From Actinomycetota bacterium (GTDB lineage Bacteria > Actinomycetota > Nitriliruptoria > Nitriliruptorales > Nitriliruptoraceae), in contig JAHWKY010000006.1 in assembly GCA_019347575.1 (NCBI GenBank), positions 1 to 64,000 on the forward strand: 64,000 nt of DNA, read 5' to 3'. The notes under the pieces are model-generated. The model did not search any database and was not told the DNA's origin. It saw nothing but the letters and a program-made list of their open reading frames with translations. Each line of letters starts with the position of its first letter. The stretch's first letter is position 1. Of the stretch, positions 1 through 64,000 are shown one piece after another. The position numbers were made by a program, and so were the translations under genes.

Positions 1-207
1 CAGGGGTCCTTGGTGAGCTTCCGCTGCTTCACCGACTACATCAAGCTCACGTTCTTCGCCGGTGCCGAGCTCGACCCGGTGCCTCCGGTCGACTTCAAGG
101 ACCCGAACGAGAAGGCGCTCCACATCCACGAGGACGACGAGCTCGACGAGCAGCAGCTCACCAGCTGGTTCGAGCAGGCCGCTGCCATCCCTGGCTGGAC
201 GCCGTAG
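1..207 (+). CDS. DUF1801 family protein, C-terminal fragment
   Basis: The gene runs in from the left edge; its frame is open from base 1 and ends at the TAG of 205-207. The visible tail begins QGSLVSFRCFTDYIKLTFF and continues with a PPP-like stretch, LHIHEDDELDE and a final WFEQAAAIPGW. This is the usual end of DUF1801 (YdhG-like) proteins, small cytosolic proteins of unknown biochemical role. The N-terminal half is outside the window, so the true start cannot be seen; a TTG at 10 is internal. Family assignment is from motif memory and is fairly sure; function is unknown. Confidence 0.75.
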   Translation, partial: QGSLVSFRCFTDYIKLTFFAGAELDPVPPVDFKDPNEKALHIHEDDELDEQQLTSWFEQAAAIPGWTP

Positions 208-336
208 CCGTCGCTACCGGTGACCTCCACTCAACCTCAGCCCCGCACGCTCTACGCCGAGTCCGATCGCAAGGTCGCCGCGTAGCCCCACGGGCGGATC
301 ACTACGCTGCGTGGCGTCGATGTCGGAGGACGCCCC

Positions 337-912
337 GTGGCTAAGCCGAAGAGCCTGGAGTTCACCGAGGAGGCGGAGGCCAACCGGCTGCTCGCGGACG
401 ACCCGCTGGCGCTGATGATCGGGATGCTGCTGGATCAGCAGGTCCCGATGGAGTGGGCGTTCCACTCGCCCTTCCGGCTCCGGCAGCGGCTCGGTCGTGA
501 CCTCGACGCTGCGGACATCGCCAGCATCGACCCCAACGAGTTCGAGGCGCTGTTCAAGCAGACGCCGGCGCTGCACCGCTTCCCCGGGTCGATGGCCAAG
601 CGCGTCCAGGCGATGTGCGAGCAGATCGCGGAACGGTTCGACAACGACGCCGCCTCCATCTGGAAGGAGGCCGAGGACGCCCAGGACCTCGCCAAGCGCC
701 TCGGCAGCCTGCCGGGCTGGGGCAAGCAGAAGGTCTCCATCTTCATCGCGCTGCTGGGCAAGCAGCTGAGCGTGACTCCGGACGGCTGGCGGGACGTCGC
801 CGGCAGGTACGGGGAGGAGGGCTCGCACCGGTCCATCGCCGATGTCACCGGCCCTGACTCCCTTCAGGCCGTACGCGATACCAAGAAGGCCGCGAAGGCC
901 AAGAGCGAGTAG
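337..912 (+). CDS. HhH-GPD-type base-excision DNA repair protein
   Basis: A 191-aa cytosolic protein. The opening (MIGMLLDQQVPMEWAF) and the later LPGWGKQKVSIFIALLGKQL resemble the helix-hairpin-helix/GPD fold of base-excision glycosylases, in the short actinobacterial subgroup sometimes labelled HesB-like. The hairpin LPGWGKQK would contact DNA. The C-terminus is Lys/Ala-rich (TKKAAKAKSE). The start is GTG. The TAG stop shares one base with the GTG of the next gene (TAGTG), suggesting co-translation with the thioesterase, although the two functions are not obviously linked. The substrate base cannot be read from sequence. Confidence 0.75.
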   Translation: MAKPKSLEFTEEAEANRLLADDPLALMIGMLLDQQVPMEWAFHSPFRLRQRLGRDLDAADIASIDPNEFEALFKQTPALHRFPGSMAKRVQAMCEQIAERFDNDAASIWKEAEDAQDLAKRLGSLPGWGKQKVSIFIALLGKQLSVTPDGWRDVAGRYGEEGSHRSIADVTGPDSLQAVRDTKKAAKAKSE

Positions 913-1409
913 TGGTCGACTTCCACCCGGAGGGGCACCTCATCGCGGAGGCGGCGGCGCGGGGCGGCTGGGACGTCGGCGCGGAGCTGCCCTACCACCT
1001 CCCCAACTGCTTCGGCTGCGGCCCGCAGAACGAGGTCGGTCTGGGGCTGCGGACGACGGTCGCGGAGCACGACGCGATCGAGGCCGAGGTGATCTTCGAG
1101 CGCCGCTTCGAGGGCGCTCCGGGTCTCGCGCACGGCGGTGCCGTCGCGGCCCTGTTCGACGACCTGTTCGGCAGCGTCCTCATGCGCGTGCTCGCTCTGG
1201 GCGTGACGACGGAGCTGACCATCCGCTACCGCCGCCCCGTGCGTCTCGACCAGACCCTGCACGCCCTGGCCCGGCTGGACCACCGCGACGACCGCGACCT
1301 GTACGTGTCCGGCGAGCTCGAACAGGATGGTGAGGTGGTCGCGACCGCGACCGGCATCTTCCGCACCGTGCCGGCGGAGCACGTCTTCGGCAACCGCGAC
1401 GGAGCCTGA
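912..1409 (+). CDS. PaaI-like hotdog-fold thioesterase
   Basis: A 165-aa protein expected to hydrolyse acyl-CoA thioesters. It has the LPNCFGCGPQNEVGLGLR opening and the hotdog helix motif GLAHGGAVAALFDDLFGSV, in which HGG and the following acidic residue shape the active site of PaaI/YbaW-type enzymes. The start is GTG, overlapping the previous stop by one base. The acyl-CoA synthetase begins only 2 nt after its stop, so the pair probably makes and breaks CoA esters from one transcript. The acyl group is not identifiable. Confidence 0.85.
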   Translation: MVDFHPEGHLIAEAAARGGWDVGAELPYHLPNCFGCGPQNEVGLGLRTTVAEHDAIEAEVIFERRFEGAPGLAHGGAVAALFDDLFGSVLMRVLALGVTTELTIRYRRPVRLDQTLHALARLDHRDDRDLYVSGELEQDGEVVATATGIFRTVPAEHVFGNRDGA

Positions 1410-1411
1410 CC

Positions 1412-2953
1412 TTGGACGCACTCCACGCACTCTCGCTCGACGACGTCCTCGGTGAGCACGCCCGCAGCCGTCCCCAGCAGATCGCGGCGGTCTGCGGCGA
1501 CGTCCGGTTGACCTGGCCAGAGCTGAGCGACCGCGTCGACCGGCTCGCGACGGTGCTGGCGGATCGCGGCGTGGAGCGAGGCGACCGGGTGCTGTGGCTG
1601 GGACAGAACTGCCACCGGCTGCTCGAGGGGCTGCTCGCCTGCGCTCGGCTGGAGGCCGTGTTCGGGCCCGTCAACTGGCGCGGATCCAGCGACGAGCTCG
1701 CCTGGGCGGTCGGGCACGCTGCGCCACGTGTCGTGATCTGGCAGTCCGAGGAGATCGGCGACACGGTCGCGGAGGCGCGAGCGGCCGCTGGCGATCGGGC
1801 TGGGTGGATCGGACACGACGTGGATGACGCCGAGGGCTACGAGGCCCTTCTGGCCACGCCCGTCCCCGCGGCCGAACCCGCCCCACGGCCGACCGTCGAT
1901 CCCGCCTCGTCGGTGCTGCTCATGTACACCGCCGCGTTCGAGGGTCGGCCCAAGGCGGCGCTGCTGAGCCACCAAGCGCTGCTGCACCAGAGCCTGGCCA
2001 TCGCGCTGATCCAGGATGTCTCTCCCGGCTACGTCTACCTGAACTCCGGTCCGCTGTTCCACATGGCGACCTTCATGACCACGCTCGCCACCTTCCACCT
2101 CAGCGGGACCAACGTGTTCGTGCGGCGCAGCGACGCCGAGGAGATCCTGCGCCTCATCCAGGACGAGCGCTGCACCGGCGCTTTCCTGATGCCCCCAACG
2201 GTGAAGAGGATGGGTGAGCTGAACGCCGAGGGTGCCTACGACCTCAGCTCGCTGCGGACGATGAAGATGGGGGTGGAGGGCTTCGACGAGCACATCTCGT
2301 CGGAGCGATCAGCCTGGATCCGCCGCCCCGGCGGCTACGGCCAGACGGAGGTAGCGGGGCTGGCGACGTTCGGGGCGTACGGCGGCTCCGACTGGGCGTC
2401 GGGGCGCCCTTCCCCCGTCGCGCAGGTCCGGATCGTCGGTCCGGACGGCGACGAGGTGCCCCCCGGCGAGACCGGCGAGATCGTCGTCCGCGGGCCGATC
2501 GTCATGAACGGCTACCTCGGCGACGACCAGGCGACGGCTGTTCGGCAGCGGGATGGCTGGCACCACACCCACGATCTCGGCCGTCGCGAGGAGGACGGCA
2601 CGATCGTCTTCGTGGGTCCGATGACGCGCATCATCAAGTCGGGGGCCGAGAACATCTACCCCGCGGAGGTCGAGGCAGCGCTCGCACAGCACCCCGCGGT
2701 CCGTGAGGCGGCGGTCATCGGGGTCCCCGATCAGCAGTGGGGGCAGAGCGTCAAGGCGGTGGTCGTGCTCCACGAGGGCAACGACACGAGCGAGGACCAG
2801 CTGATCGAGCACTGCCGCGAACGCATCGCCTCGTACAAGAAGCCCAGATCAGTGGTGTTCGTCGATGCCCTGCCCCGGACCTCCTCGGGGACGGTCGATC
2901 GCGACGCCCTAGATGCCGAACACGGCGGCGGCGGTTACCCCGGGGCCGGCTGA
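1412..2953 (+). CDS. AMP-binding acyl-CoA synthetase (FadD-like)
   Basis: A 513-aa adenylate-forming enzyme that would activate a carboxylic acid with ATP and CoA. Later motifs are intact: GGYGQTEVAG, the hinge region HTHDLGRREEDG and the C-terminal lysine region KKPRSVVFVDALPRTSSG. The phosphate-binding loop is unusual: where most relatives read TSGTTGxPKG, this one reads YTAAFEGRPKAALLSH. A similar loop occurs in an actinobacterial FadD subgroup, so loss of activity should not be assumed. The start is TTG, 2 nt after the thioesterase stop. It closes the 337-2953 gene run. Confidence 0.85.
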   Translation: MDALHALSLDDVLGEHARSRPQQIAAVCGDVRLTWPELSDRVDRLATVLADRGVERGDRVLWLGQNCHRLLEGLLACARLEAVFGPVNWRGSSDELAWAVGHAAPRVVIWQSEEIGDTVAEARAAAGDRAGWIGHDVDDAEGYEALLATPVPAAEPAPRPTVDPASSVLLMYTAAFEGRPKAALLSHQALLHQSLAIALIQDVSPGYVYLNSGPLFHMATFMTTLATFHLSGTNVFVRRSDAEEILRLIQDERCTGAFLMPPTVKRMGELNAEGAYDLSSLRTMKMGVEGFDEHISSERSAWIRRPGGYGQTEVAGLATFGAYGGSDWASGRPSPVAQVRIVGPDGDEVPPGETGEIVVRGPIVMNGYLGDDQATAVRQRDGWHHTHDLGRREEDGTIVFVGPMTRIIKSGAENIYPAEVEAALAQHPAVREAAVIGVPDQQWGQSVKAVVVLHEGNDTSEDQLIEHCRERIASYKKPRSVVFVDALPRTSSGTVDRDALDAEHGGGGYPGAG

Positions 2954-3066
2954 GCCCTCAGCTCCGTCCGCGCCGCCGGCGACCAGCTGTCTTGCGGCGG
3001 CCTCGACCCGTGGGAATGCCGATGACTCAGGCAGGAACTCGCCGTTCAGTGGCGAAGTAGACACGC

Positions 3067-4518
3067 ATGCGAACCAGACTCACCCTCACCGTCCTTGCCC
3101 TCGCCCTGCTGGCGCTCGCCGTGACCGCAGCGGTCGATCCGAGCGCCGCCCCCGTCGACGCGACTGTCGAGCCGCTCGGCCTGTTGGAACGGGCGGAGAA
3201 CTTCGAGCTCATCGGCCATGACCCCCTCAACAACCGGGGCATGAACGCGGCGCTCACGGTGCACGGCGACTACGCCTACGTGGGCAGCCGCACCGACGGG
3301 AAACCGGGGAACGACAACCTCACGGGCGCAGGGGTGCTGGTCGTGAACGTGTCCGACCCAGCCGCCCCCCAGGTCGTCCACGAGATCGGCCCGCCCGACC
3401 AAGGCCTCCAGGACCAGACCTCCCGCGAGCTGCGGATCTGGCCGGCGCAGGAACTGCTCATCGTGATGAACCTGGACTCCAACTGCAGCGAGCTGATCCA
3501 CGCCTGCTCGCCGGTCGGGGGACAGCCCGACGAGTTCAGCTTCTACGACATCTCGGGGGACAACGCCGCCGCGCCGGTGAAGGTCGCGTCCTACGACCCG
3601 TCCTCCAACCCGCACGAGTTCTTCCTGTGGCAGGACCCCGCCGACCCGGCGCGCGCGCTGTTCTTCATCAGCGCGACGAGTAGCAACCGGCTGCTCATCA
3701 CCGACATCTCCGGGGCCCGGGACGGCGAGTTCGTCGAGCTCGCGTCGTGGCCGATCCCGGTACCCGGCGGTGACCTGCACTCGATGACGCCGACGACGGA
3801 CGGCAAGACCGTCCACCTCGCCTACCTCACGGGCGGGTACTACCTGGCCGACACCAGCTCGATCGTGGAGGGCCACGGCGGCCAGCCGACCCTCCTCACC
3901 CCCGCGGGCCAGGGGCCGAGCTGGCCGGGGCCGGGGGCCCACAGCGCGGTGCCGGTCCCGGGCCGGGACTGGTCGCTCGTCACCGACGAGGTCTACGGCG
4001 AGGCGCTGAGGGCGCTAGGTCACGGCTGCCCGTGGGGCTGGACACGGATGATCGACACCTCCAACCCCGTGTCCCCGCAGGTCGTTGCCGAGTACAGGTT
4101 GGCGGAGAACGAGGCGTCGTTCTGCGCCACCGACGTGCCGCGGCCGTCGTCGAGCTACTCGGCCCACAACCCGACGATCACCGACGAGCTGGCGTTCATC
4201 ACGTGGCACTCGGGTGGGCTGCAGGCGATCGACATCTCCGACCCGACCAACCCGACCCAGGCCGGCTACTACTACCCCGACCCGCTGGCGTACGTGGTGA
4301 CCGAGGACCCGGCGCTGTCGGCCGGGCAGGACAAGGTCGTGATGTGGTCCTTCCCGGTGATCCAGGACGGGCTGATCTACGTCGTCGACGTGCGCAACGG
4401 CTTGTACATCCTGCACTACACCGGTGACGGCTCCGACGTGATCGACAGCCTGGACTTCCTGGAGGGCAACTCCAACCTGGGCGACGCGTTGCGCTTCGCA
4501 CCGGTCGAGAGCCCGTAG
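3067..4518 (+). CDS. Secreted LVIVD-repeat beta-propeller-like protein
   Basis: A 483-aa protein with an N-terminal signal sequence (MRTRLTLTVLALALLALAV) and no other membrane segment. The body repeats the pattern of LVIVD proteins: a hydrophobic display strand followed by VVNVSDPAAPQVV, LITDISGA, MIDTSNPVSPQVV and AIDISDPTNPTQAG. Such repeats build extracellular propellers, usually of unknown ligand. Several Cys pairs suggest disulphides. It stands alone, 113 bp after the synthetase and convergent with the next minus-strand pair. The molecular function cannot be inferred. Confidence 0.8.
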   Translation: MRTRLTLTVLALALLALAVTAAVDPSAAPVDATVEPLGLLERAENFELIGHDPLNNRGMNAALTVHGDYAYVGSRTDGKPGNDNLTGAGVLVVNVSDPAAPQVVHEIGPPDQGLQDQTSRELRIWPAQELLIVMNLDSNCSELIHACSPVGGQPDEFSFYDISGDNAAAPVKVASYDPSSNPHEFFLWQDPADPARALFFISATSSNRLLITDISGARDGEFVELASWPIPVPGGDLHSMTPTTDGKTVHLAYLTGGYYLADTSSIVEGHGGQPTLLTPAGQGPSWPGPGAHSAVPVPGRDWSLVTDEVYGEALRALGHGCPWGWTRMIDTSNPVSPQVVAEYRLAENEASFCATDVPRPSSSYSAHNPTITDELAFITWHSGGLQAIDISDPTNPTQAGYYYPDPLAYVVTEDPALSAGQDKVVMWSFPVIQDGLIYVVDVRNGLYILHYTGDGSDVIDSLDFLEGNSNLGDALRFAPVESP

Positions 4519-4525
4519 CCACGCA

Positions 4526-4918
4526 TCACACGTCGTCGAGGACGATGCGACGGCGGCTGAAGACCCACGCCCCGTCGAGCGGCACGAGGTCGTCGAGGTA
4601 GCGCCCCGACGAGGTCACACGCGGCCCGCGCTCGCCGCGAGCGAAGAACAGGAAGTCGCTGACCGACGAGGCCGTGTCAGCCCCGGTCACGTCGATCTCG
4701 CTGTTCACCGTGACGTGCTTCCCACGTCGCTCCGGAGGCTGCGCGTGCTCCATCCAATAGCGGATCGCGGCGCGTCCCTCGATGAGCTCCCCGAGGACCT
4801 CGACGATGGCGTCCACCGCCCACAGCTGCTCGAAGTCGTCGAAGCGTCCGTCGTCGACGGTGTGGCAGTAGGCCGCCAACGTGCGACGCACCTCCGCGTC
4901 GATGGTCGGCTGGGTCAC
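4526..4918 (-). CDS. NTF2-like (SnoaL/nuclear transport factor 2 fold) protein
   Basis: A 130-aa alpha+beta-barrel protein. It opens VTQPTIDAEVRRTLAAYCHTVDDGRFDDFEQLW, followed by a cone-shaped-pocket pattern, and ends FSRRRIVLDDV. This is the SnoaL-like branch found in ring hydroxylases, isomerases and dehydratases. I place the start at GTG 4918 because it forms a GTGA overlap with the SDR stop, giving a translationally coupled pair; the frame is open further upstream but would run into the SDR. Its job is probably a small-molecule isomerisation, or an accessory role to the SDR. Confidence 0.75.
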   Translation of the reverse strand: MTQPTIDAEVRRTLAAYCHTVDDGRFDDFEQLWAVDAIVEVLGELIEGRAAIRYWMEHAQPPERRGKHVTVNSEIDVTGADTASSVSDFLFFARGERGPRVTSSGRYLDDLVPLDGAWVFSRRRIVLDDV

Positions 4919-5691
4919 GTCGTCCAGCTCCCGTCCTCGGTGCGGCGCCACCCAGCCGCGGCTACGTTGCCACCGTCGACCGCCACCACCACGCCGGTGA
5001 CGAACCGAGCGAGCGACGACGCCAGGAACAGCGCGACGTCAGCCACCTCCTCAGGCTCGCCGACCCGCCCCAGGGGCGTCGTGACACCGTCCAGTTCGCC
5101 GACGCCAGGGGTCGCGATCACGTCCGGGGCGATGGCGTTGACGCGCACGCCCCGGTCCGCAAGCTCCAGGGCGAGGGTCCGGGTGAGGTTGTCGGCGCCC
5201 GCCTTCGCCGCCGCGTAGAGCGCGAAGCCGGGCGCGGCGCGGACCGCTTCGATGGTGGTCACGTTGATCACGCTCGACCCCTCCTGCAGCAGCGGGAGGG
5301 CGGCGCGGGTGCACCACGCCACGCTGAGGAGGTTCTCGCGCACGAGCGCCTCGTCGCCCTTGGGCGAGCTGTCGGCGAACGCCCCGTGGTAGGTGCCGCC
5401 GGCGTTGTTGATGAGGACGTCGATGACCGCGAAGCGCTCGTCTATCCGTCGGAAGAACCGCTCGAGGGCCTCAGGGTCACGCACGTCCAGATCGGCGAAG
5501 ATGCACTCGGCCCCGTACGTCCCCGCCTCCTTCGCGGTTGCGGTCAGTCCCTCGACGTCGCGGTCGCACAGGGCGAGGTCGGCGCCCTGCTCGGCGAAAC
5601 GCAACGCGGCGGCCCGGCCGATGCCTCGGGCAGCGCCCGTGACGACGACGACCCGCGAGTCGAAGCGGAGCGGGTCCTGTGGCTGCTGCAC
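4915..5691 (-). CDS. Short-chain dehydrogenase/reductase
   Basis: A 258-aa NAD(P)-dependent oxidoreductase. The Rossmann motif TGAARGIG, the LINNAG strand and the catalytic YAAAK, followed by RVNAIAPDVI, are all present, as is a C-terminal FVTGVVVAVDGG. The start is set at GTG 5691 because GGGAGG lies 6 nt upstream; the longer frame to 5772 lacks such a site. It overlaps the NTF2-like gene by 4 nt. The substrate is unknown; the two genes probably act together on an alcohol/ketone intermediate. Confidence 0.85.
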   Translation of the reverse strand: MQQPQDPLRFDSRVVVVTGAARGIGRAAALRFAEQGADLALCDRDVEGLTATAKEAGTYGAECIFADLDVRDPEALERFFRRIDERFAVIDVLINNAGGTYHGAFADSSPKGDEALVRENLLSVAWCTRAALPLLQEGSSVINVTTIEAVRAAPGFALYAAAKAGADNLTRTLALELADRGVRVNAIAPDVIATPGVGELDGVTTPLGRVGEPEEVADVALFLASSLARFVTGVVVAVDGGNVAAAGWRRTEDGSWTT

Positions 5692-5782
5692 CGTGATCCT
5701 CCCCCACGCCCGCCGTGCGTTCATGCTAACGACGCCACGTCCCCGGATCGCCCAAGCTGACCCCACCGACACGCGGACGCGC

Positions 5783-5788
5783 TAGCGT
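5783..5788 (+). promoter_or_regulatory. Candidate -10 element for the alcohol dehydrogenase
   Basis: TAGCGT fits the actinobacterial -10 pattern TANNNT and lies about 30 nt before GTG 5820, leaving room for the GGGAGGG ribosome-binding site at about 5803-5810. No convincing -35 box is visible (a CTGACC lies 20 nt upstream, which is too far). Weak prediction. Confidence 0.3.
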
Positions 5789-5819
5789 CAGGGCGGTTGC
5801 CAAGGGAGGGAGCACGCAG

Positions 5820-7046
5820 GTGCGGGGCTTGCTCTTCGGCGTCGCCCCCGACCCGGCCGCCGACGACCTGCCCGCGGGTGCCACAGCCGCCGAGCGGAGC
5901 CTGGCGACCACGCCGATGGCGCTACAGAACCTCGACGATCCCGTCTTGCCTGCCGACGACTGGGTCACTCTGCGTCCCCGGCTGACCGGCATCTGCGGCT
6001 CGGACGCCAAGCAGGTGTTCCTCGAGGGCGATCCCGACAACGCCATGACCGCCGTCATCAGCTTCCCGCAGGTGCTTGGCCACGAGGTCGTCGCCGACGT
6101 CGTAGACGTGGGGCCGGACTCCGAGATAGAACCCGGGATCCGTGTACTCGTCGACCCGTGGCTGACGTGTGCGACCCGTGGCCTCGAGCCCCCCTGCTCG
6201 GCCTGCGTGACCGGCAAGCACAACCTGTGCCACAACTTCGCCGGGGGGCACCTCCCGCCCGGCATCCACTCCGGCACGTGCTCGAAGGCGACCGGTGGTT
6301 TCGCCGAGCTCATGCCGGCCCACACCTCGATGTGCATCCCTGTTCCCGACGACGTCAGCGACGAGGCCGCCGTCCTCGCGGATCCGTTCTCGGTGTCGCT
6401 CCACGCGGTGCTCCGCGCCCCGCCCCCCGAGGGTTCGAAGGTCATCGTGTACGGCGTCGGCGCCCTCGGCGCGACCACCATCGCGGTGCTGCGGACCCTG
6501 TACCCGGACACCGAGGTGACGGCGATCGCGCGGTTCCCGGCGCAACACGAGATCGCCACGAAGCTCGGGGCACACAGCGTGCTCCCGCACCGACCCACGG
6601 AGGAGATCGTTCGGACCGTCGGCGATCTGACCGGCGGGACCCTTCGCGAGCCACTCCTGGGCCTGCCCTGGTTGCACCCCGGCGGCGTCGACATCGTCTA
6701 CGACACGGTGGGGTCCCCCGAGACGCTGGAGGTCGGCGTTCGCATCGCCCGTCCGCGCGGCACGATCGTCGTCACCGGCGTGAGCACGCCGGGACGGTTC
6801 GAGTGGACCCCCTGGTACTTCAAGGAGCTGACGATCACCGGCTCGAACGCGTTCGGGATCGAGGGTCTGCGCGGCAAGCGCCAGCACGCCATGCGTCACT
6901 ACCTCGATCTCGTACGCGAGGTCGGGCTGGACCTGCGACCGCTGCTCACGCACACCTACCGCCTCGAGCAGTGGCGTGAGGCGTTCGGGGCGCTGGCCGA
7001 CCAGGGGCGGTCGGGCGCGGTCAAGGTCGCCTTCGACCTGCGCTGA
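5820..7046 (+). CDS. Zinc-dependent medium-chain alcohol dehydrogenase
   Basis: A 408-aa MDR-family oxidoreductase. The catalytic-zinc region GICGSDAKQVF and LGHEVVADV is present, with a structural cysteine lobe containing CSACVTGKHNLC. The nucleotide-binding Gly-rich strand reads VIVYGVGALGATT, and a serine/threonine-binding stretch follows. It is longer than typical 340-aa members because of a longer N-terminus and cysteine lobe. The start GTG 5820 follows GGGAGGG. It precedes the thiolase operon, but an operator and separate promoter intervene, so it is probably transcribed on its own. It may oxidise a hydroxy-acyl or alcohol intermediate. Confidence 0.82.
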   Translation: MRGLLFGVAPDPAADDLPAGATAAERSLATTPMALQNLDDPVLPADDWVTLRPRLTGICGSDAKQVFLEGDPDNAMTAVISFPQVLGHEVVADVVDVGPDSEIEPGIRVLVDPWLTCATRGLEPPCSACVTGKHNLCHNFAGGHLPPGIHSGTCSKATGGFAELMPAHTSMCIPVPDDVSDEAAVLADPFSVSLHAVLRAPPPEGSKVIVYGVGALGATTIAVLRTLYPDTEVTAIARFPAQHEIATKLGAHSVLPHRPTEEIVRTVGDLTGGTLREPLLGLPWLHPGGVDIVYDTVGSPETLEVGVRIARPRGTIVVTGVSTPGRFEWTPWYFKELTITGSNAFGIEGLRGKRQHAMRHYLDLVREVGLDLRPLLTHTYRLEQWREAFGALADQGRSGAVKVAFDLR

Positions 7047-7124
7047 ACGCAGGCACCCGTCGCCGACCACAGCCCCGTTCATGACATCCGGGACGGATGT
7101 CTTCCTCGACGGCCAGCCGGCTCA

Positions 7125-7142
7125 CCTGACGCTGGCGTCAGA
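7125..7142. promoter_or_regulatory. TetR-type operator, site 1 (thiolase operon)
   Basis: CCTGACGCTGGCGTCAGA: perfect CTGACGC/GCGTCAG arms around a 2-nt centre. It is one of seven copies of the CCTGAC-N6-GTCAGG palindrome in this window. It ends 3 nt before a -10-like TACAGT, so a bound repressor would cover the promoter of the operon starting at 7159. Confidence 0.65.
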
Positions 7143-7145
7143 CAC

Positions 7146-7151
7146 TACAGT
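7146..7151 (+). promoter_or_regulatory. -10 element for a leaderless transcript
   Basis: TACAGT (TANNNT) is followed after 7 nt by GTG 7159, so transcription would begin at or next to the start codon. This, together with family alignment, is why 7159 is preferred to the in-frame ATG at 7081, which lies upstream of the operator. Confidence 0.5.
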
Positions 7152-7158
7152 CGGGGGC

Positions 7159-8541
7159 GTGGACGTCGCTATCGCTGCCGTCGGGGCAGCCGCCCCCTCA
7201 CTTCGGCTTCGTGCCGAGGAGGTCGCGGGTGCCTGGGGCGGCCGCGCTCGAGGCGCGCTCGCCGTCTGCGCTGCAGACGAGGACGTCCTCACCCTCGGGT
7301 GGCTCGCCGCCACGCGTGCGTTGCGGGCCGGCGCGATCGACTCCACCGCCGTCGAGGGGCTGTGGTGGGCTACGACGACCCCGCCCTTCGCTGACGGCCC
7401 GAGCAGCGCGTACCTCGCCGCCGCGCTGCAGCTCCCGGCATCGTCGACGGGAGCGCTGCTCACCGGCTCACCCCACGCCGGCCTCGACGCGATCGTGACC
7501 GCAGCGGACGCCGTCCGGGCGGGGCGCGTGACCACGGCGCTCGCGATCGTCTCCGACGCCCCGGTTCCCGGGCCGGGTTCGGCGCTGGAGCGGCGCGCCG
7601 GGGCGGGCGCGGTGGCCTACGTGCTGACCGCCGCGGGCGGCCATGCACGGCTCGGTGAGCTGACCACGCGGAGCCGACCGCTGCTCGATCGCTACCGCGG
7701 TGCGAGCGACGCGGTGCTGCGCGACGTCTACGACCCCCGGTTGTACCGCGAACGCATCTACCTCCCCGAGATCGGAGCGACGGTCCGGGCGGTCGACCCC
7801 GCCCCCACCGCGTGGTCGCTGCCCGACCCCGATGGTCGGCTCGCCCGCCTGATGGCCAAGGACCTCGATCTCGACATCGCCCCGTCCGCAGATGTCTACG
7901 CGGCCATCGGCGATGCGGGCGCCGCGACGACCGCGATCGGTGCGGCCGCGGCACTTCGCGAGGGGGGCACGGTCGGGTTCGCAGCGCACGGCGGCGGACG
8001 CTCGTCAGCGCTGGTCATCGACGCGGATGCGGCGGTGCCGGGGGCGTTCGACATCCCGCAGCAGCTCGCGGGCGGGCGCAGCGTCACCTACACCGACGCC
8101 CTCCGGGCGCGCGGTCTGCTCGAACCCAGCGGCGAGCCGATCCCGATGGGAGTGCCCCCAGGCGGCGCGGGGTTCGTCCGCGGCGGGGAGGAGCTGCTCG
8201 GACTGCACGGGGCCAGGTGCGCCGACTGCGGCGTGATCTCGACGCCGCCGTCTGTCCACCCGGCGTGTGTCGGCTGCGGCGGCGACGACCTGGGGGCGGT
8301 GTCGCTGAGCCGGCACGGCGAGGTGCACACGTTCGTGGTCAACCAGACCATGCCGCCGCCGTTCGTCGCTCCGCTGCCACTCGTGGTGATCGACCTCGAC
8401 GACGGCGCGCGCCTGATGGTGCAGGGTGCGGGCGACGGCAGCGACCTGGCCATCGGCGACCGCGTCGAGCTCGAGGTGCGGCGCTACACGATCGAGCGGG
8501 GCGTACCCATCTACGGCTACAAGGCCGTGAAGGAGGCCTGA
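7159..8541 (+). CDS. HMG-CoA-synthase-like/DUF35 OB-fold fusion protein
   Basis: A 460-aa protein joining a condensing-enzyme-like N-terminal part (residues 1 to about 330) to a C-terminal DUF35 unit: a rubredoxin-like zinc ribbon (CADCGVISTPPSVHPACVGCG) followed by an OB-fold (VVIDLDDGARLMVQGAG). In archaea and actinobacteria DUF35 proteins associate with thiolases to channel acyl-CoA, and the SCP2-type thiolase follows after 1 nt. The start is GTG 7159, from the leaderless -10 and the operator; ATG 7081 is the alternative. A clear catalytic Cys in the condensing half is not obvious, so it may be a scaffold rather than an enzyme. Confidence 0.75.
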   Translation: MDVAIAAVGAAAPSLRLRAEEVAGAWGGRARGALAVCAADEDVLTLGWLAATRALRAGAIDSTAVEGLWWATTTPPFADGPSSAYLAAALQLPASSTGALLTGSPHAGLDAIVTAADAVRAGRVTTALAIVSDAPVPGPGSALERRAGAGAVAYVLTAAGGHARLGELTTRSRPLLDRYRGASDAVLRDVYDPRLYRERIYLPEIGATVRAVDPAPTAWSLPDPDGRLARLMAKDLDLDIAPSADVYAAIGDAGAATTAIGAAAALREGGTVGFAAHGGGRSSALVIDADAAVPGAFDIPQQLAGGRSVTYTDALRARGLLEPSGEPIPMGVPPGGAGFVRGGEELLGLHGARCADCGVISTPPSVHPACVGCGGDDLGAVSLSRHGEVHTFVVNQTMPPPFVAPLPLVVIDLDDGARLMVQGAGDGSDLAIGDRVELEVRRYTIERGVPIYGYKAVKEA

Positions 8542-8542
8542 C

Positions 8543-9721
8543 GTGGGCTGGAACCGCGTGGCAGTAGTCGGCGCCGGCATGATCCCGTTCGGCGAGCTGT
8601 TCGACCAGAGCTACGAGCACATGGCGAAGGGAGCGTTCGAGGCCGTCATCGCGAGCGTCGACAAGGGGATCGAGCGCTCCGCCATCGAGGCGATGTTCGT
8701 CGCCACCCAGCGCGGCACGCTGTGGGGACAGGAGGGCATCGGCGGAAACACCGTTCCGTCGGCCATCGGTCTCAACGGGATCGCCGCGAGCCGGATCGAG
8801 AACGCTTGCCCGTCGGGCTCCGACGCCTTCCGCATCGGCGCGATGGCGGTCGCCTCGGGAGTGCACGACGTCGTGCTCGTGATCGGCGTCGAGAAGATGC
8901 GGGACAAGTCGACCGAGGAGGGGCTGCTGGCACGCGCCGCGAGCGGCCACCCGATCTACAACCGGGGCGAGACCGCCCCGGTGCTGTTCGCCCCGTTCGC
9001 CACGCGCCACATGCACGAGTACGGCACCACCCAGGAGATGCTCGGGGCGGTGGCGATCAAGAACCACAACAACGGCAGCCTCGATCCGTACGCGCACTTC
9101 CGCGACGAGATCACGCTCGAGCAGTACCTCGCGTCGCCGATCGTGTGTGAGCCGTTGCACCTCTACGACTGCTGCCCGCAGACCGATGGGGCGGCAGCGG
9201 TGCTGCTCGTCCGCGCGGAGCGCGCCTCGGAGTTCACCGACGCGCCGGTGTTCGTGGCCGGCTTCGGGGTCGCGACCGACCACCCCTCGCTGCACGAGAA
9301 GACGAGCTTCGTCGAGATCCCCGCGACGGTCGGGGCGGCCGAACGCGCCTACGCCATGGCGGGCCTCGGTCCCGACGACATCGACCTCGCCGAGGTCCAC
9401 GACTGCTTCACGATCACCGAACTGCTCGACATCGAGGACCTCGGGTTCTTCGAGAAGGGCAAGGCCGGACCGGCGACCCTCGAGGGCGAGACGAGCCGGA
9501 GCGGCCGCATCCCCATCAACACGTCGGGGGGCCTGATCGCCAAAGGCCACCCCATCGGGGCGACCGGGCTGAGCCAGATCACCGAGCTGTGGTGGCAGCT
9601 GCGGGGCGAGGCGGGCGATCGCCAGGTCGAGATCAGGCGTGGCAACGCGCTGCAGCACAACGTCGGTGGCCGCGGCACCGGCGTCTCGGTGGTCAACATC
9701 CTGACGACGGAGCGGCCTTGA
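8543..9721 (+). CDS. Thiolase-family (SCP2/lipid-transfer-type) acetyl-CoA C-acyltransferase
   Basis: A 392-aa thiolase-fold protein. NACPSGSDAFRIGAMAV holds the nucleophile Cys position, HDCFTITELLDIEDLGF the first His and GGLIAKGHPIGATGLSQ the second His/Gly-rich motif, all as in SCP2-type thiolases that cleave beta-ketoacyl-CoA with CoA. The start GTG 8543 is 1 nt after the DUF35 fusion stop. The stop overlaps the TTG of the enoyl-CoA hydratase by 4 nt, so all three are one operon under operator 1. It probably works as a complex with the DUF35 protein. Chain or ring specificity is unknown. Confidence 0.85.
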   Translation: MGWNRVAVVGAGMIPFGELFDQSYEHMAKGAFEAVIASVDKGIERSAIEAMFVATQRGTLWGQEGIGGNTVPSAIGLNGIAASRIENACPSGSDAFRIGAMAVASGVHDVVLVIGVEKMRDKSTEEGLLARAASGHPIYNRGETAPVLFAPFATRHMHEYGTTQEMLGAVAIKNHNNGSLDPYAHFRDEITLEQYLASPIVCEPLHLYDCCPQTDGAAAVLLVRAERASEFTDAPVFVAGFGVATDHPSLHEKTSFVEIPATVGAAERAYAMAGLGPDDIDLAEVHDCFTITELLDIEDLGFFEKGKAGPATLEGETSRSGRIPINTSGGLIAKGHPIGATGLSQITELWWQLRGEAGDRQVEIRRGNALQHNVGGRGTGVSVVNILTTERP

Positions 9722-10515
9722 GCGCCCCGCTGCGGGTCGAACAGCGCACCGACGGGGTCCGCCGCCTCGTCCTCGACCGCCCCGACGCGCGCAACGCCAT
9801 CAGCGTCGAGATGCGCGAGCTGCTCGTCGACGCGGTGGTGGCGGCCCGTCGCGACCCCGACGCCCGCTGCCTGCTGCTCACCGGGGCGGGCGACGCGTTC
9901 TGCTCGGGCATGGACCTGCGCGAGTCGACGGTCAAGGACGCCGGCGCCGAGGACTTCGACCCGCGCTCGACCTCCGAGACCTTGCGGACCGGGATCCAGG
10001 CGCTGATCCGCGAGCTGTGGGAGCTCGACAAGCCCACCGTCGCCGCGGTCAACGGCGTCGCGGTCGGCCCCGGGGCGCACATCGCGTTGGCCTGCGACTT
10101 CGTCCTGACCCGCCCCGAGACGAGGTTCGTCTGGTCGTTCTCCCGCTGGGGACTGGTCGCTGACGCGGGCGGGGCGTACCTGCTCCCGCGGCTGGTCGGT
10201 ATGGCCCGCGCCAAGGAGCTGGTGCTCCTCGGCGACGACGTCGACGGCGAGCGGGCGGTCGCGCTGGGGCTGGCCTACCGCTGCTGCGAGGACCTCGACA
10301 CCGAGGCGGAGGAACTGGCGGGGCGTCTGGCCGTGATGCCGACGCGGGCCGTGGGGCTGTCGAAGCGGCTGCTCAACACCGCGTTCGAGACCGACCTGCC
10401 CGCGTTGCTCGAGACCGAGGGCCACTACCAGGCGCTGGCCACCACCACCGACGACCTCGTCGAGGGCATGGCCGCGTTCCGCGAGAAGCGCGCCCCGCAC
10501 TTCCGCGGACGCTGA
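9718..10515 (+). CDS. Enoyl-CoA hydratase/isomerase
   Basis: A 265-aa crotonase-fold enzyme that would hydrate a 2-enoyl-CoA ahead of the thiolase step. It contains LDRPDARNAISVEM, the oxyanion-hole segments GDAFCSGMDLRE and VNGVAVGPGAHIALACDF, and the catalytic-face WSFSRWGLVADAGGAYLLPRLVG. I set the start at TTG 9718, which overlaps the thiolase TGA (TTGA); the frame is open upstream but lies within the thiolase. It is the last gene of the 7159-10515 operon. Hydratase and isomerase activities cannot be told apart from sequence. Confidence 0.85.
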   Translation: MSAPLRVEQRTDGVRRLVLDRPDARNAISVEMRELLVDAVVAARRDPDARCLLLTGAGDAFCSGMDLRESTVKDAGAEDFDPRSTSETLRTGIQALIRELWELDKPTVAAVNGVAVGPGAHIALACDFVLTRPETRFVWSFSRWGLVADAGGAYLLPRLVGMARAKELVLLGDDVDGERAVALGLAYRCCEDLDTEAEELAGRLAVMPTRAVGLSKRLLNTAFETDLPALLETEGHYQALATTTDDLVEGMAAFREKRAPHFRGR

Positions 10516-10590
10516 CCCTCCCGGACCTCGCTGTGGGTCGGATCATGCCCACGCACGGCCGAAGGTCGACCCGGAGCGGGGCGCCGCCGG

Positions 10591-12066
10591 TCACACCTCG
10601 CCCGACAGGGTCGGCGGCTCCGTCGGGAGGAGCGACGTCTCGCTGGGGACGGGGTCGGGGGACGGCGGGGCGGGGCGCCACACCCCGACGGCGACGAGGC
10701 GGTCGTCGGGCAGCACGACGACCGCGGCATCGTGCGCGATCGCGATCCCGGACGAGACCGGGGCACCCGCATCCCACATCCACCGCACCGCCCCGGTGTG
10801 CAGGTAGTTGGCGTACACCTGGCCGGTCGTGGTCGCCACGAAGACCGCCCGCGAGTTCGACGCCGGCATCCCCTGGGGGTCGCCGACGCCATCCGAGCGC
10901 CACAGGATCTCGCCGGTCGCAGCATCGAAGCCGAACAGCAGCGAGCCGGAGACGACGTAGACCCCGCCCTGTGACAGCGTCGGCGGCTCGGCGATCGACC
11001 CCTCCAGTACCTGTTGCCACCGCAGCTCGCCCTCGTGGCCGAACGCGACGACGTCGCCGAAGCGTGAGGCCACCACCACGAAGTCCCCGTCCTGATCCGC
11101 GGCACACGCCGGGGCACCCATCACCTCGTGTTGCCACACCAGCTCGAGGGTGGCCCGATCGCGTGCCTGGACCTCGCCGTCGGCGAGGCAGACGACGAGC
11201 AGCTCCCCGGCGACGACCGGTGGGTGGATGGCACCCCCGCTGCCCAGATCGATGCGCCGGAGCTCCTCGCCGGTGGCCGCATCGAGCACGGCCAGCACGG
11301 CCGAGGGACCGAACTCGTCCGAGCGCTGACCGAGGATGATGTGCAGCTCGGATCCCGTGACCGTCGGGGCGGTGAGCAACGGCAGCTCGAGCGACCAGAC
11401 CGGTGTTCCGTCCTCGGACCGCAGCCCGTCGACGCGTCCAGCGAGGTCCGCGGCGACGAGCAGGTCGCCCCCCTCGACCAGCGTCGAGCCGGGAGCGACC
11501 GCCCCGGCGGGCCCGCGCCAGCGCACCTCACCGTTGCCTACCTCGATGGCGAGCACCTCCCCGTCGACCGTGACCGCGTACGTCACGTCGTCGACGACGA
11601 GCGGGGTGGTGCCCGAGACCCCGGACACGTCCCACAGCTGACGCGCGAAGACGACACCGTGGGGAGGCAGCATGCGGCGCGGACCGACATCGGGATCGAT
11701 GCCCTCGAGGTCGCCCACCTGGTCGCTGGTCCCGACTTCGATGCCGTCGTCGGTCGGCTCCCCTGCGAGCCGTACCGTGAGGTCCGGCGTGGTGATGAGG
11801 ATCACCGCGAGCGCGACGCTCACCAGCGCGAGCATCAGCAGCGCGACGCGCCGGTGATCTCCTGTGGGGGCCTCCTCCGCGATGAGGCGGACGGGGCGAT
11901 CGTGCTCGCGGGGAAGGCGGAGCGGGATCGGATCAGCCGGTCCGGCGGGGTCACCACCGGTTCGATCCGACGATCGCGCTCGTTCCCGGGCTTCGAGTCG
12001 CGCCCCGCAGTTGCCGCAGAAACGCGACGTCCTCTCCGCGCTCGCTCCGCAGTCCCCGCAGTGCAC
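10591..12066 (-). CDS. Membrane-anchored PQQ-like beta-propeller protein with zinc ribbon
   Basis: A 491-aa protein. Residues 3-20 form a zinc ribbon (Cys3, Cys6, Cys17, Cys20), then a charged linker, one membrane helix (VALLMLALVSVALAVILITT, about residues 74-93), then PQQ-type propeller blades such as VLAIEVGNGEVRWRGP and LFGFDAATGEILWRSDG. The topology suggests a cytosolic zinc ribbon with an exported propeller. Such proteins resemble BamB/PQQ repeat proteins without cofactor-site residues I can identify. The GTG start has GGAGGAGG just upstream. It is divergent from the hydantoinase genes. Role unknown. Confidence 0.75.
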   Translation of the reverse strand: MHCGDCGASAERTSRFCGNCGARLEARERARSSDRTGGDPAGPADPIPLRLPREHDRPVRLIAEEAPTGDHRRVALLMLALVSVALAVILITTPDLTVRLAGEPTDDGIEVGTSDQVGDLEGIDPDVGPRRMLPPHGVVFARQLWDVSGVSGTTPLVVDDVTYAVTVDGEVLAIEVGNGEVRWRGPAGAVAPGSTLVEGGDLLVAADLAGRVDGLRSEDGTPVWSLELPLLTAPTVTGSELHIILGQRSDEFGPSAVLAVLDAATGEELRRIDLGSGGAIHPPVVAGELLVVCLADGEVQARDRATLELVWQHEVMGAPACAADQDGDFVVVASRFGDVVAFGHEGELRWQQVLEGSIAEPPTLSQGGVYVVSGSLLFGFDAATGEILWRSDGVGDPQGMPASNSRAVFVATTTGQVYANYLHTGAVRWMWDAGAPVSSGIAIAHDAAVVVLPDDRLVAVGVWRPAPPSPDPVPSETSLLPTEPPTLSGEV

Positions 12067-12170
12067 CAGGCCTCCTCCGGTGGCCGCCGCCGGGCGCCTC
12101 CACGCTGCCGGACGCGTCCGCGTGCCGATGTTCCCGCATCGGGGCGCTGTCCGCCACCCCGACCCGCACC

Positions 12171-12176
12171 TATACT
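12171..12176 (+). promoter_or_regulatory. -10 element before the hydantoinase pair
   Basis: TATACT is a good -10 hexamer. It ends directly before operator 2, so that operator would cover the transcription start. The leader to GTG 12247 would be about 65 nt and contains GGGAGG 8 nt before the start codon. Confidence 0.5.
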
Positions 12177-12194
12177 GCTGACACGCGTGTCAGG
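12177..12194. promoter_or_regulatory. TetR-type operator, site 2 (hydantoinase operon)
   Basis: GCTGACACGCGTGTCAGG: a perfect 16-bp palindrome (CTGACACG/CGTGTCAG), the most symmetric of the seven copies. It lies between the divergent propeller gene and hyuB-like gene, immediately after TATACT. Confidence 0.65.
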
Positions 12195-12246
12195 TTCCAC
12201 GCGGACCGCGCGGACCACGCGGTCGTCGGAGTGGGAGGTTGACGGG

Positions 12247-14094
12247 GTGGGAGCGGTGCGCCCCAGTGGGACCTCCGCCGACGCGGTCGCGCTGGCACGC
12301 AAGCGCGCTCGGTTACACCCGCCTGGCGAGCTCGACCCGGTCACCGCCGAGGTCGTGCGCACGTCGATGGAGACGGTCTGCTTCGAGATGGCGACCTACG
12401 TGTCGCGCACGGCGACGACCCCCATCCTGAACCAGAGCAACGAGCGCAACGCCACGATCCTCGATCGCAACGGTCGTCTCGCCGCCCTCAGCGTCGGGAT
12501 CCCGCAGTTCATGCTGACCTCCACCCTGCCGGTGCGGTTCGCGCTGGAGTTCTTCGAGGCGGACGAGTGGCGTGACGGCGACGTGTTCGTCTCCAACGAC
12601 CCCTACCACGGCGGTGGCCACCTCCCCGACTACAACGTCTACGCCCCGGTGGTCATCGACGGCGAGCTGGTGTGCATCGCGTCCATCCAGTGCCACCACG
12701 GCGACACCGGCGGCTCCTCCCCTGGCGGCTACAACGTCAACGCCACCGAGATCTGGGCGGAGGGCGTGCGCTGGCCCGCGGTCAAGGTCGTCGACGAGGG
12801 CGTGGAACGTCGCGACCTGCTGTACGCGATGGCGTCCAACGTCCGCCTCCCCGGGTTCGTGGGGGACATCCGAGCCCAGATCGGCGCGGCCCAGCTCGGG
12901 GCGCGTCGTCTCAAGGGCATCGTCGAGCGTCACGGTCGCGAGACCGTCGAGCGCTCGATGGACTTCGCGATCGAGTACGCCGCGCAGCGCTTCCGCGAGG
13001 CGGTCGCGAGCTGGCCCGACGGGACCTACGCCGCCGACGTGTACGTCGACCACGATCCACTCGGCCATCCCGACATCCATCTGCACTGCGAGGTGACCGT
13101 CGCCGGCGACGAGCTCACGGTCGACTTCAACGGCACCGACACGCGTGACGAGATCCAGGCGTGGTCGACGTTCGGCAACACGCGCGGCTATGTGATCGCT
13201 CAGCTGGCGTCGCTGGTCGACCCGGAGGTGCCCAAGAACGAGGGCTTCTTCGACAACGTCGAGTTGATCGTCCCTGAGGGCTGCGTGCTCAACCCGCGCG
13301 CCCCGAAGCCCGTGTCCGCCGGGTCACACCACCCCGGCACCGAGGTCGGCGAGGTGGTCGCGCTCGCACTCGCGCAGGCGATCCCCGACCGCTCCGCCCC
13401 GCAGATCTACAAGCTGGGCATCCCCATCATCTTCGCCGGGCTGGACAAGGACGGGAACCGCTTCATCGACCACGGCGGCGAGGTGTTCGGGGCGTGGGTC
13501 CAGGCGGTGAAGGGCCAGGACGGCTGGGGCTCGAAGAACGCCGCCTTCGGCAACCTCTTCAAGGCTCCCGCCGAGCTGCACGAGACGTCCACGCCTCACC
13601 TGCTCTGGGGCCGCGACTTCATCACCGACAGCGGCGGGCCCGGGCAGTGGCGGGGCGGGTGCGGCTCGCGCTACATCAAGGAGACGCTCGTCCCGGCCCA
13701 GGTGCACACCTACGTGGTGGGCAAGAAGTACCCGATGCCCGGCATCGCCGGCGGTCGCAACGGCGCCCCGAACCGTCTCACGATCAAGGTCGGGTCGGAA
13801 CAGCCGATCGAGGTCGACTTCACCGCCGAGTGGGTGCCGCACGAGGCCGGTGAGAAGGTGGTGTACGAGTTCGGCGGTGGCGGCGGCTGGGGCGATCCGC
13901 TCGACCGCGAGCCGCAAGCGGTGCTCGACGACGTGCTCGACGAGTACGTCAGCGTCGAGGCGGCCGCGCGCGACTACGGCGTCGTGCTCACCGGCTCGCT
14001 CGAGGAGCTCACGCTCGCGGTCGACGAGCCCGCGACCGAGCGTCTCCGCACCGACCTCCGCGCCTCCCGCTCCGACGCGGAGCCGCGAACTTGA
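12247..14094 (+). CDS. Hydantoinase B/oxoprolinase family protein
   Basis: A 615-aa subunit of the ATP-dependent hydantoinase/oxoprolinase/acetone-carboxylase superfamily. Recognisable parts are LDPVTAEVVRTSMETV near the start, VSNDPYHGGGHLPDY and the C-terminal GGGGWGDPLDREPQAV. The start GTG 12247 has GGGAGG 8 nt upstream; the frame is open 1.1 kb further back but that part is antisense to the propeller gene. The A subunit follows at 14171, an unusual B-then-A order. The stop codon lies inside the left arm of a stem-loop repeat. The pair would cleave a cyclic amide or carboxylate with ATP; substrate unknown. Confidence 0.85.
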   Translation: MGAVRPSGTSADAVALARKRARLHPPGELDPVTAEVVRTSMETVCFEMATYVSRTATTPILNQSNERNATILDRNGRLAALSVGIPQFMLTSTLPVRFALEFFEADEWRDGDVFVSNDPYHGGGHLPDYNVYAPVVIDGELVCIASIQCHHGDTGGSSPGGYNVNATEIWAEGVRWPAVKVVDEGVERRDLLYAMASNVRLPGFVGDIRAQIGAAQLGARRLKGIVERHGRETVERSMDFAIEYAAQRFREAVASWPDGTYAADVYVDHDPLGHPDIHLHCEVTVAGDELTVDFNGTDTRDEIQAWSTFGNTRGYVIAQLASLVDPEVPKNEGFFDNVELIVPEGCVLNPRAPKPVSAGSHHPGTEVGEVVALALAQAIPDRSAPQIYKLGIPIIFAGLDKDGNRFIDHGGEVFGAWVQAVKGQDGWGSKNAAFGNLFKAPAELHETSTPHLLWGRDFITDSGGPGQWRGGCGSRYIKETLVPAQVHTYVVGKKYPMPGIAGGRNGAPNRLTIKVGSEQPIEVDFTAEWVPHEAGEKVVYEFGGGGGWGDPLDREPQAVLDDVLDEYVSVEAAARDYGVVLTGSLEELTLAVDEPATERLRTDLRASRSDAEPRT

Positions 14095-14137
14095 ATACCT
14101 GGGCACACGTCACTGCACCCAACCATTCAAGTTCGCG
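14084..14137. repeat. Stem-loop repeat family A, copy 1
   Basis: Perfect 13-bp arms CGCGAACTTGAAT (14084-14096) and ATTCAAGTTCGCG (14125-14137), with an inner GGG...CCC stem. The TGA stop of the hydantoinase B gene (14092-14094) lies in the left arm. Two more copies are at 35212-35261 and 44653-44702. It may attenuate transcription between the B and A genes. Confidence 0.85.
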
Positions 14138-14170
14138 TGAGGTGGGGGTCGGCTGGGCGCGGGTGCGCTG

Positions 14171-16222
14171 ATGGGGTACCGGGTCGGGATCGACGTCGGT
14201 GGGACGTTCACGGACCTCATCTGCGTGACACCGGATGGCACGGTGGTGCTCGACAAGACCCCGACGACCCCCGACGACCGCAGCGTCGGCGTGATGAACG
14301 GGCTGGCGCAGCTCGCCGAGCGGTTCGGGCTGGAGGTCGGGGCCCTCGCAGCGCAGCTCGACCTGGTCGCGCACGGCACCACCACCGCCGACAACACGAT
14401 GATCGAGCAGGACGGGGCGCCGACCGGGCTGCTGACGACCGACGGGCACCGCGACGAGATCGAGCTGCGACGCGGCTACAAGGAGGACATCTGGGACCCG
14501 GCCGCCCCGCCCCCGTTCGCCATCGCGCGCCGGCGGGCTCGCATCCCGATCCCCGAACGGCTCGACCACGACGGCAACGTCGTGCTGGCGCTCGACGAGG
14601 ACGCGGTACGGCGGGGCGTGCAGCGGCTCCGCAAGCTCGGCTGCACCTCCATCGCGGTCTGTTACCTCTACTCGTTCGTGAACCCCGAGCACGAGCTGCG
14701 CACCCGCGAGCTGATCCTCGAGGAGTACCCCGACGTCGACCACATCTCGCTCAGCCACGAGGTGCTCCCCAAAGCGCCCGAGTTCGAACGCGTCTCCACC
14801 ACGCTGGTCAACGCGTACGTCGCGCCCCGCCTCGCCGCCTACCTCGAGCGGCTCAGTGACCGCCTCCGGGAAGCCGGCTACACCGGCCAGCTGCTCATCA
14901 TGCAGTCGACCGGCGGCGTGATGACGCCGGAGTACGTCTCGAGCCGCGCGGTGACGCTGCTCGGCTCGGGCCCTGCGGCGGGGGTGCTCGGGGCGGCACG
15001 AACGGCGGACCGGGCCGGCATCACGGACTTCATCAGCATCGACATGGGCGGCACGAGCTACGACGTAGGGCTGGTGCGGGGCGGGGCGCCGGAGGTCTCG
15101 ACGTTCTGGAACTGGCGCCACCGCTACTACGTCGATATCCCGATGGTCGACGTGCAGGCTGTGGGAGCGGGTGGTGGGTCGATCGCCCGGGTGGTCGCGG
15201 GAGCGCTCCACGTCGGACCGGGATCCGCAGGCGCCGCGCCCGGACCGGCGTGCTACGGGCGCGGCGGAGACCGTGCGACGGTGACCGACGCAGATGCGGT
15301 CCTGGGTTGGCTGCCGAGCTCGAGCTTCGCGGGTGGCCGCATACAGCTCGACCTCGACGCGGCGGAGGCGGCCATCGCGCGCGACGTCGGCGCTCCGCTG
15401 GGACTCGACGTGACGCAAGCCGCATGGGGCATCGAGCGCGTGGTGAACGCGAACATGGCCAACGCGGTCCGGCGCGTGCTGAGCACCAAGGGCCTCGACC
15501 CGCGCGAGCTGGCGCTCGTCGCCTACGGCGGCAACGGGCCGGTCCACGCGTGGGCACAAGCGCAGGATCTGGGCATCGATCGCGTGCTGATCCCGCGCAC
15601 CGCCCCAGCCTTCAGCGCGCTCGGCCTGCTCGTCGCGGACTACGTCGTCGACCTCGCCCGGGCCTACGTGACCTCGCTCGAGGAGGCCGATCCACTCCGC
15701 ATCGAGCGACTCGTGACCGAGATGCGCGACGAGGCCGACAAGGAACTGGCGCCGGCGAACCTCGACCCGGAGGCTCGGTCGGTGACGGCGTACGCCAACG
15801 TCTGCTACCCGGGGCAGAACTTCGACCTCGGGGTCCCGCTCGAGGCCGGCGCACCGGACGTCGGGGCGGTCACCGAGCGCTTCCACGAGTTGCACGAGGC
15901 GGACCGTGGCTACTGCTTCCGCGACCAGCGCCCGCTGCTGCGCAGCGTCCGGCTGGTGGTGCGGGGCGCGACACCGAAGCCGACGGCTGCGACGACCGAC
16001 GGCACCGTCACCGACCCACGGGACGCGACGACGGGCAGCCGGGATGCGTACTTCGGAGCTGGCTACGTCGCGGCCCCCACCTACGACGGGCCCGCGCTCG
16101 CGTCGGGTGTGCGTGTCGACGGTCCCGCGCTGATCGAGGAGGCCTTCACCGTGGTCGTCGTGCCGCCCGGGGCGCATCTCACCGTCGACCAGCACGGCAA
16201 CTACGACCTCCGGCTGCGATGA
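14171..16222 (+). CDS. Hydantoinase A/oxoprolinase family protein
   Basis: A 683-aa ATP-binding subunit. The opening YRVGIDVGGTFTDLI is the phosphate-binding loop of the actin/hexokinase-like fold, HGTTTADNTMIEQ follows, and ISIDMGGTSYDVGLV is the second phosphate loop. The conserved VAYGGNGPVHA is also present. It pairs with the preceding B subunit; together they would couple ATP hydrolysis to opening of a hydantoin, oxoproline or similar ring, or to a carboxylation. ATG 14171 is preferred. It is separated from B by the 54-bp stem-loop repeat, so subunit ratio may be set there. Confidence 0.85.
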   Translation: MGYRVGIDVGGTFTDLICVTPDGTVVLDKTPTTPDDRSVGVMNGLAQLAERFGLEVGALAAQLDLVAHGTTTADNTMIEQDGAPTGLLTTDGHRDEIELRRGYKEDIWDPAAPPPFAIARRRARIPIPERLDHDGNVVLALDEDAVRRGVQRLRKLGCTSIAVCYLYSFVNPEHELRTRELILEEYPDVDHISLSHEVLPKAPEFERVSTTLVNAYVAPRLAAYLERLSDRLREAGYTGQLLIMQSTGGVMTPEYVSSRAVTLLGSGPAAGVLGAARTADRAGITDFISIDMGGTSYDVGLVRGGAPEVSTFWNWRHRYYVDIPMVDVQAVGAGGGSIARVVAGALHVGPGSAGAAPGPACYGRGGDRATVTDADAVLGWLPSSSFAGGRIQLDLDAAEAAIARDVGAPLGLDVTQAAWGIERVVNANMANAVRRVLSTKGLDPRELALVAYGGNGPVHAWAQAQDLGIDRVLIPRTAPAFSALGLLVADYVVDLARAYVTSLEEADPLRIERLVTEMRDEADKELAPANLDPEARSVTAYANVCYPGQNFDLGVPLEAGAPDVGAVTERFHELHEADRGYCFRDQRPLLRSVRLVVRGATPKPTAATTDGTVTDPRDATTGSRDAYFGAGYVAAPTYDGPALASGVRVDGPALIEEAFTVVVVPPGAHLTVDQHGNYDLRLR

Positions 16223-16224
16223 TC

Positions 16225-16259
16225 GAACCGTTGAACCGGATCGTCCGGTTCAACGGTTC
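16225..16259. terminator. Long hairpin after the hydantoinase A gene
   Basis: Perfect 16-bp arms (GAACCGTTGAACCGGA and its complement) around a TCG loop, starting 2 nt after the TGA stop. There is no T-run, as is common in high-GC actinomycetes. Likely a terminator or 3' RNA stabiliser. Confidence 0.65.
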
Positions 16260-16286
16260 AATTCAACCTTCGGCGGGTGGCAGGCG

Positions 16287-16364
16287 TGGTGACGGCGGGA
16301 CGGTCGGGGCGGTGGTGACGGCGGGACGGTCGGGGCGATGGTGACGGCGGGACGGTCGGGGCGG
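16287..16364 (+). repeat. Three tandem copies of a 26-bp repeat
   Basis: Units begin at 16287, 16313 and 16339 and share the core TGGTGACGGCGGGACGGTCG; only single-base changes are seen. The third copy overlaps the ATG (16338) and first codons of the following small gene, so copy number could shift its leader or start. Confidence 0.8.
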
Positions 16365-16856
16365 TGGTGGGCGCGTCGCGTCGTGTCCGCCATGGTCGTC
16401 GCCGCGCAGCTGGTGCTGATCGTGCGCGCGTACCACGCCCCGCAGCGCCCCTTCGGGTTCCAGATGTTCCCCGAGTCGAGCGACTGGCGCGCCGACATCG
16501 TCCGCGTCACCTCCGACGGGGAGCGCCACCCGATCGACGACGGCAGGTGGACCTATCACTGGTCCGAGCTCGTCCGAGGCCACGGGCTCGGCCGCCCCGA
16601 AGTGCGCCACCACGCGTCCGCCGGGCTGGACTCGACGCTCCACCTGTTCCGCGCGGCGCTCGACTGGGTCGCCGCGAACACACCCCGCGACACCGAGACC
16701 CGCTACCTCGAGGCGACCGTGACGACGTGGCACAACGGCGGCGCGCCCCGGACCATCCTCGTGCGATCCGACGAACGGTGCTCAAGTAGCGGAGCGGTAG
16801 CACGACCACGGTGCGTCACGGCACCGACGGACACCACCGCGACCGGGACGCGATGA
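16338..16856 (+). CDS. Small membrane-anchored protein, partner of an HTTM protein
   Basis: A 172-aa protein I do not recognise by name. Residues about 14-30 (VVSAMVVAAQLVLIVRAY) form one membrane segment; the rest is a polar domain with FGFQMFPESSDWRADIVRV. Similar small proteins often precede HTTM (gamma-carboxylase-like) genes, and here the stop overlaps the HTTM start as ATGA. The ATG lies in a 26-bp tandem repeat, so a slightly later start is possible. The last 30 or so residues are encoded by a dispersed hairpin repeat (16778-16803) and beyond, suggesting a replaced C-terminus. Confidence 0.6.
   Translation: MVTAGRSGRWWARRVVSAMVVAAQLVLIVRAYHAPQRPFGFQMFPESSDWRADIVRVTSDGERHPIDDGRWTYHWSELVRGHGLGRPEVRHHASAGLDSTLHLFRAALDWVAANTPRDTETRYLEATVTTWHNGGAPRTILVRSDERCSSSGAVARPRCVTAPTDTTATGTR
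16778..16803 (+). repeat. Hairpin repeat family B, single copy inside a gene
   Basis: One 26-bp copy, with ends GTGCTCAAG and GGTAGCAC, of the element that is tandemly repeated at 21364-21552 and (reversed) at 51220-51380. It lies in the 3' coding part of the 16338-16856 gene and is read in frame. Confidence 0.8.
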
Positions 16857-17764
16857 TCGCCGAGGGGGTCCGCCGCTGGAGCACACGCATCGACGCGACC
16901 GTCGATGTCCGCCACCTCGCGTGGCTGCGCGTGGCGCTTGGTCCGATCGCGCTGCTGCACCTCGCGCCGTTCCTCCGGGATAGCCTCGGCGGCACCACCT
17001 ACCGCGACACGTTCCACCTCCCCTACGCGAGCTGGTACCCCGAGCTGCCCGAGCCGGCCTACGTGGCGCTGCTGTGGCTGGCCGCAGCCGCTGCGGTCCT
17101 GCTCACGGTCGGTCTGCTGTCGCGCCCCGCCGCCGCCGTGACCGCCGGCGTCGTCGCGTACAACCTCTTCATCAGCCAGACGCACTACTCGAACAACCGA
17201 GCGTTCCTGCTGATCCTGCTGGTGGGTGCGGCGGCCCTGCCGCTGGGTGGCGCGTGGTCGGTGGACGCGTGGTGGGCACGTCGCCGCGGGCGGAAGCCGC
17301 GCACGACGACGCGTGCGTGGATCGTCGATCTGCTGCGGTTCGAGGTCGCGGCGGTCTACCTCGCCAGCGGGTTCAGCAAGCTGATCGACCCCGACTGGTG
17401 GGGCGGGACCGTGCTCGCCATCCGGATCGGGCGGGGCGCCGAGGAGGCCGTCGCGGCCGGTATCCCGCGCTCGCTGGTGGACCTGCTGGCCGATCCGACG
17501 ACGACGTGGTGGGGCGCCAAGGCGGTCGTGCTGACCGAGCTGTTCATCGGGCTCGGCCTGTGGTTCCCGCGGACGCGGCCCGCCGCGGTGCTGATCGCCG
17601 TGCTCTTCCACGTCTCGATCCAGCTCACCGCCGACGTGGAGGTGTTCACGTGGGCGGCGCTGGCGGCGCTGCTTCTGTGGGTTCGGACGCCCGCCCTCGC
17701 CGCACCAGATCCACCAGCCCCGCCACGGCCAGCCCGATCGCACCCGCGACCAGCACCCGCGTGA
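16853..17764 (+). CDS. HTTM-domain (vitamin K-dependent gamma-carboxylase-like) membrane protein
   Basis: A 303-aa multi-pass membrane protein of the horizontally-transferred-transmembrane (HTTM) family. An N-terminal RIDATVDVRHLAWLRVALGPIALLHL is followed by several hydrophobic helices, the loop SQTHYSNNRAFLLILL and GGTVLAIRIGRG. Bacterial HTTM proteins resemble the membrane part of gamma-glutamyl carboxylase, but carboxylation is rarely shown. The start ATG 16853 is chosen for its ATGA overlap with the partner gene; GTG 16811 is an alternative. Its last 119 bp overlap the convergent gene on the other strand. Confidence 0.7.
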   Translation: MIAEGVRRWSTRIDATVDVRHLAWLRVALGPIALLHLAPFLRDSLGGTTYRDTFHLPYASWYPELPEPAYVALLWLAAAAAVLLTVGLLSRPAAAVTAGVVAYNLFISQTHYSNNRAFLLILLVGAAALPLGGAWSVDAWWARRRGRKPRTTTRAWIVDLLRFEVAAVYLASGFSKLIDPDWWGGTVLAIRIGRGAEEAVAAGIPRSLVDLLADPTTTWWGAKAVVLTELFIGLGLWFPRTRPAAVLIAVLFHVSIQLTADVEVFTWAALAALLLWVRTPALAAPDPPAPPRPARSHPRPAPA

Positions 17765-18722
17765 CGACGTCTGGGAACGCGAACGGCAGCACCGGGGCGG
17801 TCAGCACGCCCAGGTTCTGCAGCGCGTAGGCGAGCGTGGCGAGCCCGGCCAGACCGGCGAGCAGGCGCGCGTCCTTCGGACGGCTCCCCCGCAGCATCAC
17901 GGCAAGCACGCCCAGGAGTGCGGCCGCTGCTGCGACGATGAGATGGGTGGTCGCGACGGACCGGTCGACCTCGGCACCGAGGTAGCCGCCGATCGCCGCG
18001 GCCACGGCCACAGCGGCGCCGGCAGCGAGCACGAGGTCGGGGCGCGCCCCGCCACGCACGAGCAGTGCGAGAGCGGCGGCGCCCGCGACCAGCAGGACCA
18101 GCGACGGCACGATGGGGGCTTCGTCAGGCAGCCACACCAGCTCGCCCGCGACAGTCAGGGGCTCCCCATCGACGATCAGCGGCACCTCCCAGCGCTCGAA
18201 CACCACGACCGGTCCGCCGTCGGCGGCGTGCACCGACTGCGGAGGCTCAGGCGACATCCAGTGGATGCGGTGGTCGTGCCAGGCGTGGCTGGCGCCCTCG
18301 CCGATGACCTCGAACGCCGGCTCGGCATCGACGGCGGCACCGGGCGGGGCGATGGTTCCCGCGTCGAGGAAGCGCGAGTCGTTGAGGTAGTACGCCGGCG
18401 AGCGCACGTTGACCAGCACGGTGCCGTCGGCCTCGATGCGGACGTACGGCTCCTCGTTCCGCCCTCCGTCGCCGTAGCCGAGGATGACCACCTCGACGCC
18501 GGGGCGCGCGGAGACGCGCAGGAACGAGTCGCCGCCGAGCACCTCGACGTCGATGCCGTCGGCGTCCGGTTCGATGTCCAGCACGCGTGAGCGGTAGTTC
18601 GTGGGGCCGGCGGCGTCCGCGAACACCGGCGTCGGTGCTCCGAGCACGAGCAGCGCCCCGAGGACGACGGCGAGCACGGGGCGGGCGACGGGGATCGAGC
18701 TGGCTCCTCGGACGCGGTTCAC
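17646..18722 (-). CDS. Secreted/membrane protein in copper-protein operon
   Basis: A 358-aa protein with a signal sequence (VLAVVLGALLVLGAPTPVFA), an exported domain of about 180 residues with HAWHDHRIHWMSPEPP (three His that could bind metal) and four C-terminal membrane helices ending before a Pro/Ala tail. It starts at GTG 18722, overlapping the CopC-CopD stop by 4 nt, so it is co-translated with it and probably helps copper handling. I cannot assign a named family. The 3' end overlaps the HTTM gene on the opposite strand by 119 bp. Confidence 0.65.
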   Translation of the reverse strand: MNRVRGASSIPVARPVLAVVLGALLVLGAPTPVFADAAGPTNYRSRVLDIEPDADGIDVEVLGGDSFLRVSARPGVEVVILGYGDGGRNEEPYVRIEADGTVLVNVRSPAYYLNDSRFLDAGTIAPPGAAVDAEPAFEVIGEGASHAWHDHRIHWMSPEPPQSVHAADGGPVVVFERWEVPLIVDGEPLTVAGELVWLPDEAPIVPSLVLLVAGAAALALLVRGGARPDLVLAAGAAVAVAAAIGGYLGAEVDRSVATTHLIVAAAAALLGVLAVMLRGSRPKDARLLAGLAGLATLAYALQNLGVLTAPVLPFAFPDVVTRVLVAGAIGLAVAGLVDLVRRGRASEPTEAAPPAPPT

Positions 18723-20419
18723 GGGTTGACGACGACCGGGATGGTCGCGGCGAGATCGCCCTCAGGACCGAGGTGCACCCGGAGCACGATCTCCCACGCG
18801 CCGGCGATCGAGAGTTCGTTGCCGGTGAGAACCCAGTGCCCTGGTCCCGCGGACGGTGGGGTCCGCTCGATGGGACCGATGTCGCGTATGGGCAGTCGCA
18901 GCATCAGCGTGACTCCCTCGGCATCGCCGACGGGGCGTCCGGTCGCGTCCAGCAGGTAGAGGTGGATCTGGTTCGTGCCGGCGCGGTTCGGATCCACCAC
19001 CAGGTTGACCTCGTAGCCCTGACCGACCGGTTCGTAGACCGAGAACGCCCCGCCGATCCCCGCCGCCTCGGCGGCGGGTTGCAGGTTCACGAGGACGCCG
19101 GTGACCAGCAGCACGAGCGCCAAGCCGGCCACCTCGAGCCGGACGGTGCGGCGGAGCGTTCGCCACCCGGCTGCGTGAGTCGCGTCGCGGTGGCCGGCGT
19201 CCCCGCTGCCACCCGCCGGAACCGCCACCTGATCACCGACCACCGCGGCGATCGAAGGCACGAGCCGACGGTTGTTGTACGCCCCGAGGGCGATCACCAG
19301 CGCGGCCACCGCGAGCTTGACGATCAGGACACGGCCGTAGGTGGTCGAGGTCAGCGCACGCAGCGCGCGCACCTCCACCCACGCCAGCGCGACGCCGGCG
19401 GCGACCACGCCGACCAAGGACCCGGTCGCGAGGTCCGAGAAGCGCTTGAGCAGCCCGGCCGACACCACCGGATCGGACTCGGGACCTCGTTGCCGCAGCA
19501 CGATCGCCAACGCCACCAGGCCACCGAACCACACCGCTCCCGCCATGAGATGGACGACATCGGCGATCACGACCACCCACTGCGGGTCGGTGGTCAGGGT
19601 GTGGCCCTCGAGCACGAACGACAGGGCTGCCACGACCGCCACCACGAGGGCGGCGACGCCGAGCCGCGACCGGGCGAGCAGCAGCAGCGCCACCAGCGCA
19701 ACGACACGCACGAGGATGCTGGCCCCGTACCACGACCCGACCGCATCCCCCAGCGCCGATGCGTTGGTGAGGACCGACACACCCAGACCGGTCTCCAACG
19801 CACTCTGCAGGGGCACGGCGACGAGCGCCAACCCGATCGCCATCCACCCACCGAGCCGCAGCAGCCTCGACAGGCGGTGGCGGTCCTCGAACGCGCGGCG
19901 AGTGGCCAGGACGAGGAAGGCGGCCACACCGGCGACGAACAGCGTCGCGGCGTAGTTCAGGCCGCGAGACAGCGTCGCGAGGACGGCCACGCCTCGGTCA
20001 CGGTCGCCCGCGAACAGATCGGACAACAGCGATCCGTCGACCGGACCTGCAGCACCGATCGTGAAGACGAACGCGCCTTTGAGCGGGTGGCTGTCGGCGG
20101 ACGTAGCCCGCCACGTCACGATGTAGGTGCCGTCGGGGAGATCCTCGGACAGGTCGGCCGAGACGGTGGCACCGGTGGCCACGACCTGACCGAGCGGCAC
20201 GCGTTCACCGTCGCGGTCGAACAGCCGCAGTCCGCCGGTCGGGACGCTCACGTCCTCGTTGAAGCTCAGCGCCAGTTCGTCCGGCGCCTCCGCGACCACC
20301 TCGCCGTCCGCCGGGTCCGTGCTGCGCAGGATGGCGTGCCCGGACGCTGAAGCCGCCCCGACCAGGAGCACGGCGACTCCGAGGAGCAACGCTACGACGA
20401 CGCGGCGGAGTGCACGCAC
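18719..20419 (-). CDS. CopC-CopD fusion copper resistance/import protein
   Basis: A 566-aa membrane protein. After a signal sequence the mature part begins near HAILRSTDPADGE, a CopC domain with the His ligand at its start and SADSHPLKGAF near its end, consistent with Cu(II) binding. A CopD-type membrane domain follows (VHLMAGAVWFGGLVALAI), then a C-terminal extracellular domain of about 110 residues with VNLVVDPNRAGTNQIHLYLLD, resembling YtkA/FixH-like domains. GTG 20419 is preferred because AGAGGTGA lies 8 nt upstream; TTG 20437 is the longer option. It probably moves copper across the membrane. Confidence 0.82.
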   Translation of the reverse strand: MRALRRVVVALLLGVAVLLVGAASASGHAILRSTDPADGEVVAEAPDELALSFNEDVSVPTGGLRLFDRDGERVPLGQVVATGATVSADLSEDLPDGTYIVTWRATSADSHPLKGAFVFTIGAAGPVDGSLLSDLFAGDRDRGVAVLATLSRGLNYAATLFVAGVAAFLVLATRRAFEDRHRLSRLLRLGGWMAIGLALVAVPLQSALETGLGVSVLTNASALGDAVGSWYGASILVRVVALVALLLLARSRLGVAALVVAVVAALSFVLEGHTLTTDPQWVVVIADVVHLMAGAVWFGGLVALAIVLRQRGPESDPVVSAGLLKRFSDLATGSLVGVVAAGVALAWVEVRALRALTSTTYGRVLIVKLAVAALVIALGAYNNRRLVPSIAAVVGDQVAVPAGGSGDAGHRDATHAAGWRTLRRTVRLEVAGLALVLLVTGVLVNLQPAAEAAGIGGAFSVYEPVGQGYEVNLVVDPNRAGTNQIHLYLLDATGRPVGDAEGVTLMLRLPIRDIGPIERTPPSAGPGHWVLTGNELSIAGAWEIVLRVHLGPEGDLAATIPVVVNP

Positions 20420-20550
20420 CCGCGGTTCACCTCTCAACTCGGCGCGGAGGCCCGATGCTACGCGCCCCTGCCACCACCGCCGTTCACGGCAGCACCCATG
20501 GCCGACGCCGTCTAGCGACGAGCGCTCCCCTCAACGAGGAGCGGCCTCGC

Positions 20551-20556
20551 TACGTT
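20551..20556 (+). promoter_or_regulatory. -10 element for a leaderless transcript
   Basis: TACGTT (TANNNT) followed by 6 nt and then ATG 20563, which has no ribosome-binding site close upstream. This supports 20563 over the more upstream in-frame starts. Confidence 0.45.
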
Positions 20557-20562
20557 CCGGCG

Positions 20563-21363
20563 ATGCCCCTGCTCGTCCCTGCCTTCTCGTTCGCCCCGCT
20601 CGCGCCGCTCGCCCACGGCGGGGCCGGGGCGGCGTGGCAAGCCGTCGTGACCGGCCTCGCTCTGGGTGTGGGCGTGGTCTTCGTGCTGGTCGTGATCGGA
20701 CGGGTCGAGCTCGACTCTGCGGGCGACCTCATCACACCTCTAGCGCTCGCGCTGGTCGCCGGATCGCTGGCGACCACGGCACAGACCGTGCTGTCCGACT
20801 GGGTCGGCTACGCGATGATCGCGGGCGGCCTGACGTTGCTCGCGCTGGCGCTCGTCGCCTCGATCGATCGGTTCGGGCTGCGGCGCAACTGGTCCGTCGC
20901 GGTGACCTTCGCGGCCCTGGCCGCGATCCCGACGATGCTGTGGGGGGGCACGCTCAACGCCGAGGTGCACCCACCTGAGGAGCCGCAGAAGGCGCGGTTA
21001 CCGGATCCGGGCGATGCGGTGTTGTCGCTCGCCTCCCCGGAGCCGGGTGGCACGGTTCCCGCTGGCCAGGTCGAGTTCACGTTCACCGTGACGGGCGGCA
21101 GCATCGGGCCGCGCATCGGCAGCCAGCCGATCCCTCCTCCCGACGATCCCCAGGGCTTGGGCCACGTGCGTCTCTTCGTCGACAACCGTCCCGTCACCAC
21201 CTCCGATGAGGATCGCTGCAGCGTCGCTGCGCCGTGCCGCGAGGTGACCTTCACCACGATGCTGACGGCCGGGGCACACCGGGTCACGGCCGAGTTCGTC
21301 GCGTACGACGGGGCGCAGTTCGCCCCGCTGGTCGCGGTGGTCACGACGATCACGGCCGAGTGA
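20563..21363 (+). CDS. Membrane protein with C-terminal extracellular beta domain
   Basis: A 266-aa protein. The first half has about four hydrophobic helices (VVTGLALGVGVVFVLVVIG, LALALVAGSLATTAQTVL and two more). The second half, after PEEPQKARLPDPGD, is an exported Ig-like beta domain with VEFTFTVTGGSIG, GLGHVRLFVDN and LTAGAHRVTAEF, reminiscent of DUF4399-type domains. It is divergent from copCD, which suggests but does not prove a role in metal or envelope homeostasis. No named function is assigned. Confidence 0.65.
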   Translation: MPLLVPAFSFAPLAPLAHGGAGAAWQAVVTGLALGVGVVFVLVVIGRVELDSAGDLITPLALALVAGSLATTAQTVLSDWVGYAMIAGGLTLLALALVASIDRFGLRRNWSVAVTFAALAAIPTMLWGGTLNAEVHPPEEPQKARLPDPGDAVLSLASPEPGGTVPAGQVEFTFTVTGGSIGPRIGSQPIPPPDDPQGLGHVRLFVDNRPVTTSDEDRCSVAAPCREVTFTTMLTAGAHRVTAEFVAYDGAQFAPLVAVVTTITAE

Positions 21364-21552
21364 GTGCTCAAGGGGCCGCAGGCCGGTAGCACGACCGAGT
21401 GTGCTCAAGCAGGCCGCAGGCCGTTAGCACGACCGAGTGTGCTCAAGGAGGCCGGAGGCCGTTAGCACGACCGAGTGTGCTCAAGGAGGCCGCAGGCCGT
21501 TAGCACGACCGAGTGTGCTCAAGGAGGCCGCAGGCCGTTAGCACGACCGAGT
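21364..21552 (+). repeat. Hairpin repeat family B, five-copy tandem array
   Basis: Five units begin at 21364, 21401, 21439, 21477 and 21515 (37 nt, then 38 nt each). Each has GTGCTCAAG, an inner GGCC-GCA-GGCC palindrome and TAGCAC, followed by the constant spacer GACCGAGT. The outer GTGCT/AGCAC arms pair, so each unit can fold. Spacers are identical, which excludes a CRISPR. The array starts directly after the stop of the upstream gene and fills most of the 233 bp to the hydrolase. Confidence 0.9.
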
Positions 21553-21596
21553 GAGGGCACGGTTAGCCTCACCCCTCCTGTCGCCCGGAGTCCACC

Positions 21597-22517
21597 GTGC
21601 CCGACCGCTGGCAGCACGTCACATCGTTCGATGGCACCCGTGTCGCGTGGCGACTCGATGCGCCAGCCGACAAGATCACGAAGGCGCGCACAGTCCGAGC
21701 CAGCGAGATCGCGGTGGTGCTCTGCAACGGCATCTCGTGTGACCACAGCTACTGGAACCACGTCTGGGGCCCGCTGGCCGAACGCGCCCCGCTGCTGCGC
21801 TGGCACTACCGCGGCCACGGGCGCAGCGACCCGCCCGCCGACCCGGACGCGTACCGAGTCGTCGACGTCGTGCGTGACCTCGAGGTGGTCACCCGGGAGA
21901 GGGGCATCAAGCGCGCGGTGCTCGTCGGGCACAGCTACGGCGTTCAGATCGCGACCGAGACGCCCCGCCACCTCCCCGATCTCGCCGCGGGCATCGTCTG
22001 CGTGGCGGGTACCTACGGCCACCCGATCATGCGGTTCGGGCCGTTCAACCCCGGCGTGAAGGTCTTCGACGTCCTCCACGCCACCACCAAGCTCCCGGGA
22101 CTGCCGGCGCTGACGCGCGCGGCGATGCGCTCACCGATGGCGTACTGGGGGGCTCGCGCCATCCGACTCATCGGCCCACACGCGCCCCGCGACGACATGC
22201 GCCAGTGGTTCGACCACCTCGCTCGCCTCGACATGGGAGTGATCACGCGCATGATGCGGGGCATGCAGGAGCACACCTCGGAGGACCTCCACGAGCACTA
22301 CGACGTCCCGGTCGTGACGATCGCCGGAGGCAGCGACTGGGCGACGCCGACCCGCATCCTGCGTCGCCTCGCGGAGCGCGCCCCGCACGGCCGCATGGTC
22401 GAGGTCGCCGACGGCAGCCACGTGCTGCCCATCGAGCACCCCGACGTCGTCGTGGAGGAGGTCCTCCGCCTCCTCGACGAGGCCCGTTTGACGCGTGGTA
22501 CCACTTCGGTACCATAG
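21597..22517 (+). CDS. Alpha/beta hydrolase
   Basis: A 306-aa hydrolase. The nucleophile elbow VGHSYGVQ places Ser113; the probable His is His275 in ADGSHVLPIEHP. An HYRGHGRSDPPAD segment matches the oxyanion-region signature. GTG 21597 follows CCCGGAG. It lies after the hairpin array; its 3' end contains the promoter of the toxin-antitoxin pair. It might be an esterase, epoxide hydrolase-like or lipase-like enzyme; specificity is not readable. Confidence 0.82.
   Translation: MPDRWQHVTSFDGTRVAWRLDAPADKITKARTVRASEIAVVLCNGISCDHSYWNHVWGPLAERAPLLRWHYRGHGRSDPPADPDAYRVVDVVRDLEVVTRERGIKRAVLVGHSYGVQIATETPRHLPDLAAGIVCVAGTYGHPIMRFGPFNPGVKVFDVLHATTKLPGLPALTRAAMRSPMAYWGARAIRLIGPHAPRDDMRQWFDHLARLDMGVITRMMRGMQEHTSEDLHEHYDVPVVTIAGGSDWATPTRILRRLAERAPHGRMVEVADGSHVLPIEHPDVVVEEVLRLLDEARLTRGTTSVP
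22488..22515 (+). promoter_or_regulatory. Antitoxin promoter (leaderless) with embedded operator
   Basis: TTGACG (22488-22493), a 16-nt spacer and TACCAT (22510-22515) form a good promoter; ATG 22522 begins 6 nt after the -10, predicting a leaderless mRNA. The palindrome TGGTACC-N5-GGTACCA (22496-22514) fills the spacer and -10 and is the likely binding site of the ribbon-helix-helix antitoxin itself. Confidence 0.65.
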
Positions 22518-22521
22518 CGTC

Positions 22522-22728
22522 ATGGCTATGACGCTCCGCACCGATGACGAACTCGAGCACGCGCTCGACAAGCTCGCCGAGGCCGAAGGCCTCTCCAAGC
22601 AGGAGATCATCCGCCGAGCTGTGCTCGAACGCTACGAACGCGCCGGACACGCCCAGCGGGTCGGCGAGGCGACCGACCGGATGCTCGACCGCTGGAGCGA
22701 TGTGCTCGACCGCCTCGGCTCGGTGTGA
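22522..22728 (+). CDS. Ribbon-helix-helix antitoxin
   Basis: A 68-aa CopG/RHH-fold DNA-binding protein. The strand AMTLRTDDELEHAL is followed by the two helices AEAEGLSKQEIIRRAVLERY. The C-terminal tail would wrap and neutralise the toxin. It overlaps the Doc-like gene by 4 nt (GTGA), and a perfect palindrome lies over its promoter, the usual autoregulated toxin-antitoxin layout. The ATG at 22522 is preferred to upstream GTG 22495 because that one lies before the promoter's -10. Confidence 0.8.
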   Translation: MAMTLRTDDELEHALDKLAEAEGLSKQEIIRRAVLERYERAGHAQRVGEATDRMLDRWSDVLDRLGSV

Positions 22729-23093
22729 CCGAGGTCGAGTACCTCGACCTCGAGGATCTGCTCCTGATGGTGCGGCGGGCGGGGCTCGGACGGGTCCGGG
22801 ACGTCGGGCTCCTCGACGCGGCGGTCGCCCGCCCGCGGTCGACCGCGTTCGGTGAGGACGCGTATCCCACGCTCGAACTCAAGGCGACCGCTCTCCTGCA
22901 TTCGCTCGTGAAGAACCACGCGCTGGTGGATGGCAACAAACGGTTGGCGTGGTTGGCCACGACCGTCTTCCTCGATCTCAACGGTGCCACCGTCGAGCTG
23001 ACCGCCGACGAGGCGTTCGACCTGGTCATGGCGGCGGCGGTCGGCGATCTCGACGTCGAGGGGATCGCGCAACACCTCGGGAGTCGCGGCTAG
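22725..23093 (+). CDS. doc: Doc/Fic-family toxin
   Basis: A 122-aa death-on-curing type protein. The Fic motif NHALVDGNKRLAW (His65) is intact and matches the Doc variant HxFx(D/N)GNK, which phosphorylates elongation factor Tu rather than AMPylating targets. PTLELKATALLHSL precedes it. The start GTG overlaps the antitoxin stop. Its last 4 bp overlap the convergent acyl-CoA dehydrogenase. All expected active-site residues are present, so it looks functional. Confidence 0.85.
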   Translation: MTEVEYLDLEDLLLMVRRAGLGRVRDVGLLDAAVARPRSTAFGEDAYPTLELKATALLHSLVKNHALVDGNKRLAWLATTVFLDLNGATVELTADEAFDLVMAAAVGDLDVEGIAQHLGSRG

Positions 23094-24241
23094 CGGGGCA
23101 GGCCGAGGAGGCGGTCGGCGAGGATCGTGCGCTGGATCTCGGACGTGCCGCCGGCGATGGAGGCGGCCCGGGACCACAACCACTGGCGCTGCCACGCCTC
23201 GTCGTCGGGGAACAGCTCGACCGCGAGCGCGGACAGGTGCTGGGTGAGCGTGGTCCAGGCCAGCTTGACCCGGCTCGACTCCGCGCCAGGGGTCTCGCCG
23301 CGGCTGAGGCGAGTCATGGTCCGCAGGTTCGCGAGGGCGAGCAGGCGCAGCTCGGTGTAGACCTGCCCGAGGTCCTCGGCGACGAGCAGGTCGTCGAGCC
23401 GCCCGTCCTCCGCGGCCGCTCGGAACAGCCGATCGAAGTGGACCTCGTGGACGACCTGCTCCTTGAAAGGGAAGTTCACGCCCCGCTCGTAGGCCAGCGT
23501 GGTGGCGGCCACCGACCAACCGTCGTCGACCGCGCCGACGACGTGGTCGTCGGGCACGAACGCTGACTCGAGGAACACCTCGCTGAACTCGGCCTCCCCG
23601 GTGAGCTGTCGCAGCGGCCGCACCTCGATGCCGTCCGCCTCCATATCCACGATGAGGTAGCTGATGCCGGCGTGCTTGCGCGCGCCGGGTGCCCCGCTGG
23701 GGCTGGGGGCGGTGTCGGGGTCCGTGCGGGCGAGGCAGATGCCCCAGCGCGCGACGGTGGCGTAGGACGTCCACACCTTCTGGCCCGTGAGCGACCAACC
23801 ACCCTCGATCCGCTCGGCGCGGGTGCGCAGCGCCGCGAGGTCGCTACCGGCGTCGGGCTCGGAGAACAGCTGACACCAGATCTCCTCCGCCGTGAGGATC
23901 GCGGGGAGGAAACGCTGCTTCTGCGCGTCGGTGCCGTGCGCGAGCAGCGTGGGACCGGCGTGGGACAGCCCCACCCGGTTCACGGGCTGCGGGGCGCCGG
24001 TGCGGGCGTAGGCGAGGTTGAACAGAGCGACCTCGACCGGTGTCGCGCCCCGACCCCCGTACTCCTCGGGCCAGTCGATGCCCACCCAACGGTCGGCGGC
24101 GAGCCGGGCCTGCCACCGCCGTCCCCAGGCCACCGCCTCGGCGTCGTGCTCGAAAGGGGGCGGCGGGGTGTACTTGGCGTCGAGCCACGTGGCCGCCTCC
24201 GCCGCGAACGCCTCCTGCTCGGCGGTGAACGACAGATCCAC
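23090..24241 (-). CDS. Acyl-CoA dehydrogenase
   Basis: A 383-aa FAD-dependent enzyme introducing a 2,3 double bond into an acyl-CoA. It shows WCQLFSEPDAGSDLAALRT, the FAD-contacting KVWTSYATVARWGICLART and the C-terminal IAGGTSEIQRTILADRLLG. The sequence belongs to the actinobacterial FadE group with a long loop (residues about 175-190). GTG 24241 has GGAGGG 9 nt upstream. It lies downstream of the CoA ligase on the same strand, but a strong hairpin separates them. Confidence 0.85.
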   Translation of the reverse strand: MDLSFTAEQEAFAAEAATWLDAKYTPPPPFEHDAEAVAWGRRWQARLAADRWVGIDWPEEYGGRGATPVEVALFNLAYARTGAPQPVNRVGLSHAGPTLLAHGTDAQKQRFLPAILTAEEIWCQLFSEPDAGSDLAALRTRAERIEGGWSLTGQKVWTSYATVARWGICLARTDPDTAPSPSGAPGARKHAGISYLIVDMEADGIEVRPLRQLTGEAEFSEVFLESAFVPDDHVVGAVDDGWSVAATTLAYERGVNFPFKEQVVHEVHFDRLFRAAAEDGRLDDLLVAEDLGQVYTELRLLALANLRTMTRLSRGETPGAESSRVKLAWTTLTQHLSALAVELFPDDEAWQRQWLWSRAASIAGGTSEIQRTILADRLLGLPR

Positions 24242-24259
24242 CTCAGCGGCCCTCCACGG

Positions 24260-24303
24260 AGTGGGAGCGAACTGGGGCGCATACGCACAGGTTCGCTCCC
24301 ACT
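24260..24303. terminator. Inverted-repeat terminator between CoA ligase and dehydrogenase
   Basis: Perfect 13-bp arms AGTGGGAGCGAAC (24260-24272) and GTTCGCTCCCACT (24291-24303) around an 18-nt loop. The right arm overlaps the TAG stop of the CoA ligase, so the hairpin forms at the end of its mRNA. Confidence 0.7.
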
Positions 24304-26044
24304 ACAGCTCCCAGAAGCGATCACGACCGTGCTGCTCGAGCGCGACGCGGAGGTCGCCCTCGTCGGCCGTCGTGAAGGGACGGAACGCATCGGCGCCCCG
24401 CTCGCGGATCCACACCTCGTCGTCCCCGACCAGGTCCGAACGCCACTTCTGGGTCTTCAGGATGCGGGTGATCACCTTGGTGGTGGCGGTCTGCGGCAGC
24501 TCGCGCGCGAGACGGAGGTAGCGGGGCCGCCACTTCGGCGGCAGGTCGGGCTGACCGTCGAGCCACGCCGCGAACGCCCCGGGATCGAACGTCGCGTCGT
24601 CGCGCAGAACGAGCGCGACCATGAGCTGGTCGCCGGCTTCGGCGTCCGGTACCCCGTACGCCGCCACGACGACCACGTCCGGATGACGTCCGATCGCCTG
24701 CTCGACCGGACCGGTGGGGAAGTTCTCGCCGTCGACTCGCACCCAGTCGTCGGCGCGCCCCGCGAAGTAGAGGAACCCGTCGGCGTCGATGTAGCCGAGG
24801 TCGCCGGTCCAGTACCAGCCGAACCGGGTCGCGGCGGCGGTGGCATCGTCGCTGCCGTAGTAACCCTCGAACGGCCCGCCGCCGGCGGTGTTGACGATCT
24901 CGCCGACGCATTCCTCGGGGTTCAGCAGCCGTCCCGTCTCGTCGAGCCGTGCTCGCGTCAGGTCGTTGCCATCGTCGTCCACGACCCTGATGTCGTGGGT
25001 CGCACGTCCCAGCGCCCCACGGGGCGTGTCCTCGTCGGGCACCAGACCGATGGCACCCTCGGTCGGTCCGAACAGGTCGGTGACCTCGACGCCGAACCGC
25101 TCCGCGAAACGCGCGACCGCCTCCGGCGAGCCCTCGTTGCCGAGTGCTCGACAGAGCGGGTTGTCGGCGTCGTCGGGGCGCTCGACGGTCGCGAGGATGT
25201 AGCTCAACGGCTTGCCGGTGTAGTTGAACCAGGTGGCGCCGTAGCGGCGCACGTCATCGAGGAAACGCGACGCGGTGAACCGGCGCGCGAGGCCGACCGC
25301 CGCCCCGGCTACGAGCGCCGGCATGAACCCGACCATGAGCGAGTTGGAGTGGAACAGCGGCATCGAGATGTAGCCCACGTCGTCGGGTTCGACCCCGAGG
25401 AGCAGGCGCATCCGCTCACCGGTCTGCAGCATCCGTCGCTGCGAGCAGATGACCGCCTTGGGGTCAGAGGTCGTCCCGGAGGTGAAGATCAGGCACCAGG
25501 GTGTGGCGATGTCGACGTCGCGGTCGATCAGCGTCATACCCGCGTCGTCGAGCGCCTCCTCAGCGGGTGTGCCGAGCACGTCCCCGGACGCATCCCAGCG
25601 GGTCACCGTGAGGTAGCGACCGACGGGCGCGTCAAGGCCATCGACCAGGGGCTCGGCGAGCGGGGCGGTCGCGGACTGGGCCACGACGATGCCCACGTCC
25701 GTGTGGCGGGCGTCTCGGACGAGTTGCTCGCCCTGCCGCGTCGGGTTGAGCCCGACCACGGTCGCCCCGACCAGCGCCGCCCCGCCGAGGATGGCGAGGT
25801 AGTCGGGGACGTTCTGCATCAGCACGCCGACGTGGAACGGGCCCTCGTCGGGGCGCAGCGACGCGAGCACGTTGCCCCAGCGACGGGACTCGTCGAGGTA
25901 GGTCGCGTGCGTCCAGGTGACCTGGTCGAAGCGGACGAACGGGCGGCCGCCCACCTCGCTGGCGTTGCGCTCGAGCAGCGCCCCGACGCTCGCCGCGGGC
26001 AGCGCGGCCTCTCCCGGTGCCGGCACCGTCCGCGATCCTGACAT
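24302..26044 (-). CDS. Acyl-CoA synthetase (AMP-binding, FadD17/19-like)
   Basis: A 580-aa adenylate-forming ligase. The ATP loop FTSGTTSDPKAVICS, the LFGPTEGAIG adenine motif, the YWTGDLGYIDADGFLYFAGR hinge region and the C-terminal KVITRILKTQKW are visible. It resembles ligases used for sterol side chains or long-chain acids. The start ATG 26044 lies within a TetR-type operator and has a TAGGGT -10 exactly 7 nt upstream (26057-26052), so the mRNA is probably leaderless; GTG 26053 is an alternative. It is divergent from the isovaleryl-type dehydrogenase and seems controlled with it. Confidence 0.85.
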   Translation of the reverse strand: MSGSRTVPAPGEAALPAASVGALLERNASEVGGRPFVRFDQVTWTHATYLDESRRWGNVLASLRPDEGPFHVGVLMQNVPDYLAILGGAALVGATVVGLNPTRQGEQLVRDARHTDVGIVVAQSATAPLAEPLVDGLDAPVGRYLTVTRWDASGDVLGTPAEEALDDAGMTLIDRDVDIATPWCLIFTSGTTSDPKAVICSQRRMLQTGERMRLLLGVEPDDVGYISMPLFHSNSLMVGFMPALVAGAAVGLARRFTASRFLDDVRRYGATWFNYTGKPLSYILATVERPDDADNPLCRALGNEGSPEAVARFAERFGVEVTDLFGPTEGAIGLVPDEDTPRGALGRATHDIRVVDDDGNDLTRARLDETGRLLNPEECVGEIVNTAGGGPFEGYYGSDDATAAATRFGWYWTGDLGYIDADGFLYFAGRADDWVRVDGENFPTGPVEQAIGRHPDVVVVAAYGVPDAEAGDQLMVALVLRDDATFDPGAFAAWLDGQPDLPPKWRPRYLRLARELPQTATTKVITRILKTQKWRSDLVGDDEVWIRERGADAFRPFTTADEGDLRVALEQHGRDRFWEL

Positions 26045-26054
26045 GCCTGTCACC
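26037..26054. promoter_or_regulatory. TetR-type operator, site 3 (CoA ligase)
   Basis: CCTGACATGCCTGTCACC, one mismatch in the outer arm. It covers the ATG (26044-26042) and overlaps the TAGGGT -10 of the minus-strand CoA ligase, so binding would block transcription initiation directly. Confidence 0.55.
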
Positions 26055-26058
26055 CTAC

Positions 26059-26166
26059 AGCGTGTGCCTCCGGACCCGCCTCCCGGGTCCACCTGCACCC
26101 ACTGGCGTGCGCCCCGACCGAGCGTGTGCATCCGGACCCGCCGTCCGGGTCCATCTGCACCCACTG
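26059..26166. repeat. Two 46-bp direct repeats in a divergent promoter region
   Basis: Copies at 26059-26104 and 26121-26166 differ at about four positions; each holds a GGACCCG...CGGGTCC hairpin. They sit between operator 3 and operator 4, filling the space between the divergent CoA ligase and dehydrogenase promoters. They may be a spacer duplication or a binding site for another regulator. Confidence 0.75.
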
Positions 26167-26195
26167 CCGTTGACCACGTCCGCCAGGCCCGACCG

Positions 26196-26201
26196 TACAC
26201 T
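26196..26201 (+). promoter_or_regulatory. -10 element before the isovaleryl-type dehydrogenase
   Basis: TACACT (TANNNT); operator 4 begins 4 nt downstream, covering the expected transcription start. GTG 26230 is about 28 nt after the -10. Confidence 0.45.
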
Positions 26202-26205
26202 CCGA

Positions 26206-26223
26206 CCTGACGGCGGCGTCAGG
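26206..26223. promoter_or_regulatory. TetR-type operator, site 4 (dehydrogenase)
   Basis: CCTGACGGCGGCGTCAGG: perfect 7-bp arms (CCTGACG/CGTCAGG). Together with site 3 it brackets the divergent regulatory region. Confidence 0.65.
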
Positions 26224-26229
26224 CAGCAC

Positions 26230-27435
26230 GTGGAGGCGGGGCAGGACCTGCTCGCAGATAGCGAGGACCAGGCAGCACTGCGCGCGCTCGCCCGGGAGGT
26301 CGCCGAGAAGGAGCTCGCGCCCCGTGCCGCTGAGTGGGACGAGCAGGAGCGCTTCCCCGACGAGGCCTGGGCCGCGTTCACCCAGGCGGGCCTGCCCGCC
26401 ATCACCATCGGCGAGGAGTACGGCGGGGCGGGTCTCGGCGATATCGAGGCGGCCATCGTGCTCGAGGAGCTGGCCCGCGCCGACGTCTCCAGCGCCATCC
26501 TCCTCCAGCTCATCTACAACGGCGCCCCGCGCGCCATCGAGCACCTCGGCACGGACACGGCCAAGGAGCACTGGCTCCCCCGAGCCGCCAGCGGCGAGTC
26601 GCTGTTCTGTCTCGGCATCACCGAGGCAGACGCCGGCTCCGCGGTCATGGAGATGCGTGCCACGCTGACCCCCGACCGCAACGGGTGGATCCTCGACGCC
26701 TACAAGAACTACGTCACCGGGGGGCACAAGGCCGACGCGTGTCTGGTGTGGACCCGCTTCCCGGGCAGCGAGGGTCCACGCGGGATCGGCTCGATCGTCG
26801 TCGACCTGCACGCCGACGGTGTGTCGGTCACGGGCACCCACAGGAAGATGGGCCTGCGGGGCGTGACCGAGGCCGAGCTCGCGTTCGACGGCGTCGCCGT
26901 CAGCCCCGAGGATGTCATCGTGCACGGCGACGACGAGTCCGCGTTCCGGACCCTGCTCGACCACCTCAACCACGAGCGTTGCGGCAACGCGGCGATGTGC
27001 ATCGGCGCGGCGCACGGCGCGCTCGAGCATGCCGTGACCTACGCCAACGACCGGGTGATCGGCGGCCGCCGCCTCCGCGACATCCAGGGTCTGCAGTGGA
27101 AGTTCGCGGACATGGCCACCGAGTTGGAGTCCGCACGCCTGCTGCTGTATCGCGCGGTCGCGCTGGCAGGGCCGCACGGGACACCGCCGGCGCTCGAGAC
27201 CGGGATGGCGAAGACCAAGGCCAACCTCGCCGCCAAGTACGTGTGCGACGAGACCATCCAGCTGCTCGGCGGGTACGGCTACTCGCGCGAGTATCCGGTC
27301 GAGCGCATCTACCGCGACATCCGCGGGCTCAACATCGGCGCCGGCACCGTGGAGGTCCAGCGCAACTACGTCGGCTCACGGGTGGCGGCGGGGCGCCGTC
27401 CGTCCGGACCCGCCTGGCGTGACATCCTGCACTGA
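26230..27435 (+). CDS. Acyl-CoA dehydrogenase, isovaleryl/long-chain-like
   Basis: A 401-aa flavoenzyme. FCLGITEADAGSAVMEM, GGYGYSREYPVERIYRD and IGAGTVEVQRN are present. Where short-chain enzymes carry the catalytic Glu in IYEGTSE, this one has Ala (IGAGT), as in isovaleryl-CoA dehydrogenase; the alternative Glu is probably in LNHERCGNAAM, the position used by isovaleryl/long-chain types. That points to branched acyl-CoA. GTG 26230 is used; the frame is open upstream but crosses the operator. Regulated by operator 4 if the regulon model holds. Confidence 0.8.
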   Translation: MEAGQDLLADSEDQAALRALAREVAEKELAPRAAEWDEQERFPDEAWAAFTQAGLPAITIGEEYGGAGLGDIEAAIVLEELARADVSSAILLQLIYNGAPRAIEHLGTDTAKEHWLPRAASGESLFCLGITEADAGSAVMEMRATLTPDRNGWILDAYKNYVTGGHKADACLVWTRFPGSEGPRGIGSIVVDLHADGVSVTGTHRKMGLRGVTEAELAFDGVAVSPEDVIVHGDDESAFRTLLDHLNHERCGNAAMCIGAAHGALEHAVTYANDRVIGGRRLRDIQGLQWKFADMATELESARLLLYRAVALAGPHGTPPALETGMAKTKANLAAKYVCDETIQLLGGYGYSREYPVERIYRDIRGLNIGAGTVEVQRNYVGSRVAAGRRPSGPAWRDILH

Positions 27436-27480
27436 TGTACCCGGCACACTGACACGCCGACCACCGCCCCACGAGACCCG

Positions 27481-28953
27481 ATGCCGCGCCCCGACTACGA
27501 CCGCCCCGGCGGACCCTGGGACGTCCCGCCGCTGTCGCGGCTGCCGCGGTCCGGCGTCGTGGACGGCGACACCATCCTCGATCCCGACGAGGTGGACCGC
27601 CGTGTCGGCCTGGTCGCAGCCGGTCTGAGCACACGGGGCGTGCGACTCGGCGACCGCGTCGCGTGGCAGCTCCCCAACTGGTGGGAGGCGGTCGTGCTCT
27701 ACCGCGCCTGCTGGCGCATCGGGGCGGTAGCCGTGCCGATCCACCACCGGGTCGGGCCGGTGACGCGGCAGGTGATCGTCGACCGCGTGCGGCCGCGCGT
27801 GACCCTCGTGGCATCCGACCTCGGCCCACCCGACGACGCGATCGAGGTCCGCGGAGAGGGCGACGGCTTCGGGGCGCTGTTGGACGGCGCGCCACGGGGC
27901 CACCCATCTCGGAGCCGGGACAGCGCCCCGGCCCCGCCGAACGACGCGGTGATCCTGGCGACCTCGGGCTCGTCAGGGGTGCCCAAGCTCGTGCGGCACA
28001 CCCACCGCGGACTGGCGTACAAGGCACGGGCGATGGTCGGGGCGCACGGACTCGACACGACCGACGCCATCCTGATGCCCGCCCCGCTGTCGCACATCTC
28101 GGGCCTGCTTAACGGCGTGCTCATACCGGGGGCGGGTGGGTTGACCACGGTGGTGGAGGATCGGTGGGACCCCGACCGCGCGCTCGAGCTCATCTCGTCC
28201 CAGCGCGTCACGTTCATGATCGGGCCTCCGACGTTCTTCATCGACCTCATGGCCGCGGACGCGTTCTCACCGGGTCGGGTCGCGCCGCTGAGGCTCGTGT
28301 CGTGCGGCGGGGCGGGTGTCACGCCCGCGTTCGTGGAGGAGGCACGCGAGCGGCTCGGTGCGGTCGTCAAGCGCACGTACGGCTCGACCGAGGCGCCGAC
28401 CGTCACGACGAGCCACGCCGACGATCCGCTCGACCGTGCGCGCGACACCGACGGACGCCCCGTGGGTGCGGCCGAGCTGCGCGTCGCGGGAGGTCGGGAG
28501 GGGGCGGGGCGGCTGCAGGTCCGCGGGCCGGAACTGTTCGTGGGCTACCTCGACGCCGCGGCACCGATCGACGAGGAGGGCTGGTACGACACCGGCGACC
28601 TCGCCCGGCTCGACGACGAGTGGGTGACGATCCTCGGCCGAGCCGACGACACGATCGTGCGGGGCGGCGAGAACATCAGCCCGGGCGAGGTCGAGGCGGT
28701 GTGCGCCTGTATCCCCGGAGTCCGCCAGGCGATCGTGGTGGGCTACCCCGACCAGCGGCTCGGCCAGCGCATCGGCCTGGTCATCGAGGCGGAGACCGAC
28801 GTCGGTCTGGACACGATCACCCGAGCGTGTGAGGCGGCTGGGCTCGCGCGTTTCAAGACCCCTGAGCGGGTGGTGCGGCTCGACATCGTGCCTCGCCTCG
28901 ACGCCGGCAAGCCCGACCGGCGTGCCTTGAGCGAGTTGCTTGCAGCGCGGTGA
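27481..28953 (+). CDS. Class I adenylate-forming CoA ligase
   Basis: A 490-aa acyl/aryl-CoA synthetase. The ATP loop ATSGSSGVPKLVRHTHRG, YGSTEAPTVT, YDTGDLARLDDEWVTILGR and the lysine region at the C-terminus (FKTPERVVRLDIVPRLDAGK) are intact. It follows the dehydrogenase by 45 bp on the same strand, so they are probably one transcript under operator 4: this ligase would activate the acid that the dehydrogenase then oxidises. It resembles cyclohexanecarboxylate/fatty-acid ligases, but substrate is not predictable. Confidence 0.83.
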   Translation: MPRPDYDRPGGPWDVPPLSRLPRSGVVDGDTILDPDEVDRRVGLVAAGLSTRGVRLGDRVAWQLPNWWEAVVLYRACWRIGAVAVPIHHRVGPVTRQVIVDRVRPRVTLVASDLGPPDDAIEVRGEGDGFGALLDGAPRGHPSRSRDSAPAPPNDAVILATSGSSGVPKLVRHTHRGLAYKARAMVGAHGLDTTDAILMPAPLSHISGLLNGVLIPGAGGLTTVVEDRWDPDRALELISSQRVTFMIGPPTFFIDLMAADAFSPGRVAPLRLVSCGGAGVTPAFVEEARERLGAVVKRTYGSTEAPTVTTSHADDPLDRARDTDGRPVGAAELRVAGGREGAGRLQVRGPELFVGYLDAAAPIDEEGWYDTGDLARLDDEWVTILGRADDTIVRGGENISPGEVEAVCACIPGVRQAIVVGYPDQRLGQRIGLVIEAETDVGLDTITRACEAAGLARFKTPERVVRLDIVPRLDAGKPDRRALSELLAAR

Positions 28954-29106
28954 GCGACGCCGTGGGCGCCAGATCGCTGGTGTGCCTCCCGTTCGGGCCC
29001 GGTCCTTCGGCCGCCCGAGCCGACGGAGGGGGTCGGACGATCGTGGCACTGCCGGTCGGGACGTCTGGGCTCACCCAACCTGGACTCAACATCCAGGGAG
29101 CACGCC

Positions 29107-30258
29107 ATGTCGCACATCCGTCGCCCGATGATCGCCACCGCGCTCACGGTCGCGCTGTTCCTCGCGATCGGTCCGGCCGCGAGTGCCGCCACCGACCCGC
29201 TCTGGGCCGAGCAGTGGGGCCCCCAGCAGGTGGACGCACCAGAGGCGTGGCCGACGTCGACCGGCGACGGGGCGGTCGTCGCGATCGTGGACTCCGGCGT
29301 CGACCTCGACCACGAGGACCTCGCCGCCAACGCCGTCGCCGGCAACACCTTCCTCGACTGCGGCGATAGCGGCTGTGGCAACGGAGACTGGGAGAGCGGC
29401 GGCGAGCCAGGACACCCGCACGGCACGCACGTGGCCGGGATCGCGGCGGCGGTCACCGACAACGGTGTCGGGATCAAGGGGGTCGCGCCCGACGCGACGA
29501 TCCTGGCGGTACGCGTGCTCGACGAGAACGGCTCGGGTTCGTTCGAGGACATCGCGCGGGGGGTGCGGTGGTCCACCGACAACGGCGCCGACGTGATCAA
29601 CCTCAGCCTGGGTGCGCTCCCGGGTGTCCAGGTGCTCGAGATGACCGGCCTGGTCTCCGATGTGCGGGATGCCATCGCGTACGCGACATCGCGCGGGGTG
29701 GTGGTCGTGGTGGCCGCCGGGAACGAGTCGTTCCCGCTGTGCGCGTCGCCGGCGTTCAACGACGGGGCGGTGTGCGTGACCGCGACCGATCAGCGCGAGG
29801 CGAAGGCCTTCTACGCCAACCAGGCGATCAAGCCCGATCTGCTCGCGGTGTCCGCCCCCGGCGGCTCGGGGCTGCCGCTGTGCGGCGAAGACATCGTGTC
29901 CACGGTCCCGGCCGGTGAGGGCGGGGCGTGCAGCTACCCCGACACGTACGACGAGTTCGCCGGGACCTCGATGGCCGCACCGCACGTGGCCGGCGTCGCC
30001 GCGATGCTTACAGCCACCGGCTGTGCCGGTGACGCCGCCGTGAGCGCGATCACCTCGACGGCCCGCAACCCCGTGACCGGTCAACGGGGGGCCTGGGACC
30101 CGGCTTACGGCTACGGCATCGTCGACGCCGACAACGCCCTCGCCGCCTGCCCCGTGACCGTGACCCAGGACGCGGATGCCGAACCTCGAGAGACCCCACG
30201 CTCCGGACCACCTGACGAACGCGACCGCCCGGATCGTGCTCGCGAACGCCCCGAGTGA
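29107..30258 (+). CDS. Secreted subtilisin-like serine protease (S8)
   Basis: A 383-aa protease with signal peptide (cleavage expected after ASA, residue 28). The catalytic triad is complete: Asp62 in IVDSGVD, His105 in HGTHVAG and Ser288 in GTSMAAPHVAG. There is no obvious long propeptide, which is short for the family, and the C-terminus after the catalytic domain is a charged tail (ERDRPDRARERPE) that may stay unstructured. GGGAG lies 8 nt before ATG 29107. It sits in a 150-bp gap after the ligase and has its own hairpin terminator. Confidence 0.88.
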   Translation: MSHIRRPMIATALTVALFLAIGPAASAATDPLWAEQWGPQQVDAPEAWPTSTGDGAVVAIVDSGVDLDHEDLAANAVAGNTFLDCGDSGCGNGDWESGGEPGHPHGTHVAGIAAAVTDNGVGIKGVAPDATILAVRVLDENGSGSFEDIARGVRWSTDNGADVINLSLGALPGVQVLEMTGLVSDVRDAIAYATSRGVVVVVAAGNESFPLCASPAFNDGAVCVTATDQREAKAFYANQAIKPDLLAVSAPGGSGLPLCGEDIVSTVPAGEGGACSYPDTYDEFAGTSMAAPHVAGVAAMLTATGCAGDAAVSAITSTARNPVTGQRGAWDPAYGYGIVDADNALAACPVTVTQDADAEPRETPRSGPPDERDRPDRARERPE

Positions 30259-30268
30259 GAACCGCGAG

Positions 30269-30292
30269 CCGCGGAGACCGCGCTCTCCGCGG
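30269..30292. terminator. Hairpin after the subtilase gene
   Basis: 9-bp arms CCGCGGAGA and TCTCCGCGG around CCGCGC, 10 nt past the stop. It lies between convergent genes and could serve both strands. No T-run. Confidence 0.55.
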
Positions 30293-30344
30293 CGGGCCCC
30301 GTGGGAACGCCCCAGCGACGATGCGGATGCAGCGTCGCAAGTTA

Positions 30345-30662
30345 CTAGAAGGGGGGAGCGCCCCGGCCGGTGATCTCGATGCGGTGGTAGACGTCGGTGG
30401 GATCCGTGCCGGCGTAACGGGCCGAACCCTCGCTGCCGTCGGGGAGGCGCAGCTTCAGGTCGGCGTCCTCCGCCAGACCGAACCTGGCCGCCCCGCGCAA
30501 CTCGCCCCACCACTCGTCACGGTCGCCGACGGGTTCCGCGCACAGATCCGCGTGTACCGGACCGAGCGCCGTGTCCCCGTCGCACAGCTCCACCATCCCA
30601 CTCCAGGTGCGCACCACCCACCTCCGCCCGGCCAACCGGGAGAGCTTGCCACGGCCGCTCAC
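30345..30662 (-). CDS. Small protein coupled to an acyl-CoA dehydrogenase
   Basis: A 105-aa protein, not recognised. Starts at GTG 30662, which overlaps the dehydrogenase TGA (GTGA). The sequence has an acidic, beta-rich core (MVELCDGDTALGPVHADL, DEWWGELRGAARFGLAEDAD, DLKLRLPDGSEGSARY) and ends with HRIEITGRGAPPF. The pattern resembles DUF4873-type domains found beside flavoprotein monooxygenases, but this is uncertain. Coding is supported by frame, coupling and typical third-position GC. Confidence 0.6.
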   Translation of the reverse strand: MSGRGKLSRLAGRRWVVRTWSGMVELCDGDTALGPVHADLCAEPVGDRDEWWGELRGAARFGLAEDADLKLRLPDGSEGSARYAGTDPTDVYHRIEITGRGAPPF

Positions 30663-31669
30663 CAGAGGTCGGCGCCCGCCTCCACCCGTTCGCGCAGCAG
30701 CCGGGTGACGCGGCGCCGGTGCAGCGTGGCGTCGCCGAAGAGCCGCGACGTCAACTGTGCGCGCTTGAGGTACAGGTGCAGGTCGTGCTCCCAGGTGAAG
30801 CCGACGCCGCCGTGGACCTGCAGCGCCCCGGCGGTCACCCGGCGAGCCGCGTCCCCGCACCACGATTTCGCGACGGACGCGGCCAGAGAGCGGTCGGGGG
30901 CGTCGGTCGCGACCGCCCAAGCCGCGTAGTAGGCGGCCGAGCGCATGCCCTCGACGTCGACGAGCATGTCGGCGAGCCGGTGCTTGACGGCCTGGAAGCT
31001 GCCGATGGGTCGGCCGAACTGCTCGCGCACCTTGGCGTAGTCGGTGGCCATCTCGAGGCAGCGATCGGCGGTGCCCAGCAGCTCCGCCGCGTGCAGCGTC
31101 GCGACGAGGTCGAGGAGGCGTCGGGCGCGGTCGGCTCCGGCGATCTGCCCCCCGAGGGATAGGTCGAGCCAGGCGACCTGGCGGGTCAGGTCCATCGCCG
31201 GCTCGGCCTGCGGCGCCCCGTCGCGCAGGTCGACCGCGGTCACGTGATCGTCGGTGACGTGCAGCGCCAGCGTCGCGTGCGGGGCGTCGACGGCCAGCTC
31301 CTCGGCGTAGGCGAGGCTGGCGGAGGTGGCGCCGGCGATGAGGTCGTCGTGCCACGGCCGCAGGGCCCCCACCTCGGCCGCGACGACCGCTGCGGCCGCC
31401 GTCGAGGTGAACGGGATCGGGGCGACGTGCCGGCCGACCTGCTCGGCGAGCACCGCCAGCTCAACGGCACCCAGACCCAGCCCACCGCTCTCCTCTGGGA
31501 CCGCGATCGCGAGCCACCCCTGGGCCGCGACCTGCTGCCACAGCTGGTGGTCGAGACCAGAACCGTCCTCGACGACCTGACGGACGCGCTCGCTCGTCGC
31601 GAGCGTGCCGAGGAGGTCGCGTGCCGCGTCCCGCAACGCGACCTGATCAGTCGACAGCTCGAAGTCCAC
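30659..31669 (-). CDS. Acyl-CoA dehydrogenase, short FadE type
   Basis: A 336-aa member of the short actinobacterial FadE class that usually works as one half of a heteromeric enzyme. The C-terminal HGGVGFTWEHDLHLYLKRAQL is diagnostic. The N-terminal opening is MDFELSTDQVALRDAARDLL. Transcription is probably leaderless: TAAGCT (31681-31676) lies 6 nt before GTG 31669. It is divergent from another FadE (31884), which could be its partner subunit. The catalytic Glu is often absent in one subunit of such pairs. Confidence 0.82.
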   Translation of the reverse strand: MDFELSTDQVALRDAARDLLGTLATSERVRQVVEDGSGLDHQLWQQVAAQGWLAIAVPEESGGLGLGAVELAVLAEQVGRHVAPIPFTSTAAAAVVAAEVGALRPWHDDLIAGATSASLAYAEELAVDAPHATLALHVTDDHVTAVDLRDGAPQAEPAMDLTRQVAWLDLSLGGQIAGADRARRLLDLVATLHAAELLGTADRCLEMATDYAKVREQFGRPIGSFQAVKHRLADMLVDVEGMRSAAYYAAWAVATDAPDRSLAASVAKSWCGDAARRVTAGALQVHGGVGFTWEHDLHLYLKRAQLTSRLFGDATLHRRRVTRLLRERVEAGADLW

Positions 31670-31675
31670 AGCCCA

Positions 31676-31681
31676 AGCTTA
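31676..31681 (-). promoter_or_regulatory. -10 element for a leaderless dehydrogenase mRNA
   Basis: TAAGCT on the minus strand, 6 nt before GTG 31669; no Shine-Dalgarno is visible in the 20 nt upstream. Confidence 0.45.
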
Positions 31682-31702
31682 GGAACCGCTGGTTGTCCGG
31701 AA

Positions 31703-31765
31703 CGAAACCCGCGCTGCGCGGTGGTTCCCGTTGCCCAACGGGAACCACCGCTGGCGAGGGTTTCG
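31703..31765. repeat. Long nested inverted repeat between divergent dehydrogenases
   Basis: An inner stem of 16-bp perfect arms (GCGGTGGTTCCCGTTG, 31718-31733, with its complement at 31736-31751) and an outer stem CGAAACCC (31703-31710)/GGGTTTCG (31758-31765). A very stable cruciform or RNA hairpin located in a divergent promoter region, where a terminator would be unexpected. Confidence 0.8.
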
Positions 31766-31830
31766 GGGAAGCCGCGCACGCACCTGACCAGGCCGTAGCG
31801 GCCCACTGCTGGCGAGGGTTTCGGGGAAGC
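31751..31830 (+). repeat. Direct repeat of a 22-bp motif
   Basis: Two identical 22-bp copies at 31751-31772 and 31809-31830, containing TGGCGAGGGTTTCGGGGAAG. The first overlaps the right arm of the long inverted repeat, the second ends about 50 bp before the 31884 gene. Confidence 0.8.
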
Positions 31831-31883
31831 TGACAGCGCTACCGACCAGGCTGGGAACTGCAACCCGTGGCAGGATGCGCCCC

Positions 31884-33089
31884 ATGGACCTGTCGTTCAG
31901 CCCCGAGCAGGAAGCGTTCCGGACGCAGCTGCGCACGTGGCTCGATGCCAACCGCACGTGGGATGCGCACGCTGGACCACCGCGGTTCGACGACCTCGCC
32001 GAGGAGGTCGAGTGGCTCCGCGGTTGGCAACGGCGCCTGGCCGACGGCGGATGGGTCGGCGTCGCGTGGCCCGCCGACCACGGAGGACGCGGCACCGGCA
32101 CCGCGGAGCACTACATCGTCCAGGAGGAGCTGGCACGGGCTGGTTCGCCGGAACTGGCGGGGCGGATCGGCGTCAACCTCGCAGGACCGACGCTGCTGGC
32201 GCACGGGACCGACGAGCAGAAGGCGCGGTGGCTGCCGCGGATCCTGACCGCTGAGGACCTGTGGTGCCAGCTGTTCAGCGAGCCCGAGGCGGGGAGCGAT
32301 CTGGCGTCGGTGCGCACGCGGGGCGAGCGTGTCGAGGGTGGCTGGCGCGTGACGGGGCAGAAGGTCTGGACCAGCTACGCGCAGTTCGCCGACTGGGGAT
32401 TGTGCCTGGTCCGCAGCGATCCGGATGCGCCCAAGCACCACGGCATCACCTACCTGGTGATCGACATGCACGCAGCCGGGATCGAGATCCGGCCGCTACG
32501 GCAGATCACGGACGAGGTCGAGTTCAACGAGGTCTTCCTCGAGGACGTGTTCGTGCCGGACGAGAACCGCATCGGCCGGGAGCACGAGGGGTGGGCGGTT
32601 ACCCGCTCGACGCTGTCCCACGAGCGAGGTACGTCGCCTCGCCAGCTCGTCAAGCACCTGCAGCTGGTCGAGGAGCTCCTGCGGCTCGCGCTCGAGACGG
32701 GACGCATCGAGGACCCACGCATCGAGCAACGCGTCGCCACCGCGTACGCCGACGTCCGCATCTTCCAGCTGCACAACTGGCGCACGCTGTCGCGCCTCGA
32801 GAAGGGCCTCGACCCGGGTCCGGAGGGGTCGCTGCTGAAGCTGTACTGGTCGGAGCGCAGCCAGGACCTCCACGAGACGCTGATGGAGGTGCTCGGCCCG
32901 GCAGCACCGCTGTGGCACGGCGCCGACGCCAACCCCGGCGACGGGCGGCTGCAGCGTTCGTGGCTGTACTACCAGGCGGCGACGATCTTCGCCGGCACCA
33001 GCGAGATCCAACGCAACATCATCGGCGAGCGTCTGCTCGGCTTGCCGCGCGAACCCAGGAGGCACGATGAGCGACGAGACGACGCCTGA
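31884..33089 (+). CDS. Acyl-CoA dehydrogenase, long FadE type
   Basis: A 401-aa FAD enzyme. It shows WCQLFSEPEAGSDLASVRT, GQKVWTSYAQFADWGLCLVR and the C-terminal FAGTSEIQRNIIGERLLGLP. ATG 31884 is preferred over ATG 31875, because the AGGA at 31872-31875 is well spaced for it and the family opens MDLSFSPEQ. The 3' end overlaps the enoyl-CoA hydratase start by 23 bp. It may pair with the divergent short FadE (30659-31669). Confidence 0.85.
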   Translation: MDLSFSPEQEAFRTQLRTWLDANRTWDAHAGPPRFDDLAEEVEWLRGWQRRLADGGWVGVAWPADHGGRGTGTAEHYIVQEELARAGSPELAGRIGVNLAGPTLLAHGTDEQKARWLPRILTAEDLWCQLFSEPEAGSDLASVRTRGERVEGGWRVTGQKVWTSYAQFADWGLCLVRSDPDAPKHHGITYLVIDMHAAGIEIRPLRQITDEVEFNEVFLEDVFVPDENRIGREHEGWAVTRSTLSHERGTSPRQLVKHLQLVEELLRLALETGRIEDPRIEQRVATAYADVRIFQLHNWRTLSRLEKGLDPGPEGSLLKLYWSERSQDLHETLMEVLGPAAPLWHGADANPGDGRLQRSWLYYQAATIFAGTSEIQRNIIGERLLGLPREPRRHDERRDDA

Positions 33090-33957
33090 CGAGGTCCACA
33101 TCGGGACGGCGATGCGTCAGCGCCGTCTCGACGCCGTCTCCTACACGGTCGAGGACCACGTCGCCACGGTGACGATGGAGCGTCCCGGCAAGCGCAACGC
33201 CATGAACACCATCCTGATCGACGACCTCGATCGCGCCTTCGCGGACCTCGACGAGGATGACGAGGTCCGCGTCGTGATCGTCGCCGGCGCCGGCGACCAC
33301 TTCTGCGCCGGTCACGACCTCAAGGGCATCCTCGATCCCGCCGCCGCCGATCACTGGCGCGAGATGCGCGAGACGGCGGAGGGCAAGCTGCGCCACGAGG
33401 AGGTCATGTTCTACGAGCGCTCGCTGTCCATCCGCGACTTCCGCAAGCCGACCATCGCCGCGGTCCAGGGCGCGTGCATGGCAGCCGGGGTGATGCTCGC
33501 CGCCATGTGCGACCTCATCGTGGCGGCCGATGATGCCTTCTTCGCCAACCCGGTGCTGAGGATGAGCGGGGCGGGGGTCGAGCTGCTCGTCGAGCCGTAC
33601 GAGCTGGGCTTCCGCAAGGCGAAGGAGTTCCTGTTCACCGGGATGACCATCGATGCGCAGGAGGCGTGGCGCCTGGGGTTCGTCAACCGCGTCGTCCCGC
33701 GCGCGTCTCTGGAGTCAGACACCCACGAGCTGGCCGAGGAGGTCGCCAAGGTCCCGCCGATCACGGCGCAGATGGTGAAGCGGTCGATCAACGACGCACA
33801 GGATCTCGCCGGTCAGCGTCAGGCGTGGCGCAACCACTTCATGATCCACCAGTTCACCTCCAACACCCAGACCGCGCTCGGGATGCTCGAGAGGCGCAAG
33901 CAGGCGGGGTCGATGAAGGAGGTCTTCGAGCAGCGCGACGCCGGCGACGAGGGATGA
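33067..33957 (+). CDS. Enoyl-CoA hydratase/isomerase
   Basis: A 296-aa crotonase-fold enzyme with MERPGKRNAMNTILID, GAGDHFCAGHDLKG (oxyanion hole) and VQGACMAAGVMLAAMCDLIVA. Compared with ordinary hydratases, the second active-site region reads FANPVLRMSGAGVELLVEP, so the usual catalytic Glu pair may be changed. AGGAGG lies 6 nt before ATG 33067. It is in a run with the preceding dehydrogenase and the CoA-transferase that follows after 36 bp. Confidence 0.82.
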   Translation: MSDETTPDEVHIGTAMRQRRLDAVSYTVEDHVATVTMERPGKRNAMNTILIDDLDRAFADLDEDDEVRVVIVAGAGDHFCAGHDLKGILDPAAADHWREMRETAEGKLRHEEVMFYERSLSIRDFRKPTIAAVQGACMAAGVMLAAMCDLIVAADDAFFANPVLRMSGAGVELLVEPYELGFRKAKEFLFTGMTIDAQEAWRLGFVNRVVPRASLESDTHELAEEVAKVPPITAQMVKRSINDAQDLAGQRQAWRNHFMIHQFTSNTQTALGMLERRKQAGSMKEVFEQRDAGDEG

Positions 33958-33993
33958 CCGCCGCCACCGCGAAGCCGTGACGGTGCGGTCGCC

Positions 33994-35220
33994 GTGACGG
34001 ATGCCCCGCAGCCGCTCGCCGGCCTACGTGTGCTCGACGTCGGCACGCGCATCAGCGCCCCGTTCTGCGCCGCCATCCTCGGTGAGCAGGGCGCCGAGGT
34101 CATCAAGGTCGAGGATCCGCGGGGCGGGGACTTCATGCGCGGCATCGGTCCGTTCCAGGATGGCTACTCGCTGTGGTGGGCGGTCGAGGGAAGAGGTCGC
34201 AAGAGCGTCACCTGCGACCTGCGCAGCGAGCGCGGTCAGGAGCTGTTCCGTTCGCTGGCGGTGCATGCGGACGTCGTGGTCGAGAACTTCCGCCCCGGCA
34301 CCGTCGAGCGCTGGAACATCGGGCCCGACGACCTGCCCGACCGCATCGTCTACGTGCGCATCTCCGCGTTCGGCCAGGACGGCCCGTACCGCGACCGCCC
34401 CGGCCTCGACCGCGTCGGCATCGCGGTAGGGGGTCTGCTGCACCTCACCGGAGAACCCGACCGACCCCCCGTCCGGCCCGGCATCACGTTGTCGGACTAC
34501 CTCACGGGCACGTTCGCCGCCGAGGCTGCCGTCGCCGCGCTCTACGAACGCGATGCCCGCGGACGCGGACCCGGGCGGGAGGGTGGCAGGGGCGTCGGGC
34601 GCGTGATCGACGCCCCGCTGTACGGCTCCATCCTGCGCGTGCTCGAGTGGACCATCGCCGGCCACGACCACCTCGACATCGTCCGCAGCCGGCACGGCAA
34701 CCGCATCCCGACCTCCGCCCCGATGGACAACTTCCCCTGCGCCGACGAGGTCGTGGTCTGCATCGCCGCGGGCTCGGATGCCAACTTCGCGCGCCTCTGC
34801 ACCGCCATGGAGCGCCCCGAGCTTCCCGAGGATCCGCGCTTCATCACCCTGACCCACCGCGTCGAGCACAGCGACGAGCTGCACGCGATCGTCGGGGCGT
34901 GGTGCGCATCGCTGCCTTCCGAGGAGGTGGAGCAGCGCTGCCTCGCGAGCAACGTCCCCGCCTCGCGCGCGTACACCGCCGCCGACATCGCGACCGACCC
35001 GCACCTGGCCGCGCGCGGCGACGTCGTCACCATCGAGGACCCCGTGGTGGGATCGATCCGCCAGCAGGCGCCCTACCCCCGCTTCGACGGCGTGCCGCCG
35101 CCCGTCCCCCGCGGGGCGCCGCGACTCGGCGAGCACGACGACGAGGTGTGGGGCGGCCTCGTCGGCCTCAGCGACGCCGACCTCGCCGACCTCCGCGCCG
35201 CCCGCATCCTCCGAACTTGA
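33994..35220 (+). CDS. Class III (CaiB/BaiF-type) CoA-transferase
   Basis: A 408-aa enzyme moving CoA between carboxylic acids. The N-terminal LAGLRVLDVGTRISAPFCAAILGEQGAEVIKVEDPRGGD is characteristic; the catalytic Asp lies in the region around LHLTGEPDRPPVRPG. GRKSVTCDLRSERGQELF and VVVENFRPGTVERW are also conserved. It begins at GTG 33994. The stop TGA is in the left arm of stem-loop repeat copy 2. It probably ends the dehydrogenase/hydratase/transferase operon, recycling CoA. Confidence 0.87.
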   Translation: MTDAPQPLAGLRVLDVGTRISAPFCAAILGEQGAEVIKVEDPRGGDFMRGIGPFQDGYSLWWAVEGRGRKSVTCDLRSERGQELFRSLAVHADVVVENFRPGTVERWNIGPDDLPDRIVYVRISAFGQDGPYRDRPGLDRVGIAVGGLLHLTGEPDRPPVRPGITLSDYLTGTFAAEAAVAALYERDARGRGPGREGGRGVGRVIDAPLYGSILRVLEWTIAGHDHLDIVRSRHGNRIPTSAPMDNFPCADEVVVCIAAGSDANFARLCTAMERPELPEDPRFITLTHRVEHSDELHAIVGAWCASLPSEEVEQRCLASNVPASRAYTAADIATDPHLAARGDVVTIEDPVVGSIRQQAPYPRFDGVPPPVPRGAPRLGEHDDEVWGGLVGLSDADLADLRAARILRT

Positions 35221-35261
35221 ATACCTGGGCACATCTGAGCGCTCCCAAGTATTCAAGTTCG
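35212..35261. repeat. Stem-loop repeat family A, copy 2
   Basis: 13-bp arms CGAACTTGAATAC (35212-35224) and GTATTCAAGTTCG (35249-35261). As in copy 1, the left arm provides the stop of the preceding gene, again giving Arg-Thr-stop as the last codons. It lies between convergent genes and could be a two-way terminator. Confidence 0.85.
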
Positions 35262-35295
35262 TGATGCGCGGATGCGCCGTCGCCAAGACAAGGGG

Positions 35296-36210
35296 TCACA
35301 GCTCGGCGAGGGCGTGGAGCTGCTCGATGCACTCGGGGCGCGAGCCGTGGCGGAGGCGCACGTTGAGAGCGGTCGCCCCGACACCCCGATGCGCAGCCGC
35401 GACCTCGCGCACGTGGTCGGGGTCCCCGATGGGGTCGAGCAACTCGTCGGGGTGGAGCACCACGTCCAACCCGCGGCGGCGCCCCGTCCACGCGGCGGTC
35501 TCGCGGGCGGCATCGAGCAGCCCGCGGACCTCGTCGAGGCCGAGGCCGAACGGCACCCAGCCGTCGCCGAGCTCGACCGCGCGGCGCAGTGACCGCGCGG
35601 TGCGTCCGCCCACCCAGATGGCCACGTCGGGGCGCGGGGCGCGGGGGTCGATGACGAGAGCGTCGAAGGAGTAGTGCGCCCCGCTGTACGAGGGCACCGC
35701 CTCACCCCAGGCGGCGCGGATAGCGCGGATGGCGTCATCGGCACGCGCGCCCCGCCCGTCGAACGGCGCATCGAGCAGCGCGAACTCCTCCTGGAGCGAG
35801 CCGACGCCGACCCCGAGGATCACCCGGCCCCGGGACATCACGTCCAGCGTGCTGTAGCGCTTCACGATCGCGAGCGGGTGGTGGTAGCCGAGCACGAGCA
35901 CGTGCGTGGCCAGCCGGATGTGTTCGGTCCGCCCCGCCAGGAACGACAACGTCGCCAGCGGGTCGTAGTAGCGCGCGCCCCGCTTCGTGACCGCCGACCG
36001 TGGCACGGCGACGTGCTCCGATGCGGTCAGGTGCTGGAACCCCAACTCATCGGCCACCGACGCGATCGCGACGACGTCGCCGGGTGTCGCGGTGAGCTCC
36101 CACTCGTTGTGCAGCCGCGGGTTCATCGTGACGACGGGAGTGACCAGCCCGACCGGCAGTCCCTCCACCGCGACCGACCACGGCGTGCCCGACAAGTCCA
36201 ACGCGGGCAC
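35296..36210 (-). CDS. LLM-class F420-dependent oxidoreductase
   Basis: A 304-aa TIM-barrel protein of the luciferase-like monooxygenase group that usually uses coenzyme F420. Visible are LGFQHLTASEHVAVP, the typical RTEHIRLATHVLVLGYHHPL, GRVILGVGVGSLQEEF, and DVAIWVGGRTARSLRRAVELGDGWVP. GTG 36210 starts 4 nt after the alpha/beta hydrolase stop; the longer frame upstream lies over that gene. The two genes form a unit, probably oxidising and hydrolysing one substrate. Confidence 0.83.
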   Translation of the reverse strand: MPALDLSGTPWSVAVEGLPVGLVTPVVTMNPRLHNEWELTATPGDVVAIASVADELGFQHLTASEHVAVPRSAVTKRGARYYDPLATLSFLAGRTEHIRLATHVLVLGYHHPLAIVKRYSTLDVMSRGRVILGVGVGSLQEEFALLDAPFDGRGARADDAIRAIRAAWGEAVPSYSGAHYSFDALVIDPRAPRPDVAIWVGGRTARSLRRAVELGDGWVPFGLGLDEVRGLLDAARETAAWTGRRRGLDVVLHPDELLDPIGDPDHVREVAAAHRGVGATALNVRLRHGSRPECIEQLHALAEL

Positions 36211-36214
36211 CCGG

Positions 36215-36967
36215 TTACGCCCCGAGCAGATCGAGCTCGGCGAGCGTGGCGACGAACCGGCCCGGGTGGCGGAAGACCCAGTCGTGATCGACGCGACCCC
36301 CGTCGGGTGAGGCGACAGCCAGGAACGGAGCGCGCAGCCGCAGCGCCAGCAGTTGTCCCCACGCCACCGGCAGCAGCGAGTCGTCCCGCGCCCACAGCAC
36401 CGCCGCCTCGACGTCGGACGCCGCGACCGCATCGGCCATCGGTTCCATCTCGAGTCGGAAGCCCCACCACCCGGCCCGCGCGATGTTGCGGGGCCGCGTG
36501 ACGACCGTGCCCACGAACGCGCGCGCCCCGGGCCCCGAGATCAGTGGGAGGAAGTGGCGGCCGGGGCGCCCGAGCCGGGCGAGATCGCGACGCGTCGGAG
36601 CGGTCATGGCGTCCACGAGGACGAGGCGCTTGACGAGGTCGGGTCGCTCGGCGGCGAGCACGAGCCCCAACGCGCCGCCGAACGAGTGCCCGATGACCGT
36701 GGCTGGTGGACCGCCGATGTCGACGAGAAGGCGTGCCAGCCCACCCAACGCCATCTCGATCTCCCAGGTCCGGTCGGGAACCCGCAGCCACCACGGCACG
36801 ATGACCCGGTGGTGGGTGCTCAGCCGGTCGATCGTGCCCTGGTACGCCGATGGGGCGAGCGCGAAGGCGTGCAGCAGCAGGAGCGGCGGGCCGTCGCCTG
36901 CCACGACGGCCTGGAGCGCCGGACCGCGCCCGCGATCCGAGCCACCGACCGCGTGCACCTCGGTCAT
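36215..36967 (-). CDS. Alpha/beta hydrolase
   Basis: A 250-aa hydrolase. The elbow VIGHSFGGALGLVLA carries the nucleophile Ser near residue 90, PPLLLLHAFALAPSAYQG is the oxyanion loop, and a C-terminal GRVDHDWVFRHPGRFVA provides the likely His. ATG 36967 has AAGGAG just 2 nt upstream. It is divergent from the TetR gene and shares operator 5 in between, so it is a probable regulon member. Substrate unknown. Confidence 0.82.
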   Translation of the reverse strand: MTEVHAVGGSDRGRGPALQAVVAGDGPPLLLLHAFALAPSAYQGTIDRLSTHHRVIVPWWLRVPDRTWEIEMALGGLARLLVDIGGPPATVIGHSFGGALGLVLAAERPDLVKRLVLVDAMTAPTRRDLARLGRPGRHFLPLISGPGARAFVGTVVTRPRNIARAGWWGFRLEMEPMADAVAASDVEAAVLWARDDSLLPVAWGQLLALRLRAPFLAVASPDGGRVDHDWVFRHPGRFVATLAELDLLGA

Positions 36968-37053
36968 CGCTCCTTCTCGCCCGGGTGATCCTGGCCCATC
37001 GGCGCCGGCATCCCCACCGTCCGCCGATCCCGCGCGACGACCGTACCCGATTC

Positions 37054-37071
37054 CCTGACGGAGCTGTCAGG
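37054..37071. promoter_or_regulatory. TetR-type operator, site 5 (regulator's own promoter)
   Basis: CCTGACGGAGCTGTCAGG: perfect CCTGAC/GTCAGG arms and AGCT centre. It directly precedes TAGGCT, the regulator's -10, and lies between the TetR gene and the divergent hydrolase. This position is the main link between the motif and this regulator. Confidence 0.7.
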
Positions 37072-37077
37072 TAGGCT
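37072..37077 (+). promoter_or_regulatory. -10 element of the TetR regulator gene
   Basis: TAGGCT (TANNNT), 9 nt before ATG 37087. The transcript would have a leader of at most a few bases. Confidence 0.45.
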
Positions 37078-37086
37078 CCCGCGGCC

Positions 37087-37755
37087 ATGGCGAAGAACGA
37101 TGATGATGCTGCTGCCGGTCGCCCTCGCGGCGGCGCTCCGGCTCAGGAGCGCGAGCTGCGCGCGCAGGGCAAGAAGACCATGCGCAAGCTGCTGGACGCC
37201 GGCAAGCGCGTGTTCGCTGACCGTGGCTTCCACGCCGCGCGCGTCGACGACATCGTCAAGGTCGCCCGGACCAGCCACGGCACCTTCTACCTCTACTTCT
37301 CCAACAAGGAGGACCTGCTCCGAGCCCTGATCGACGCCGCCTCAGAGGAGATGGTGCAGCTTGCCGAGACCCTGCCAGACGTCGAGAAGGGAGCGCGCGG
37401 GTACGAGGCGCTGCGCGCGTGGCTCGACCGCTTCACCGACCTGTACGAGGAGCACGGGGCGGTCGTGCGCACGTGGATCGAGGCGGAGACGCGCAGCAAC
37501 GACTTCGCTCTCGTTGGAGCGGAGGTCCTGGGTGGGTTCAGCGCTGCGCTCGCCAAGCGCATCGAGGCCGCCGATACCACCGGGGCGCTCGATCCTGGCA
37601 TCGCTGCCGTCGCGTTCGTCGCGATGATCGAGCGCTTCTTCTACATCCGCACCGCGATGGGTCGGATGTTGCCCTTCGACCGCGACGCGACCCTGGACAC
37701 ACTGACGACGATCATCCACGCCGGGGTGTTCGGCGGGCAGCGCCGGAAGCGCTGA
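37087..37755 (+). CDS. TetR-family transcriptional regulator
   Basis: A 222-aa repressor-type protein. The N-terminal helix-turn-helix lies at about residues 50-80: FADRGFHAARVDDIVKVART followed by SHGTFYLYFSNKEDLL, the hallmark of TetR. The C-terminal domain is helical and would bind a ligand, possibly an acyl-CoA. It begins with a basic, disordered stretch of about 30 residues. Operator 5 is 16 bp upstream, implying autoregulation, and the same palindrome occurs before six other transcription units. The stop is 3 nt before a FadE gene. Confidence 0.88.
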   Translation: MAKNDDDAAAGRPRGGAPAQERELRAQGKKTMRKLLDAGKRVFADRGFHAARVDDIVKVARTSHGTFYLYFSNKEDLLRALIDAASEEMVQLAETLPDVEKGARGYEALRAWLDRFTDLYEEHGAVVRTWIEAETRSNDFALVGAEVLGGFSAALAKRIEAADTTGALDPGIAAVAFVAMIERFFYIRTAMGRMLPFDRDATLDTLTTIIHAGVFGGQRRKR

Positions 37756-37758
37756 CAC

Positions 37759-38787
37759 TTGGACCTGACGGTCAGCGAGACGCAGATCGAGCTGCGGGAG
37801 TCGGTCCGGGGCGTCCTCGAGCGTGAGTGCAGCGCCGAGGTGCTGCGTCGTCGCATCGAGGGAGGCGAGCGCCCCGAGGCACTGTGGCAGCGGATGGTCG
37901 AGCTCGGCTGGCCGGCGCTGACGATTCCGACCGAGTACGACGGGCTGGGTTTCGGCTTCGCCGAACTGCTCGTCGTGCTCGAGGAGATCGGGCGCGCGGC
38001 TGCACCCGGGCCGCTCCTGCCCACGGTGACTCAGCTGCTCCCCGCGGTCGCCCGCGAGGTCGATCTGCTCGCGGACATCGCCGCTGGGAACCGCACCGGC
38101 AGTCTGGTGACCGGCGATCTGCGACTCGACGGCGACGCCGTGCAGGGCACGGCACGGCACGTGCTGGAAGGTTCATGGGTGGACACCTTCGTGGTCGTCG
38201 TCGCTTCCGAGGGCGACGCGACGGTCCACCTCGTCGACGCGACTCAGACGCAGCGGACCCCGGAGCAGACCGTCGACGCGACCCGCGAGCTCACCACGGT
38301 CACGTTCGACGCTGCTCCTGCCCGGCAGGTCGGTGGCCGCGATCTCGCCGAGGCGGTTCGGGATCACGCGACGATCGGTCTGGCCTGCGAGACGGTGGGG
38401 ACGATCCAGCGGCTGCTGACGATGACCCTCGACTACGTCCGCGTCCGCGAGCAGTTCGACCGTCCCATCGGGTCCTTCCAGGCGGTGAAGCACCAGCTCG
38501 CCGACGCCCACGTCGCCACCGAGAAGGCTCAGGCCGTGACCTGGTACGCGGCGCTGACGGTGGCCGAGGACGATCCGCGACGCAGCCTCGCCGGGTCCAT
38601 GGCGAAGGCTGCAGCGGGTGAGGCGGCCCGACTCGTGGCGGCGCGCGCGGTCCAGCTGCACGGCGGGATCGGCTACACGTGGGAACACGACCTGCACCTG
38701 TACGTCAAGCGCGCCCGCGCCGACGCGGTCCTGCTCGGCGACCCCGCAGCGCACCGCGCCCGGGTGGCGGACCTGCTCGGGGCCTGA
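37759..38787 (+). CDS. Acyl-CoA dehydrogenase, short FadE type
   Basis: A 342-aa member of the same short class as the 30659-31669 gene, with HGGIGYTWEHDLHLYVKRARAD at the C-terminus and VRVREQFDRPIGSFQAVKHQLAD. It starts at TTG 37759, 3 nt after the TetR stop, so regulator and enzyme are co-transcribed and would be auto-controlled together. These enzymes often form alpha2-beta2 heterotetramers that act on bulky CoA esters such as steroid rings or side chains. The partner subunit is not adjacent. Confidence 0.83.
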   Translation: MDLTVSETQIELRESVRGVLERECSAEVLRRRIEGGERPEALWQRMVELGWPALTIPTEYDGLGFGFAELLVVLEEIGRAAAPGPLLPTVTQLLPAVAREVDLLADIAAGNRTGSLVTGDLRLDGDAVQGTARHVLEGSWVDTFVVVVASEGDATVHLVDATQTQRTPEQTVDATRELTTVTFDAAPARQVGGRDLAEAVRDHATIGLACETVGTIQRLLTMTLDYVRVREQFDRPIGSFQAVKHQLADAHVATEKAQAVTWYAALTVAEDDPRRSLAGSMAKAAAGEAARLVAARAVQLHGGIGYTWEHDLHLYVKRARADAVLLGDPAAHRARVADLLGA

Positions 38788-38800
38788 CCGTACGGGTCAG
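38784..38800. terminator. Short palindrome spanning two convergent stop codons
   Basis: CTGACC-GTACG-GGTCAG. It contains the TGA of the FadE gene (38785-38787) and the TGA of the LivF-like gene (minus strand, 38797-38799). It may work as a weak bidirectional terminator; the spacer length differs from the TetR operators. Confidence 0.4.
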
Positions 38801-39492
38801 ACGCCGAGGTAGGTCTCGGCGAGGTGGTCGGAAGCTTCGAGCTCGTCGGGCTCGCCGGCCCAGACGACCTGACCGCGGCTGAGGATGTAGACCAGATCCG
38901 CGAGCGCCAGCGCCTGCGTGGCGTACTGCTCGACCAGCAGGACGGTCCGGCCCTCTTGGTGCAGCGCCCGGACCGTGTCGAAGATGTTCGCGACGAGTAG
39001 CGGAGCCAGGCCGAGGGACAGTTCGTCGGCCATCAGCAGTACGGGGTCGCTGGCAACCGCGCGGGCGAGCGCGAGCATCTGCTGCTCCCCTCCTGACAAC
39101 GTGCCCGCCGGTTGATCGACCCGCTCGGCCAACCTCGGGAAGTACCGCATCACGTCGTCGCGGCGTTCATCGTGTCCGGCAAGCGCGAGTTGGAGGTTGT
39201 CGGCGACCGTGAGGTTGGGGAAGATCCCGCGGCCCTCCGGGATCAGACAGATGCCGTCGAGGCTGCGCTGGTACGCCGGCGATCCGTCGAGGTCCTCCCC
39301 ACGGATCCGGATCGAACCGGCGCTCGGCTCGACGAGACCCGCGACCGCCTTGAGGGTCGTCGACTTCCCCGCACCGTTGGGGCCGAGCAGCGCGACGACG
39401 CTCCCCTCGGGCACGACCAGGTCGATGCCGACGAGCGCGGGCAGCTTCCCGTAGTGGACGACGAGGTTCTCGACTTCGAGCAGGGCACTCAC
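38797..39492 (-). CDS. livF: ABC transporter ATPase, LivF type
   Basis: A 231-aa ATPase. Walker A LLGPNGAGKSTTLK, signature LSGGEQQMLALARA and Walker B VLLMADELSLGLAP are intact; size and order match LivF of branched-chain amino-acid/amide transporters. It overlaps the LivG-like gene by 4 nt. It is the last gene of the minus-strand transport operon. The true solute may be an organic acid or aromatic compound, as is common for this family. Confidence 0.88.
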   Translation of the reverse strand: MSALLEVENLVVHYGKLPALVGIDLVVPEGSVVALLGPNGAGKSTTLKAVAGLVEPSAGSIRIRGEDLDGSPAYQRSLDGICLIPEGRGIFPNLTVADNLQLALAGHDERRDDVMRYFPRLAERVDQPAGTLSGGEQQMLALARAVASDPVLLMADELSLGLAPLLVANIFDTVRALHQEGRTVLLVEQYATQALALADLVYILSRGQVVWAGEPDELEASDHLAETYLGV

Positions 39493-40277
39493 GATGCCGC
39501 CTCGGTGCCGAGGTACGCAGCACGGACGCCCTCGTTCTGTCGGATCAGAGCGGGCGTGCCCTCGGCCAGCAGCTCGCCGAAGTCGAGCACGTAGACGTAG
39601 TCGCTCAGCTCGAGCACGAAGCTCATGTCGTGTTCGACCAGGAGGACCGACGTGCCCCCGTCGCGGACCCGACGCACCAGGTCAGCGAGGTGCTGTGACT
39701 CCTCGGCACGGAGACCCGAGCTCGGCTCGTCCAGCATGAGCAGACGCGGCTTGGTGACGATGGCCCGAGCGAACTCGACGACCCGGGCGGTGCCCAGCGG
39801 CAGCTCACCGGCCGCGACATCGGCCCGGTCCTGCAAGCCGGTCATCTCGAGGACCACGTCGACCTGTGCGTCGGCCTCGTACCGGGTCTCGATCGTCGCG
39901 GGTAGCGCGAAGAGGTCGCTGACCACGTCCCCCGACCCGTACCGCGCCTCGAACGCCGCCAGCACGTTCTCGCGCACGGTCAACGTTCGGAACAGCTCCA
40001 GACGCTGGTACGTGCGTGCGACCCCGAGGTGCGCACGTCGATCAGCGGGCCAGCCCGTGACGTCCTGTCCGAACAGCTGCACCCGACCGACCGTGGGTGG
40101 GTAGACGCCCGTGACGCAGTTGAAGAACGTCGTCTTGCCGGCACCGTTCGGTCCGATCAGGCCGACGATGCCGCGGGGCGGGACCACGAGCGAGACGTCC
40201 TGGAGCGCGGTGAGGCCGCCGAAGCGCTTGGTGATCCGTGAGGCCTGGAGTGGGTAGGCGACCCTGCGTGCGCCCAC
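39489..40277 (-). CDS. livG: ABC transporter ATPase, LivG type
   Basis: A 262-aa ATPase with Walker A LIGPNGAGKTTFFNCV, a LivG-type signature LPLGTARVVEFARAIV, Walker B RLLMLDEPSSGL and the C-terminal helix GTPALIRQNEGVRAAYLG typical of LivG. It begins at GTG 40277, 1 nt after the binding-protein gene. With LivF it would energise the fused permease encoded divergently at 42099. Confidence 0.88.
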   Translation of the reverse strand: MGARRVAYPLQASRITKRFGGLTALQDVSLVVPPRGIVGLIGPNGAGKTTFFNCVTGVYPPTVGRVQLFGQDVTGWPADRRAHLGVARTYQRLELFRTLTVRENVLAAFEARYGSGDVVSDLFALPATIETRYEADAQVDVVLEMTGLQDRADVAAGELPLGTARVVEFARAIVTKPRLLMLDEPSSGLRAEESQHLADLVRRVRDGGTSVLLVEHDMSFVLELSDYVYVLDFGELLAEGTPALIRQNEGVRAAYLGTEAAS

Positions 40278-40278
40278 G

Positions 40279-42021
40279 TCAGAGCCACGGCGTGACGTCG
40301 CGGAGGGGGCCGCACTCGAACCCGTCGGGTCCGGTCCGCTGCCACGTCAGGTTCCCGCCCCCCGTGTCCACGACCTGGATGCGGACGATGCAGTTGAACA
40401 CCCACTTGAAGTCCCACTCACCGAACGGCTGGGGCCCGTTCACACGGGTGCTCTGGAACGGCGAGATCGCCCCGAACAGCCCTCCGGCCTGCCAGTCCTG
40501 CATCCGGCGGACGGCGTCCATCACGCACTCGCGCGTCGGGGCGCCCCCGCAGGACTCGATCGCGTCAGCGAACATCCAGCCGCTGGCGTAGCCGACGACG
40601 GCGTACGTGCCGGTCGGTTCGACGTTGGGGTGAGCGGCGGCGAAGTCACGCAGGAACAGCGCCATGTTCGGGTCGTTGGGCTCCTCGAGGGGCACGTGCG
40701 GCAGGAACGTGCGCACCCCGAGCGCGTCCTGACCGAGGTCGTTGATGAACTTGGGGTCGTAACCAGCGTAGGGCTCGTACATCAGCTTGAAGCACTGCGT
40801 GACGCAGCGATCCGGCGGCCACGCGCCCTGGTCCGCGGCGGCCTGCACGAGGTTGATGTTCGACTGGAGGTCGGCGTAGGTGAAGACGCAATCCACGCCG
40901 TCGCTGCGCATCTGCTGCACGAGCAGCCGGTACTGCGGGACCGAGGCCGCGAGCGCCTGCTGGTACAGCTGGGTGTTGTCCTCGCCCAGTGCCATGCCCC
41001 ACGACTGCTCGAGCGTGACCTGGCCAATTTCGGCCTGGTCCTGCGACGCCCCGGTCGGCTCGGCCAGGTACACGATCCCGCCGAACGTGCACTCCTCACC
41101 CTGTGCGGCGAGTTCCTTCGCGAAGCCGACGAACGCCGTCCCACCGCCGAGGACCGGCGACAGGCTGCCGAGCGGGCTGCCGTGCCACGGCGACTGCGAC
41201 CGGTTGTAGCTGTACGCCTGACCGCCGATGTCGGGCAGGAACTCGCCGTCGTCGGACGCGCGCGGGTCGAACGGCCTGCTGCTGCCGTACATGCGGCCGT
41301 CCTGCAGTGAGGTGATGCCGACGAACGCGAACACCTCGCTGACCATGCGGTCGTAGTGGTTCTGGGCGTCGAACGGGTTGGCGTTGTCGTTGGCGACCTC
41401 GAGTTCGATCTGGCGGCCGCACACCCCACCCTCGGCGTTCTTGCGCGCGATGTAGGCCTCGAGGCCCTGCCGCACAGGCCGCAGCTGCGCTGGCAGCTGG
41501 CTGACGTCGCTGATGATCTGGCCGATGACGACCTTCTCGGCGTCGATCCCCGTCGCTTCGTAGCTGGGGTCCGGGGTGCAGCCGGCCGCCGTGCCGGTCG
41601 TCCCTCCGGACGTCCCGCCGCTCGTCCCGCCGCTGGTCGTCCCACCCGTCGTCGCGCCCGTCGAGCCGCCCGAGGTGCCACCCGACGTGCCCCCCGCGGT
41701 GGCTCCGGTCGTCCCTCCCGTGGTACCGGTCGTCGTGGTACCGGTCGTCGACGGTCCACCGGTGGTCGCGGCACCGGGGTCGCCTGGCGAGGTGGTCTCG
41801 GTCGGTGTCTCCTCGGCGGTCGGGGTCGCGGTCGGCGGCGCGGTCGGGCCGTCGGCGAGCGGATCGTCGACGGTGACGGCGGCGGGCGCGGTGCCGACAC
41901 CGACCTCCGCAGCGAGGAACCCCATAGCACTCATGCCCACGCCGAGGAGGAACGCAGTCACGGCGGAGAACAGGGGGTTGCGCTCGATCCAGCCGATCCA
42001 GCCGCGCCGGTTGTTCGCCAT
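40279..42021 (-). CDS. Membrane-anchored substrate-binding protein (LivK-like)
   Basis: A 580-aa protein. One N-terminal membrane helix (AVTAFLLGVGMSAMGFLAAE) anchors it; a long Thr/Gly/Ser/Pro-rich linker (about residues 55-150, many TGG and SGG repeats) leads to a periplasmic-binding-protein type I domain with VVIGQIISDVSQLPAQLRP, EVANDNANPFDAQNHYDRM and DAVRRMQDWQAGG. ATG 42021 is preferred; the frame is open to 42087, across the operator. Long linker and helix suggest it reaches through a thick wall instead of being a lipoprotein. Confidence 0.82.
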   Translation of the reverse strand: MANNRRGWIGWIERNPLFSAVTAFLLGVGMSAMGFLAAEVGVGTAPAAVTVDDPLADGPTAPPTATPTAEETPTETTSPGDPGAATTGGPSTTGTTTTGTTGGTTGATAGGTSGGTSGGSTGATTGGTTSGGTSGGTSGGTTGTAAGCTPDPSYEATGIDAEKVVIGQIISDVSQLPAQLRPVRQGLEAYIARKNAEGGVCGRQIELEVANDNANPFDAQNHYDRMVSEVFAFVGITSLQDGRMYGSSRPFDPRASDDGEFLPDIGGQAYSYNRSQSPWHGSPLGSLSPVLGGGTAFVGFAKELAAQGEECTFGGIVYLAEPTGASQDQAEIGQVTLEQSWGMALGEDNTQLYQQALAASVPQYRLLVQQMRSDGVDCVFTYADLQSNINLVQAAADQGAWPPDRCVTQCFKLMYEPYAGYDPKFINDLGQDALGVRTFLPHVPLEEPNDPNMALFLRDFAAAHPNVEPTGTYAVVGYASGWMFADAIESCGGAPTRECVMDAVRRMQDWQAGGLFGAISPFQSTRVNGPQPFGEWDFKWVFNCIVRIQVVDTGGGNLTWQRTGPDGFECGPLRDVTPWL

Positions 42022-42070
42022 GTCCCCGCCATCCATCCGCAGGCGCCGCGAGCGTACTCCCTGGACGGAC

Positions 42071-42088
42071 CCTGACGTGGCGGTCATA
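42071..42088. promoter_or_regulatory. TetR-type operator, site 6 (ABC transporter)
   Basis: CCTGACGTGGCGGTCATA: core TGAC-N6-GTCA intact, the right outer arm degenerate. It lies between the divergent binding-protein operon and the permease gene; a CATACT (42085-42090) that overlaps it could be the permease -10, 8 nt from ATG 42099. Confidence 0.5.
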
Positions 42089-42098
42089 CTTCCGCGCC

Positions 42099-44603
42099 AT
42101 GGCGCAGTTCGCGCAAGCCCTGGTCACCGGCGGGGTCCTCGGATCACTGCTCGCCCTGCTGGCGTTCGGCATCGTGCTCACCTACCGGACCACGGGCATC
42201 TTCAACTTCGCGCAGGGCGCGATCGGGATGGTGTTCGCGTTCCTGTACTTCCAGCTGGTCCAGGGTGGTCGGGTCTTCTTCGTCGCGGGCGTGTGGGACC
42301 AGACGGCGACGATCCCAGGGTGGATAGCGCTGCCGCTGATCGTTCTCGTGCTCGCCCCGGCGTTCGGCTGGTTCCTGCACCGGATCCTGTTCCGGCACCT
42401 GACCCAGGCCGAGACCCACGTCCAGATCGTGTCCACCATCGGCTTGCTCATCGCGTTGCAGGGGTTCACGGGGATGCTGTGGAGCGGCAACCCCTCGATC
42501 GCACCCGACGAGGTTTTCTCGACCACCCCGGTGACGATCGGGACCTTCACGACACCCGTGAGCAGCTTCTGGACCATCGCGATCGCGGTCGCGCTGGCTG
42601 CAGGCCTGGTGGCGTTCATGCGGTTCTCGAGCATGGGTGTGCGGATGCGCGGCGTCGTCGACCGCGCCGACCTCGCCGAGCTGGTCGGCGTCAACTCCTA
42701 CCGTGTGTCCGCGCTGTCGTGGGGGCTCTCGACCAGCTTCGCCGCCCTCGCCGGCATCCTCGTCGCGCCGGTGATCAGCGCTTCCTTCGACCTACTGACC
42801 CTGCCGCTGCTCGTCGTGCCCGCGACGGCGGCCGCCGTGATCGGGCGCATCCGGAGCCTGCCGTGGACGCTGCTCGGCGGTCTGCTGATCGGCATCGGCC
42901 AGACGACCAGCCAGATCTACACGGGTGACACGCTCGCCCCGATCCTGGCATCGAGCATCCCGTTCCTGGTGCTGTTCGGAGCGCTGCTCCTGCCGATCGA
43001 CTGGCACGAGGTCCGGGCCGAGGTCGCCGAACGCCCCACCGTGGCCCAGCGGGAAGGCGTGAGCCGACGGTGGATCCGCGGGGCGATCATCGGGCTCGCG
43101 GTGATCCTCGTCCTCCCCTCGGGGTGGCAGCTCGGTCGTCCCGCCGTGCTCGACTGGCCGCCCCTCTCGTGGGTCATCACGATCGTCAACGGTCCGTTGG
43201 GGTACTTCGGGGAGCTGCAGAACCAGTTCACCCGCGTGCCGGGCATCGCGGTGGTGTTCCTGGGGTTGGTGCTACTGGTCGGCTTCGCGGGCCAGATCTC
43301 GCTCGCGCATGCCTCGCTGGCTGCCATCGGGGCGATCATCGTCGGTCACTTCGTGGCCGACTTCGGCCTGCCGTTCGGGGTCTCGCTCGTGATCGCGGGT
43401 CTGGTCACGGTCGTCCCCGGCGTGATCCTGGCGTGGCGCGCCGTCCGCCTCTCGCCGCTGTTCCTCGGCCTCGCGACGCTGGCCTTCGCCGCCCTCATGA
43501 CCCAGCTCATGTTCAACGTTCCCGCGATCACGAACGGCACCAGCGGCGTGCCGTTCGAGCGCAGCGCCGTGCTGGCCGACCCTTACCACTACTACCTGTT
43601 CGGGATCGGGATCTTCCTCCTCGCCGCTGCGCTCGTACGCAACCTCCGCCGCGGCTCGATCGGGCTCGCCCTCCGGGCGATGCGGGACAGCGAGACCGCG
43701 ATCCGCGGCCTCGGTTCGAGCCTCGGCCGGCTGAAGCTGGCGGTGTTCTCCCTGTCGGCGTTCCTCGCAGGCGTCGGTGGAGCGATGTTCGCTGGCGCTG
43801 GCCAGGTGGCCGAGCCGACCCAGTTCGTCGAGCTCTTCTCGCTGCTGTTCCTCGCTCTCGCCGTCGTCGGCGGGATCCGCTACATCCGCGGCGCCCTGAT
43901 CGGGGCGGGGTTGTTCGTGATGGCGCGACCGCTGCTCACCTCGCTGACGGACTGGATCTCCGGCGAGTTCACGGGTATCGCCTTCTGGAACATCGACCAG
44001 CTCCCGAACCTGTTCTTCGGAGCAGCGGCGATCGTGCTCGCCACCAACCCCGGCGGCATCGTGGAGCAGAGTCGCGACGGCTGGCTCGAGTTCGTCGCGA
44101 AGCGCGAGGACAAGCGCGCCCGTCGTCGTGGCGACCTCGACATCCTCGCCGACGTGTCAGGGACCGGTGTCGTCCCGGCGTGGGAGGCTCCCACCGACGA
44201 GGCGGCGTCGGGGTTCCCCGACATCTACGAGCCGACGCAGGAGATCACGCTGAACGGGCACCCCGTGACCTTCCCCGCCGCCGCGCTGTACCACCGGCCG
44301 TCGTGTCTGCTCGCCCGGGGCAAGACCCCCGAACCGATCGGACCGAAGCGCGCCAGGAAGCTGTCGCCCTGTCCGGTGTGCGCCCCGGACCCCCCCGACA
44401 GCGAACCCGATCCCCGGGCGGTCGCCGCCGCCCGTGAGCCGTTCGCTCCCGTGGCGACCCTGCCTCGACGCGACGACCTCGAGGAGATGACGCGCGCCGA
44501 GCTCTACGAACTCGCCCAGCACGTCGAGCTCGCGGGGCGGTCGAAGATGTCGAAGGCGGACCTGATCGACGCGTTAGCCAGCTACGGCCACGAGGGCGCG
44601 TAG
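42099..44603 (+). CDS. Fused LivH-LivM permease with cytosolic zinc-knuckle and Rho-N-like tail
   Basis: An 834-aa membrane protein. Residues about 1-300 are LivH-like (TGIFNFAQGAIGMVFAFLYF), residues about 330-650 LivM-like (GFAGQISLAHASLAAIGAI, ALRAMRDSETAIRGLGSSLG), so both permease subunits are joined in one chain. A cytosolic tail follows: HRPSC (732-736) with CPVC (758-761), resembling an Ada-type zinc site, then about residues 793-834 (MTRAELYELAQHVELAG, KADLIDALASYG), a Rho-N/SAP-like motif. The tail is unusual for a permease. Divergent from its ATPase and binding-protein genes. Confidence 0.85.
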   Translation: MAQFAQALVTGGVLGSLLALLAFGIVLTYRTTGIFNFAQGAIGMVFAFLYFQLVQGGRVFFVAGVWDQTATIPGWIALPLIVLVLAPAFGWFLHRILFRHLTQAETHVQIVSTIGLLIALQGFTGMLWSGNPSIAPDEVFSTTPVTIGTFTTPVSSFWTIAIAVALAAGLVAFMRFSSMGVRMRGVVDRADLAELVGVNSYRVSALSWGLSTSFAALAGILVAPVISASFDLLTLPLLVVPATAAAVIGRIRSLPWTLLGGLLIGIGQTTSQIYTGDTLAPILASSIPFLVLFGALLLPIDWHEVRAEVAERPTVAQREGVSRRWIRGAIIGLAVILVLPSGWQLGRPAVLDWPPLSWVITIVNGPLGYFGELQNQFTRVPGIAVVFLGLVLLVGFAGQISLAHASLAAIGAIIVGHFVADFGLPFGVSLVIAGLVTVVPGVILAWRAVRLSPLFLGLATLAFAALMTQLMFNVPAITNGTSGVPFERSAVLADPYHYYLFGIGIFLLAAALVRNLRRGSIGLALRAMRDSETAIRGLGSSLGRLKLAVFSLSAFLAGVGGAMFAGAGQVAEPTQFVELFSLLFLALAVVGGIRYIRGALIGAGLFVMARPLLTSLTDWISGEFTGIAFWNIDQLPNLFFGAAAIVLATNPGGIVEQSRDGWLEFVAKREDKRARRRGDLDILADVSGTGVVPAWEAPTDEAASGFPDIYEPTQEITLNGHPVTFPAAALYHRPSCLLARGKTPEPIGPKRARKLSPCPVCAPDPPDSEPDPRAVAAAREPFAPVATLPRRDDLEEMTRAELYELAQHVELAGRSKMSKADLIDALASYGHEGA

Positions 44604-44652
44604 CGCCTTCCCCCAGATTCCTCCCCGCCCTCACTGACCCCGACGTCACCAA

Positions 44653-44702
44653 CGAACTTGAATACTCGGGTGCACTCCGATGCCCCCAACCATTCAAGTT
44701 CG
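44653..44702. repeat. Stem-loop repeat family A, copy 3
   Basis: 11-bp arms CGAACTTGAAT (44653-44663) and ATTCAAGTTCG (44692-44702). It lies between convergent genes, 50 nt past the permease stop, and unlike the other copies does not contain a stop codon. Confidence 0.85.
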
Positions 44703-44716
44703 GGTGGAGCCGCGCG

Positions 44717-45217
44717 TCATATGTCGGGGTCGGCGGTGTCGGCGTGCTCCGCGGCTTCGAGCGGTTGCCGCAGCGGCACCACCATCGCCGCGAAGTCGGC
44801 GATGGCGATGAGCCGCTCCTGCGGATCGACGACGCGGCACTCGACGACGACGAGCTGGCGCCCCGAACGCATCACCTGTGCGCGCGCCTCGACCGTGCCG
44901 CCCCGCGGCCGCCCGAGGTAGCGGATGTGCATGTCGGCGGTGACGATGGAGTTCTCGCCGGGCACGAACGTCCTGGACCCCAGACCCGCTGCCGTTCCCG
45001 CGGCGACATCGATGAGCGTCGCGATCGCCCCGCCGTGCAGGTTGCCACTGGAGTTGAAGGCCGGCTGGGCAACCGGCATCGAGAAGATGACCGGCATGGG
45101 GTCGAGACGGACGGGGCGTACGTCGAGGAGGCGGTGCAGGTCGGTGACGTGCATGTGCTCGACGATGTCGGCCTGTTGCTGGTCCGTGAGCCGGCCCGTC
45201 GGGACCTCGTAGGTCAC
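44717..45217 (-). CDS. Hotdog-fold thioesterase (PaaI-like)
   Basis: About 166 aa. The hotdog helix motif SSGNLHGGAIATLIDVAAGTAAG contains the HGG and Asp of the active site. It should hydrolyse a CoA ester made in the adjoining pathway. The start is uncertain: GTG 45217 (VTYEVPTGRL) fits the family length but the GGGAGG upstream is only 1 nt away; the frame remains open to 45409 over the neighbour gene. A strong hairpin region (45222-45262) separates it from the KARI-like gene, on the same strand. Confidence 0.78.
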   Translation of the reverse strand: MTYEVPTGRLTDQQQADIVEHMHVTDLHRLLDVRPVRLDPMPVIFSMPVAQPAFNSSGNLHGGAIATLIDVAAGTAAGLGSRTFVPGENSIVTADMHIRYLGRPRGGTVEARAQVMRSGRQLVVVECRVVDPQERLIAIADFAAMVVPLRQPLEAAEHADTADPDI

Positions 45218-45221
45218 GCCT

Positions 45222-45262
45222 CCCCCCTGGAGGGGGGAGGGGCCGGCGTTGCCGGCCTGGGG
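45222..45262. terminator. Two adjacent G/C hairpins
   Basis: CTCCCCCC/GGGGGGAG arms around TGGA, followed by GGCCGGC/GCCGGCC around GTT. They are between the KARI-like gene and the thioesterase gene, both on the minus strand, so they could weaken read-through into the thioesterase. Confidence 0.5.
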
Positions 45263-45278
45263 GGTGAGGTCTGATACG

Positions 45279-46259
45279 TCATGCGGAACCCGGCGCAGCG
45301 GTCTCGCCCAGGGTCGCGCGCAGCTCGCGCTCCCAGGCCACGACCTCCGGTCCGACGGCGACCGACTTGAGCTCCTGTAGGGTGGGATGCCCTTCCTCGC
45401 GTTCGGCATCCCACTCGTCGGCGAAGCGGCCGTCGGAGATCTCGCCGACGATCGATCGCATCGGCTCGACCAGGTCGATCTCGTCGTAGCGGTCGACGCG
45501 ACTCAGCTGGCCGTACTGGCTGATGGGCGAGTGGTGCTCCATCTGGGCCGCGTAGCCCTCGAGCCGGAGCCGACGGAAGGTGCGCTCCATCTCGCCGGAC
45601 AGGAACAGCTCGGCGACGATGGCCTCGAGCGGGATCCCGTGCTCTGCCATGACCTGGGTGAACGCGAGGTTGACGCGTCGCAGGGCCGGGGCGAGCGCCT
45701 GCTCGACGGCCAGATCGAGGATGGCCTCCTGCATCGGTGTCATCTCGATGGCGCCCTGCTTGAGCCCACCGATGGCCAGCGCCACCGCGAGCGTCCGCTC
45801 CCGCGCGCTGCCGGTCACGTCCTGCTGGACGCCGACGGCGGTGATGAAGCCGACGTCCTCGAGGTAACACTCGCGCACCTCGGGACCGAGCATGCGCGGG
45901 GCGACCATGCCGATGTCGCACGAGGGGGTGAAGCGCTCGTAGCCGACCGAGTAGCCCGAGGCGACGACGACCAGGGCGTCGTCACGTGGCGCGACGTCGA
46001 GGATCGGGATGATGTCGTCGGGCACGAGCAGGCACAGCACGTCGGCGTCCGATGCCCCGGAGATGTCTGCAGCGTCGAAGCCATCGGCCACGGCCTGCTC
46101 ACGGCTGTCGTCGGCGCGCGCGTGGACGCGGACGTCGAGACCGGAGTCACGCAGGTTGAGCGCCCACGAGCGGCCCTGGTTGCCGTAGCCGACGACCGCG
46201 ATGCGCTGGCCATCGAGCGCGTCGAGCGAGGCGTCTGCCTCGTGGTAGATGACGGTCAC
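45279..46259 (-). CDS. Ketol-acid-reductoisomerase-like (IlvC-family) protein
   Basis: A 326-aa protein related to IlvC. The NADPH loop is VVGYGNQGRSWALNLRDSG, followed by VLCLLVPDDIIPILD and the KARI-type APRMLGPEVRECY; acidic and helical C-terminal knot residues follow (FLSGEMERTFRRL). It is not in an isoleucine/valine operon. Neighbours are SDR, DAD-type cupin and thioesterase, so it probably does a related reduction or isomerisation in a catabolic route. The start overlaps the SDR stop by 4 nt (GTGA). Confidence 0.8.
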   Translation of the reverse strand: MTVIYHEADASLDALDGQRIAVVGYGNQGRSWALNLRDSGLDVRVHARADDSREQAVADGFDAADISGASDADVLCLLVPDDIIPILDVAPRDDALVVVASGYSVGYERFTPSCDIGMVAPRMLGPEVRECYLEDVGFITAVGVQQDVTGSARERTLAVALAIGGLKQGAIEMTPMQEAILDLAVEQALAPALRRVNLAFTQVMAEHGIPLEAIVAELFLSGEMERTFRRLRLEGYAAQMEHHSPISQYGQLSRVDRYDEIDLVEPMRSIVGEISDGRFADEWDAEREEGHPTLQELKSVAVGPEVVAWERELRATLGETAAPGSA

Positions 46260-47131
46260 GGGATGTCCTCGCTGCCGTGGTGGCGGCCTGGCACCCCGGT
46301 CGAGCCTCGCCGGTCAGCGATCGCCATCGCGTCTTCGGGCGTTGCGCCCTCGGTCAGCGCGAGGACGTACTCGAGGATCCCGTCGACGCCTGCCCCGTGG
46401 AGCGTCATCCCGCCGTCGACGATGATGTTCTGGCCGGTGATGTAGCGCGCCAGGTCGCTGCAGAGGAACACCACCACGTCGGCGATCTCGTCGGGCTCGG
46501 CGATGTGACCCAGAGGCGTGACGCGGGTCCACCGCTCCTCCCAGCCCGGCATCATCAGCAGCGGGTCGGTCAGCCCGGTCCGTACGGACCCCGGCGATAC
46601 CGCGTTGACGCGGACCTTCGGGGCGTACTCGAGCGCGGCGTTCTGGGTCATCGCGATGACGGCGGCCTTGGCAGCCGAGTAGGGCGTCTCGCCAGCGGAG
46701 GGTCGGGTGGCGCTGATCGACGCGGTGTTCACGACGCGGCCGTCACCGCCATCGAGCAGGTGGGGGATGGCTGCCTTGAGCACGTGGAACGCCCCGTCGA
46801 GGTTGACGCCCAACACGCGCCGCCACTCCTCGGCGGGGTACTCGTGCAGCCGCGACATCGAACCCGTCCCCGCGTTGTTGAACAGCAGGCTCAACCCGCC
46901 GAGCACCTCGGCCGCCCCGTTCACGGCCGCCACGACCGCATCGTGATCGGCGACGTCGACCTCGAAGGCGTGCCCGCCGACCTCGTCGGCCACCGTCTTG
47001 GCACCCGTCCCGTCGACGTCGAGGACCGCGACGGAAGCGCCCTCGGCTGCGAACCGCTGGGCCGTAGCACGTCCGATCCCTGACGCCCCGCCGGTCACGA
47101 TCGCGCGGTGACCCGCCAGGAGACCGGTCAC
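46256..47131 (-). CDS. Short-chain dehydrogenase/reductase
   Basis: A 291-aa NAD(P)-dependent enzyme with TGGASGIGRATAQRF, LLFNNAGTGS, catalytic YSAAK and the RVNAVSPGSVRTG segment. A C-terminal extension of about 25 residues (EYVLALTEGATPEDAMAIAD) is longer than usual. GTG 47131 overlaps the cupin stop by 4 nt and its own stop overlaps the KARI-like start. Translationally coupled in the middle of the unknown pathway. Confidence 0.85.
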   Translation of the reverse strand: MTGLLAGHRAIVTGGASGIGRATAQRFAAEGASVAVLDVDGTGAKTVADEVGGHAFEVDVADHDAVVAAVNGAAEVLGGLSLLFNNAGTGSMSRLHEYPAEEWRRVLGVNLDGAFHVLKAAIPHLLDGGDGRVVNTASISATRPSAGETPYSAAKAAVIAMTQNAALEYAPKVRVNAVSPGSVRTGLTDPLLMMPGWEERWTRVTPLGHIAEPDEIADVVVFLCSDLARYITGQNIIVDGGMTLHGAGVDGILEYVLALTEGATPEDAMAIADRRGSTGVPGRHHGSEDIP

Positions 47132-47595
47132 AGCACGGCGCCGTCAGGCAGGCTCTTGCCCTCCTGCTCCAGCGCCAGGAGGTAGCGCTCCATCGCGGAC
47201 TCCGCATCCTCGTACATCCACACCTCGTCGTTCGGCCCCAGGAGCACCAGGCCGCCCTGCATGATGAACATCACGATGGTCTCCTCGGTGTTGTCGTCGA
47301 ACACCTTCAACGTGTGCACCGAGCTGGCGGGTTCGTGCACGTAGCTGCCCGCCTCCGCGACCCAGTCGTACTCGAGGTAGTGCCACCGCCCCTGGATGGT
47401 GTGGGCGTGGACCTGGCCGAAGTGGCGGTGGCGCGGCAGCTCGATGCCCGGCGCGAACCGCACGATGAGCGTGTACTCGTTGTTGTCGAGATCACAGCGG
47501 AGGATCTTGACCTGCAGACCCTCCATCCAGGTGGCCCAGGGCAGGTCGTCGGGCAGGACGACGCGGGTATCGGGCGGGGCGGTGGCGATGGCCAT
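47128..47595 (-). CDS. Cupin, 2,4'-dihydroxyacetophenone dioxygenase-like
   Basis: A 155-aa single-domain cupin. RFAPGIELPRHRHFGQVHAH supplies the metal-binding His residues and WHYLEYDWVAEAGSYVHEP the second cupin motif, matching the 2,4'-dihydroxyacetophenone dioxygenase family, whose founding member splits a C-C bond with Fe and O2. ATG 47595 has GGAGG 6 nt upstream and is preferred over the longer frame. First gene of the minus-strand operon behind operator 7. Real substrate unknown. Confidence 0.78.
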   Translation of the reverse strand: MAIATAPPDTRVVLPDDLPWATWMEGLQVKILRCDLDNNEYTLIVRFAPGIELPRHRHFGQVHAHTIQGRWHYLEYDWVAEAGSYVHEPASSVHTLKVFDDNTEETIVMFIMQGGLVLLGPNDEVWMYEDAESAMERYLLALEQEGKSLPDGAVL

Positions 47596-47660
47596 GGCTT
47601 TCCTCCGAGGGGTCGCGGGGGCGGTCGGTCGGGCTGTCATGGTAGGCCCCACGCACCCTG

Positions 47661-47678
47661 ACTGACACGTCCGTCAGC
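47661..47678. promoter_or_regulatory. TetR-type operator, site 7 (KARI/cupin cluster)
   Basis: ACTGACACGTCCGTCAGC: perfect CTGAC/GTCAG arms with 6-nt spacer. It is between the divergent cupin operon and the SDR gene. For the plus strand, TACCGT (47679-47684) begins directly after it and can be the -10. Confidence 0.62.
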
Positions 47679-47715
47679 TACCGTCATCGGGGTTCCGGAC
47701 CGGAGGTGGCAACGG

Positions 47716-48477
47716 GTGCGGCTCGCGGGAGCAGCAGCGCTCGTCACCGGCGCGACCGCCGGCATCGGGCGGGCGACCGCATTGCGCTTCGCCGCCGAGG
47801 GCGCGACCGTGGTCGTCACCGGCCGCGACCGGGAGCGGGGCGCCGCAGTCGAGGCGGCCGGTGACGGGCGCGTGCGCTTCATCGCGGCCGATCTGGGTTC
47901 CGAGGACGAGCGGGGCGCGCTCGTCGACGCAACGGTCGGAGCCCTCGGCGGACTCACCGTCCTCGTCAACTGCGCGGTTGCGCGGTCGGCTGGTCTCGAC
48001 GGGCCCGTCACGGAGACGACCCCCGATGCGTGGCGCGCGCTGCTCGAGGTCAACCTCATCGCCGCCGCCGACCTGTGCCGGCACGCCATCCCCCACCTCG
48101 CCGCCAACGGAGGCGGCGCCATCGTCAACGTGTCATCGCGTGCCGCCACACGCGCCTCCTCGGGCCGGGTGGCGTACCCGGCGTCGAAGGCCGGCCTCGA
48201 GGCGCTGAGCCGCTCGATCGCCCTCGACCACGCCGACCAGGGGATCCGCTGCAATACGGTGAGCCCCGGCTACGTCATCAACGACCGCCGCGACGCGAAC
48301 CTGTCGCCGGAGCGCCGGCTCGAGATCGAGGCGATGCACCTGACGCGGCTACCGACAGCGGACGACATCGCCAATGCGATCGTGTTCCTCGCCAGCGACG
48401 AAGCGGCGACGATCACCGGTACGTTGCTGCACGTGGATGGCGGTGGGCACGCCGTCCGTGGGCGGACCCTGGGGTGA
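47716..48477 (+). CDS. Short-chain dehydrogenase/reductase
   Basis: A 253-aa enzyme: TGATAGIGRATALRF, LVNCAVARS, catalytic YPASK and the RCNTVSPGYVINDRR segment; it ends with TGTLLHVDGGGHAV. The start GTG 47716 has GGAGG 9 nt upstream. It is divergent from the cupin operon and shares operator 7, and is followed after 39 bp by a sugar-isomerase-fold gene. The two sides probably form one pathway. Confidence 0.85.
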   Translation: MRLAGAAALVTGATAGIGRATALRFAAEGATVVVTGRDRERGAAVEAAGDGRVRFIAADLGSEDERGALVDATVGALGGLTVLVNCAVARSAGLDGPVTETTPDAWRALLEVNLIAAADLCRHAIPHLAANGGGAIVNVSSRAATRASSGRVAYPASKAGLEALSRSIALDHADQGIRCNTVSPGYVINDRRDANLSPERRLEIEAMHLTRLPTADDIANAIVFLASDEAATITGTLLHVDGGGHAVRGRTLG

Positions 48478-48516
48478 AGCCGTCGTGACGTCGCGAACGA
48501 TCCCGGCGAGGGGCGG

Positions 48517-49329
48517 ATGAGCATCCACCCCAGGATCTCGGTCAGCCAGGCCTGCTCGATCAGGCAGAGGCTCGACGCCGACCTCGCCCTCTGGCACGAC
48601 CTCGACATCGATCGCGTCGGCCTGCTCTGGCGCAAGCTCGAGGCGGCCGGAGCCGACACCGCCGTGGCCGCGATCGAGCGCGAAGGACTCGAGGTCACCA
48701 ACGTGATCGCGACGGGGATCCTGACTCCTTCCGATGAGCTGCGGTGGGGCGAGCAGCGCGAGCGGGTCACGAGGATCGCCGAGGTGACAGCGCGCCTCGG
48801 CTCACCCTGGCTGGTGCTCACGTCGGGTCCCCTCGGACCGCTGCACTGGGAGGCCGCGGCGGACGGGCTGGCCGAGCTGCTGCGACCGTTGCACCGCGAT
48901 CTCGCGGACCTCGGGGTCACGCTCGCGATCGAGCACACCAACTCGCTGCGACTCGACCTCTCGTTCGTGACCAGCTTCCGCCAGGCGGCCGCCCTCGCGG
49001 TGCGGATGGGCTGCGGGGCCGTGCTCGAGTTGAACGCCGCCTGGCACGAACAGGGGCTCAGCGAGTCGATCCGCTACGGCATCGACCATCTCGGCCTGGT
49101 GCAGGTCAGCGACTTCATCCTCGGAACGAAGCGGACGCCCGACCGGGTCGTTCCCGGCGACGGCGACATCCCGCTGCCGCGACTGCTGCGCCAGATCCTC
49201 GAGGCCGGCTACGACGGGGCGTTCGATCTGGAGGTCGTCGGCCCGAGGGTCGAGCGCGAGGGCTACGCGTCCACGGTCCGCCGCGGTGTCGAAGCGCTCG
49301 GGGCGCTGCTGACCGACCTCGGGGCGTGA
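48517..49329 (+). CDS. Sugar-phosphate isomerase/epimerase (xylose-isomerase-like TIM barrel)
   Basis: A 270-aa TIM-barrel protein with the fold of IolE/IolI-type enzymes. LGVTLAIEHTNSLRLDLSFV holds the metal Glu (IEHTN); further ligands are expected in VLELNAAWHEQGL and GLVQVSDF. The late VPGDGDIPLPRLLRQILEAG and GAFDLEVVGPRVE are typical. GAGGGG lies before ATG 48517. It may isomerise a hydroxy-keto compound rather than a sugar, given its context. Confidence 0.8.
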   Translation: MSIHPRISVSQACSIRQRLDADLALWHDLDIDRVGLLWRKLEAAGADTAVAAIEREGLEVTNVIATGILTPSDELRWGEQRERVTRIAEVTARLGSPWLVLTSGPLGPLHWEAAADGLAELLRPLHRDLADLGVTLAIEHTNSLRLDLSFVTSFRQAAALAVRMGCGAVLELNAAWHEQGLSESIRYGIDHLGLVQVSDFILGTKRTPDRVVPGDGDIPLPRLLRQILEAGYDGAFDLEVVGPRVEREGYASTVRRGVEALGALLTDLGA

Positions 49330-49513
49330 CCGTCCGCGGCTCCAGCGGGCCGTCGGGGCGGGGCAGACTCGCGGCACCTTCTCGCGGACGTCACGCGCCC
49401 CGACGCGGCGCGCAACTTCATCACCCGGATCACTCGCATATCCGAGCGGATCGGGGGACGAAGTGGATGGCAGCCGCCGTGAGAACACGGCCACCCCCGC
49501 GCGCACGGGCCGC

Positions 49514-50713
49514 TCAGGTTCCCGCCGTGGAGCCGTGCTCGGTCGGCATCGGGTGGCGGACGCGGTCGCGGGCTGAGCCGTAGCTGCGGGTCTCGTAGGC
49601 GATCAGCAGCCACAGCACCGCGGTGACGGCGGCGAGCGTCGTGGGCGCTGGCGGCTGGGTACCCAGCGGTACCAGGACGAGCAGCACGATCGCGAGCGCG
49701 AGTCGCTGGCGGTTGACCGAGTGCGCGTTCCGCAGCCGCAGCGCCACGTGGGCCAGCAGGTACAGCGCGACACCACCGAGCAGGGCGAAGGCCGCCACCG
49801 GTTCCAACGGCTCGTCGACGTGGGCGAGGGTGTTCTCGAGGCCGACGGCGACGAGCACGATCCCGGCCGCCATGGGGAAGTGCAGGTACGAGTAGGAGTC
49901 CCGCGCCAGGGCGTTGCGCTCACGCCCCGTCGCGGTGCGGGTGAGGCGCTGCTCGGTGACGGACGCGACGACGTCGAAGTACGTCCACCACAGCGCCGAG
50001 GCCAACGCGACACCGAGGACGGCCGCCACGATGACGCCCGCGGTGACTCCAGCGCTGGCGCCCACCCCGAGCACCACGATCGACTCGCCGAGGGCGAGGA
50101 TGATGATGAGTCCGTGCCGCTCCGCGAAGTGCGCCGGCACCAGACGCCACCCCTCGACACCGAACAGAGCCGGCCCTCCGAAGTCGATGGTGATCGCGAC
50201 CGCCCACAACACCTCCTGGCCGATGCCCTCGACGAACGACGCGGCCGTCAGAAGCCCGATGGCGATGACGGTGCTCACCGACAGCGTCGCGACCGAGTGG
50301 CGCAGATCGGGCGTACCGCGGCTGGCCAGCGCGAACAACGCGATGTGGCCGATCCGCACCGCCCCGTACGCCAGCGCGAACGTGAGCGCGAGCTCACCGA
50401 ACGTCCCGGGGACGGCCAGCGCCACCACGAGCAGCGCGGCCATGACCGCGAACATCGCGATCCTGACCCCACCCTCCTCGGGGTCGACCACGCTGGTTAG
50501 CCACGCGTACCCCGCCCACGCCCACCACAACATCGCGAGGACGAACAGACCGTGCACGATCCCGGTCCAGGAGGGCTCGTGGACCATCAACGCCGTGCAC
50601 TGGGTGAAGCCCAGGACGAACACCAGATCGAAGAACAGCTCGAGGAAGCGCACCTTCTCGGTGTCGCCGCGCAACACCGCCCCGAGTGGTCGCCGCCCGC
50701 CCGCGTCCGCCAC
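49514..50713 (-). CDS. Low temperature requirement protein A (LtrA) family membrane protein
   Basis: A 399-aa membrane protein with about 10 helices. VRFLELFFDLVFVLGFTQCT is the LtrA signature and HFAERHGLIIILALGESIVVLG the second. The family was named from Listeria cold growth, but its molecular task is unknown. GTG 50713 is preferred because GGAGG is 8 nt upstream; a longer frame from 50815 has an unlikely basic N-terminus. It stands alone, convergent with the TIM-barrel gene over a 184-bp gap in which I see no feature. Confidence 0.85.
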   Translation of the reverse strand: MADAGGRRPLGAVLRGDTEKVRFLELFFDLVFVLGFTQCTALMVHEPSWTGIVHGLFVLAMLWWAWAGYAWLTSVVDPEEGGVRIAMFAVMAALLVVALAVPGTFGELALTFALAYGAVRIGHIALFALASRGTPDLRHSVATLSVSTVIAIGLLTAASFVEGIGQEVLWAVAITIDFGGPALFGVEGWRLVPAHFAERHGLIIILALGESIVVLGVGASAGVTAGVIVAAVLGVALASALWWTYFDVVASVTEQRLTRTATGRERNALARDSYSYLHFPMAAGIVLVAVGLENTLAHVDEPLEPVAAFALLGGVALYLLAHVALRLRNAHSVNRQRLALAIVLLVLVPLGTQPPAPTTLAAVTAVLWLLIAYETRSYGSARDRVRHPMPTEHGSTAGT

Positions 50714-50797
50714 GCTCTCGCCCTCCCGGTCCCGCCGCGGCTGCCGCTGCAGGCAAGCACAGACGTAGGGGCCCGCGTCCCCGGAGAGCCCACGTCG

Positions 50798-50911
50798 CCG
50801 GACGGGCACACGCATCCACGCGCGTTTCCGTCACCCTCGCGGCCAGAGCAGATCGACCGGACGGGAACACGCACCCACGCGCGTTTCCGTCACCACCCGC
50901 GCCGCCAGAGC
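50798..50911. repeat. Two imperfect direct repeats upstream of ltrA-like gene
   Basis: Units at about 50798-50849 and 50857-50911, sharing CACGCGCGTTTCCGTCACC. They lie in the 5' region of the LtrA gene (minus strand); the rest of the 252-bp gap to the CsbD gene holds no gene. Confidence 0.7.
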
Positions 50912-50965
50912 GTCAGCCCGACAGGGCGCGTCTAACGCGTTCCTCTCTCGACCGTCGTGCGACCG

Positions 50966-51184
50966 CTACTTCTTCATCGACTCGGCCTTCTCGGCGCCCT
51001 GGTGCCCGGCGGCCTCCTGGCGCTTCTCGGCGGCCTTCTCCTCGTAGCGCTCGGCCTCCTCCTCGCTCTGGGCCTTCTTCTGCTGCTGTTCACCCTCGCG
51101 TTCGAGGTTCTCGTCGCCGACCGCCTCCCCCGCGATCTCCTTCGCCATGCCCTTGACCTTCTCGACGGTGTTGTCGGTGCCCAC
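50966..51184 (-). CDS. CsbD-like stress protein
   Basis: A 72-aa, highly charged, Glu/Lys-rich protein. The start MGTDNTVEKVKGMAKEIAGEAVGD matches the CsbD family (sigma-B-type general stress proteins in Bacillus); the rest is helical, with EEEAERYEEKAAEKRQE. GTG 51184 has AGGAGCG upstream. Actinobacterial homologues are usually induced by stress; its function is unknown. The reversed hairpin array lies just upstream. Confidence 0.8.
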   Translation of the reverse strand: MGTDNTVEKVKGMAKEIAGEAVGDENLEREGEQQQKKAQSEEEAERYEEKAAEKRQEAAGHQGAEKAESMKK

Positions 51185-51219
51185 GGTTCGCTCCTGTTCG
51201 GGTCGGTCGTGCGGAGGTC

Positions 51220-51380
51220 GTGCTACCGCTTCGCTACTTGAGCACTCGGGTCGTGCTACCGCTTCGCTACTTGAGCACTCGGGTTGTGCTACCGCTTCGC
51301 TACTTGAGCACTCGGGTTGTGCTACCGCTTCGCTACTTGAGCACTCGGGTTGTGCTACCGCTTCGCTACTTGAGCACTCA
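51220..51380 (-). repeat. Hairpin repeat family B, five-copy array in reverse orientation
   Basis: Units start at 51220, 51253, 51286, 51319 and 51352 with a 33-nt period. Each 26-nt element (GTGCTACCG...CTTGAGCAC as read on plus) is the reverse complement of the single copy at 16778 with one change, and related to the 21364 array. The 7-nt spacers TCGGGTT/TCGGGTC are constant, so it is not a CRISPR. No gene lies in the 51185-51490 gap. Confidence 0.9.
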
Positions 51381-51490
51381 GGATGACCGTCGCCAGCGGC
51401 TGGGTGGGCGGGCTGGCTACTGCCGCTCGGACAGCCCGGGCGGGAACGCCGTCCGGACGGCCAGGACGGCCAGGAGGGCCAGGAGGACCA

Positions 51491-52216
51491 TCAGGGCAGG
51501 CGCCAGTCCACCGGTTCCGCGGCCTGCTGCTCCAGCAGGCGGTTGGCGCGACTGAAGGGCCGAGAGCCGAAGAACCCGTTGCGGGCGGACAGCGGGCTGG
51601 GGTGGGTGCTCTCCACGGCCGGGACGTCGCGCAACCAGCGGCGACAGTCGCGCGCGTCGCGGCCCCACAGGATCGCGGCCAGCGGGGCGTCCCGTTCCGC
51701 CAGAGCTCGGATGGCCTGCTCGGTCACGTCCTCCCACCCGATCCCGCGGTGGGAACCGGGGGCGCCGGGACGGACCGTGAGGACGCGGTTGAGCAGCAGC
51801 ACACCCTGCCCGGTCCAGGGAGTGAGGTCGCCGCACTCCGGGTCGGGGTGGCCGAGGTCGTCTCGGTACTCCGTGAAGATGTTCTGCAGACTCTTCGGCA
51901 ACGGCCGGACGTCGGAGGCGACGCTGAAGCACAGGCCGATGGGATGGCCAGGTGTGGGGTAGGGGTCCTGCCCGACGATCAGCACGCGCACCTCGTCGAA
52001 GGGCTGCTGGAACGCGGCGAGGATGCGATCGCCCGCTGGGAGGAAGCGTCGGCCGGCAGCCTGCTCCTCGCGCAGGAAGTCACCGAGTTCGGCGAGCTTG
52101 GCGGCCACGGGTTCCAGCGCCCGGGCCCACCCCGGCTCGACCGCGGCCGCGAGCCTCGCACGCGCCTCCTCCTCGCGCTCGTCGATCTGCTGTCCGAGTC
52201 TCAGCTGCCCGTCCAC
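51491..52216 (-). CDS. ung: Uracil-DNA glycosylase, family 1
   Basis: A 241-aa enzyme that removes uracil from DNA. Active-site motifs are complete: [17 protein letters not shown] (catalytic Asp and Tyr), [17 protein letters not shown] and the C-terminal loop [21 protein letters not shown] (His and DNA-minor-groove Leu region). GTG 52216 has GGGAGG 5 nt upstream. Length is about 15 aa over the usual 225, from an N-terminal helix. Divergent from an SDR, with a palindrome between them. Confidence 0.93.
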
Positions 52217-52240
52217 GTCGACCTCCCAGCACGCCCTCGT

Positions 52241-52259
52241 AGCCTACGAGCCGTAGGCT
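52241..52259. promoter_or_regulatory. Palindrome between ung and an SDR gene
   Basis: Perfect 8-bp arms AGCCTACG and CGTAGGCT around AGC. It lies in a 70-bp divergent gap and may be an operator for either gene; the sequence does not match the TetR-type sites. Confidence 0.45.
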
Positions 52260-52286
52260 CCCCGCGACCGGATCGGAGGCGGACGG

Positions 52287-53048
52287 GTGAGCGGGTCGGG
52301 CGGGGCGCGTCAGCTCGATGGCAAGGTCGCGCTCGTCATGGGCGCCGGGAGCGGCCTCGGGCAGCACATCGCACTGGCCCTCGCACACGAAGGCGCGGAC
52401 GTCGCGGTGGCCACGGTGGACGGCGCCGACCGCGCCCGCACCAGCGTGGTGAGCCCCGTGACCGACGAGGTCGAGACTGCGGGAGCAACCGCGTTCACGG
52501 TCTCCTGTGACGTCCAGGACGAGGCGTCGGTCACCGACGCCGTGGAGATGGTCGTCGGAGAGCTCGGCCACCTCGACGTCGTCGTCTGCAACCTCGGCAC
52601 CCCCTGGCACGCCACGACGCTGGACACACCGGTCGAGCGCTGGCGTGAGGTCGTCGCCACCACGCTCGATGGCGTCTTCATCGTGACCCGCGCGACCCTG
52701 CCCCACCTACTGCGGCGCCCCGCAGGGTCGCTGATCGCCCTGACGACGCCCGCGGTGCACCAGCCAGCGTTGGGATCGAACGCGTACTGGGTGGCCAAGG
52801 CAGCCGTCGAGCGCTACTACCTCGGGCTCGCACACGAGCTGGCGGCGCACAACATCGCGGTCAACTGTCTCGCCCCGAAGGAGGTCCGCCCCGCCGCACC
52901 CGGCGCGGTCGACCGCGCCGAGGAGCTCGGCGAGGATCCGGACGCCGTGGCCCGGTGTGCCGTGTTCCTGGCGAGCCAGGACGCCTCCGGCGAGACCGGT
53001 CGGGTCGTGTACTCGCTCGACCTTCTCGAGGAGCTCGCGCGCCGCTGA
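52287..53048 (+). CDS. Short-chain dehydrogenase/reductase (atypical)
   Basis: A 253-aa protein with a Rossmann motif MGAGSGLGQHIALAL and the catalytic YWVAK (in LGSNAYWVAKAAVERYY). The expected NNAG strand reads VVCNLGTPWHA, a divergence from most SDRs. The C-terminus is short after SGETGRVVYSLDLLEEL, and lacks the usual VDGG. GTG 52287 is preceded by GGAGGCGG. The acyl-CoA dehydrogenase follows after 21 bp, suggesting joint transcription. Confidence 0.8.
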   Translation: MSGSGGARQLDGKVALVMGAGSGLGQHIALALAHEGADVAVATVDGADRARTSVVSPVTDEVETAGATAFTVSCDVQDEASVTDAVEMVVGELGHLDVVVCNLGTPWHATTLDTPVERWREVVATTLDGVFIVTRATLPHLLRRPAGSLIALTTPAVHQPALGSNAYWVAKAAVERYYLGLAHELAAHNIAVNCLAPKEVRPAAPGAVDRAEELGEDPDAVARCAVFLASQDASGETGRVVYSLDLLEELARR

Positions 53049-53069
53049 CCCGACAGACCGAGGCGTCAC

Positions 53070-54227
53070 GTGGACTGGACCTACCCACCGGAGGCGGAGG
53101 CGTTCCGCGCCGAGCTCGCCGCCTGGCTGGACGAGGCGCTCGAACCCCGCTTCGCCGCGCTGGCTGGCGTCTCGACACACGACGAGGAGCAGCTGGCGAT
53201 CCACCGGGAGTGGCAGCAGCGCGTCGCTGAGGCGGGCTACGCCGCGATCGCGTGGCCCGACGAGTACGGCGGGCGGGGCGCGGGACTGCTGGAGCAGGTG
53301 GTCCTCGCGGAGGAGTTCGACCGCGCCGGCGCCCCGATGCACCTGAACACCCTCGGCCTGTCGAACATCGCGCCGGCGATCCTCGCGTTCGGGACCGAGG
53401 AGCAGAAGCGCACGCACCTGCCGCCGATGGCATCGGGAGAGCGCGTCTGGTGCCAAGGGTTCAGCGAACCGGACGCGGGCAGTGACCTCGCCTCCCTGCG
53501 GACGCGCGCGGTCCGCGATGGTGGCGAGTGGGTGGTCACGGGGCGCAAGGTCTGGACCAGCTTCGGTCGTTACGCCGACCGCTGCGAACTGCTGGTGCGG
53601 ACCGACGCCGACGCCCCGAAGCACCGCGGCATCACCTGTCTGCTGCTCGACCTCACGAGCCCGGGGGTCCAGGTGCGGCCGCTCGTGACCATCACCGGCG
53701 AGGCGGAGTTCAACGAGGTCGTCCTCGACGAGGTCCGAGTCCCCATCAGCGACACGCTCGGTCCCGTGAACGAGGGCTGGACCGTCGCGATGACCACGCT
53801 GGCGCACGAGCGGATGGGCGTCGTGAGCCTGCACCTGCAGGTGCGCCGCCGGATCCGCGAGCTCGCGACTCTGGCCGCGGGGCGCATCATCGACGAACGT
53901 CCCGCCGTTGCCGACGCCGGTGTCCGACGCGAGCTCGCGCGGCTCCACCGCGACGGCGAGCTGCTCAAGCTGCTCGCGGACCGCACGTTGTCGGCGGCGG
54001 TACGGGGCGCCGAACCAGGTGCCGCCTCCAGCGTCGCGAAGCTGCACTGGAGCGAGCTCGAGCAACGGATGCAGGAAGTTGCGGCCGCCCTTCTGGGTAC
54101 GGACGCCGACACCGAGCCGTGGCGGACCGAGCGTCTGCGTGCACGCGGCTACACGATCGCCGGGGGCACGACCCAGGTGAACAAGAACATCCTCGCGCAG
54201 CGCATCCTGGGCCTGCCCCGCGGTTGA
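53070..54227 (+). CDS. Acyl-CoA dehydrogenase, long FadE type
   Basis: A 385-aa flavoenzyme: MDWTYPPEAEAFRAELAAWL, WCQGFSEPDAGSDLASLRTR, GRKVWTSFGRYADRCELLVR and a C-terminal YTIAGGTTQVNKNILAQRIL, in which the usual EIQR reads QVNK. GTG 53070. It is co-oriented with the SDR and ends in a convergent gap with the chemosensory operon. No TetR-type site is found upstream, so it may be outside that regulon. Confidence 0.85.
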   Translation: MDWTYPPEAEAFRAELAAWLDEALEPRFAALAGVSTHDEEQLAIHREWQQRVAEAGYAAIAWPDEYGGRGAGLLEQVVLAEEFDRAGAPMHLNTLGLSNIAPAILAFGTEEQKRTHLPPMASGERVWCQGFSEPDAGSDLASLRTRAVRDGGEWVVTGRKVWTSFGRYADRCELLVRTDADAPKHRGITCLLLDLTSPGVQVRPLVTITGEAEFNEVVLDEVRVPISDTLGPVNEGWTVAMTTLAHERMGVVSLHLQVRRRIRELATLAAGRIIDERPAVADAGVRRELARLHRDGELLKLLADRTLSAAVRGAEPGAASSVAKLHWSELEQRMQEVAAALLGTDADTEPWRTERLRARGYTIAGGTTQVNKNILAQRILGLPRG

Positions 54228-54278
54228 ACCTGGACCGGGTGCAGGGAGAGCCCGGCCTTCTGCGCCCTGCCTCCAGGT
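54228..54278. terminator. Two-part hairpin between convergent operons
   Basis: Outer arms ACCTGGA (54228-54234)/TCCAGGT (54272-54278), inner arms GCAGGG (54241-54246)/CCCTGC (54265-54270). It sits directly after the dehydrogenase stop and 44 bp from the last chemosensory gene, and may terminate both strands. Confidence 0.6.
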
Positions 54279-54321
54279 GCCTTCGTTCCGTCCGTCGGTA
54301 CGGCTCGAGCGTGAGACGAAC

Positions 54322-55524
54322 TCAGGATCGTTCCGTATCCGTACTGGACGGTGACGGGAACGGGATACGCAGTCGGAACAGGGCGCCAGGTGTCGCGGGC
54401 TCGTAGGTGAGCTCGCCCCCGTGCGCGCGCGCGAGGCCGCGCGCTATCCACAGGCCCAGTCCGGTTCCCGTAGCCGTACGGAGGTTGCCGACGCTCGCTT
54501 GCGTGAAGCGTTCGAACATCTGGTCGATGAACTCCTCGGGCACCCCTTCGCCGTGGTCCCTGACGGAGATATCGATGAAGCCGTCGTCGAGGGTGCACGC
54601 CACCTCGATCGGGGGCTGGCCGTACTTGCGTGCGTTGTCGAGGAGGTTGGTCACAGCGGGCTGAAGGACCGACGGGTCCACGGGTACGGCCACGTCAGGA
54701 GCACAGTCGACCTGCACAGAAGCGGAGCAGAGTCCACTGTCCATCACTGCTCGTCGGAGAAGCTCATCGATACGCACAGTGCTGGTGCCAGTGTCAGCGG
54801 TTGTAGCGGGAGTCGCCTCTTCGCGGCCATGCAGTTGCGCCGCGAGCAGCAGGTTCTCGATCATGGCCTCGAGGCGGCTGACGCTGCGCCGGATCGCGTC
54901 GACGTACGTCGCACGCTGCGTCGTCAGCAGTTGGTCCCAGCGACCGGTGATCAGCTCGGTGAAGCCCGCGATCACGGTCAGCGGCGTACGCATCTCGTGC
55001 GACACCATGGCCAGGAGATCCGACTTCATGCGGTCCGCGGCACGCAACGCGTCGTTGGCGCGCTGAAGATCCTCGGTGCGCTCGGCGACGCGCTGTTCCA
55101 GCAGGTGCCTCTGCTGATCGAGATCGACGTAGAGCTGGCGGGTCCGTAGGAAGTTGCGGATCCGCAGGCGGACCTCGGAGGTGTCGAAGGGTTTGTTGAG
55201 GAAGTCGTGGGCGCCCATCGTGAGGGCTTCTCGACGCAGCCCCGGATCGACATCGGCGGTCATGATGATGATGGGAACGAAGCTCTGTTCGGGGATCGTC
55301 GCCAGTAGTTGGCGCATGACCTGGAACCCGTCTAGGTGAGGCATCCCGATGTCGAGTAGGACCAGATCGGGCGCGATCCGCTCGAAGGCGGCGAGCGCCA
55401 GCCGTGCATCGCTCACCGTCCGGATCCGTATCCCATCGTCGTTGGCGAAGATGTGCATCAGCAACTGGAGGTTCGCGGGTTCGTCGTCGACCGCGAGGAT
55501 CGTTGCCTCCGGGCGATCGGTCAC
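54322..55524 (-). CDS. Response regulator-histidine kinase hybrid (REC-HisKA-HATPase)
   Basis: A 400-aa cytosolic protein. REC domain 1-120 with Asp58 (LVLLDIGMPHLDG), a coiled-coil LEQRVAERTEDLQRANDAL, HisKA with AMVSHEMRTPLTVIAGF (His phospho-site) and a catalytic domain with VTNLLDNARKYG, VRDHGEGVP and TGTGLGLWIARGLARAHGG. There is no sensor or membrane domain; the receiver is likely the input. It is the last gene of the eight-gene operon, overlapping the related kinase by 4 nt. Outputs are probably phosphorelay partners of CheA. Confidence 0.87.
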   Translation of the reverse strand: MTDRPEATILAVDDEPANLQLLMHIFANDDGIRIRTVSDARLALAAFERIAPDLVLLDIGMPHLDGFQVMRQLLATIPEQSFVPIIIMTADVDPGLRREALTMGAHDFLNKPFDTSEVRLRIRNFLRTRQLYVDLDQQRHLLEQRVAERTEDLQRANDALRAADRMKSDLLAMVSHEMRTPLTVIAGFTELITGRWDQLLTTQRATYVDAIRRSVSRLEAMIENLLLAAQLHGREEATPATTADTGTSTVRIDELLRRAVMDSGLCSASVQVDCAPDVAVPVDPSVLQPAVTNLLDNARKYGQPPIEVACTLDDGFIDISVRDHGEGVPEEFIDQMFERFTQASVGNLRTATGTGLGLWIARGLARAHGGELTYEPATPGALFRLRIPFPSPSSTDTERS

Positions 55525-56792
55525 GACTCCTCCTCAACGTCCGTCGTGGGCCCCGCTGCGGGGATCTCGACCGTGAACGTGCTCCCTGATCCAGGTTCGC
55601 TCTCGACGTGCAAGCTCCCGCCCATCGAGGCGAGCAGTTCCTGTACCAGTGGCAGGCCGATGCCGCTTCCTTCGATGTCGCGGTCGGCGTCGAGTCGATC
55701 GAACGGCACGAACAGCCGGGGCAAGTCCTCTGGGGCGATGCCGCGCCCCGTGTCGGCGACCGCGATCCGGACCGTCCCACCGGATGGTGGGAGGCAGGTG
55801 AGCTGGACGGTTCCGCCTGCACGGTTGTACTTGATCGCGTTGCTGATCAGGTTGGTGAGCGTCTGGCAGAGCCGTCGGTCGTCGGCAACCACCTCGATGT
55901 CGGCGTCGCCGTGCACCGTCACCTCCACATCGTGGCGTTGCGCCAACAAGCGTGTCTGTTCGATGGCGTCATCGAGGACGGGAGCGACCCGGACCCGATC
56001 CCGGCTCAGCTGCAACTCCCCGGATTCGATCCCTTCGATGTCGCTGAGATCCTTGATGAGCTGGAACATGCGGTGGCCGCTCGTCCTGATGGCCTCGATG
56101 GCCTTGCGATGTCGGTCGCTGAGGTCATCGTCGAGGAGCAGGTCGCCGTACGCGCTGACGACGCCGAGAGGGTTGCGCAGCTCGTGCGCGAGTCGGCTGA
56201 TGAAGGCGCTCTTGGCCTGGTTGGCAGCCACCGCATCCTCGCGGGCGCGGACCAGTTCCACCTCCTGGTCGCGCAGACGGGCGTTGGCGTACACGAGGTC
56301 CTCGAAGCTGCCCATGAGCAGGTCCAGGATCTGCTGGCGGTCGACATCGACGGTGAAGCGGTGTCCGAGCAAGCGCACCTCGGCTCCCATGCGGAAGCGT
56401 CCGCCGTCGGCCCGGTCACGGTGCGACTGCAGCGCGCTGTCGACACGCGACAGCAGACGCGCCGGCTCGTAGGGCTTGGTGAGGAAGTTGTCCGCGCCTG
56501 CTTCCAAGCCGCGCACGATGTCCACCGGATCGCGCAGACTGGTCAGCAGGATCACGGGTAGCAGGTGAAGGCTCTGGTCGGCCTTGATCGTGCGGCACAG
56601 CTCGTACCCATCCATCTGCGGCATCACCACGTCGGTGATCACCAGGTCGTGCCGGTCCTCGCCCGAGAGCATCGCCAGGGCCTCGGCCCCGTCGCGTGCC
56701 ACGGTGACCTCGTACCCGGCGGTGGTCAGGTGATCCTGCAGGGCTTCGGCCTGGGTCCGGCTGTCTTCGACGACGAGGACGTGCGTGTTCAT
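55521..56792 (-). CDS. Response regulator-histidine kinase hybrid (REC-HisKA-HATPase)
   Basis: A 423-aa cytosolic protein with the same domain order. REC Asp54 (LVITDVVMPQMDGYELC), a coiled region, HisKA ISRLAHELRNPLGVVSAYG and HATPase with LTNLISNAIKYNRAG, VADTGRGIAPEDLPRLF and GSGIGLPLVQELLASMGG. It overlaps its neighbours by 4 nt on both sides. Together with the next gene it places two receiver-kinases after CheB, which could be phosphorylated by CheA and in turn pass signals out; no HTH or GGDEF output is seen. Confidence 0.87.
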   Translation of the reverse strand: MNTHVLVVEDSRTQAEALQDHLTTAGYEVTVARDGAEALAMLSGEDRHDLVITDVVMPQMDGYELCRTIKADQSLHLLPVILLTSLRDPVDIVRGLEAGADNFLTKPYEPARLLSRVDSALQSHRDRADGGRFRMGAEVRLLGHRFTVDVDRQQILDLLMGSFEDLVYANARLRDQEVELVRAREDAVAANQAKSAFISRLAHELRNPLGVVSAYGDLLLDDDLSDRHRKAIEAIRTSGHRMFQLIKDLSDIEGIESGELQLSRDRVRVAPVLDDAIEQTRLLAQRHDVEVTVHGDADIEVVADDRRLCQTLTNLISNAIKYNRAGGTVQLTCLPPSGGTVRIAVADTGRGIAPEDLPRLFVPFDRLDADRDIEGSGIGLPLVQELLASMGGSLHVESEPGSGSTFTVEIPAAGPTTDVEEES

Positions 56793-57862
56793 GTGACTGC
56801 CTTCGCGGTGTGCTGCAGGATCTGCTCGGCCAGAGCGCCGACCGGGCCGACGGTCTGCGCGATGCCGGCGGCCGCGACGACACCGGGCATGCCGAAGACG
56901 GCGCAGGTGGCCTCATCCTGGGCGAGCACCACGCCGCCCGAGGCGTGCAGGCTGAGCAGGCCCGCGAGCCCGTCGTCGCCCAAGCCGCTGAGCATCACGC
57001 CCGCACCCCTGTCGCCGTAGGCCTCGGCGATGGACTCGAACAGCGCCGTCGCCGCGGGGCGGAAACCTCCTATGGGAGGACCGTCGTCGAGGACCACCCG
57101 TCGGAGGTGGTCGACCCTGAGGTGGCGATCCTCGGGTGCGACGAGGACCGTGCCTGGCGTCAGCGGCTCCCCTTCGACCGCTAGCCGGACGACGAGTTCC
57201 GTGCCAGCGTCCAACCACCGTGCGAACCCCTCGACGAAGCCTTCGGCGATGTGCTGCACGACGAGTACGGGTACCGGGAGGTCGCGCGGCAGGGCACTCA
57301 GCAGTTCGTACACGACCCGGGGGCCACCGGTGGAGGCGGCGACCGCGACGATCTCGATGACGGCCCGGCGGGGGGAGACCACCTGCGCAGTCGCGACGTC
57401 GGTGGCCGACCGTCGCTGCCCTCTGCTGCCTGCACCCGGGTACCGGCGGATCACCCGCACGCTGGCCAGGGTGACGACCTTGCGGGCGAACCCGGCGGCT
57501 TCACGTCGGGCCCCGTCGTCGGTACCGCCCGTCGGTTTCGGCAGCACGGCCAACGCTCCGACCTCGACGCTCCGCAGCGCGAGCGCGACATCGCTGGGGT
57601 CCAGCGCCGAGGTGACGACCAGCACCGGAGTCGGGACGTCGGCCATGATCCGTTGGGTGGCTTCGAACCCGTCCATCCCGGGCATGACCGCGTCCATGAC
57701 GACGATCGAGGGTTGCAAGCGCGTGGTCAGCGCCACCGCCTCGGCTCCGTCCCGGGCTTGCCCCACCACGACGATGCCCGGGTGAGCAGACAGGATGCCG
57801 ACCAGGAAGGTCCGCGACGTCGCAGAGTCGTCGGCAACGAGTACGCGGATGAGATCGCTCAC
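56789..57862 (-). CDS. cheB: Chemosensory methylesterase CheB
   Basis: A 357-aa protein. Receiver domain with Asp57 (IVVMDAVMPGMDGFEA), then linker, then the esterase domain with AVAASTGGPRVVYELL (catalytic Ser), VVQHIAEGFVEGFARWL (His) and MLSGLGDDGLAGLLSLHASG (Asp). It removes methyl groups from, and may deamidate, the receptor. It overlaps the CheA and REC-kinase genes by 4 nt. Full length and all catalytic residues present. Confidence 0.93.
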   Translation of the reverse strand: MSDLIRVLVADDSATSRTFLVGILSAHPGIVVVGQARDGAEAVALTTRLQPSIVVMDAVMPGMDGFEATQRIMADVPTPVLVVTSALDPSDVALALRSVEVGALAVLPKPTGGTDDGARREAAGFARKVVTLASVRVIRRYPGAGSRGQRRSATDVATAQVVSPRRAVIEIVAVAASTGGPRVVYELLSALPRDLPVPVLVVQHIAEGFVEGFARWLDAGTELVVRLAVEGEPLTPGTVLVAPEDRHLRVDHLRRVVLDDGPPIGGFRPAATALFESIAEAYGDRGAGVMLSGLGDDGLAGLLSLHASGGVVLAQDEATCAVFGMPGVVAAAGIAQTVGPVGALAEQILQHTAKAVT

Positions 57863-59991
57863 AGCAGCCTCGCGATCGTGTCCAACACCGAGGTCTGGTC
57901 GAAGCTGGACTTGACGAAGTACGCGTCGGCGCCGACCTGCAGACCTCGCGCCCGGTCGCGGTCATCGGCCAACGCGGTCACCAGCACGACCGGTAACGCT
58001 GCGAAGCGGGGAGAGGACCTGATCCTCATGCACAGCTCGAAGCCGTCCAGGTTGGGCATGTCCACGTCGGTGACGACCAGATCGGCCCCTTGCTGCTGCA
58101 ACAGCCGCCACGCCTCGGCTCCGTCGACGGCGACGACGACCTCGTAACCGGCCGCCTCGAGGATGCTCTGCTCGAGCATGCGGGTCGTCGCGGTGTCCTC
58201 CGCCAGCAGGATCCGAGCAGCAGGCGGGGAGATCGGGGGCGACGGGAGCGCCTCTTGGCTGGCTCGCTGGCGTACCGCCCGAACCCAGGTCGCCGGACTG
58301 AGCAGCAACGCGCACCGTCCGTCGCCCAGCACCACGCCGCCGAGCAGGCCACGCAGTCCCCGAAGGCGGCTGGGCAGGGGACGCACCCAGACCTCCTGCT
58401 CGCCGAGCACGGCATCGACGATCAGCGCTGCGTCGGCGTCGGCCGTCCGCAAGCCGACCACGAGCAGCTGGGCGTCTCCGGCGACGGTGCCGTGCCCGAA
58501 GCCCAGCACCGTCGCGAGGTGGGCCAGTGCCACCGACCGACCATCGACGACGACCGTGGGACGCCCACCGACGTCCGTCACGGCATCTCGCGGGATCCGC
58601 CACGCCCCTTCGACCGCCGCCGCCGGGAGCGCGATCACCTCACCGGCGGTCGTCACCACGACCGCCCGCATGATGGAGAGGGTCAGCGGTAGCCGCATCC
58701 GGACTGCCATCCCCGTACCGGCATCGGCCTTGATCTCGACCGAACCACCCACCGTCTCGACGGAGGTCCGCACGACGTCGAGGCCGACCCCGCGTCCGGA
58801 GATCTCGGTGGTCGCTGATCCGGTGGAGAACCCGGGATGGAACAGCAGCTGCACGACCTCATCGTCGGTCCCGGACGCATCCAGTCCCCGACGGACCGCC
58901 GCAGCGCGGATCGCCGCCACATCGGGACCGGCACCGTCGTCGGACACCGTGACGACGAGCTCGCCTTCGTGGAGGGCGGCTGCGATCGCGACGCGTCCGC
59001 CAGCCGGCTTGCCGGCTCGGACCCTCGCCTCTGGAGGTTCGATCCCGTGATCGACGGCGTTGCGTACGAGGTGAAGCAACGGATCGCGCAGTACCGCAGC
59101 GACGCCGCGGTCGAGCTCGAGCGTGCCCGCGTCGACCTCCAGCGCAACCTGTTTGTCCGATCGCTTCGCGACGTCGCGCACGGCGCGGTCCAGCCCGACG
59201 CAGATCTCGTCGAACCGCACCAACCCCAGTTGCTGCACGGCGTGCTGGACCTCGCCGGCGGCCCGGTTCAGGTGCCGCTCACGCTCGGCCGCGCGGCGTT
59301 GCATGTCCGTCGCCAAGGTCGCCAGCTGCCGAAGCCCGGCGTCGACCCGGCCGGCTGCCGCGCGCAGCTGCGCCTGGTTCGCTTCCCCGGTCAGCCAGCC
59401 GCTCAGGCCCTGCCAGTCGCGTTCAACGCGTCGTGCCTCCGCAGCCGTGTCCCTCGCGACGTCTGACAGCTCCGTGACTCGAGCGACGCTGAGGTGCAAC
59501 TCGCCAGCCGCGGCCACGGCCGCGTCGAGATCCTCCGACGCCACACGGGCACGGAGCTGTTCGCCTCTGGCTGGGCCGGGCGCCGGCCTGGCGGGCTGCT
59601 GCGTCTCGTCACCACGGCCAACACGGGCCGACGTCTCAGAGGAGGCTTCTGACCCGCCAGGTGGTCGCAGCTCCTGCGCGAGTGAGTCGAGCTGGTCGAT
59701 GGCCTGCAACGCGGCATGCAGCTGTGCGCCGCCCGGGGCGTCCCCGCTGTCACGCAGCTGCGCGAACAGATCTTCGAGGTCGTGGGCGACGTGCGCGACC
59801 GCTGCGATGCCGGCGGAGTGAGCCGCCCCCTTCAAGCTGTGAGCGGCACGGAACAGCTCCGCCACCACTTCGCCCGCGCGGCCAGCCGATGGATGTCCTT
59901 CTAGCTCGAGCAGCCCACGCTCGAGGTCGCGACGACGATCCTCAAGCTCTTCCCCGAAGATCGCCAGCAGCCGGCCGCGGTCGAGCGCCAC
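57859..59991 (-). CDS. cheA: Chemosensory hybrid kinase CheA-REC
   Basis: A 710-aa kinase. Hpt domain with His51 (ELFRAAHSLKGAAHSAG), linker and dimerisation region, ATPase about 290-460 (LLHLVRNAVDHGIEPPEA, VTVSDDGAGPD, EISGRGVGLDVVRTSVETVG), a CheW-like domain, and a C-terminal receiver (ILLAEDTATTRMLEQSILEA, VVTDVDMPNLDGFEL). The fused receiver means no separate CheY is needed to accept phosphate, and none is in the operon. GTG 59991 abuts the receptor stop with no gap. Confidence 0.92.
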   Translation of the reverse strand: MALDRGRLLAIFGEELEDRRRDLERGLLELEGHPSAGRAGEVVAELFRAAHSLKGAAHSAGIAAVAHVAHDLEDLFAQLRDSGDAPGGAQLHAALQAIDQLDSLAQELRPPGGSEASSETSARVGRGDETQQPARPAPGPARGEQLRARVASEDLDAAVAAAGELHLSVARVTELSDVARDTAAEARRVERDWQGLSGWLTGEANQAQLRAAAGRVDAGLRQLATLATDMQRRAAERERHLNRAAGEVQHAVQQLGLVRFDEICVGLDRAVRDVAKRSDKQVALEVDAGTLELDRGVAAVLRDPLLHLVRNAVDHGIEPPEARVRAGKPAGGRVAIAAALHEGELVVTVSDDGAGPDVAAIRAAAVRRGLDASGTDDEVVQLLFHPGFSTGSATTEISGRGVGLDVVRTSVETVGGSVEIKADAGTGMAVRMRLPLTLSIMRAVVVTTAGEVIALPAAAVEGAWRIPRDAVTDVGGRPTVVVDGRSVALAHLATVLGFGHGTVAGDAQLLVVGLRTADADAALIVDAVLGEQEVWVRPLPSRLRGLRGLLGGVVLGDGRCALLLSPATWVRAVRQRASQEALPSPPISPPAARILLAEDTATTRMLEQSILEAAGYEVVVAVDGAEAWRLLQQQGADLVVTDVDMPNLDGFELCMRIRSSPRFAALPVVLVTALADDRDRARGLQVGADAYFVKSSFDQTSVLDTIARLL

Positions 59992-61452
59992 TCAGTCCAC
60001 TCCCACCAGTGCCTTGAGCCGCTGCGCGATCGACTGCAGCTGGTGCGCGGTCTCGTCGGCCTGGCGTGCTGCAGCGAGGTTCTGCTGGGTCACCTCGTCG
60101 ACGTTGACCATGGCCTCGCTGATCTGTGCCGTGGCACCCGCCTGCTGACCAGCCGCTGCCGCGATCTGCTCGCTGGCGTCAGCGGCGGCACTCACGCCCT
60201 GCGCCAGCTCGGTGATGGTCCCGCCGGCATCAGCGATGAGGCGCACACCCTCTGCCGCCTCCTTGGTGCCCGCTTCGGTCGCCAGGACGGCCTGATGGGT
60301 CGCCTGCTGGATCTCGGTGAGGATCTGGCCGATCTGGGCGTTGGCGCTGCGGGTCTGGTCCGCCAGCCGTCGGACCTCCTGGGCGACCACCCCGAAGCCC
60401 TTCCCGTGTTCGCCGGCGCGTGCGGCTTCGATAGCGGCGTTCAACGCCAGCAGGTTCGTCTGCTCGGCGATGTCGTCCACGGTCGACACGATCTCGGAGA
60501 TGGACTGCGCCCGGTTGGCCAGGCCCGTGATCCGTTCCGCGATGGCATCCACCTGCTCGCTCACCGATCGCATGCCCTCGGCGGACACCTCCACCGCCGT
60601 GCTGCCCCGCTCGGCGATCTCCGAGAAGAGCTCGGCGTTGTCGGCGACGGAGCGGGCCCGCTGAGCCGTCTCGTCCGCGCTGGCTGCCAGTTCGTTGACG
60701 GTCGCAACGGTCTCCTGCACGGCCGCGGACTGCTGGGCCGCGCCCGACGTCAGCTGCCGGGTGCCCCCGGCCACCTCGGTCGAGGCTTCCTCCACCTCGG
60801 TGGCCAGCTGCGCGAGGCTGCCGGAGACCCGCCGCGTGACCCACCATCCGGTACCCGCACCGCCGGCGACGGCGACCACCCCCAGGAGGATGAACAGCCA
60901 GCGCGCCAGCGCGACCTGATCGTCGGCGCGTGCGGCCCCCGAGTCGACGAGGCGCTCCTCGCGTTCGACCAGCGTGTGGACGGCTGTCCGGGCGGCGTCG
61001 AGCGCCGGGAACAGCCGGGCGGCGGCCTCGCGCTCGATGCGGTCGGTCCCGGATCCGCCACCACGTAGCGCGATCAACTCGTCACTCGCCTCCTGGTAGC
61101 TCCTCTCGGCGTCACGTATGCGCTCCAGCAGCCGCCGCCCTTCGTCGGTGTGGATGCCCTGTTCCAGGGCCCCCATGATGGCGGTGAACCGCGCCTCTTC
61201 CGCGGCGACGTTCTCGCGCTCCGTGGACGCGCCCGTGAGCAGGTAGCCGCGGACGTGCGTCGCGCGTACCGCGAGGCTGGTCTCGAGTCGGTGCGCATCG
61301 ATCACCAGACGCAGGTCGCGATCGATGACGACACTCTTGGCGCGCGAGACCTGTTGCAGGGCGACGGTGGCCACGACGACCAGCACCAGCGTGGCGGCCA
61401 GGGACACCACGAACCCGACGGCGACCTGTCGGCTGACGGTCATCGATCTCAT
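59992..61452 (-). CDS. Methyl-accepting chemotaxis-type receptor
   Basis: A 486-aa receptor. Two membrane helices ([23 protein letters not shown] and [19 protein letters not shown]) flank an external helical bundle of CHASE3/four-helix type. The cytosolic part has a long coiled coil and the hairpin tip [22 protein letters not shown], which contacts CheA and CheW. ATG 61452 is chosen for its ATGA overlap with the CheW gene. No C-terminal tether pentapeptide for CheR is present. The ligand is unknown. Confidence 0.9.
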
Positions 61453-61994
61453 GAGCGGTCTCGTCCCGATCCAGGCGATGGTTGCGGTGCTGGCGTGAAG
61501 CGGTCCCACGTCAGCAGGAGGTCAACGTCGAGTAGCCCGGCACCGTCGCGCGTCACCCTGGCCACTGGGGCCGCGTGCAGCTGGCTGGCGTCCGCGTCGA
61601 GCAGTTCCTGACGGTCGAGGCGCCGGGTGCCCGTGACGTGGTCCGCGGCGATCGCCAGGCGGTCGGCGCCGTCGCCGAACACGAGCATCCAGGCGGGTGT
61701 GACTCGGTCGGCGCCATGGGGAGCGAGGTCGAACACCGTCAGCAGCGAACCGCGCAGCGTGGCCACCCCCAAGAGGGCAGAGGGTGCGTGCGGTACTCGT
61801 GCCAGTGGCGAACCTGCCACCACCTGGACCACGTCGCCCAGGGCGACCACGAAGCGCTGCCCCGAGACTTCGAAGGCGAGGACCTCGATCCGGTCGGCAG
61901 GTTCGGATCGAGCCGGTTCCGCCAGCTCCCGGGCACGCTGTCGCAGGATCTCCTCGCTCGACCCGGCGACGCCGGAACCTGCCGCGCTGGTCAC
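61449..61994 (-). CDS. cheW: CheW-like coupling protein
   Basis: A 181-aa adaptor linking receptor and CheA. The CheW domain spans about residues 35-170: [37 protein letters not shown], and a final [19 protein letters not shown] charged N-terminal helix of about 30 residues precedes it. GTG 61994 overlaps the CheR stop (GTGA); a longer frame exists but lies over CheR. It is the second of two CheW proteins in this operon. Confidence 0.88.
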
Positions 61995-63289
61995 CTGGGC
62001 ACCTCCGCGGAGCGACGGTTGAGCACGGACAGCTCGGCCAGCAGCCGGCCGGCGGACGCACCGCCAGCGAGCGGAACGGGCGCGTCGGGATCCATCCCCT
62101 CGAGCAGCGCCTGGGCCTGACGCCATGCCCTGCCCGCGCCGGCCAGGTCGCCGACGTGGAGTGCGGCGCGGCCGAACGCGACCTGCGCCACGACCAGGTC
62201 CGGCTGCAGGTACAGGGCGCTCCTCGCCGCCCGTACCGCTTCCTCCCAACGCCCTTCGGCGAGCAGCGTGGTGGCCCGCACGTACTCGGCCTCCGGCCTC
62301 GGAACCTCGCTCACGGGAACCGACGCCGCCTGCGGCCGCGCAGCACGGTCAGCAGCGTGAGGGTCGCCTCGCCGCCGGACGCGCGACGCTGCCGCCGTGG
62401 CGGACCGGCCGCCGGTCAGGCTGGTGTTCCGGGTGCCGGTTCCCCCCGGGACGGTCGTCGACGTGGTGGGTACGCGGCGGTACACCACCCCGTGCTCGGT
62501 CACGACAGCTTCCAGCCCAGCCTGCGACGACAGGTGTGGGTCCGAGGACGCCGTCATCAACCAGCCATCGGGCGCGAGCGCCCCGACGAGGCGTCGGACC
62601 ACCGCGGCGATCGCCTCGGGCGTGAGGTAGATCAGCACGTTGCGGCAGAGGATCACGTCGAAACCCACACCGGACGAGGGGACCGGGTACGGGTCGGCGA
62701 CGAGGTTGAGCACCTCGAAGGTCACCCGCTGCGCGAACCGTCGCTCAAGCTGGAGGTGGTCCCCTTCGGCACGGAAGTAGGCACGACGACGCGCGTCGCT
62801 GACCCCTCGCATCGACCACGGGCGGTAGCTGGCGTCACGTGCCCGTTGCAGGGCTGCGGCGGAGATGTCGGTCCCCCGCACATCGGCACGATCGGCCAAG
62901 CCCAGCTCCTCGAGCAGGATCGCGACGGAGTACGCCTCCTCGCCGCTGGAGCAACCTGCCGACCAGATCTGTAGCCGGTGGGATGCGGAACGGTCGCGCA
63001 GGAGCTCGGGAAGCATCCGGCGGCGCAGCAGTTCGAACTGGCGGGGCTCACGGAAGAAGTGCGACTCAGCCACCGTGACCCGGCGGACCAGATCCTGGAA
63101 GCTCGCGGCGTCCCTCTCGAGGAGGTGGCGGTAAGCCGTACCGGCGACCCCGGCCGCGCCCATCGCCTCCTCGATCGCAGCTGCGGTCCGGTAGGACCGC
63201 TCGTCGAGCGTGCGCAAGCCGGCGACCTCCGCGAGCAACCGCGCCGCATCCACCGTGCCACGTGTAGGCGGACGTGGAGATGCGCTCAC
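61991..63289 (-). CDS. cheR: CheR methyltransferase with C-terminal TPR
   Basis: A 432-aa SAM-dependent receptor glutamate methylase. The N-terminal helix region VTVAESHFFREPRQFELLRR, SAM loop WSAGCSSGEEAYSVAILLEE and VILCRNVLIYLTPEA are conserved. The long C-terminus (after an Arg/Ala-rich linker) carries TPR-like helices (ATTLLAEGRWEEAVRAARSALYL, AQVAFGRAALHVGDLAGAGR), as in CheR proteins of alternative chemosensory systems. 4-nt overlaps with both CheW genes. Confidence 0.92.
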   Translation of the reverse strand: MSASPRPPTRGTVDAARLLAEVAGLRTLDERSYRTAAAIEEAMGAAGVAGTAYRHLLERDAASFQDLVRRVTVAESHFFREPRQFELLRRRMLPELLRDRSASHRLQIWSAGCSSGEEAYSVAILLEELGLADRADVRGTDISAAALQRARDASYRPWSMRGVSDARRRAYFRAEGDHLQLERRFAQRVTFEVLNLVADPYPVPSSGVGFDVILCRNVLIYLTPEAIAAVVRRLVGALAPDGWLMTASSDPHLSSQAGLEAVVTEHGVVYRRVPTTSTTVPGGTGTRNTSLTGGRSATAAASRVRRRGDPHAADRAARPQAASVPVSEVPRPEAEYVRATTLLAEGRWEEAVRAARSALYLQPDLVVAQVAFGRAALHVGDLAGAGRAWRQAQALLEGMDPDAPVPLAGGASAGRLLAELSVLNRRSAEVPR

Positions 63290-63801
63290 GGGCCGGCCGA
63301 GTCAGCCAGCGCCGCATCCAGCCGGTCCTCCTCCTCCAGGGCCAGGAACGTCGCCAGGTCGTGCAGGACGATCAGGCCCTCGTCGTCGTGGGCCACGCCC
63401 TCGACGTGGATCACGCCGGGGAACCGCGAGGCGGCCCGGTCGATGCGATCCTGGGGTACCTCGGTCAGCCCGAGGACCGCGTCGACGCGTAGCGCGACCG
63501 TCCTGGCCCCCGCACGGGCGATCACGAGATGATCGGCGGGATCGACCGGCTTCGGAGCGAGGCCGAACCGGTCCCGAACGTCGAGGACCGGTACGAGCCG
63601 GCCCCGGAGATCGAACACCCCCTCGACGATGCGAGGCGCGCCGGGCAGCGCTACCAGCTGCACCATGCGCTGTACCTCGATGACGTCCTCGGCCGCGAGC
63701 GCGTAGCGCTGCCCGTGGAGGCCGAACACCACCAGTCGGGGCGTCGGGCCCCGCCGCGAGGAAGCTGCTGGCTCGGAACGTGCCTGTTCGCGAAGTTGCA
63801 C
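63286..63801 (-). CDS. cheW: CheW-like coupling protein, first gene of operon
   Basis: A 171-aa adaptor with RLVVFGLHGQRYALAAEDVIEV, GAPRIVEGVFDLRGRLVPVLDVR and a C-terminal EEDRLDAALADSAG. GTG 63801 has GGAGTGGGG upstream. First gene of the eight-gene minus-strand operon. This member may serve CheR or a scaffold instead of CheA, since another CheW is present. Confidence 0.88.
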   Translation of the reverse strand: MQLREQARSEPAASSRRGPTPRLVVFGLHGQRYALAAEDVIEVQRMVQLVALPGAPRIVEGVFDLRGRLVPVLDVRDRFGLAPKPVDPADHLVIARAGARTVALRVDAVLGLTEVPQDRIDRAASRFPGVIHVEGVAHDDEGLIVLHDLATFLALEEEDRLDAALADSAGP

Positions 63802-63842
63802 CTGCGCCCCACTCCGCCGATGGTGCCGCCTTCACTAGGTGC

Positions 63843-63874
63843 ACCCTACATCTACGGTTGTCGTGACGCGACAA
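63843..63874 (-). promoter_or_regulatory. Chemosensory operon promoter region
   Basis: On the minus strand TAGGGT (63848-63843) is a candidate -10, about 40 nt before GTG 63801. Upstream lies the palindrome TTGTCG-N5-CGACAA (63858-63874), a possible operator. The rest of the segment to base 64000 has no gene I can support. Confidence 0.4.
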
Positions 63875-64000
63875 AGGTCATGCCGTGACGTGCCACCATC
63901 TGTGACTATACCCCCACGCATTGTTCCACGCCGGGTGAGGCGTCCGGCCGTTCGACAGGGGTGGCGGGAGAACGCGGTTCGCCGTGCTCCGTCGGAGGCA

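Follow-up and report, generated by a model that had tools for sequence, protein, structure and literature searches.

E, a dispersed hairpin repeat with covarying arms shared by an actinobacterial genome, alphaproteobacterial rRNA operons and phages

MIRU-type repeats of mycobacteria lie in tandem between actinobacterial genes and overlap stop codons; they are longer than the element described here and are not known to be defined by a covarying hairpin. Among palindromic repeats, the GTAG REPs of gammaproteobacteria go together with RAYT transposases, which belong to the Y1 tyrosine transposases (PMC2817692, PMC3116915, PMC3733652). The CGTC REPs are alphaproteobacterial, occur mostly as head-head dimers and have no dedicated transposase known (PMC3733652). 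The intervening sequences of alphaproteobacterial 23S rRNA are processed by RNase III and RNase J, according to references given in PMC6238624, and for Rhodobacter both the processing of rRNA by RNase III and RNase J and cleavage by RNase E near A/U have been described (PMC6238624).

Here, we describe a hairpin family, called E, in a stretch of 64,000 nt (the window; positions 1 to 64,000 of contig JAHWKY010000006.1) from an Actinomycetota genome of the class Nitriliruptoria. GTAG and CGTC REPs are nearest to E in behaviour (PMC2817692, PMC3733652), but E fails their defining marks. Like GTAG REPs, E copies are intergenic palindromes of 20-40 nt that are numerous, clustered and patchily distributed, with genome-specific stems showing compensatory changes. 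Unlike GTAG REPs, E has an internal loop (CUCAAG/A.G/U), an internal GTAG and head-to-tail arrays, and searches for a Y1 transposase found none in its genome and hardly any in the class: PF01797 (Y1) has no match in the draft, which is 98.8% complete and so could miss one in the small remainder, and one partial match, at a locus without E, in 66 class genomes. GTAG lies inside E in 158 of the 168 copies of this genome and within 6 nt outside it in two of the 168, and its A and G pair with C4-T5 of E. With CGTC REPs, E shares the alphaproteobacterial distribution, but it has neither a terminal CGTC tag nor an uninterrupted stem of 8-9 bp, and its arrays here are head-to-tail; CGTC occurs within 6 nt of E in 4/168 copies of this genome and in 0/113 alphaproteobacterial copies. 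Head-to-head E pairs were found only in Brevundimonas, and no BIME-like alternation was found in this genome. E resembles the 23S intervening sequences in that, in Rhodobacterales, it lies inside 23S genes and ahead of the ends of mature rRNAs, but it measures only 26-31 nt, possesses its own conserved loop and is found in phages and in the spacers of mRNAs as well. What it has in common with MIRU-type repeats is the tandem arrangement between actinobacterial genes and the overlap with stops.

Arrays in the window and copies in the genome

The consensus of E is NNNCT-CAAG-YA-(2-5 bp stem, mostly GNA loop)-G-RT-AG-N'N'N', about 26-31 nt in length. In the window, the pattern GTGCTCAAG-N6-20-TAGCAC matches 11 times (Table 1), as against 0 matches in 100 dinucleotide shuffles. 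The original prediction had placed a five-copy tandem hairpin array with constant spacers at 21364-21552, between two genes, and this is borne out, the genes being predicted ones: the hairpins stop at 21544, the end at 21552 counting the last 8-nt spacer, and the same GACCGAGT follows each of the five units. The unit of 38 nt holds as the period, apart from the first unit, which is one base shorter and has a period of 37, and the GCA loop is replaced by GGA in the third unit. Array 1 hairpins have GTGCT/AGCAC arms around a GGCC-GNA-GGCC inner palindrome. A related array of five copies in reverse orientation, predicted near 51220-51380, was found at 51220-51377 on the minus strand between predicted genes and belongs to the same family; its five hairpins are identical, with a period of 33 and RACCCGA spacers. 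An eleventh copy, standing singly, had been overlooked in the earlier inventory, which listed both arrays; an HTTM-domain gene probably starts about 50 nt downstream of it. Both arrays consist of copies of a single dispersed hairpin repeat, E.

Table 1. E hairpins of the window and the genes next to the two arrays
Feature	Position	Strand	Description
Single E hairpin	16778..16803	+	26 nt, GC-GGA-GC inner stem-loop
Gene upstream of array 1	20563..21363	+	without Pfam match; TGA stop abuts hairpin 1, array 1 starting at the first base after it
Array 1 unit 1	21364..21392	+	29-nt hairpin, GGCC-GCA-GGCC, then spacer GACCGAGT
Array 1 unit 2	21401..21430	+	30-nt hairpin, then spacer GACCGAGT
Array 1 unit 3	21439..21468	+	30-nt hairpin, GGA loop in place of GCA, then GACCGAGT
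Array 1 unit 4	21477..21506	+	30-nt hairpin, then spacer GACCGAGT
Array 1 unit 5	21515..21544	+	30-nt hairpin, then GACCGAGT, then unique sequence
Gene downstream of array 1	21597..22517	+	alpha/beta hydrolase (PF00561)
Gene downstream of array 2	50966..51184	-	CsbD-like; weak PF05532 match, under curated cut-off
Array 2 unit 5	51220..51245	-	26-nt hairpin GTGCTCAAGTAGCGAAGCGGTAGCAC
Array 2 unit 4	51253..51278	-	26-nt hairpin GTGCTCAAGTAGCGAAGCGGTAGCAC
Array 2 unit 3	51286..51311	-	26-nt hairpin GTGCTCAAGTAGCGAAGCGGTAGCAC
Array 2 unit 2	51319..51344	-	26-nt hairpin GTGCTCAAGTAGCGAAGCGGTAGCAC
Array 2 unit 1 (first in sense direction)	51352..51377	-	GTGCTCAAGTAGCGAAGCGGTAGCAC
Gene upstream of array 2	51491..52216	-	uracil-DNA glycosylase (PF03167)

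The window holds other repeats as well. A 26-nt tandem array (16286-16369; 3.2 copies, 96% match) lies just upstream of the single E hairpin. A second family, with the motif CGAACTTGAATAC..GG...CCCAA..ATTCAAGTTCG, is a 54-nt imperfect inverted repeat in three copies about 80% identical (14086-14139, 35212-35265 and 44653-44706), and overlapping 12/24/39-nt tandem repeats at 41581-41777 are apparently within a predicted coding region.

Counted through the whole 4.89 Mb draft genome, GTGCTCAAG-N6-20-TAGCAC has 162 exact matches, mostly intergenic (99 forward and 63 reverse), and the reversed-pattern control has 0. A census of loci, which covers about 560 kb of genome stretches, gave 163 copies at 77 loci (29 singles, 22 doubles, 17 triples, 6 quadruples and 3 quintuples) with a regular expression that skips a few unit types, array 1 being scored as four of its five units. 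Inner stems are GC, GCC, GCCC or GGCC, each with a matching 3′ half, and the triloop is GNA in about 89% of the copies of this genome. E is not an assembly artefact of this one strain, a possibility considered with the original prediction, because the same hairpin is present in many other assemblies, some of them complete: the Methyloligella sp. GL2 chromosome and Rhodovulum and Cereibacter plasmids.

Where is E placed relative to genes? In gaps between genes of the same strand, it is sense in 48 and antisense in 10 (p=4.5e-7), with gene borders that are approximate, as they were predicted by a home-made codon model. It often begins right at the stop codon of the gene before it: in nine of the 37 scorable sense gaps it lies 0-3 nt past the stop, whereas uniform placement expects 2.45. 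In only one of these gaps does its end come to within 3 nt of the following start. In four further genes, the TAG stop is inside E, and the proteins end in ...AQVAKR or AQAAKR, encoded by E. Copies just past stops, together with stops inside E, look as if E had inserted at the ends of genes. E is found, too, in gaps of the S10-spc-alpha ribosomal protein operon of this genome. A scan of 99 E-flanking proteins found no common family beyond the usual enzyme folds and no regulon-like set; a regulon read from the flanking genes was rejected, there being no enrichment among these proteins. At one locus (L085, 4053-4188), a four-copy array with a 36-nt period is read in frame, which gives a repeated E-encoded protein tail.

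How did the arrays grow? The spacers, 5-12 nt long, are mostly constant inside one array and different among arrays. Their 3′ ends match the upstream flank of their own array over a mean of 2.9 nt, compared with 0.6 nt for spacers taken from different arrays; at the 5′ end, the match to the downstream flank of the same array has a mean of 3.5 nt, compared with 0.9 nt in controls. Spacers are thus patched from local flanks, indicating that the arrays expanded in place through tandem duplication. The duplicated unit would consist of a few bases, the hairpin and a few bases more, and its duplication would have built the arrays of 2-5 copies. Since the end points of duplication are never more than a few bases away from the foot of the hairpin, it is probably the hairpin itself that sets them.

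Covariation of the arms

E has an outer stem of 5 bp broken by the internal loop, which is invariant, and a short inner stem closed mostly by GNA loops. The outer arms covary: 16 fully paired arm types occur among 439 sites. Earlier structure counts had used rows pre-selected for pairing, so the covariation claim is carried by arms-free counts, in which sites were taken by the core CTCAAGYA...GRTAG alone and the three variable arm positions were scored. The cleanest test is the viral set, because neither the search nor the count required pairing: 85 of its 101 sites are fully paired, as against a shuffled mean of 18.5 and a maximum of 31. Among class sites, at loci fetched with the structure model, 30 of 31 are fully paired (5.4 when shuffled), and among alphaproteobacterial sites, many of which came from a GTG-armed search, 137 of 149 (76.9 when shuffled). 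In this genome, where one arm type is dominant, the count is 145 of 151 and shuffles already reach 129. Compensatory changes in the arms of E exceed chance.

Mismatches in the arms, read on the given strand, are G.T in 16 cases and A.C in 5, which suggests that the strand as written is probably the folding one. A single hairpin is weakly stable (-5.7 kcal/mol for the 26-mer RNA, z -0.84), and for this reason the invariant CUCAAG, A.G and U are likelier to be read by a protein than to be needed for folding. Selection on single-stranded DNA by a mobiliser would explain the covariation too, and covariation alone cannot separate the RNA level from the single-stranded DNA level.

Searches of Rfam 15 with covariance models gave no match to array 1, even at E-values up to 10, none over array 2, three weak matches lying beside that array only, and none over E in alphaproteobacterial loci. 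The core sequence of E is not printed in the open-access literature, to which the search was confined, and E could have been described earlier in a subscription journal, for example in drawings of Rhodobacter intervening sequences.

E in Nitriliruptoria, Alphaproteobacteria and phages

A covariance model derived from copies of this genome and of alphaproteobacteria, with training rows picked for pairing, served to scan the class Nitriliruptoria. By this model, E is present in 20 of 66 class genomes, and its copy numbers, which are lower bounds for the best candidates scored, are at least 128 here and at least 93, 60, 59 and 55 in the richest of the others. Among same-family relatives, the model finds E in one of 34, as one copy only, and a broader sampling of the phylum gave matches in 22 of 397 genomes. 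The arm type tends to be genome-specific: GTGCT here and GCGCT, GTCCT, GGTCT, GGCCT or GCCCT elsewhere. The rplW-rplB gap holds four E copies in this genome, whereas it is 12-48 nt long without E in seven same-family genomes among those whose gap could be read out of 20 tried; these relatives are of other genera, so the comparison provides no base-level empty site. The patchy distribution in the class, the arms proper to each genome and the E-free rplW-rplB gaps of relatives suggest a recent spread in the lineage. In behaviour, these elements are REP-like: they are intergenic, of high copy number and patchy between relatives.

When about 85,000 species genomes were scanned with a GTG-armed pattern, 107 stretches were returned, nearly all of them from Alphaproteobacteria, where E is common; the 40 genomes tested have 0-13 pattern matches apiece. 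In Rhodobacterales, E recurs at fixed distances, 11-13 nt before tRNA-fMet, with GTGCT, GGCCT, GGTCT or GACCT arms, about 60 nt before the 16S 27F site and about 55 nt before the 23S 5′ anchor; it lies also inside 23S, about 1.2-1.3 kb from that anchor. Antisense copies are found near tRNA-Ala and tRNA-Leu in alphaproteobacteria, and many alphaproteobacterial copies are followed by A-rich sequence. A plasmid search found E mainly in rRNA operons on alphaproteobacterial replicons.

E also occurs between a TPP riboswitch and a thiC-like gene in Asticcacaulis (three tandem copies; locus L102, ~1488-1697), between a glycine riboswitch and a gcvT-like gene (L124, 2802-3014) and between an Rfam YrlA (Y RNA-like) match and an rtcB-like gene in Erythrobacter ani (L103, 1420-1908), where thiC, gcvT and rtcB are named by sequence reading rather than by family search. 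The E-rtcB junction is seen again in two further genomes (L108 and L196). Brevundimonas (L099, L129, L135, L147, L177, L183 and others) has a conserved head-to-head E pair between divergent genes, which read as ffh-like and saccharopine-dehydrogenase-like; the arms differ on each side of the pair, with compensatory changes.

A scan of viral contigs, with the arms left free, gave 115 stretches, some of which may be prophages. Several of the viral copies are in bona fide phage modules, among terminase, capsid/protease or tail genes, and E was found before a phage capsid gene. GenBank phage records contain two weak E matches only, and none of these records matches the region around one phage E copy.

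Possible roles of E

The reading that we favour, with moderate confidence, is that E, besides being a REP-like repeat, forms in transcribed spacers an RNA hairpin recognised by a protein. Copies of E would have spread through the genome by copying, landing in spacers and gene 3′ ends, and in transcripts E would fold as a single-stranded hairpin, with a conserved protein reading its invariant loop. Its likeliest role would be to mark untranslated spacers within long transcripts, either for processing by an endonuclease or for protection, as is suggested by its position shortly before 16S, 23S and tRNA-fMet in Rhodobacterales. Recognition at the RNA level is preferred because of the sense bias and the conserved places in pre-rRNA; against a strictly sense RNA signal stand the ten antisense gaps of this genome and the antisense copies near alphaproteobacterial tRNA-Ala and tRNA-Leu. 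The weak stability of single hairpins and the lack of a shared function among the flanking genes also count against the favoured reading. Structural RNA, one of the explanations originally offered for the arrays, is in this way supported indirectly, by covariation, sense orientation and rRNA-operon positions in other bacteria. More tentatively, E may be the hairpin by which a ribonuclease or RNA-binding protein of wide occurrence recognises rRNA, tRNA, riboswitch-leader and phage late transcripts in Alphaproteobacteria, or else an antitermination signal in these transcripts; it is a hairpin which in some Nitriliruptoria has been multiplied to more than 100 copies, a general RNA-processing signal becoming a dispersed repeat.

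Could E instead be purely selfish, a REP-like single-stranded DNA hairpin moved by a non-Y1 enzyme with no benefit to the host, its covariation reflecting the needs of the mobiliser? This would agree with its patchy occurrence at high copy number (20 of 66 class genomes, and a single copy in one of 34 same-family relatives), with the dominance of a single arm type in each genome, with GNA loops in most copies here, with insertions that supply stop codons and with flanking genes that share no function. However, the same positions before 16S, 23S and tRNA-fMet are kept across several Rhodobacterales genera with compensatory arm changes, which suggests retention for function, and Y1 searches of this genome and of 66 class genomes revealed no mobiliser, so that a purely selfish E seems somewhat unlikely. 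The particular mobiliser suggested in the original prediction, the RAYT of GTAG REPs, is barely credible for this genome: E is small, palindromic, intergenic and of high copy number and contains GTAG, but this genome has no PF01797 match, the one partial match in the class is at a locus without E, the GTAG is internal and partly paired, and the units of an array follow one another head-to-tail rather than inverted. An anti-polarity or antitermination RNA acting in cis, by which E in nascent untranslated RNA shields polymerase from Rho-dependent termination, would account for rRNA operons, ribosomal protein operons, riboswitch leaders and phage late genes together, and it fits both the sense bias and the location of E in untranslated spacers of long transcripts (ribosomal protein gaps, rRNA operons, TPP-thiC, glycine riboswitch-gcvT and pre-capsid); it is nevertheless an unlikely explanation in view of the antisense copies and of the absence of E from most relatives that have the same operons. 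A likeness to the RfaH ops element (GCGGTAGC) was dropped, as position 20 of E varies.

Protein-binding arrays, also among the original proposals, retain a small chance where double-stranded DNA is concerned. The fixed spacing of 5-12 nt and the partial palindromy would suit a nucleoid protein, a transcription factor or replication iterons, but such an array leaves the covariation unexplained: compensation in 16 arm types around an invariant asymmetric loop is unexpected for duplex recognition, and with E located after stop codons, 29 of the 77 loci holding a single copy and flanking genes that are not regulon-like, we consider it very unlikely. Almost no credence can be given to E being an intrinsic terminator, or a repeat that is processed into small RNAs or a type III antitoxin, of which tandem hairpins downstream of genes are reminiscent. 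No T-run follows E in this genome, the downstream sequence being R-A-C-C-like with T at most 1% at +1 and +2, and E is found also upstream of genes and within operons; neither a toxin gene nor any other family recurs among the 99 flanking proteins, as a type III antitoxin would have it, and a small-RNA or antitoxin precursor finds no match in Rfam.

E occurs in a sequence of Cereibacter (Rhodobacter) sphaeroides, which has good genetics and published RNase E cleavage maps, and its role is therefore directly testable. If E is indeed a REP-like repeat recognised by a protein as RNA, one small hairpin with an invariant loop would be common to Rhodobacter-type rRNA operons, their phages and actinobacterial operons, and it would be an RNA element absent from the RNA family library searched (Rfam). 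REP-like as it is, E would moreover lack the transposase by which REPs are commonly explained, and it would illustrate the way in which repeats of this kind multiply locally, with their own flanks being copied along.
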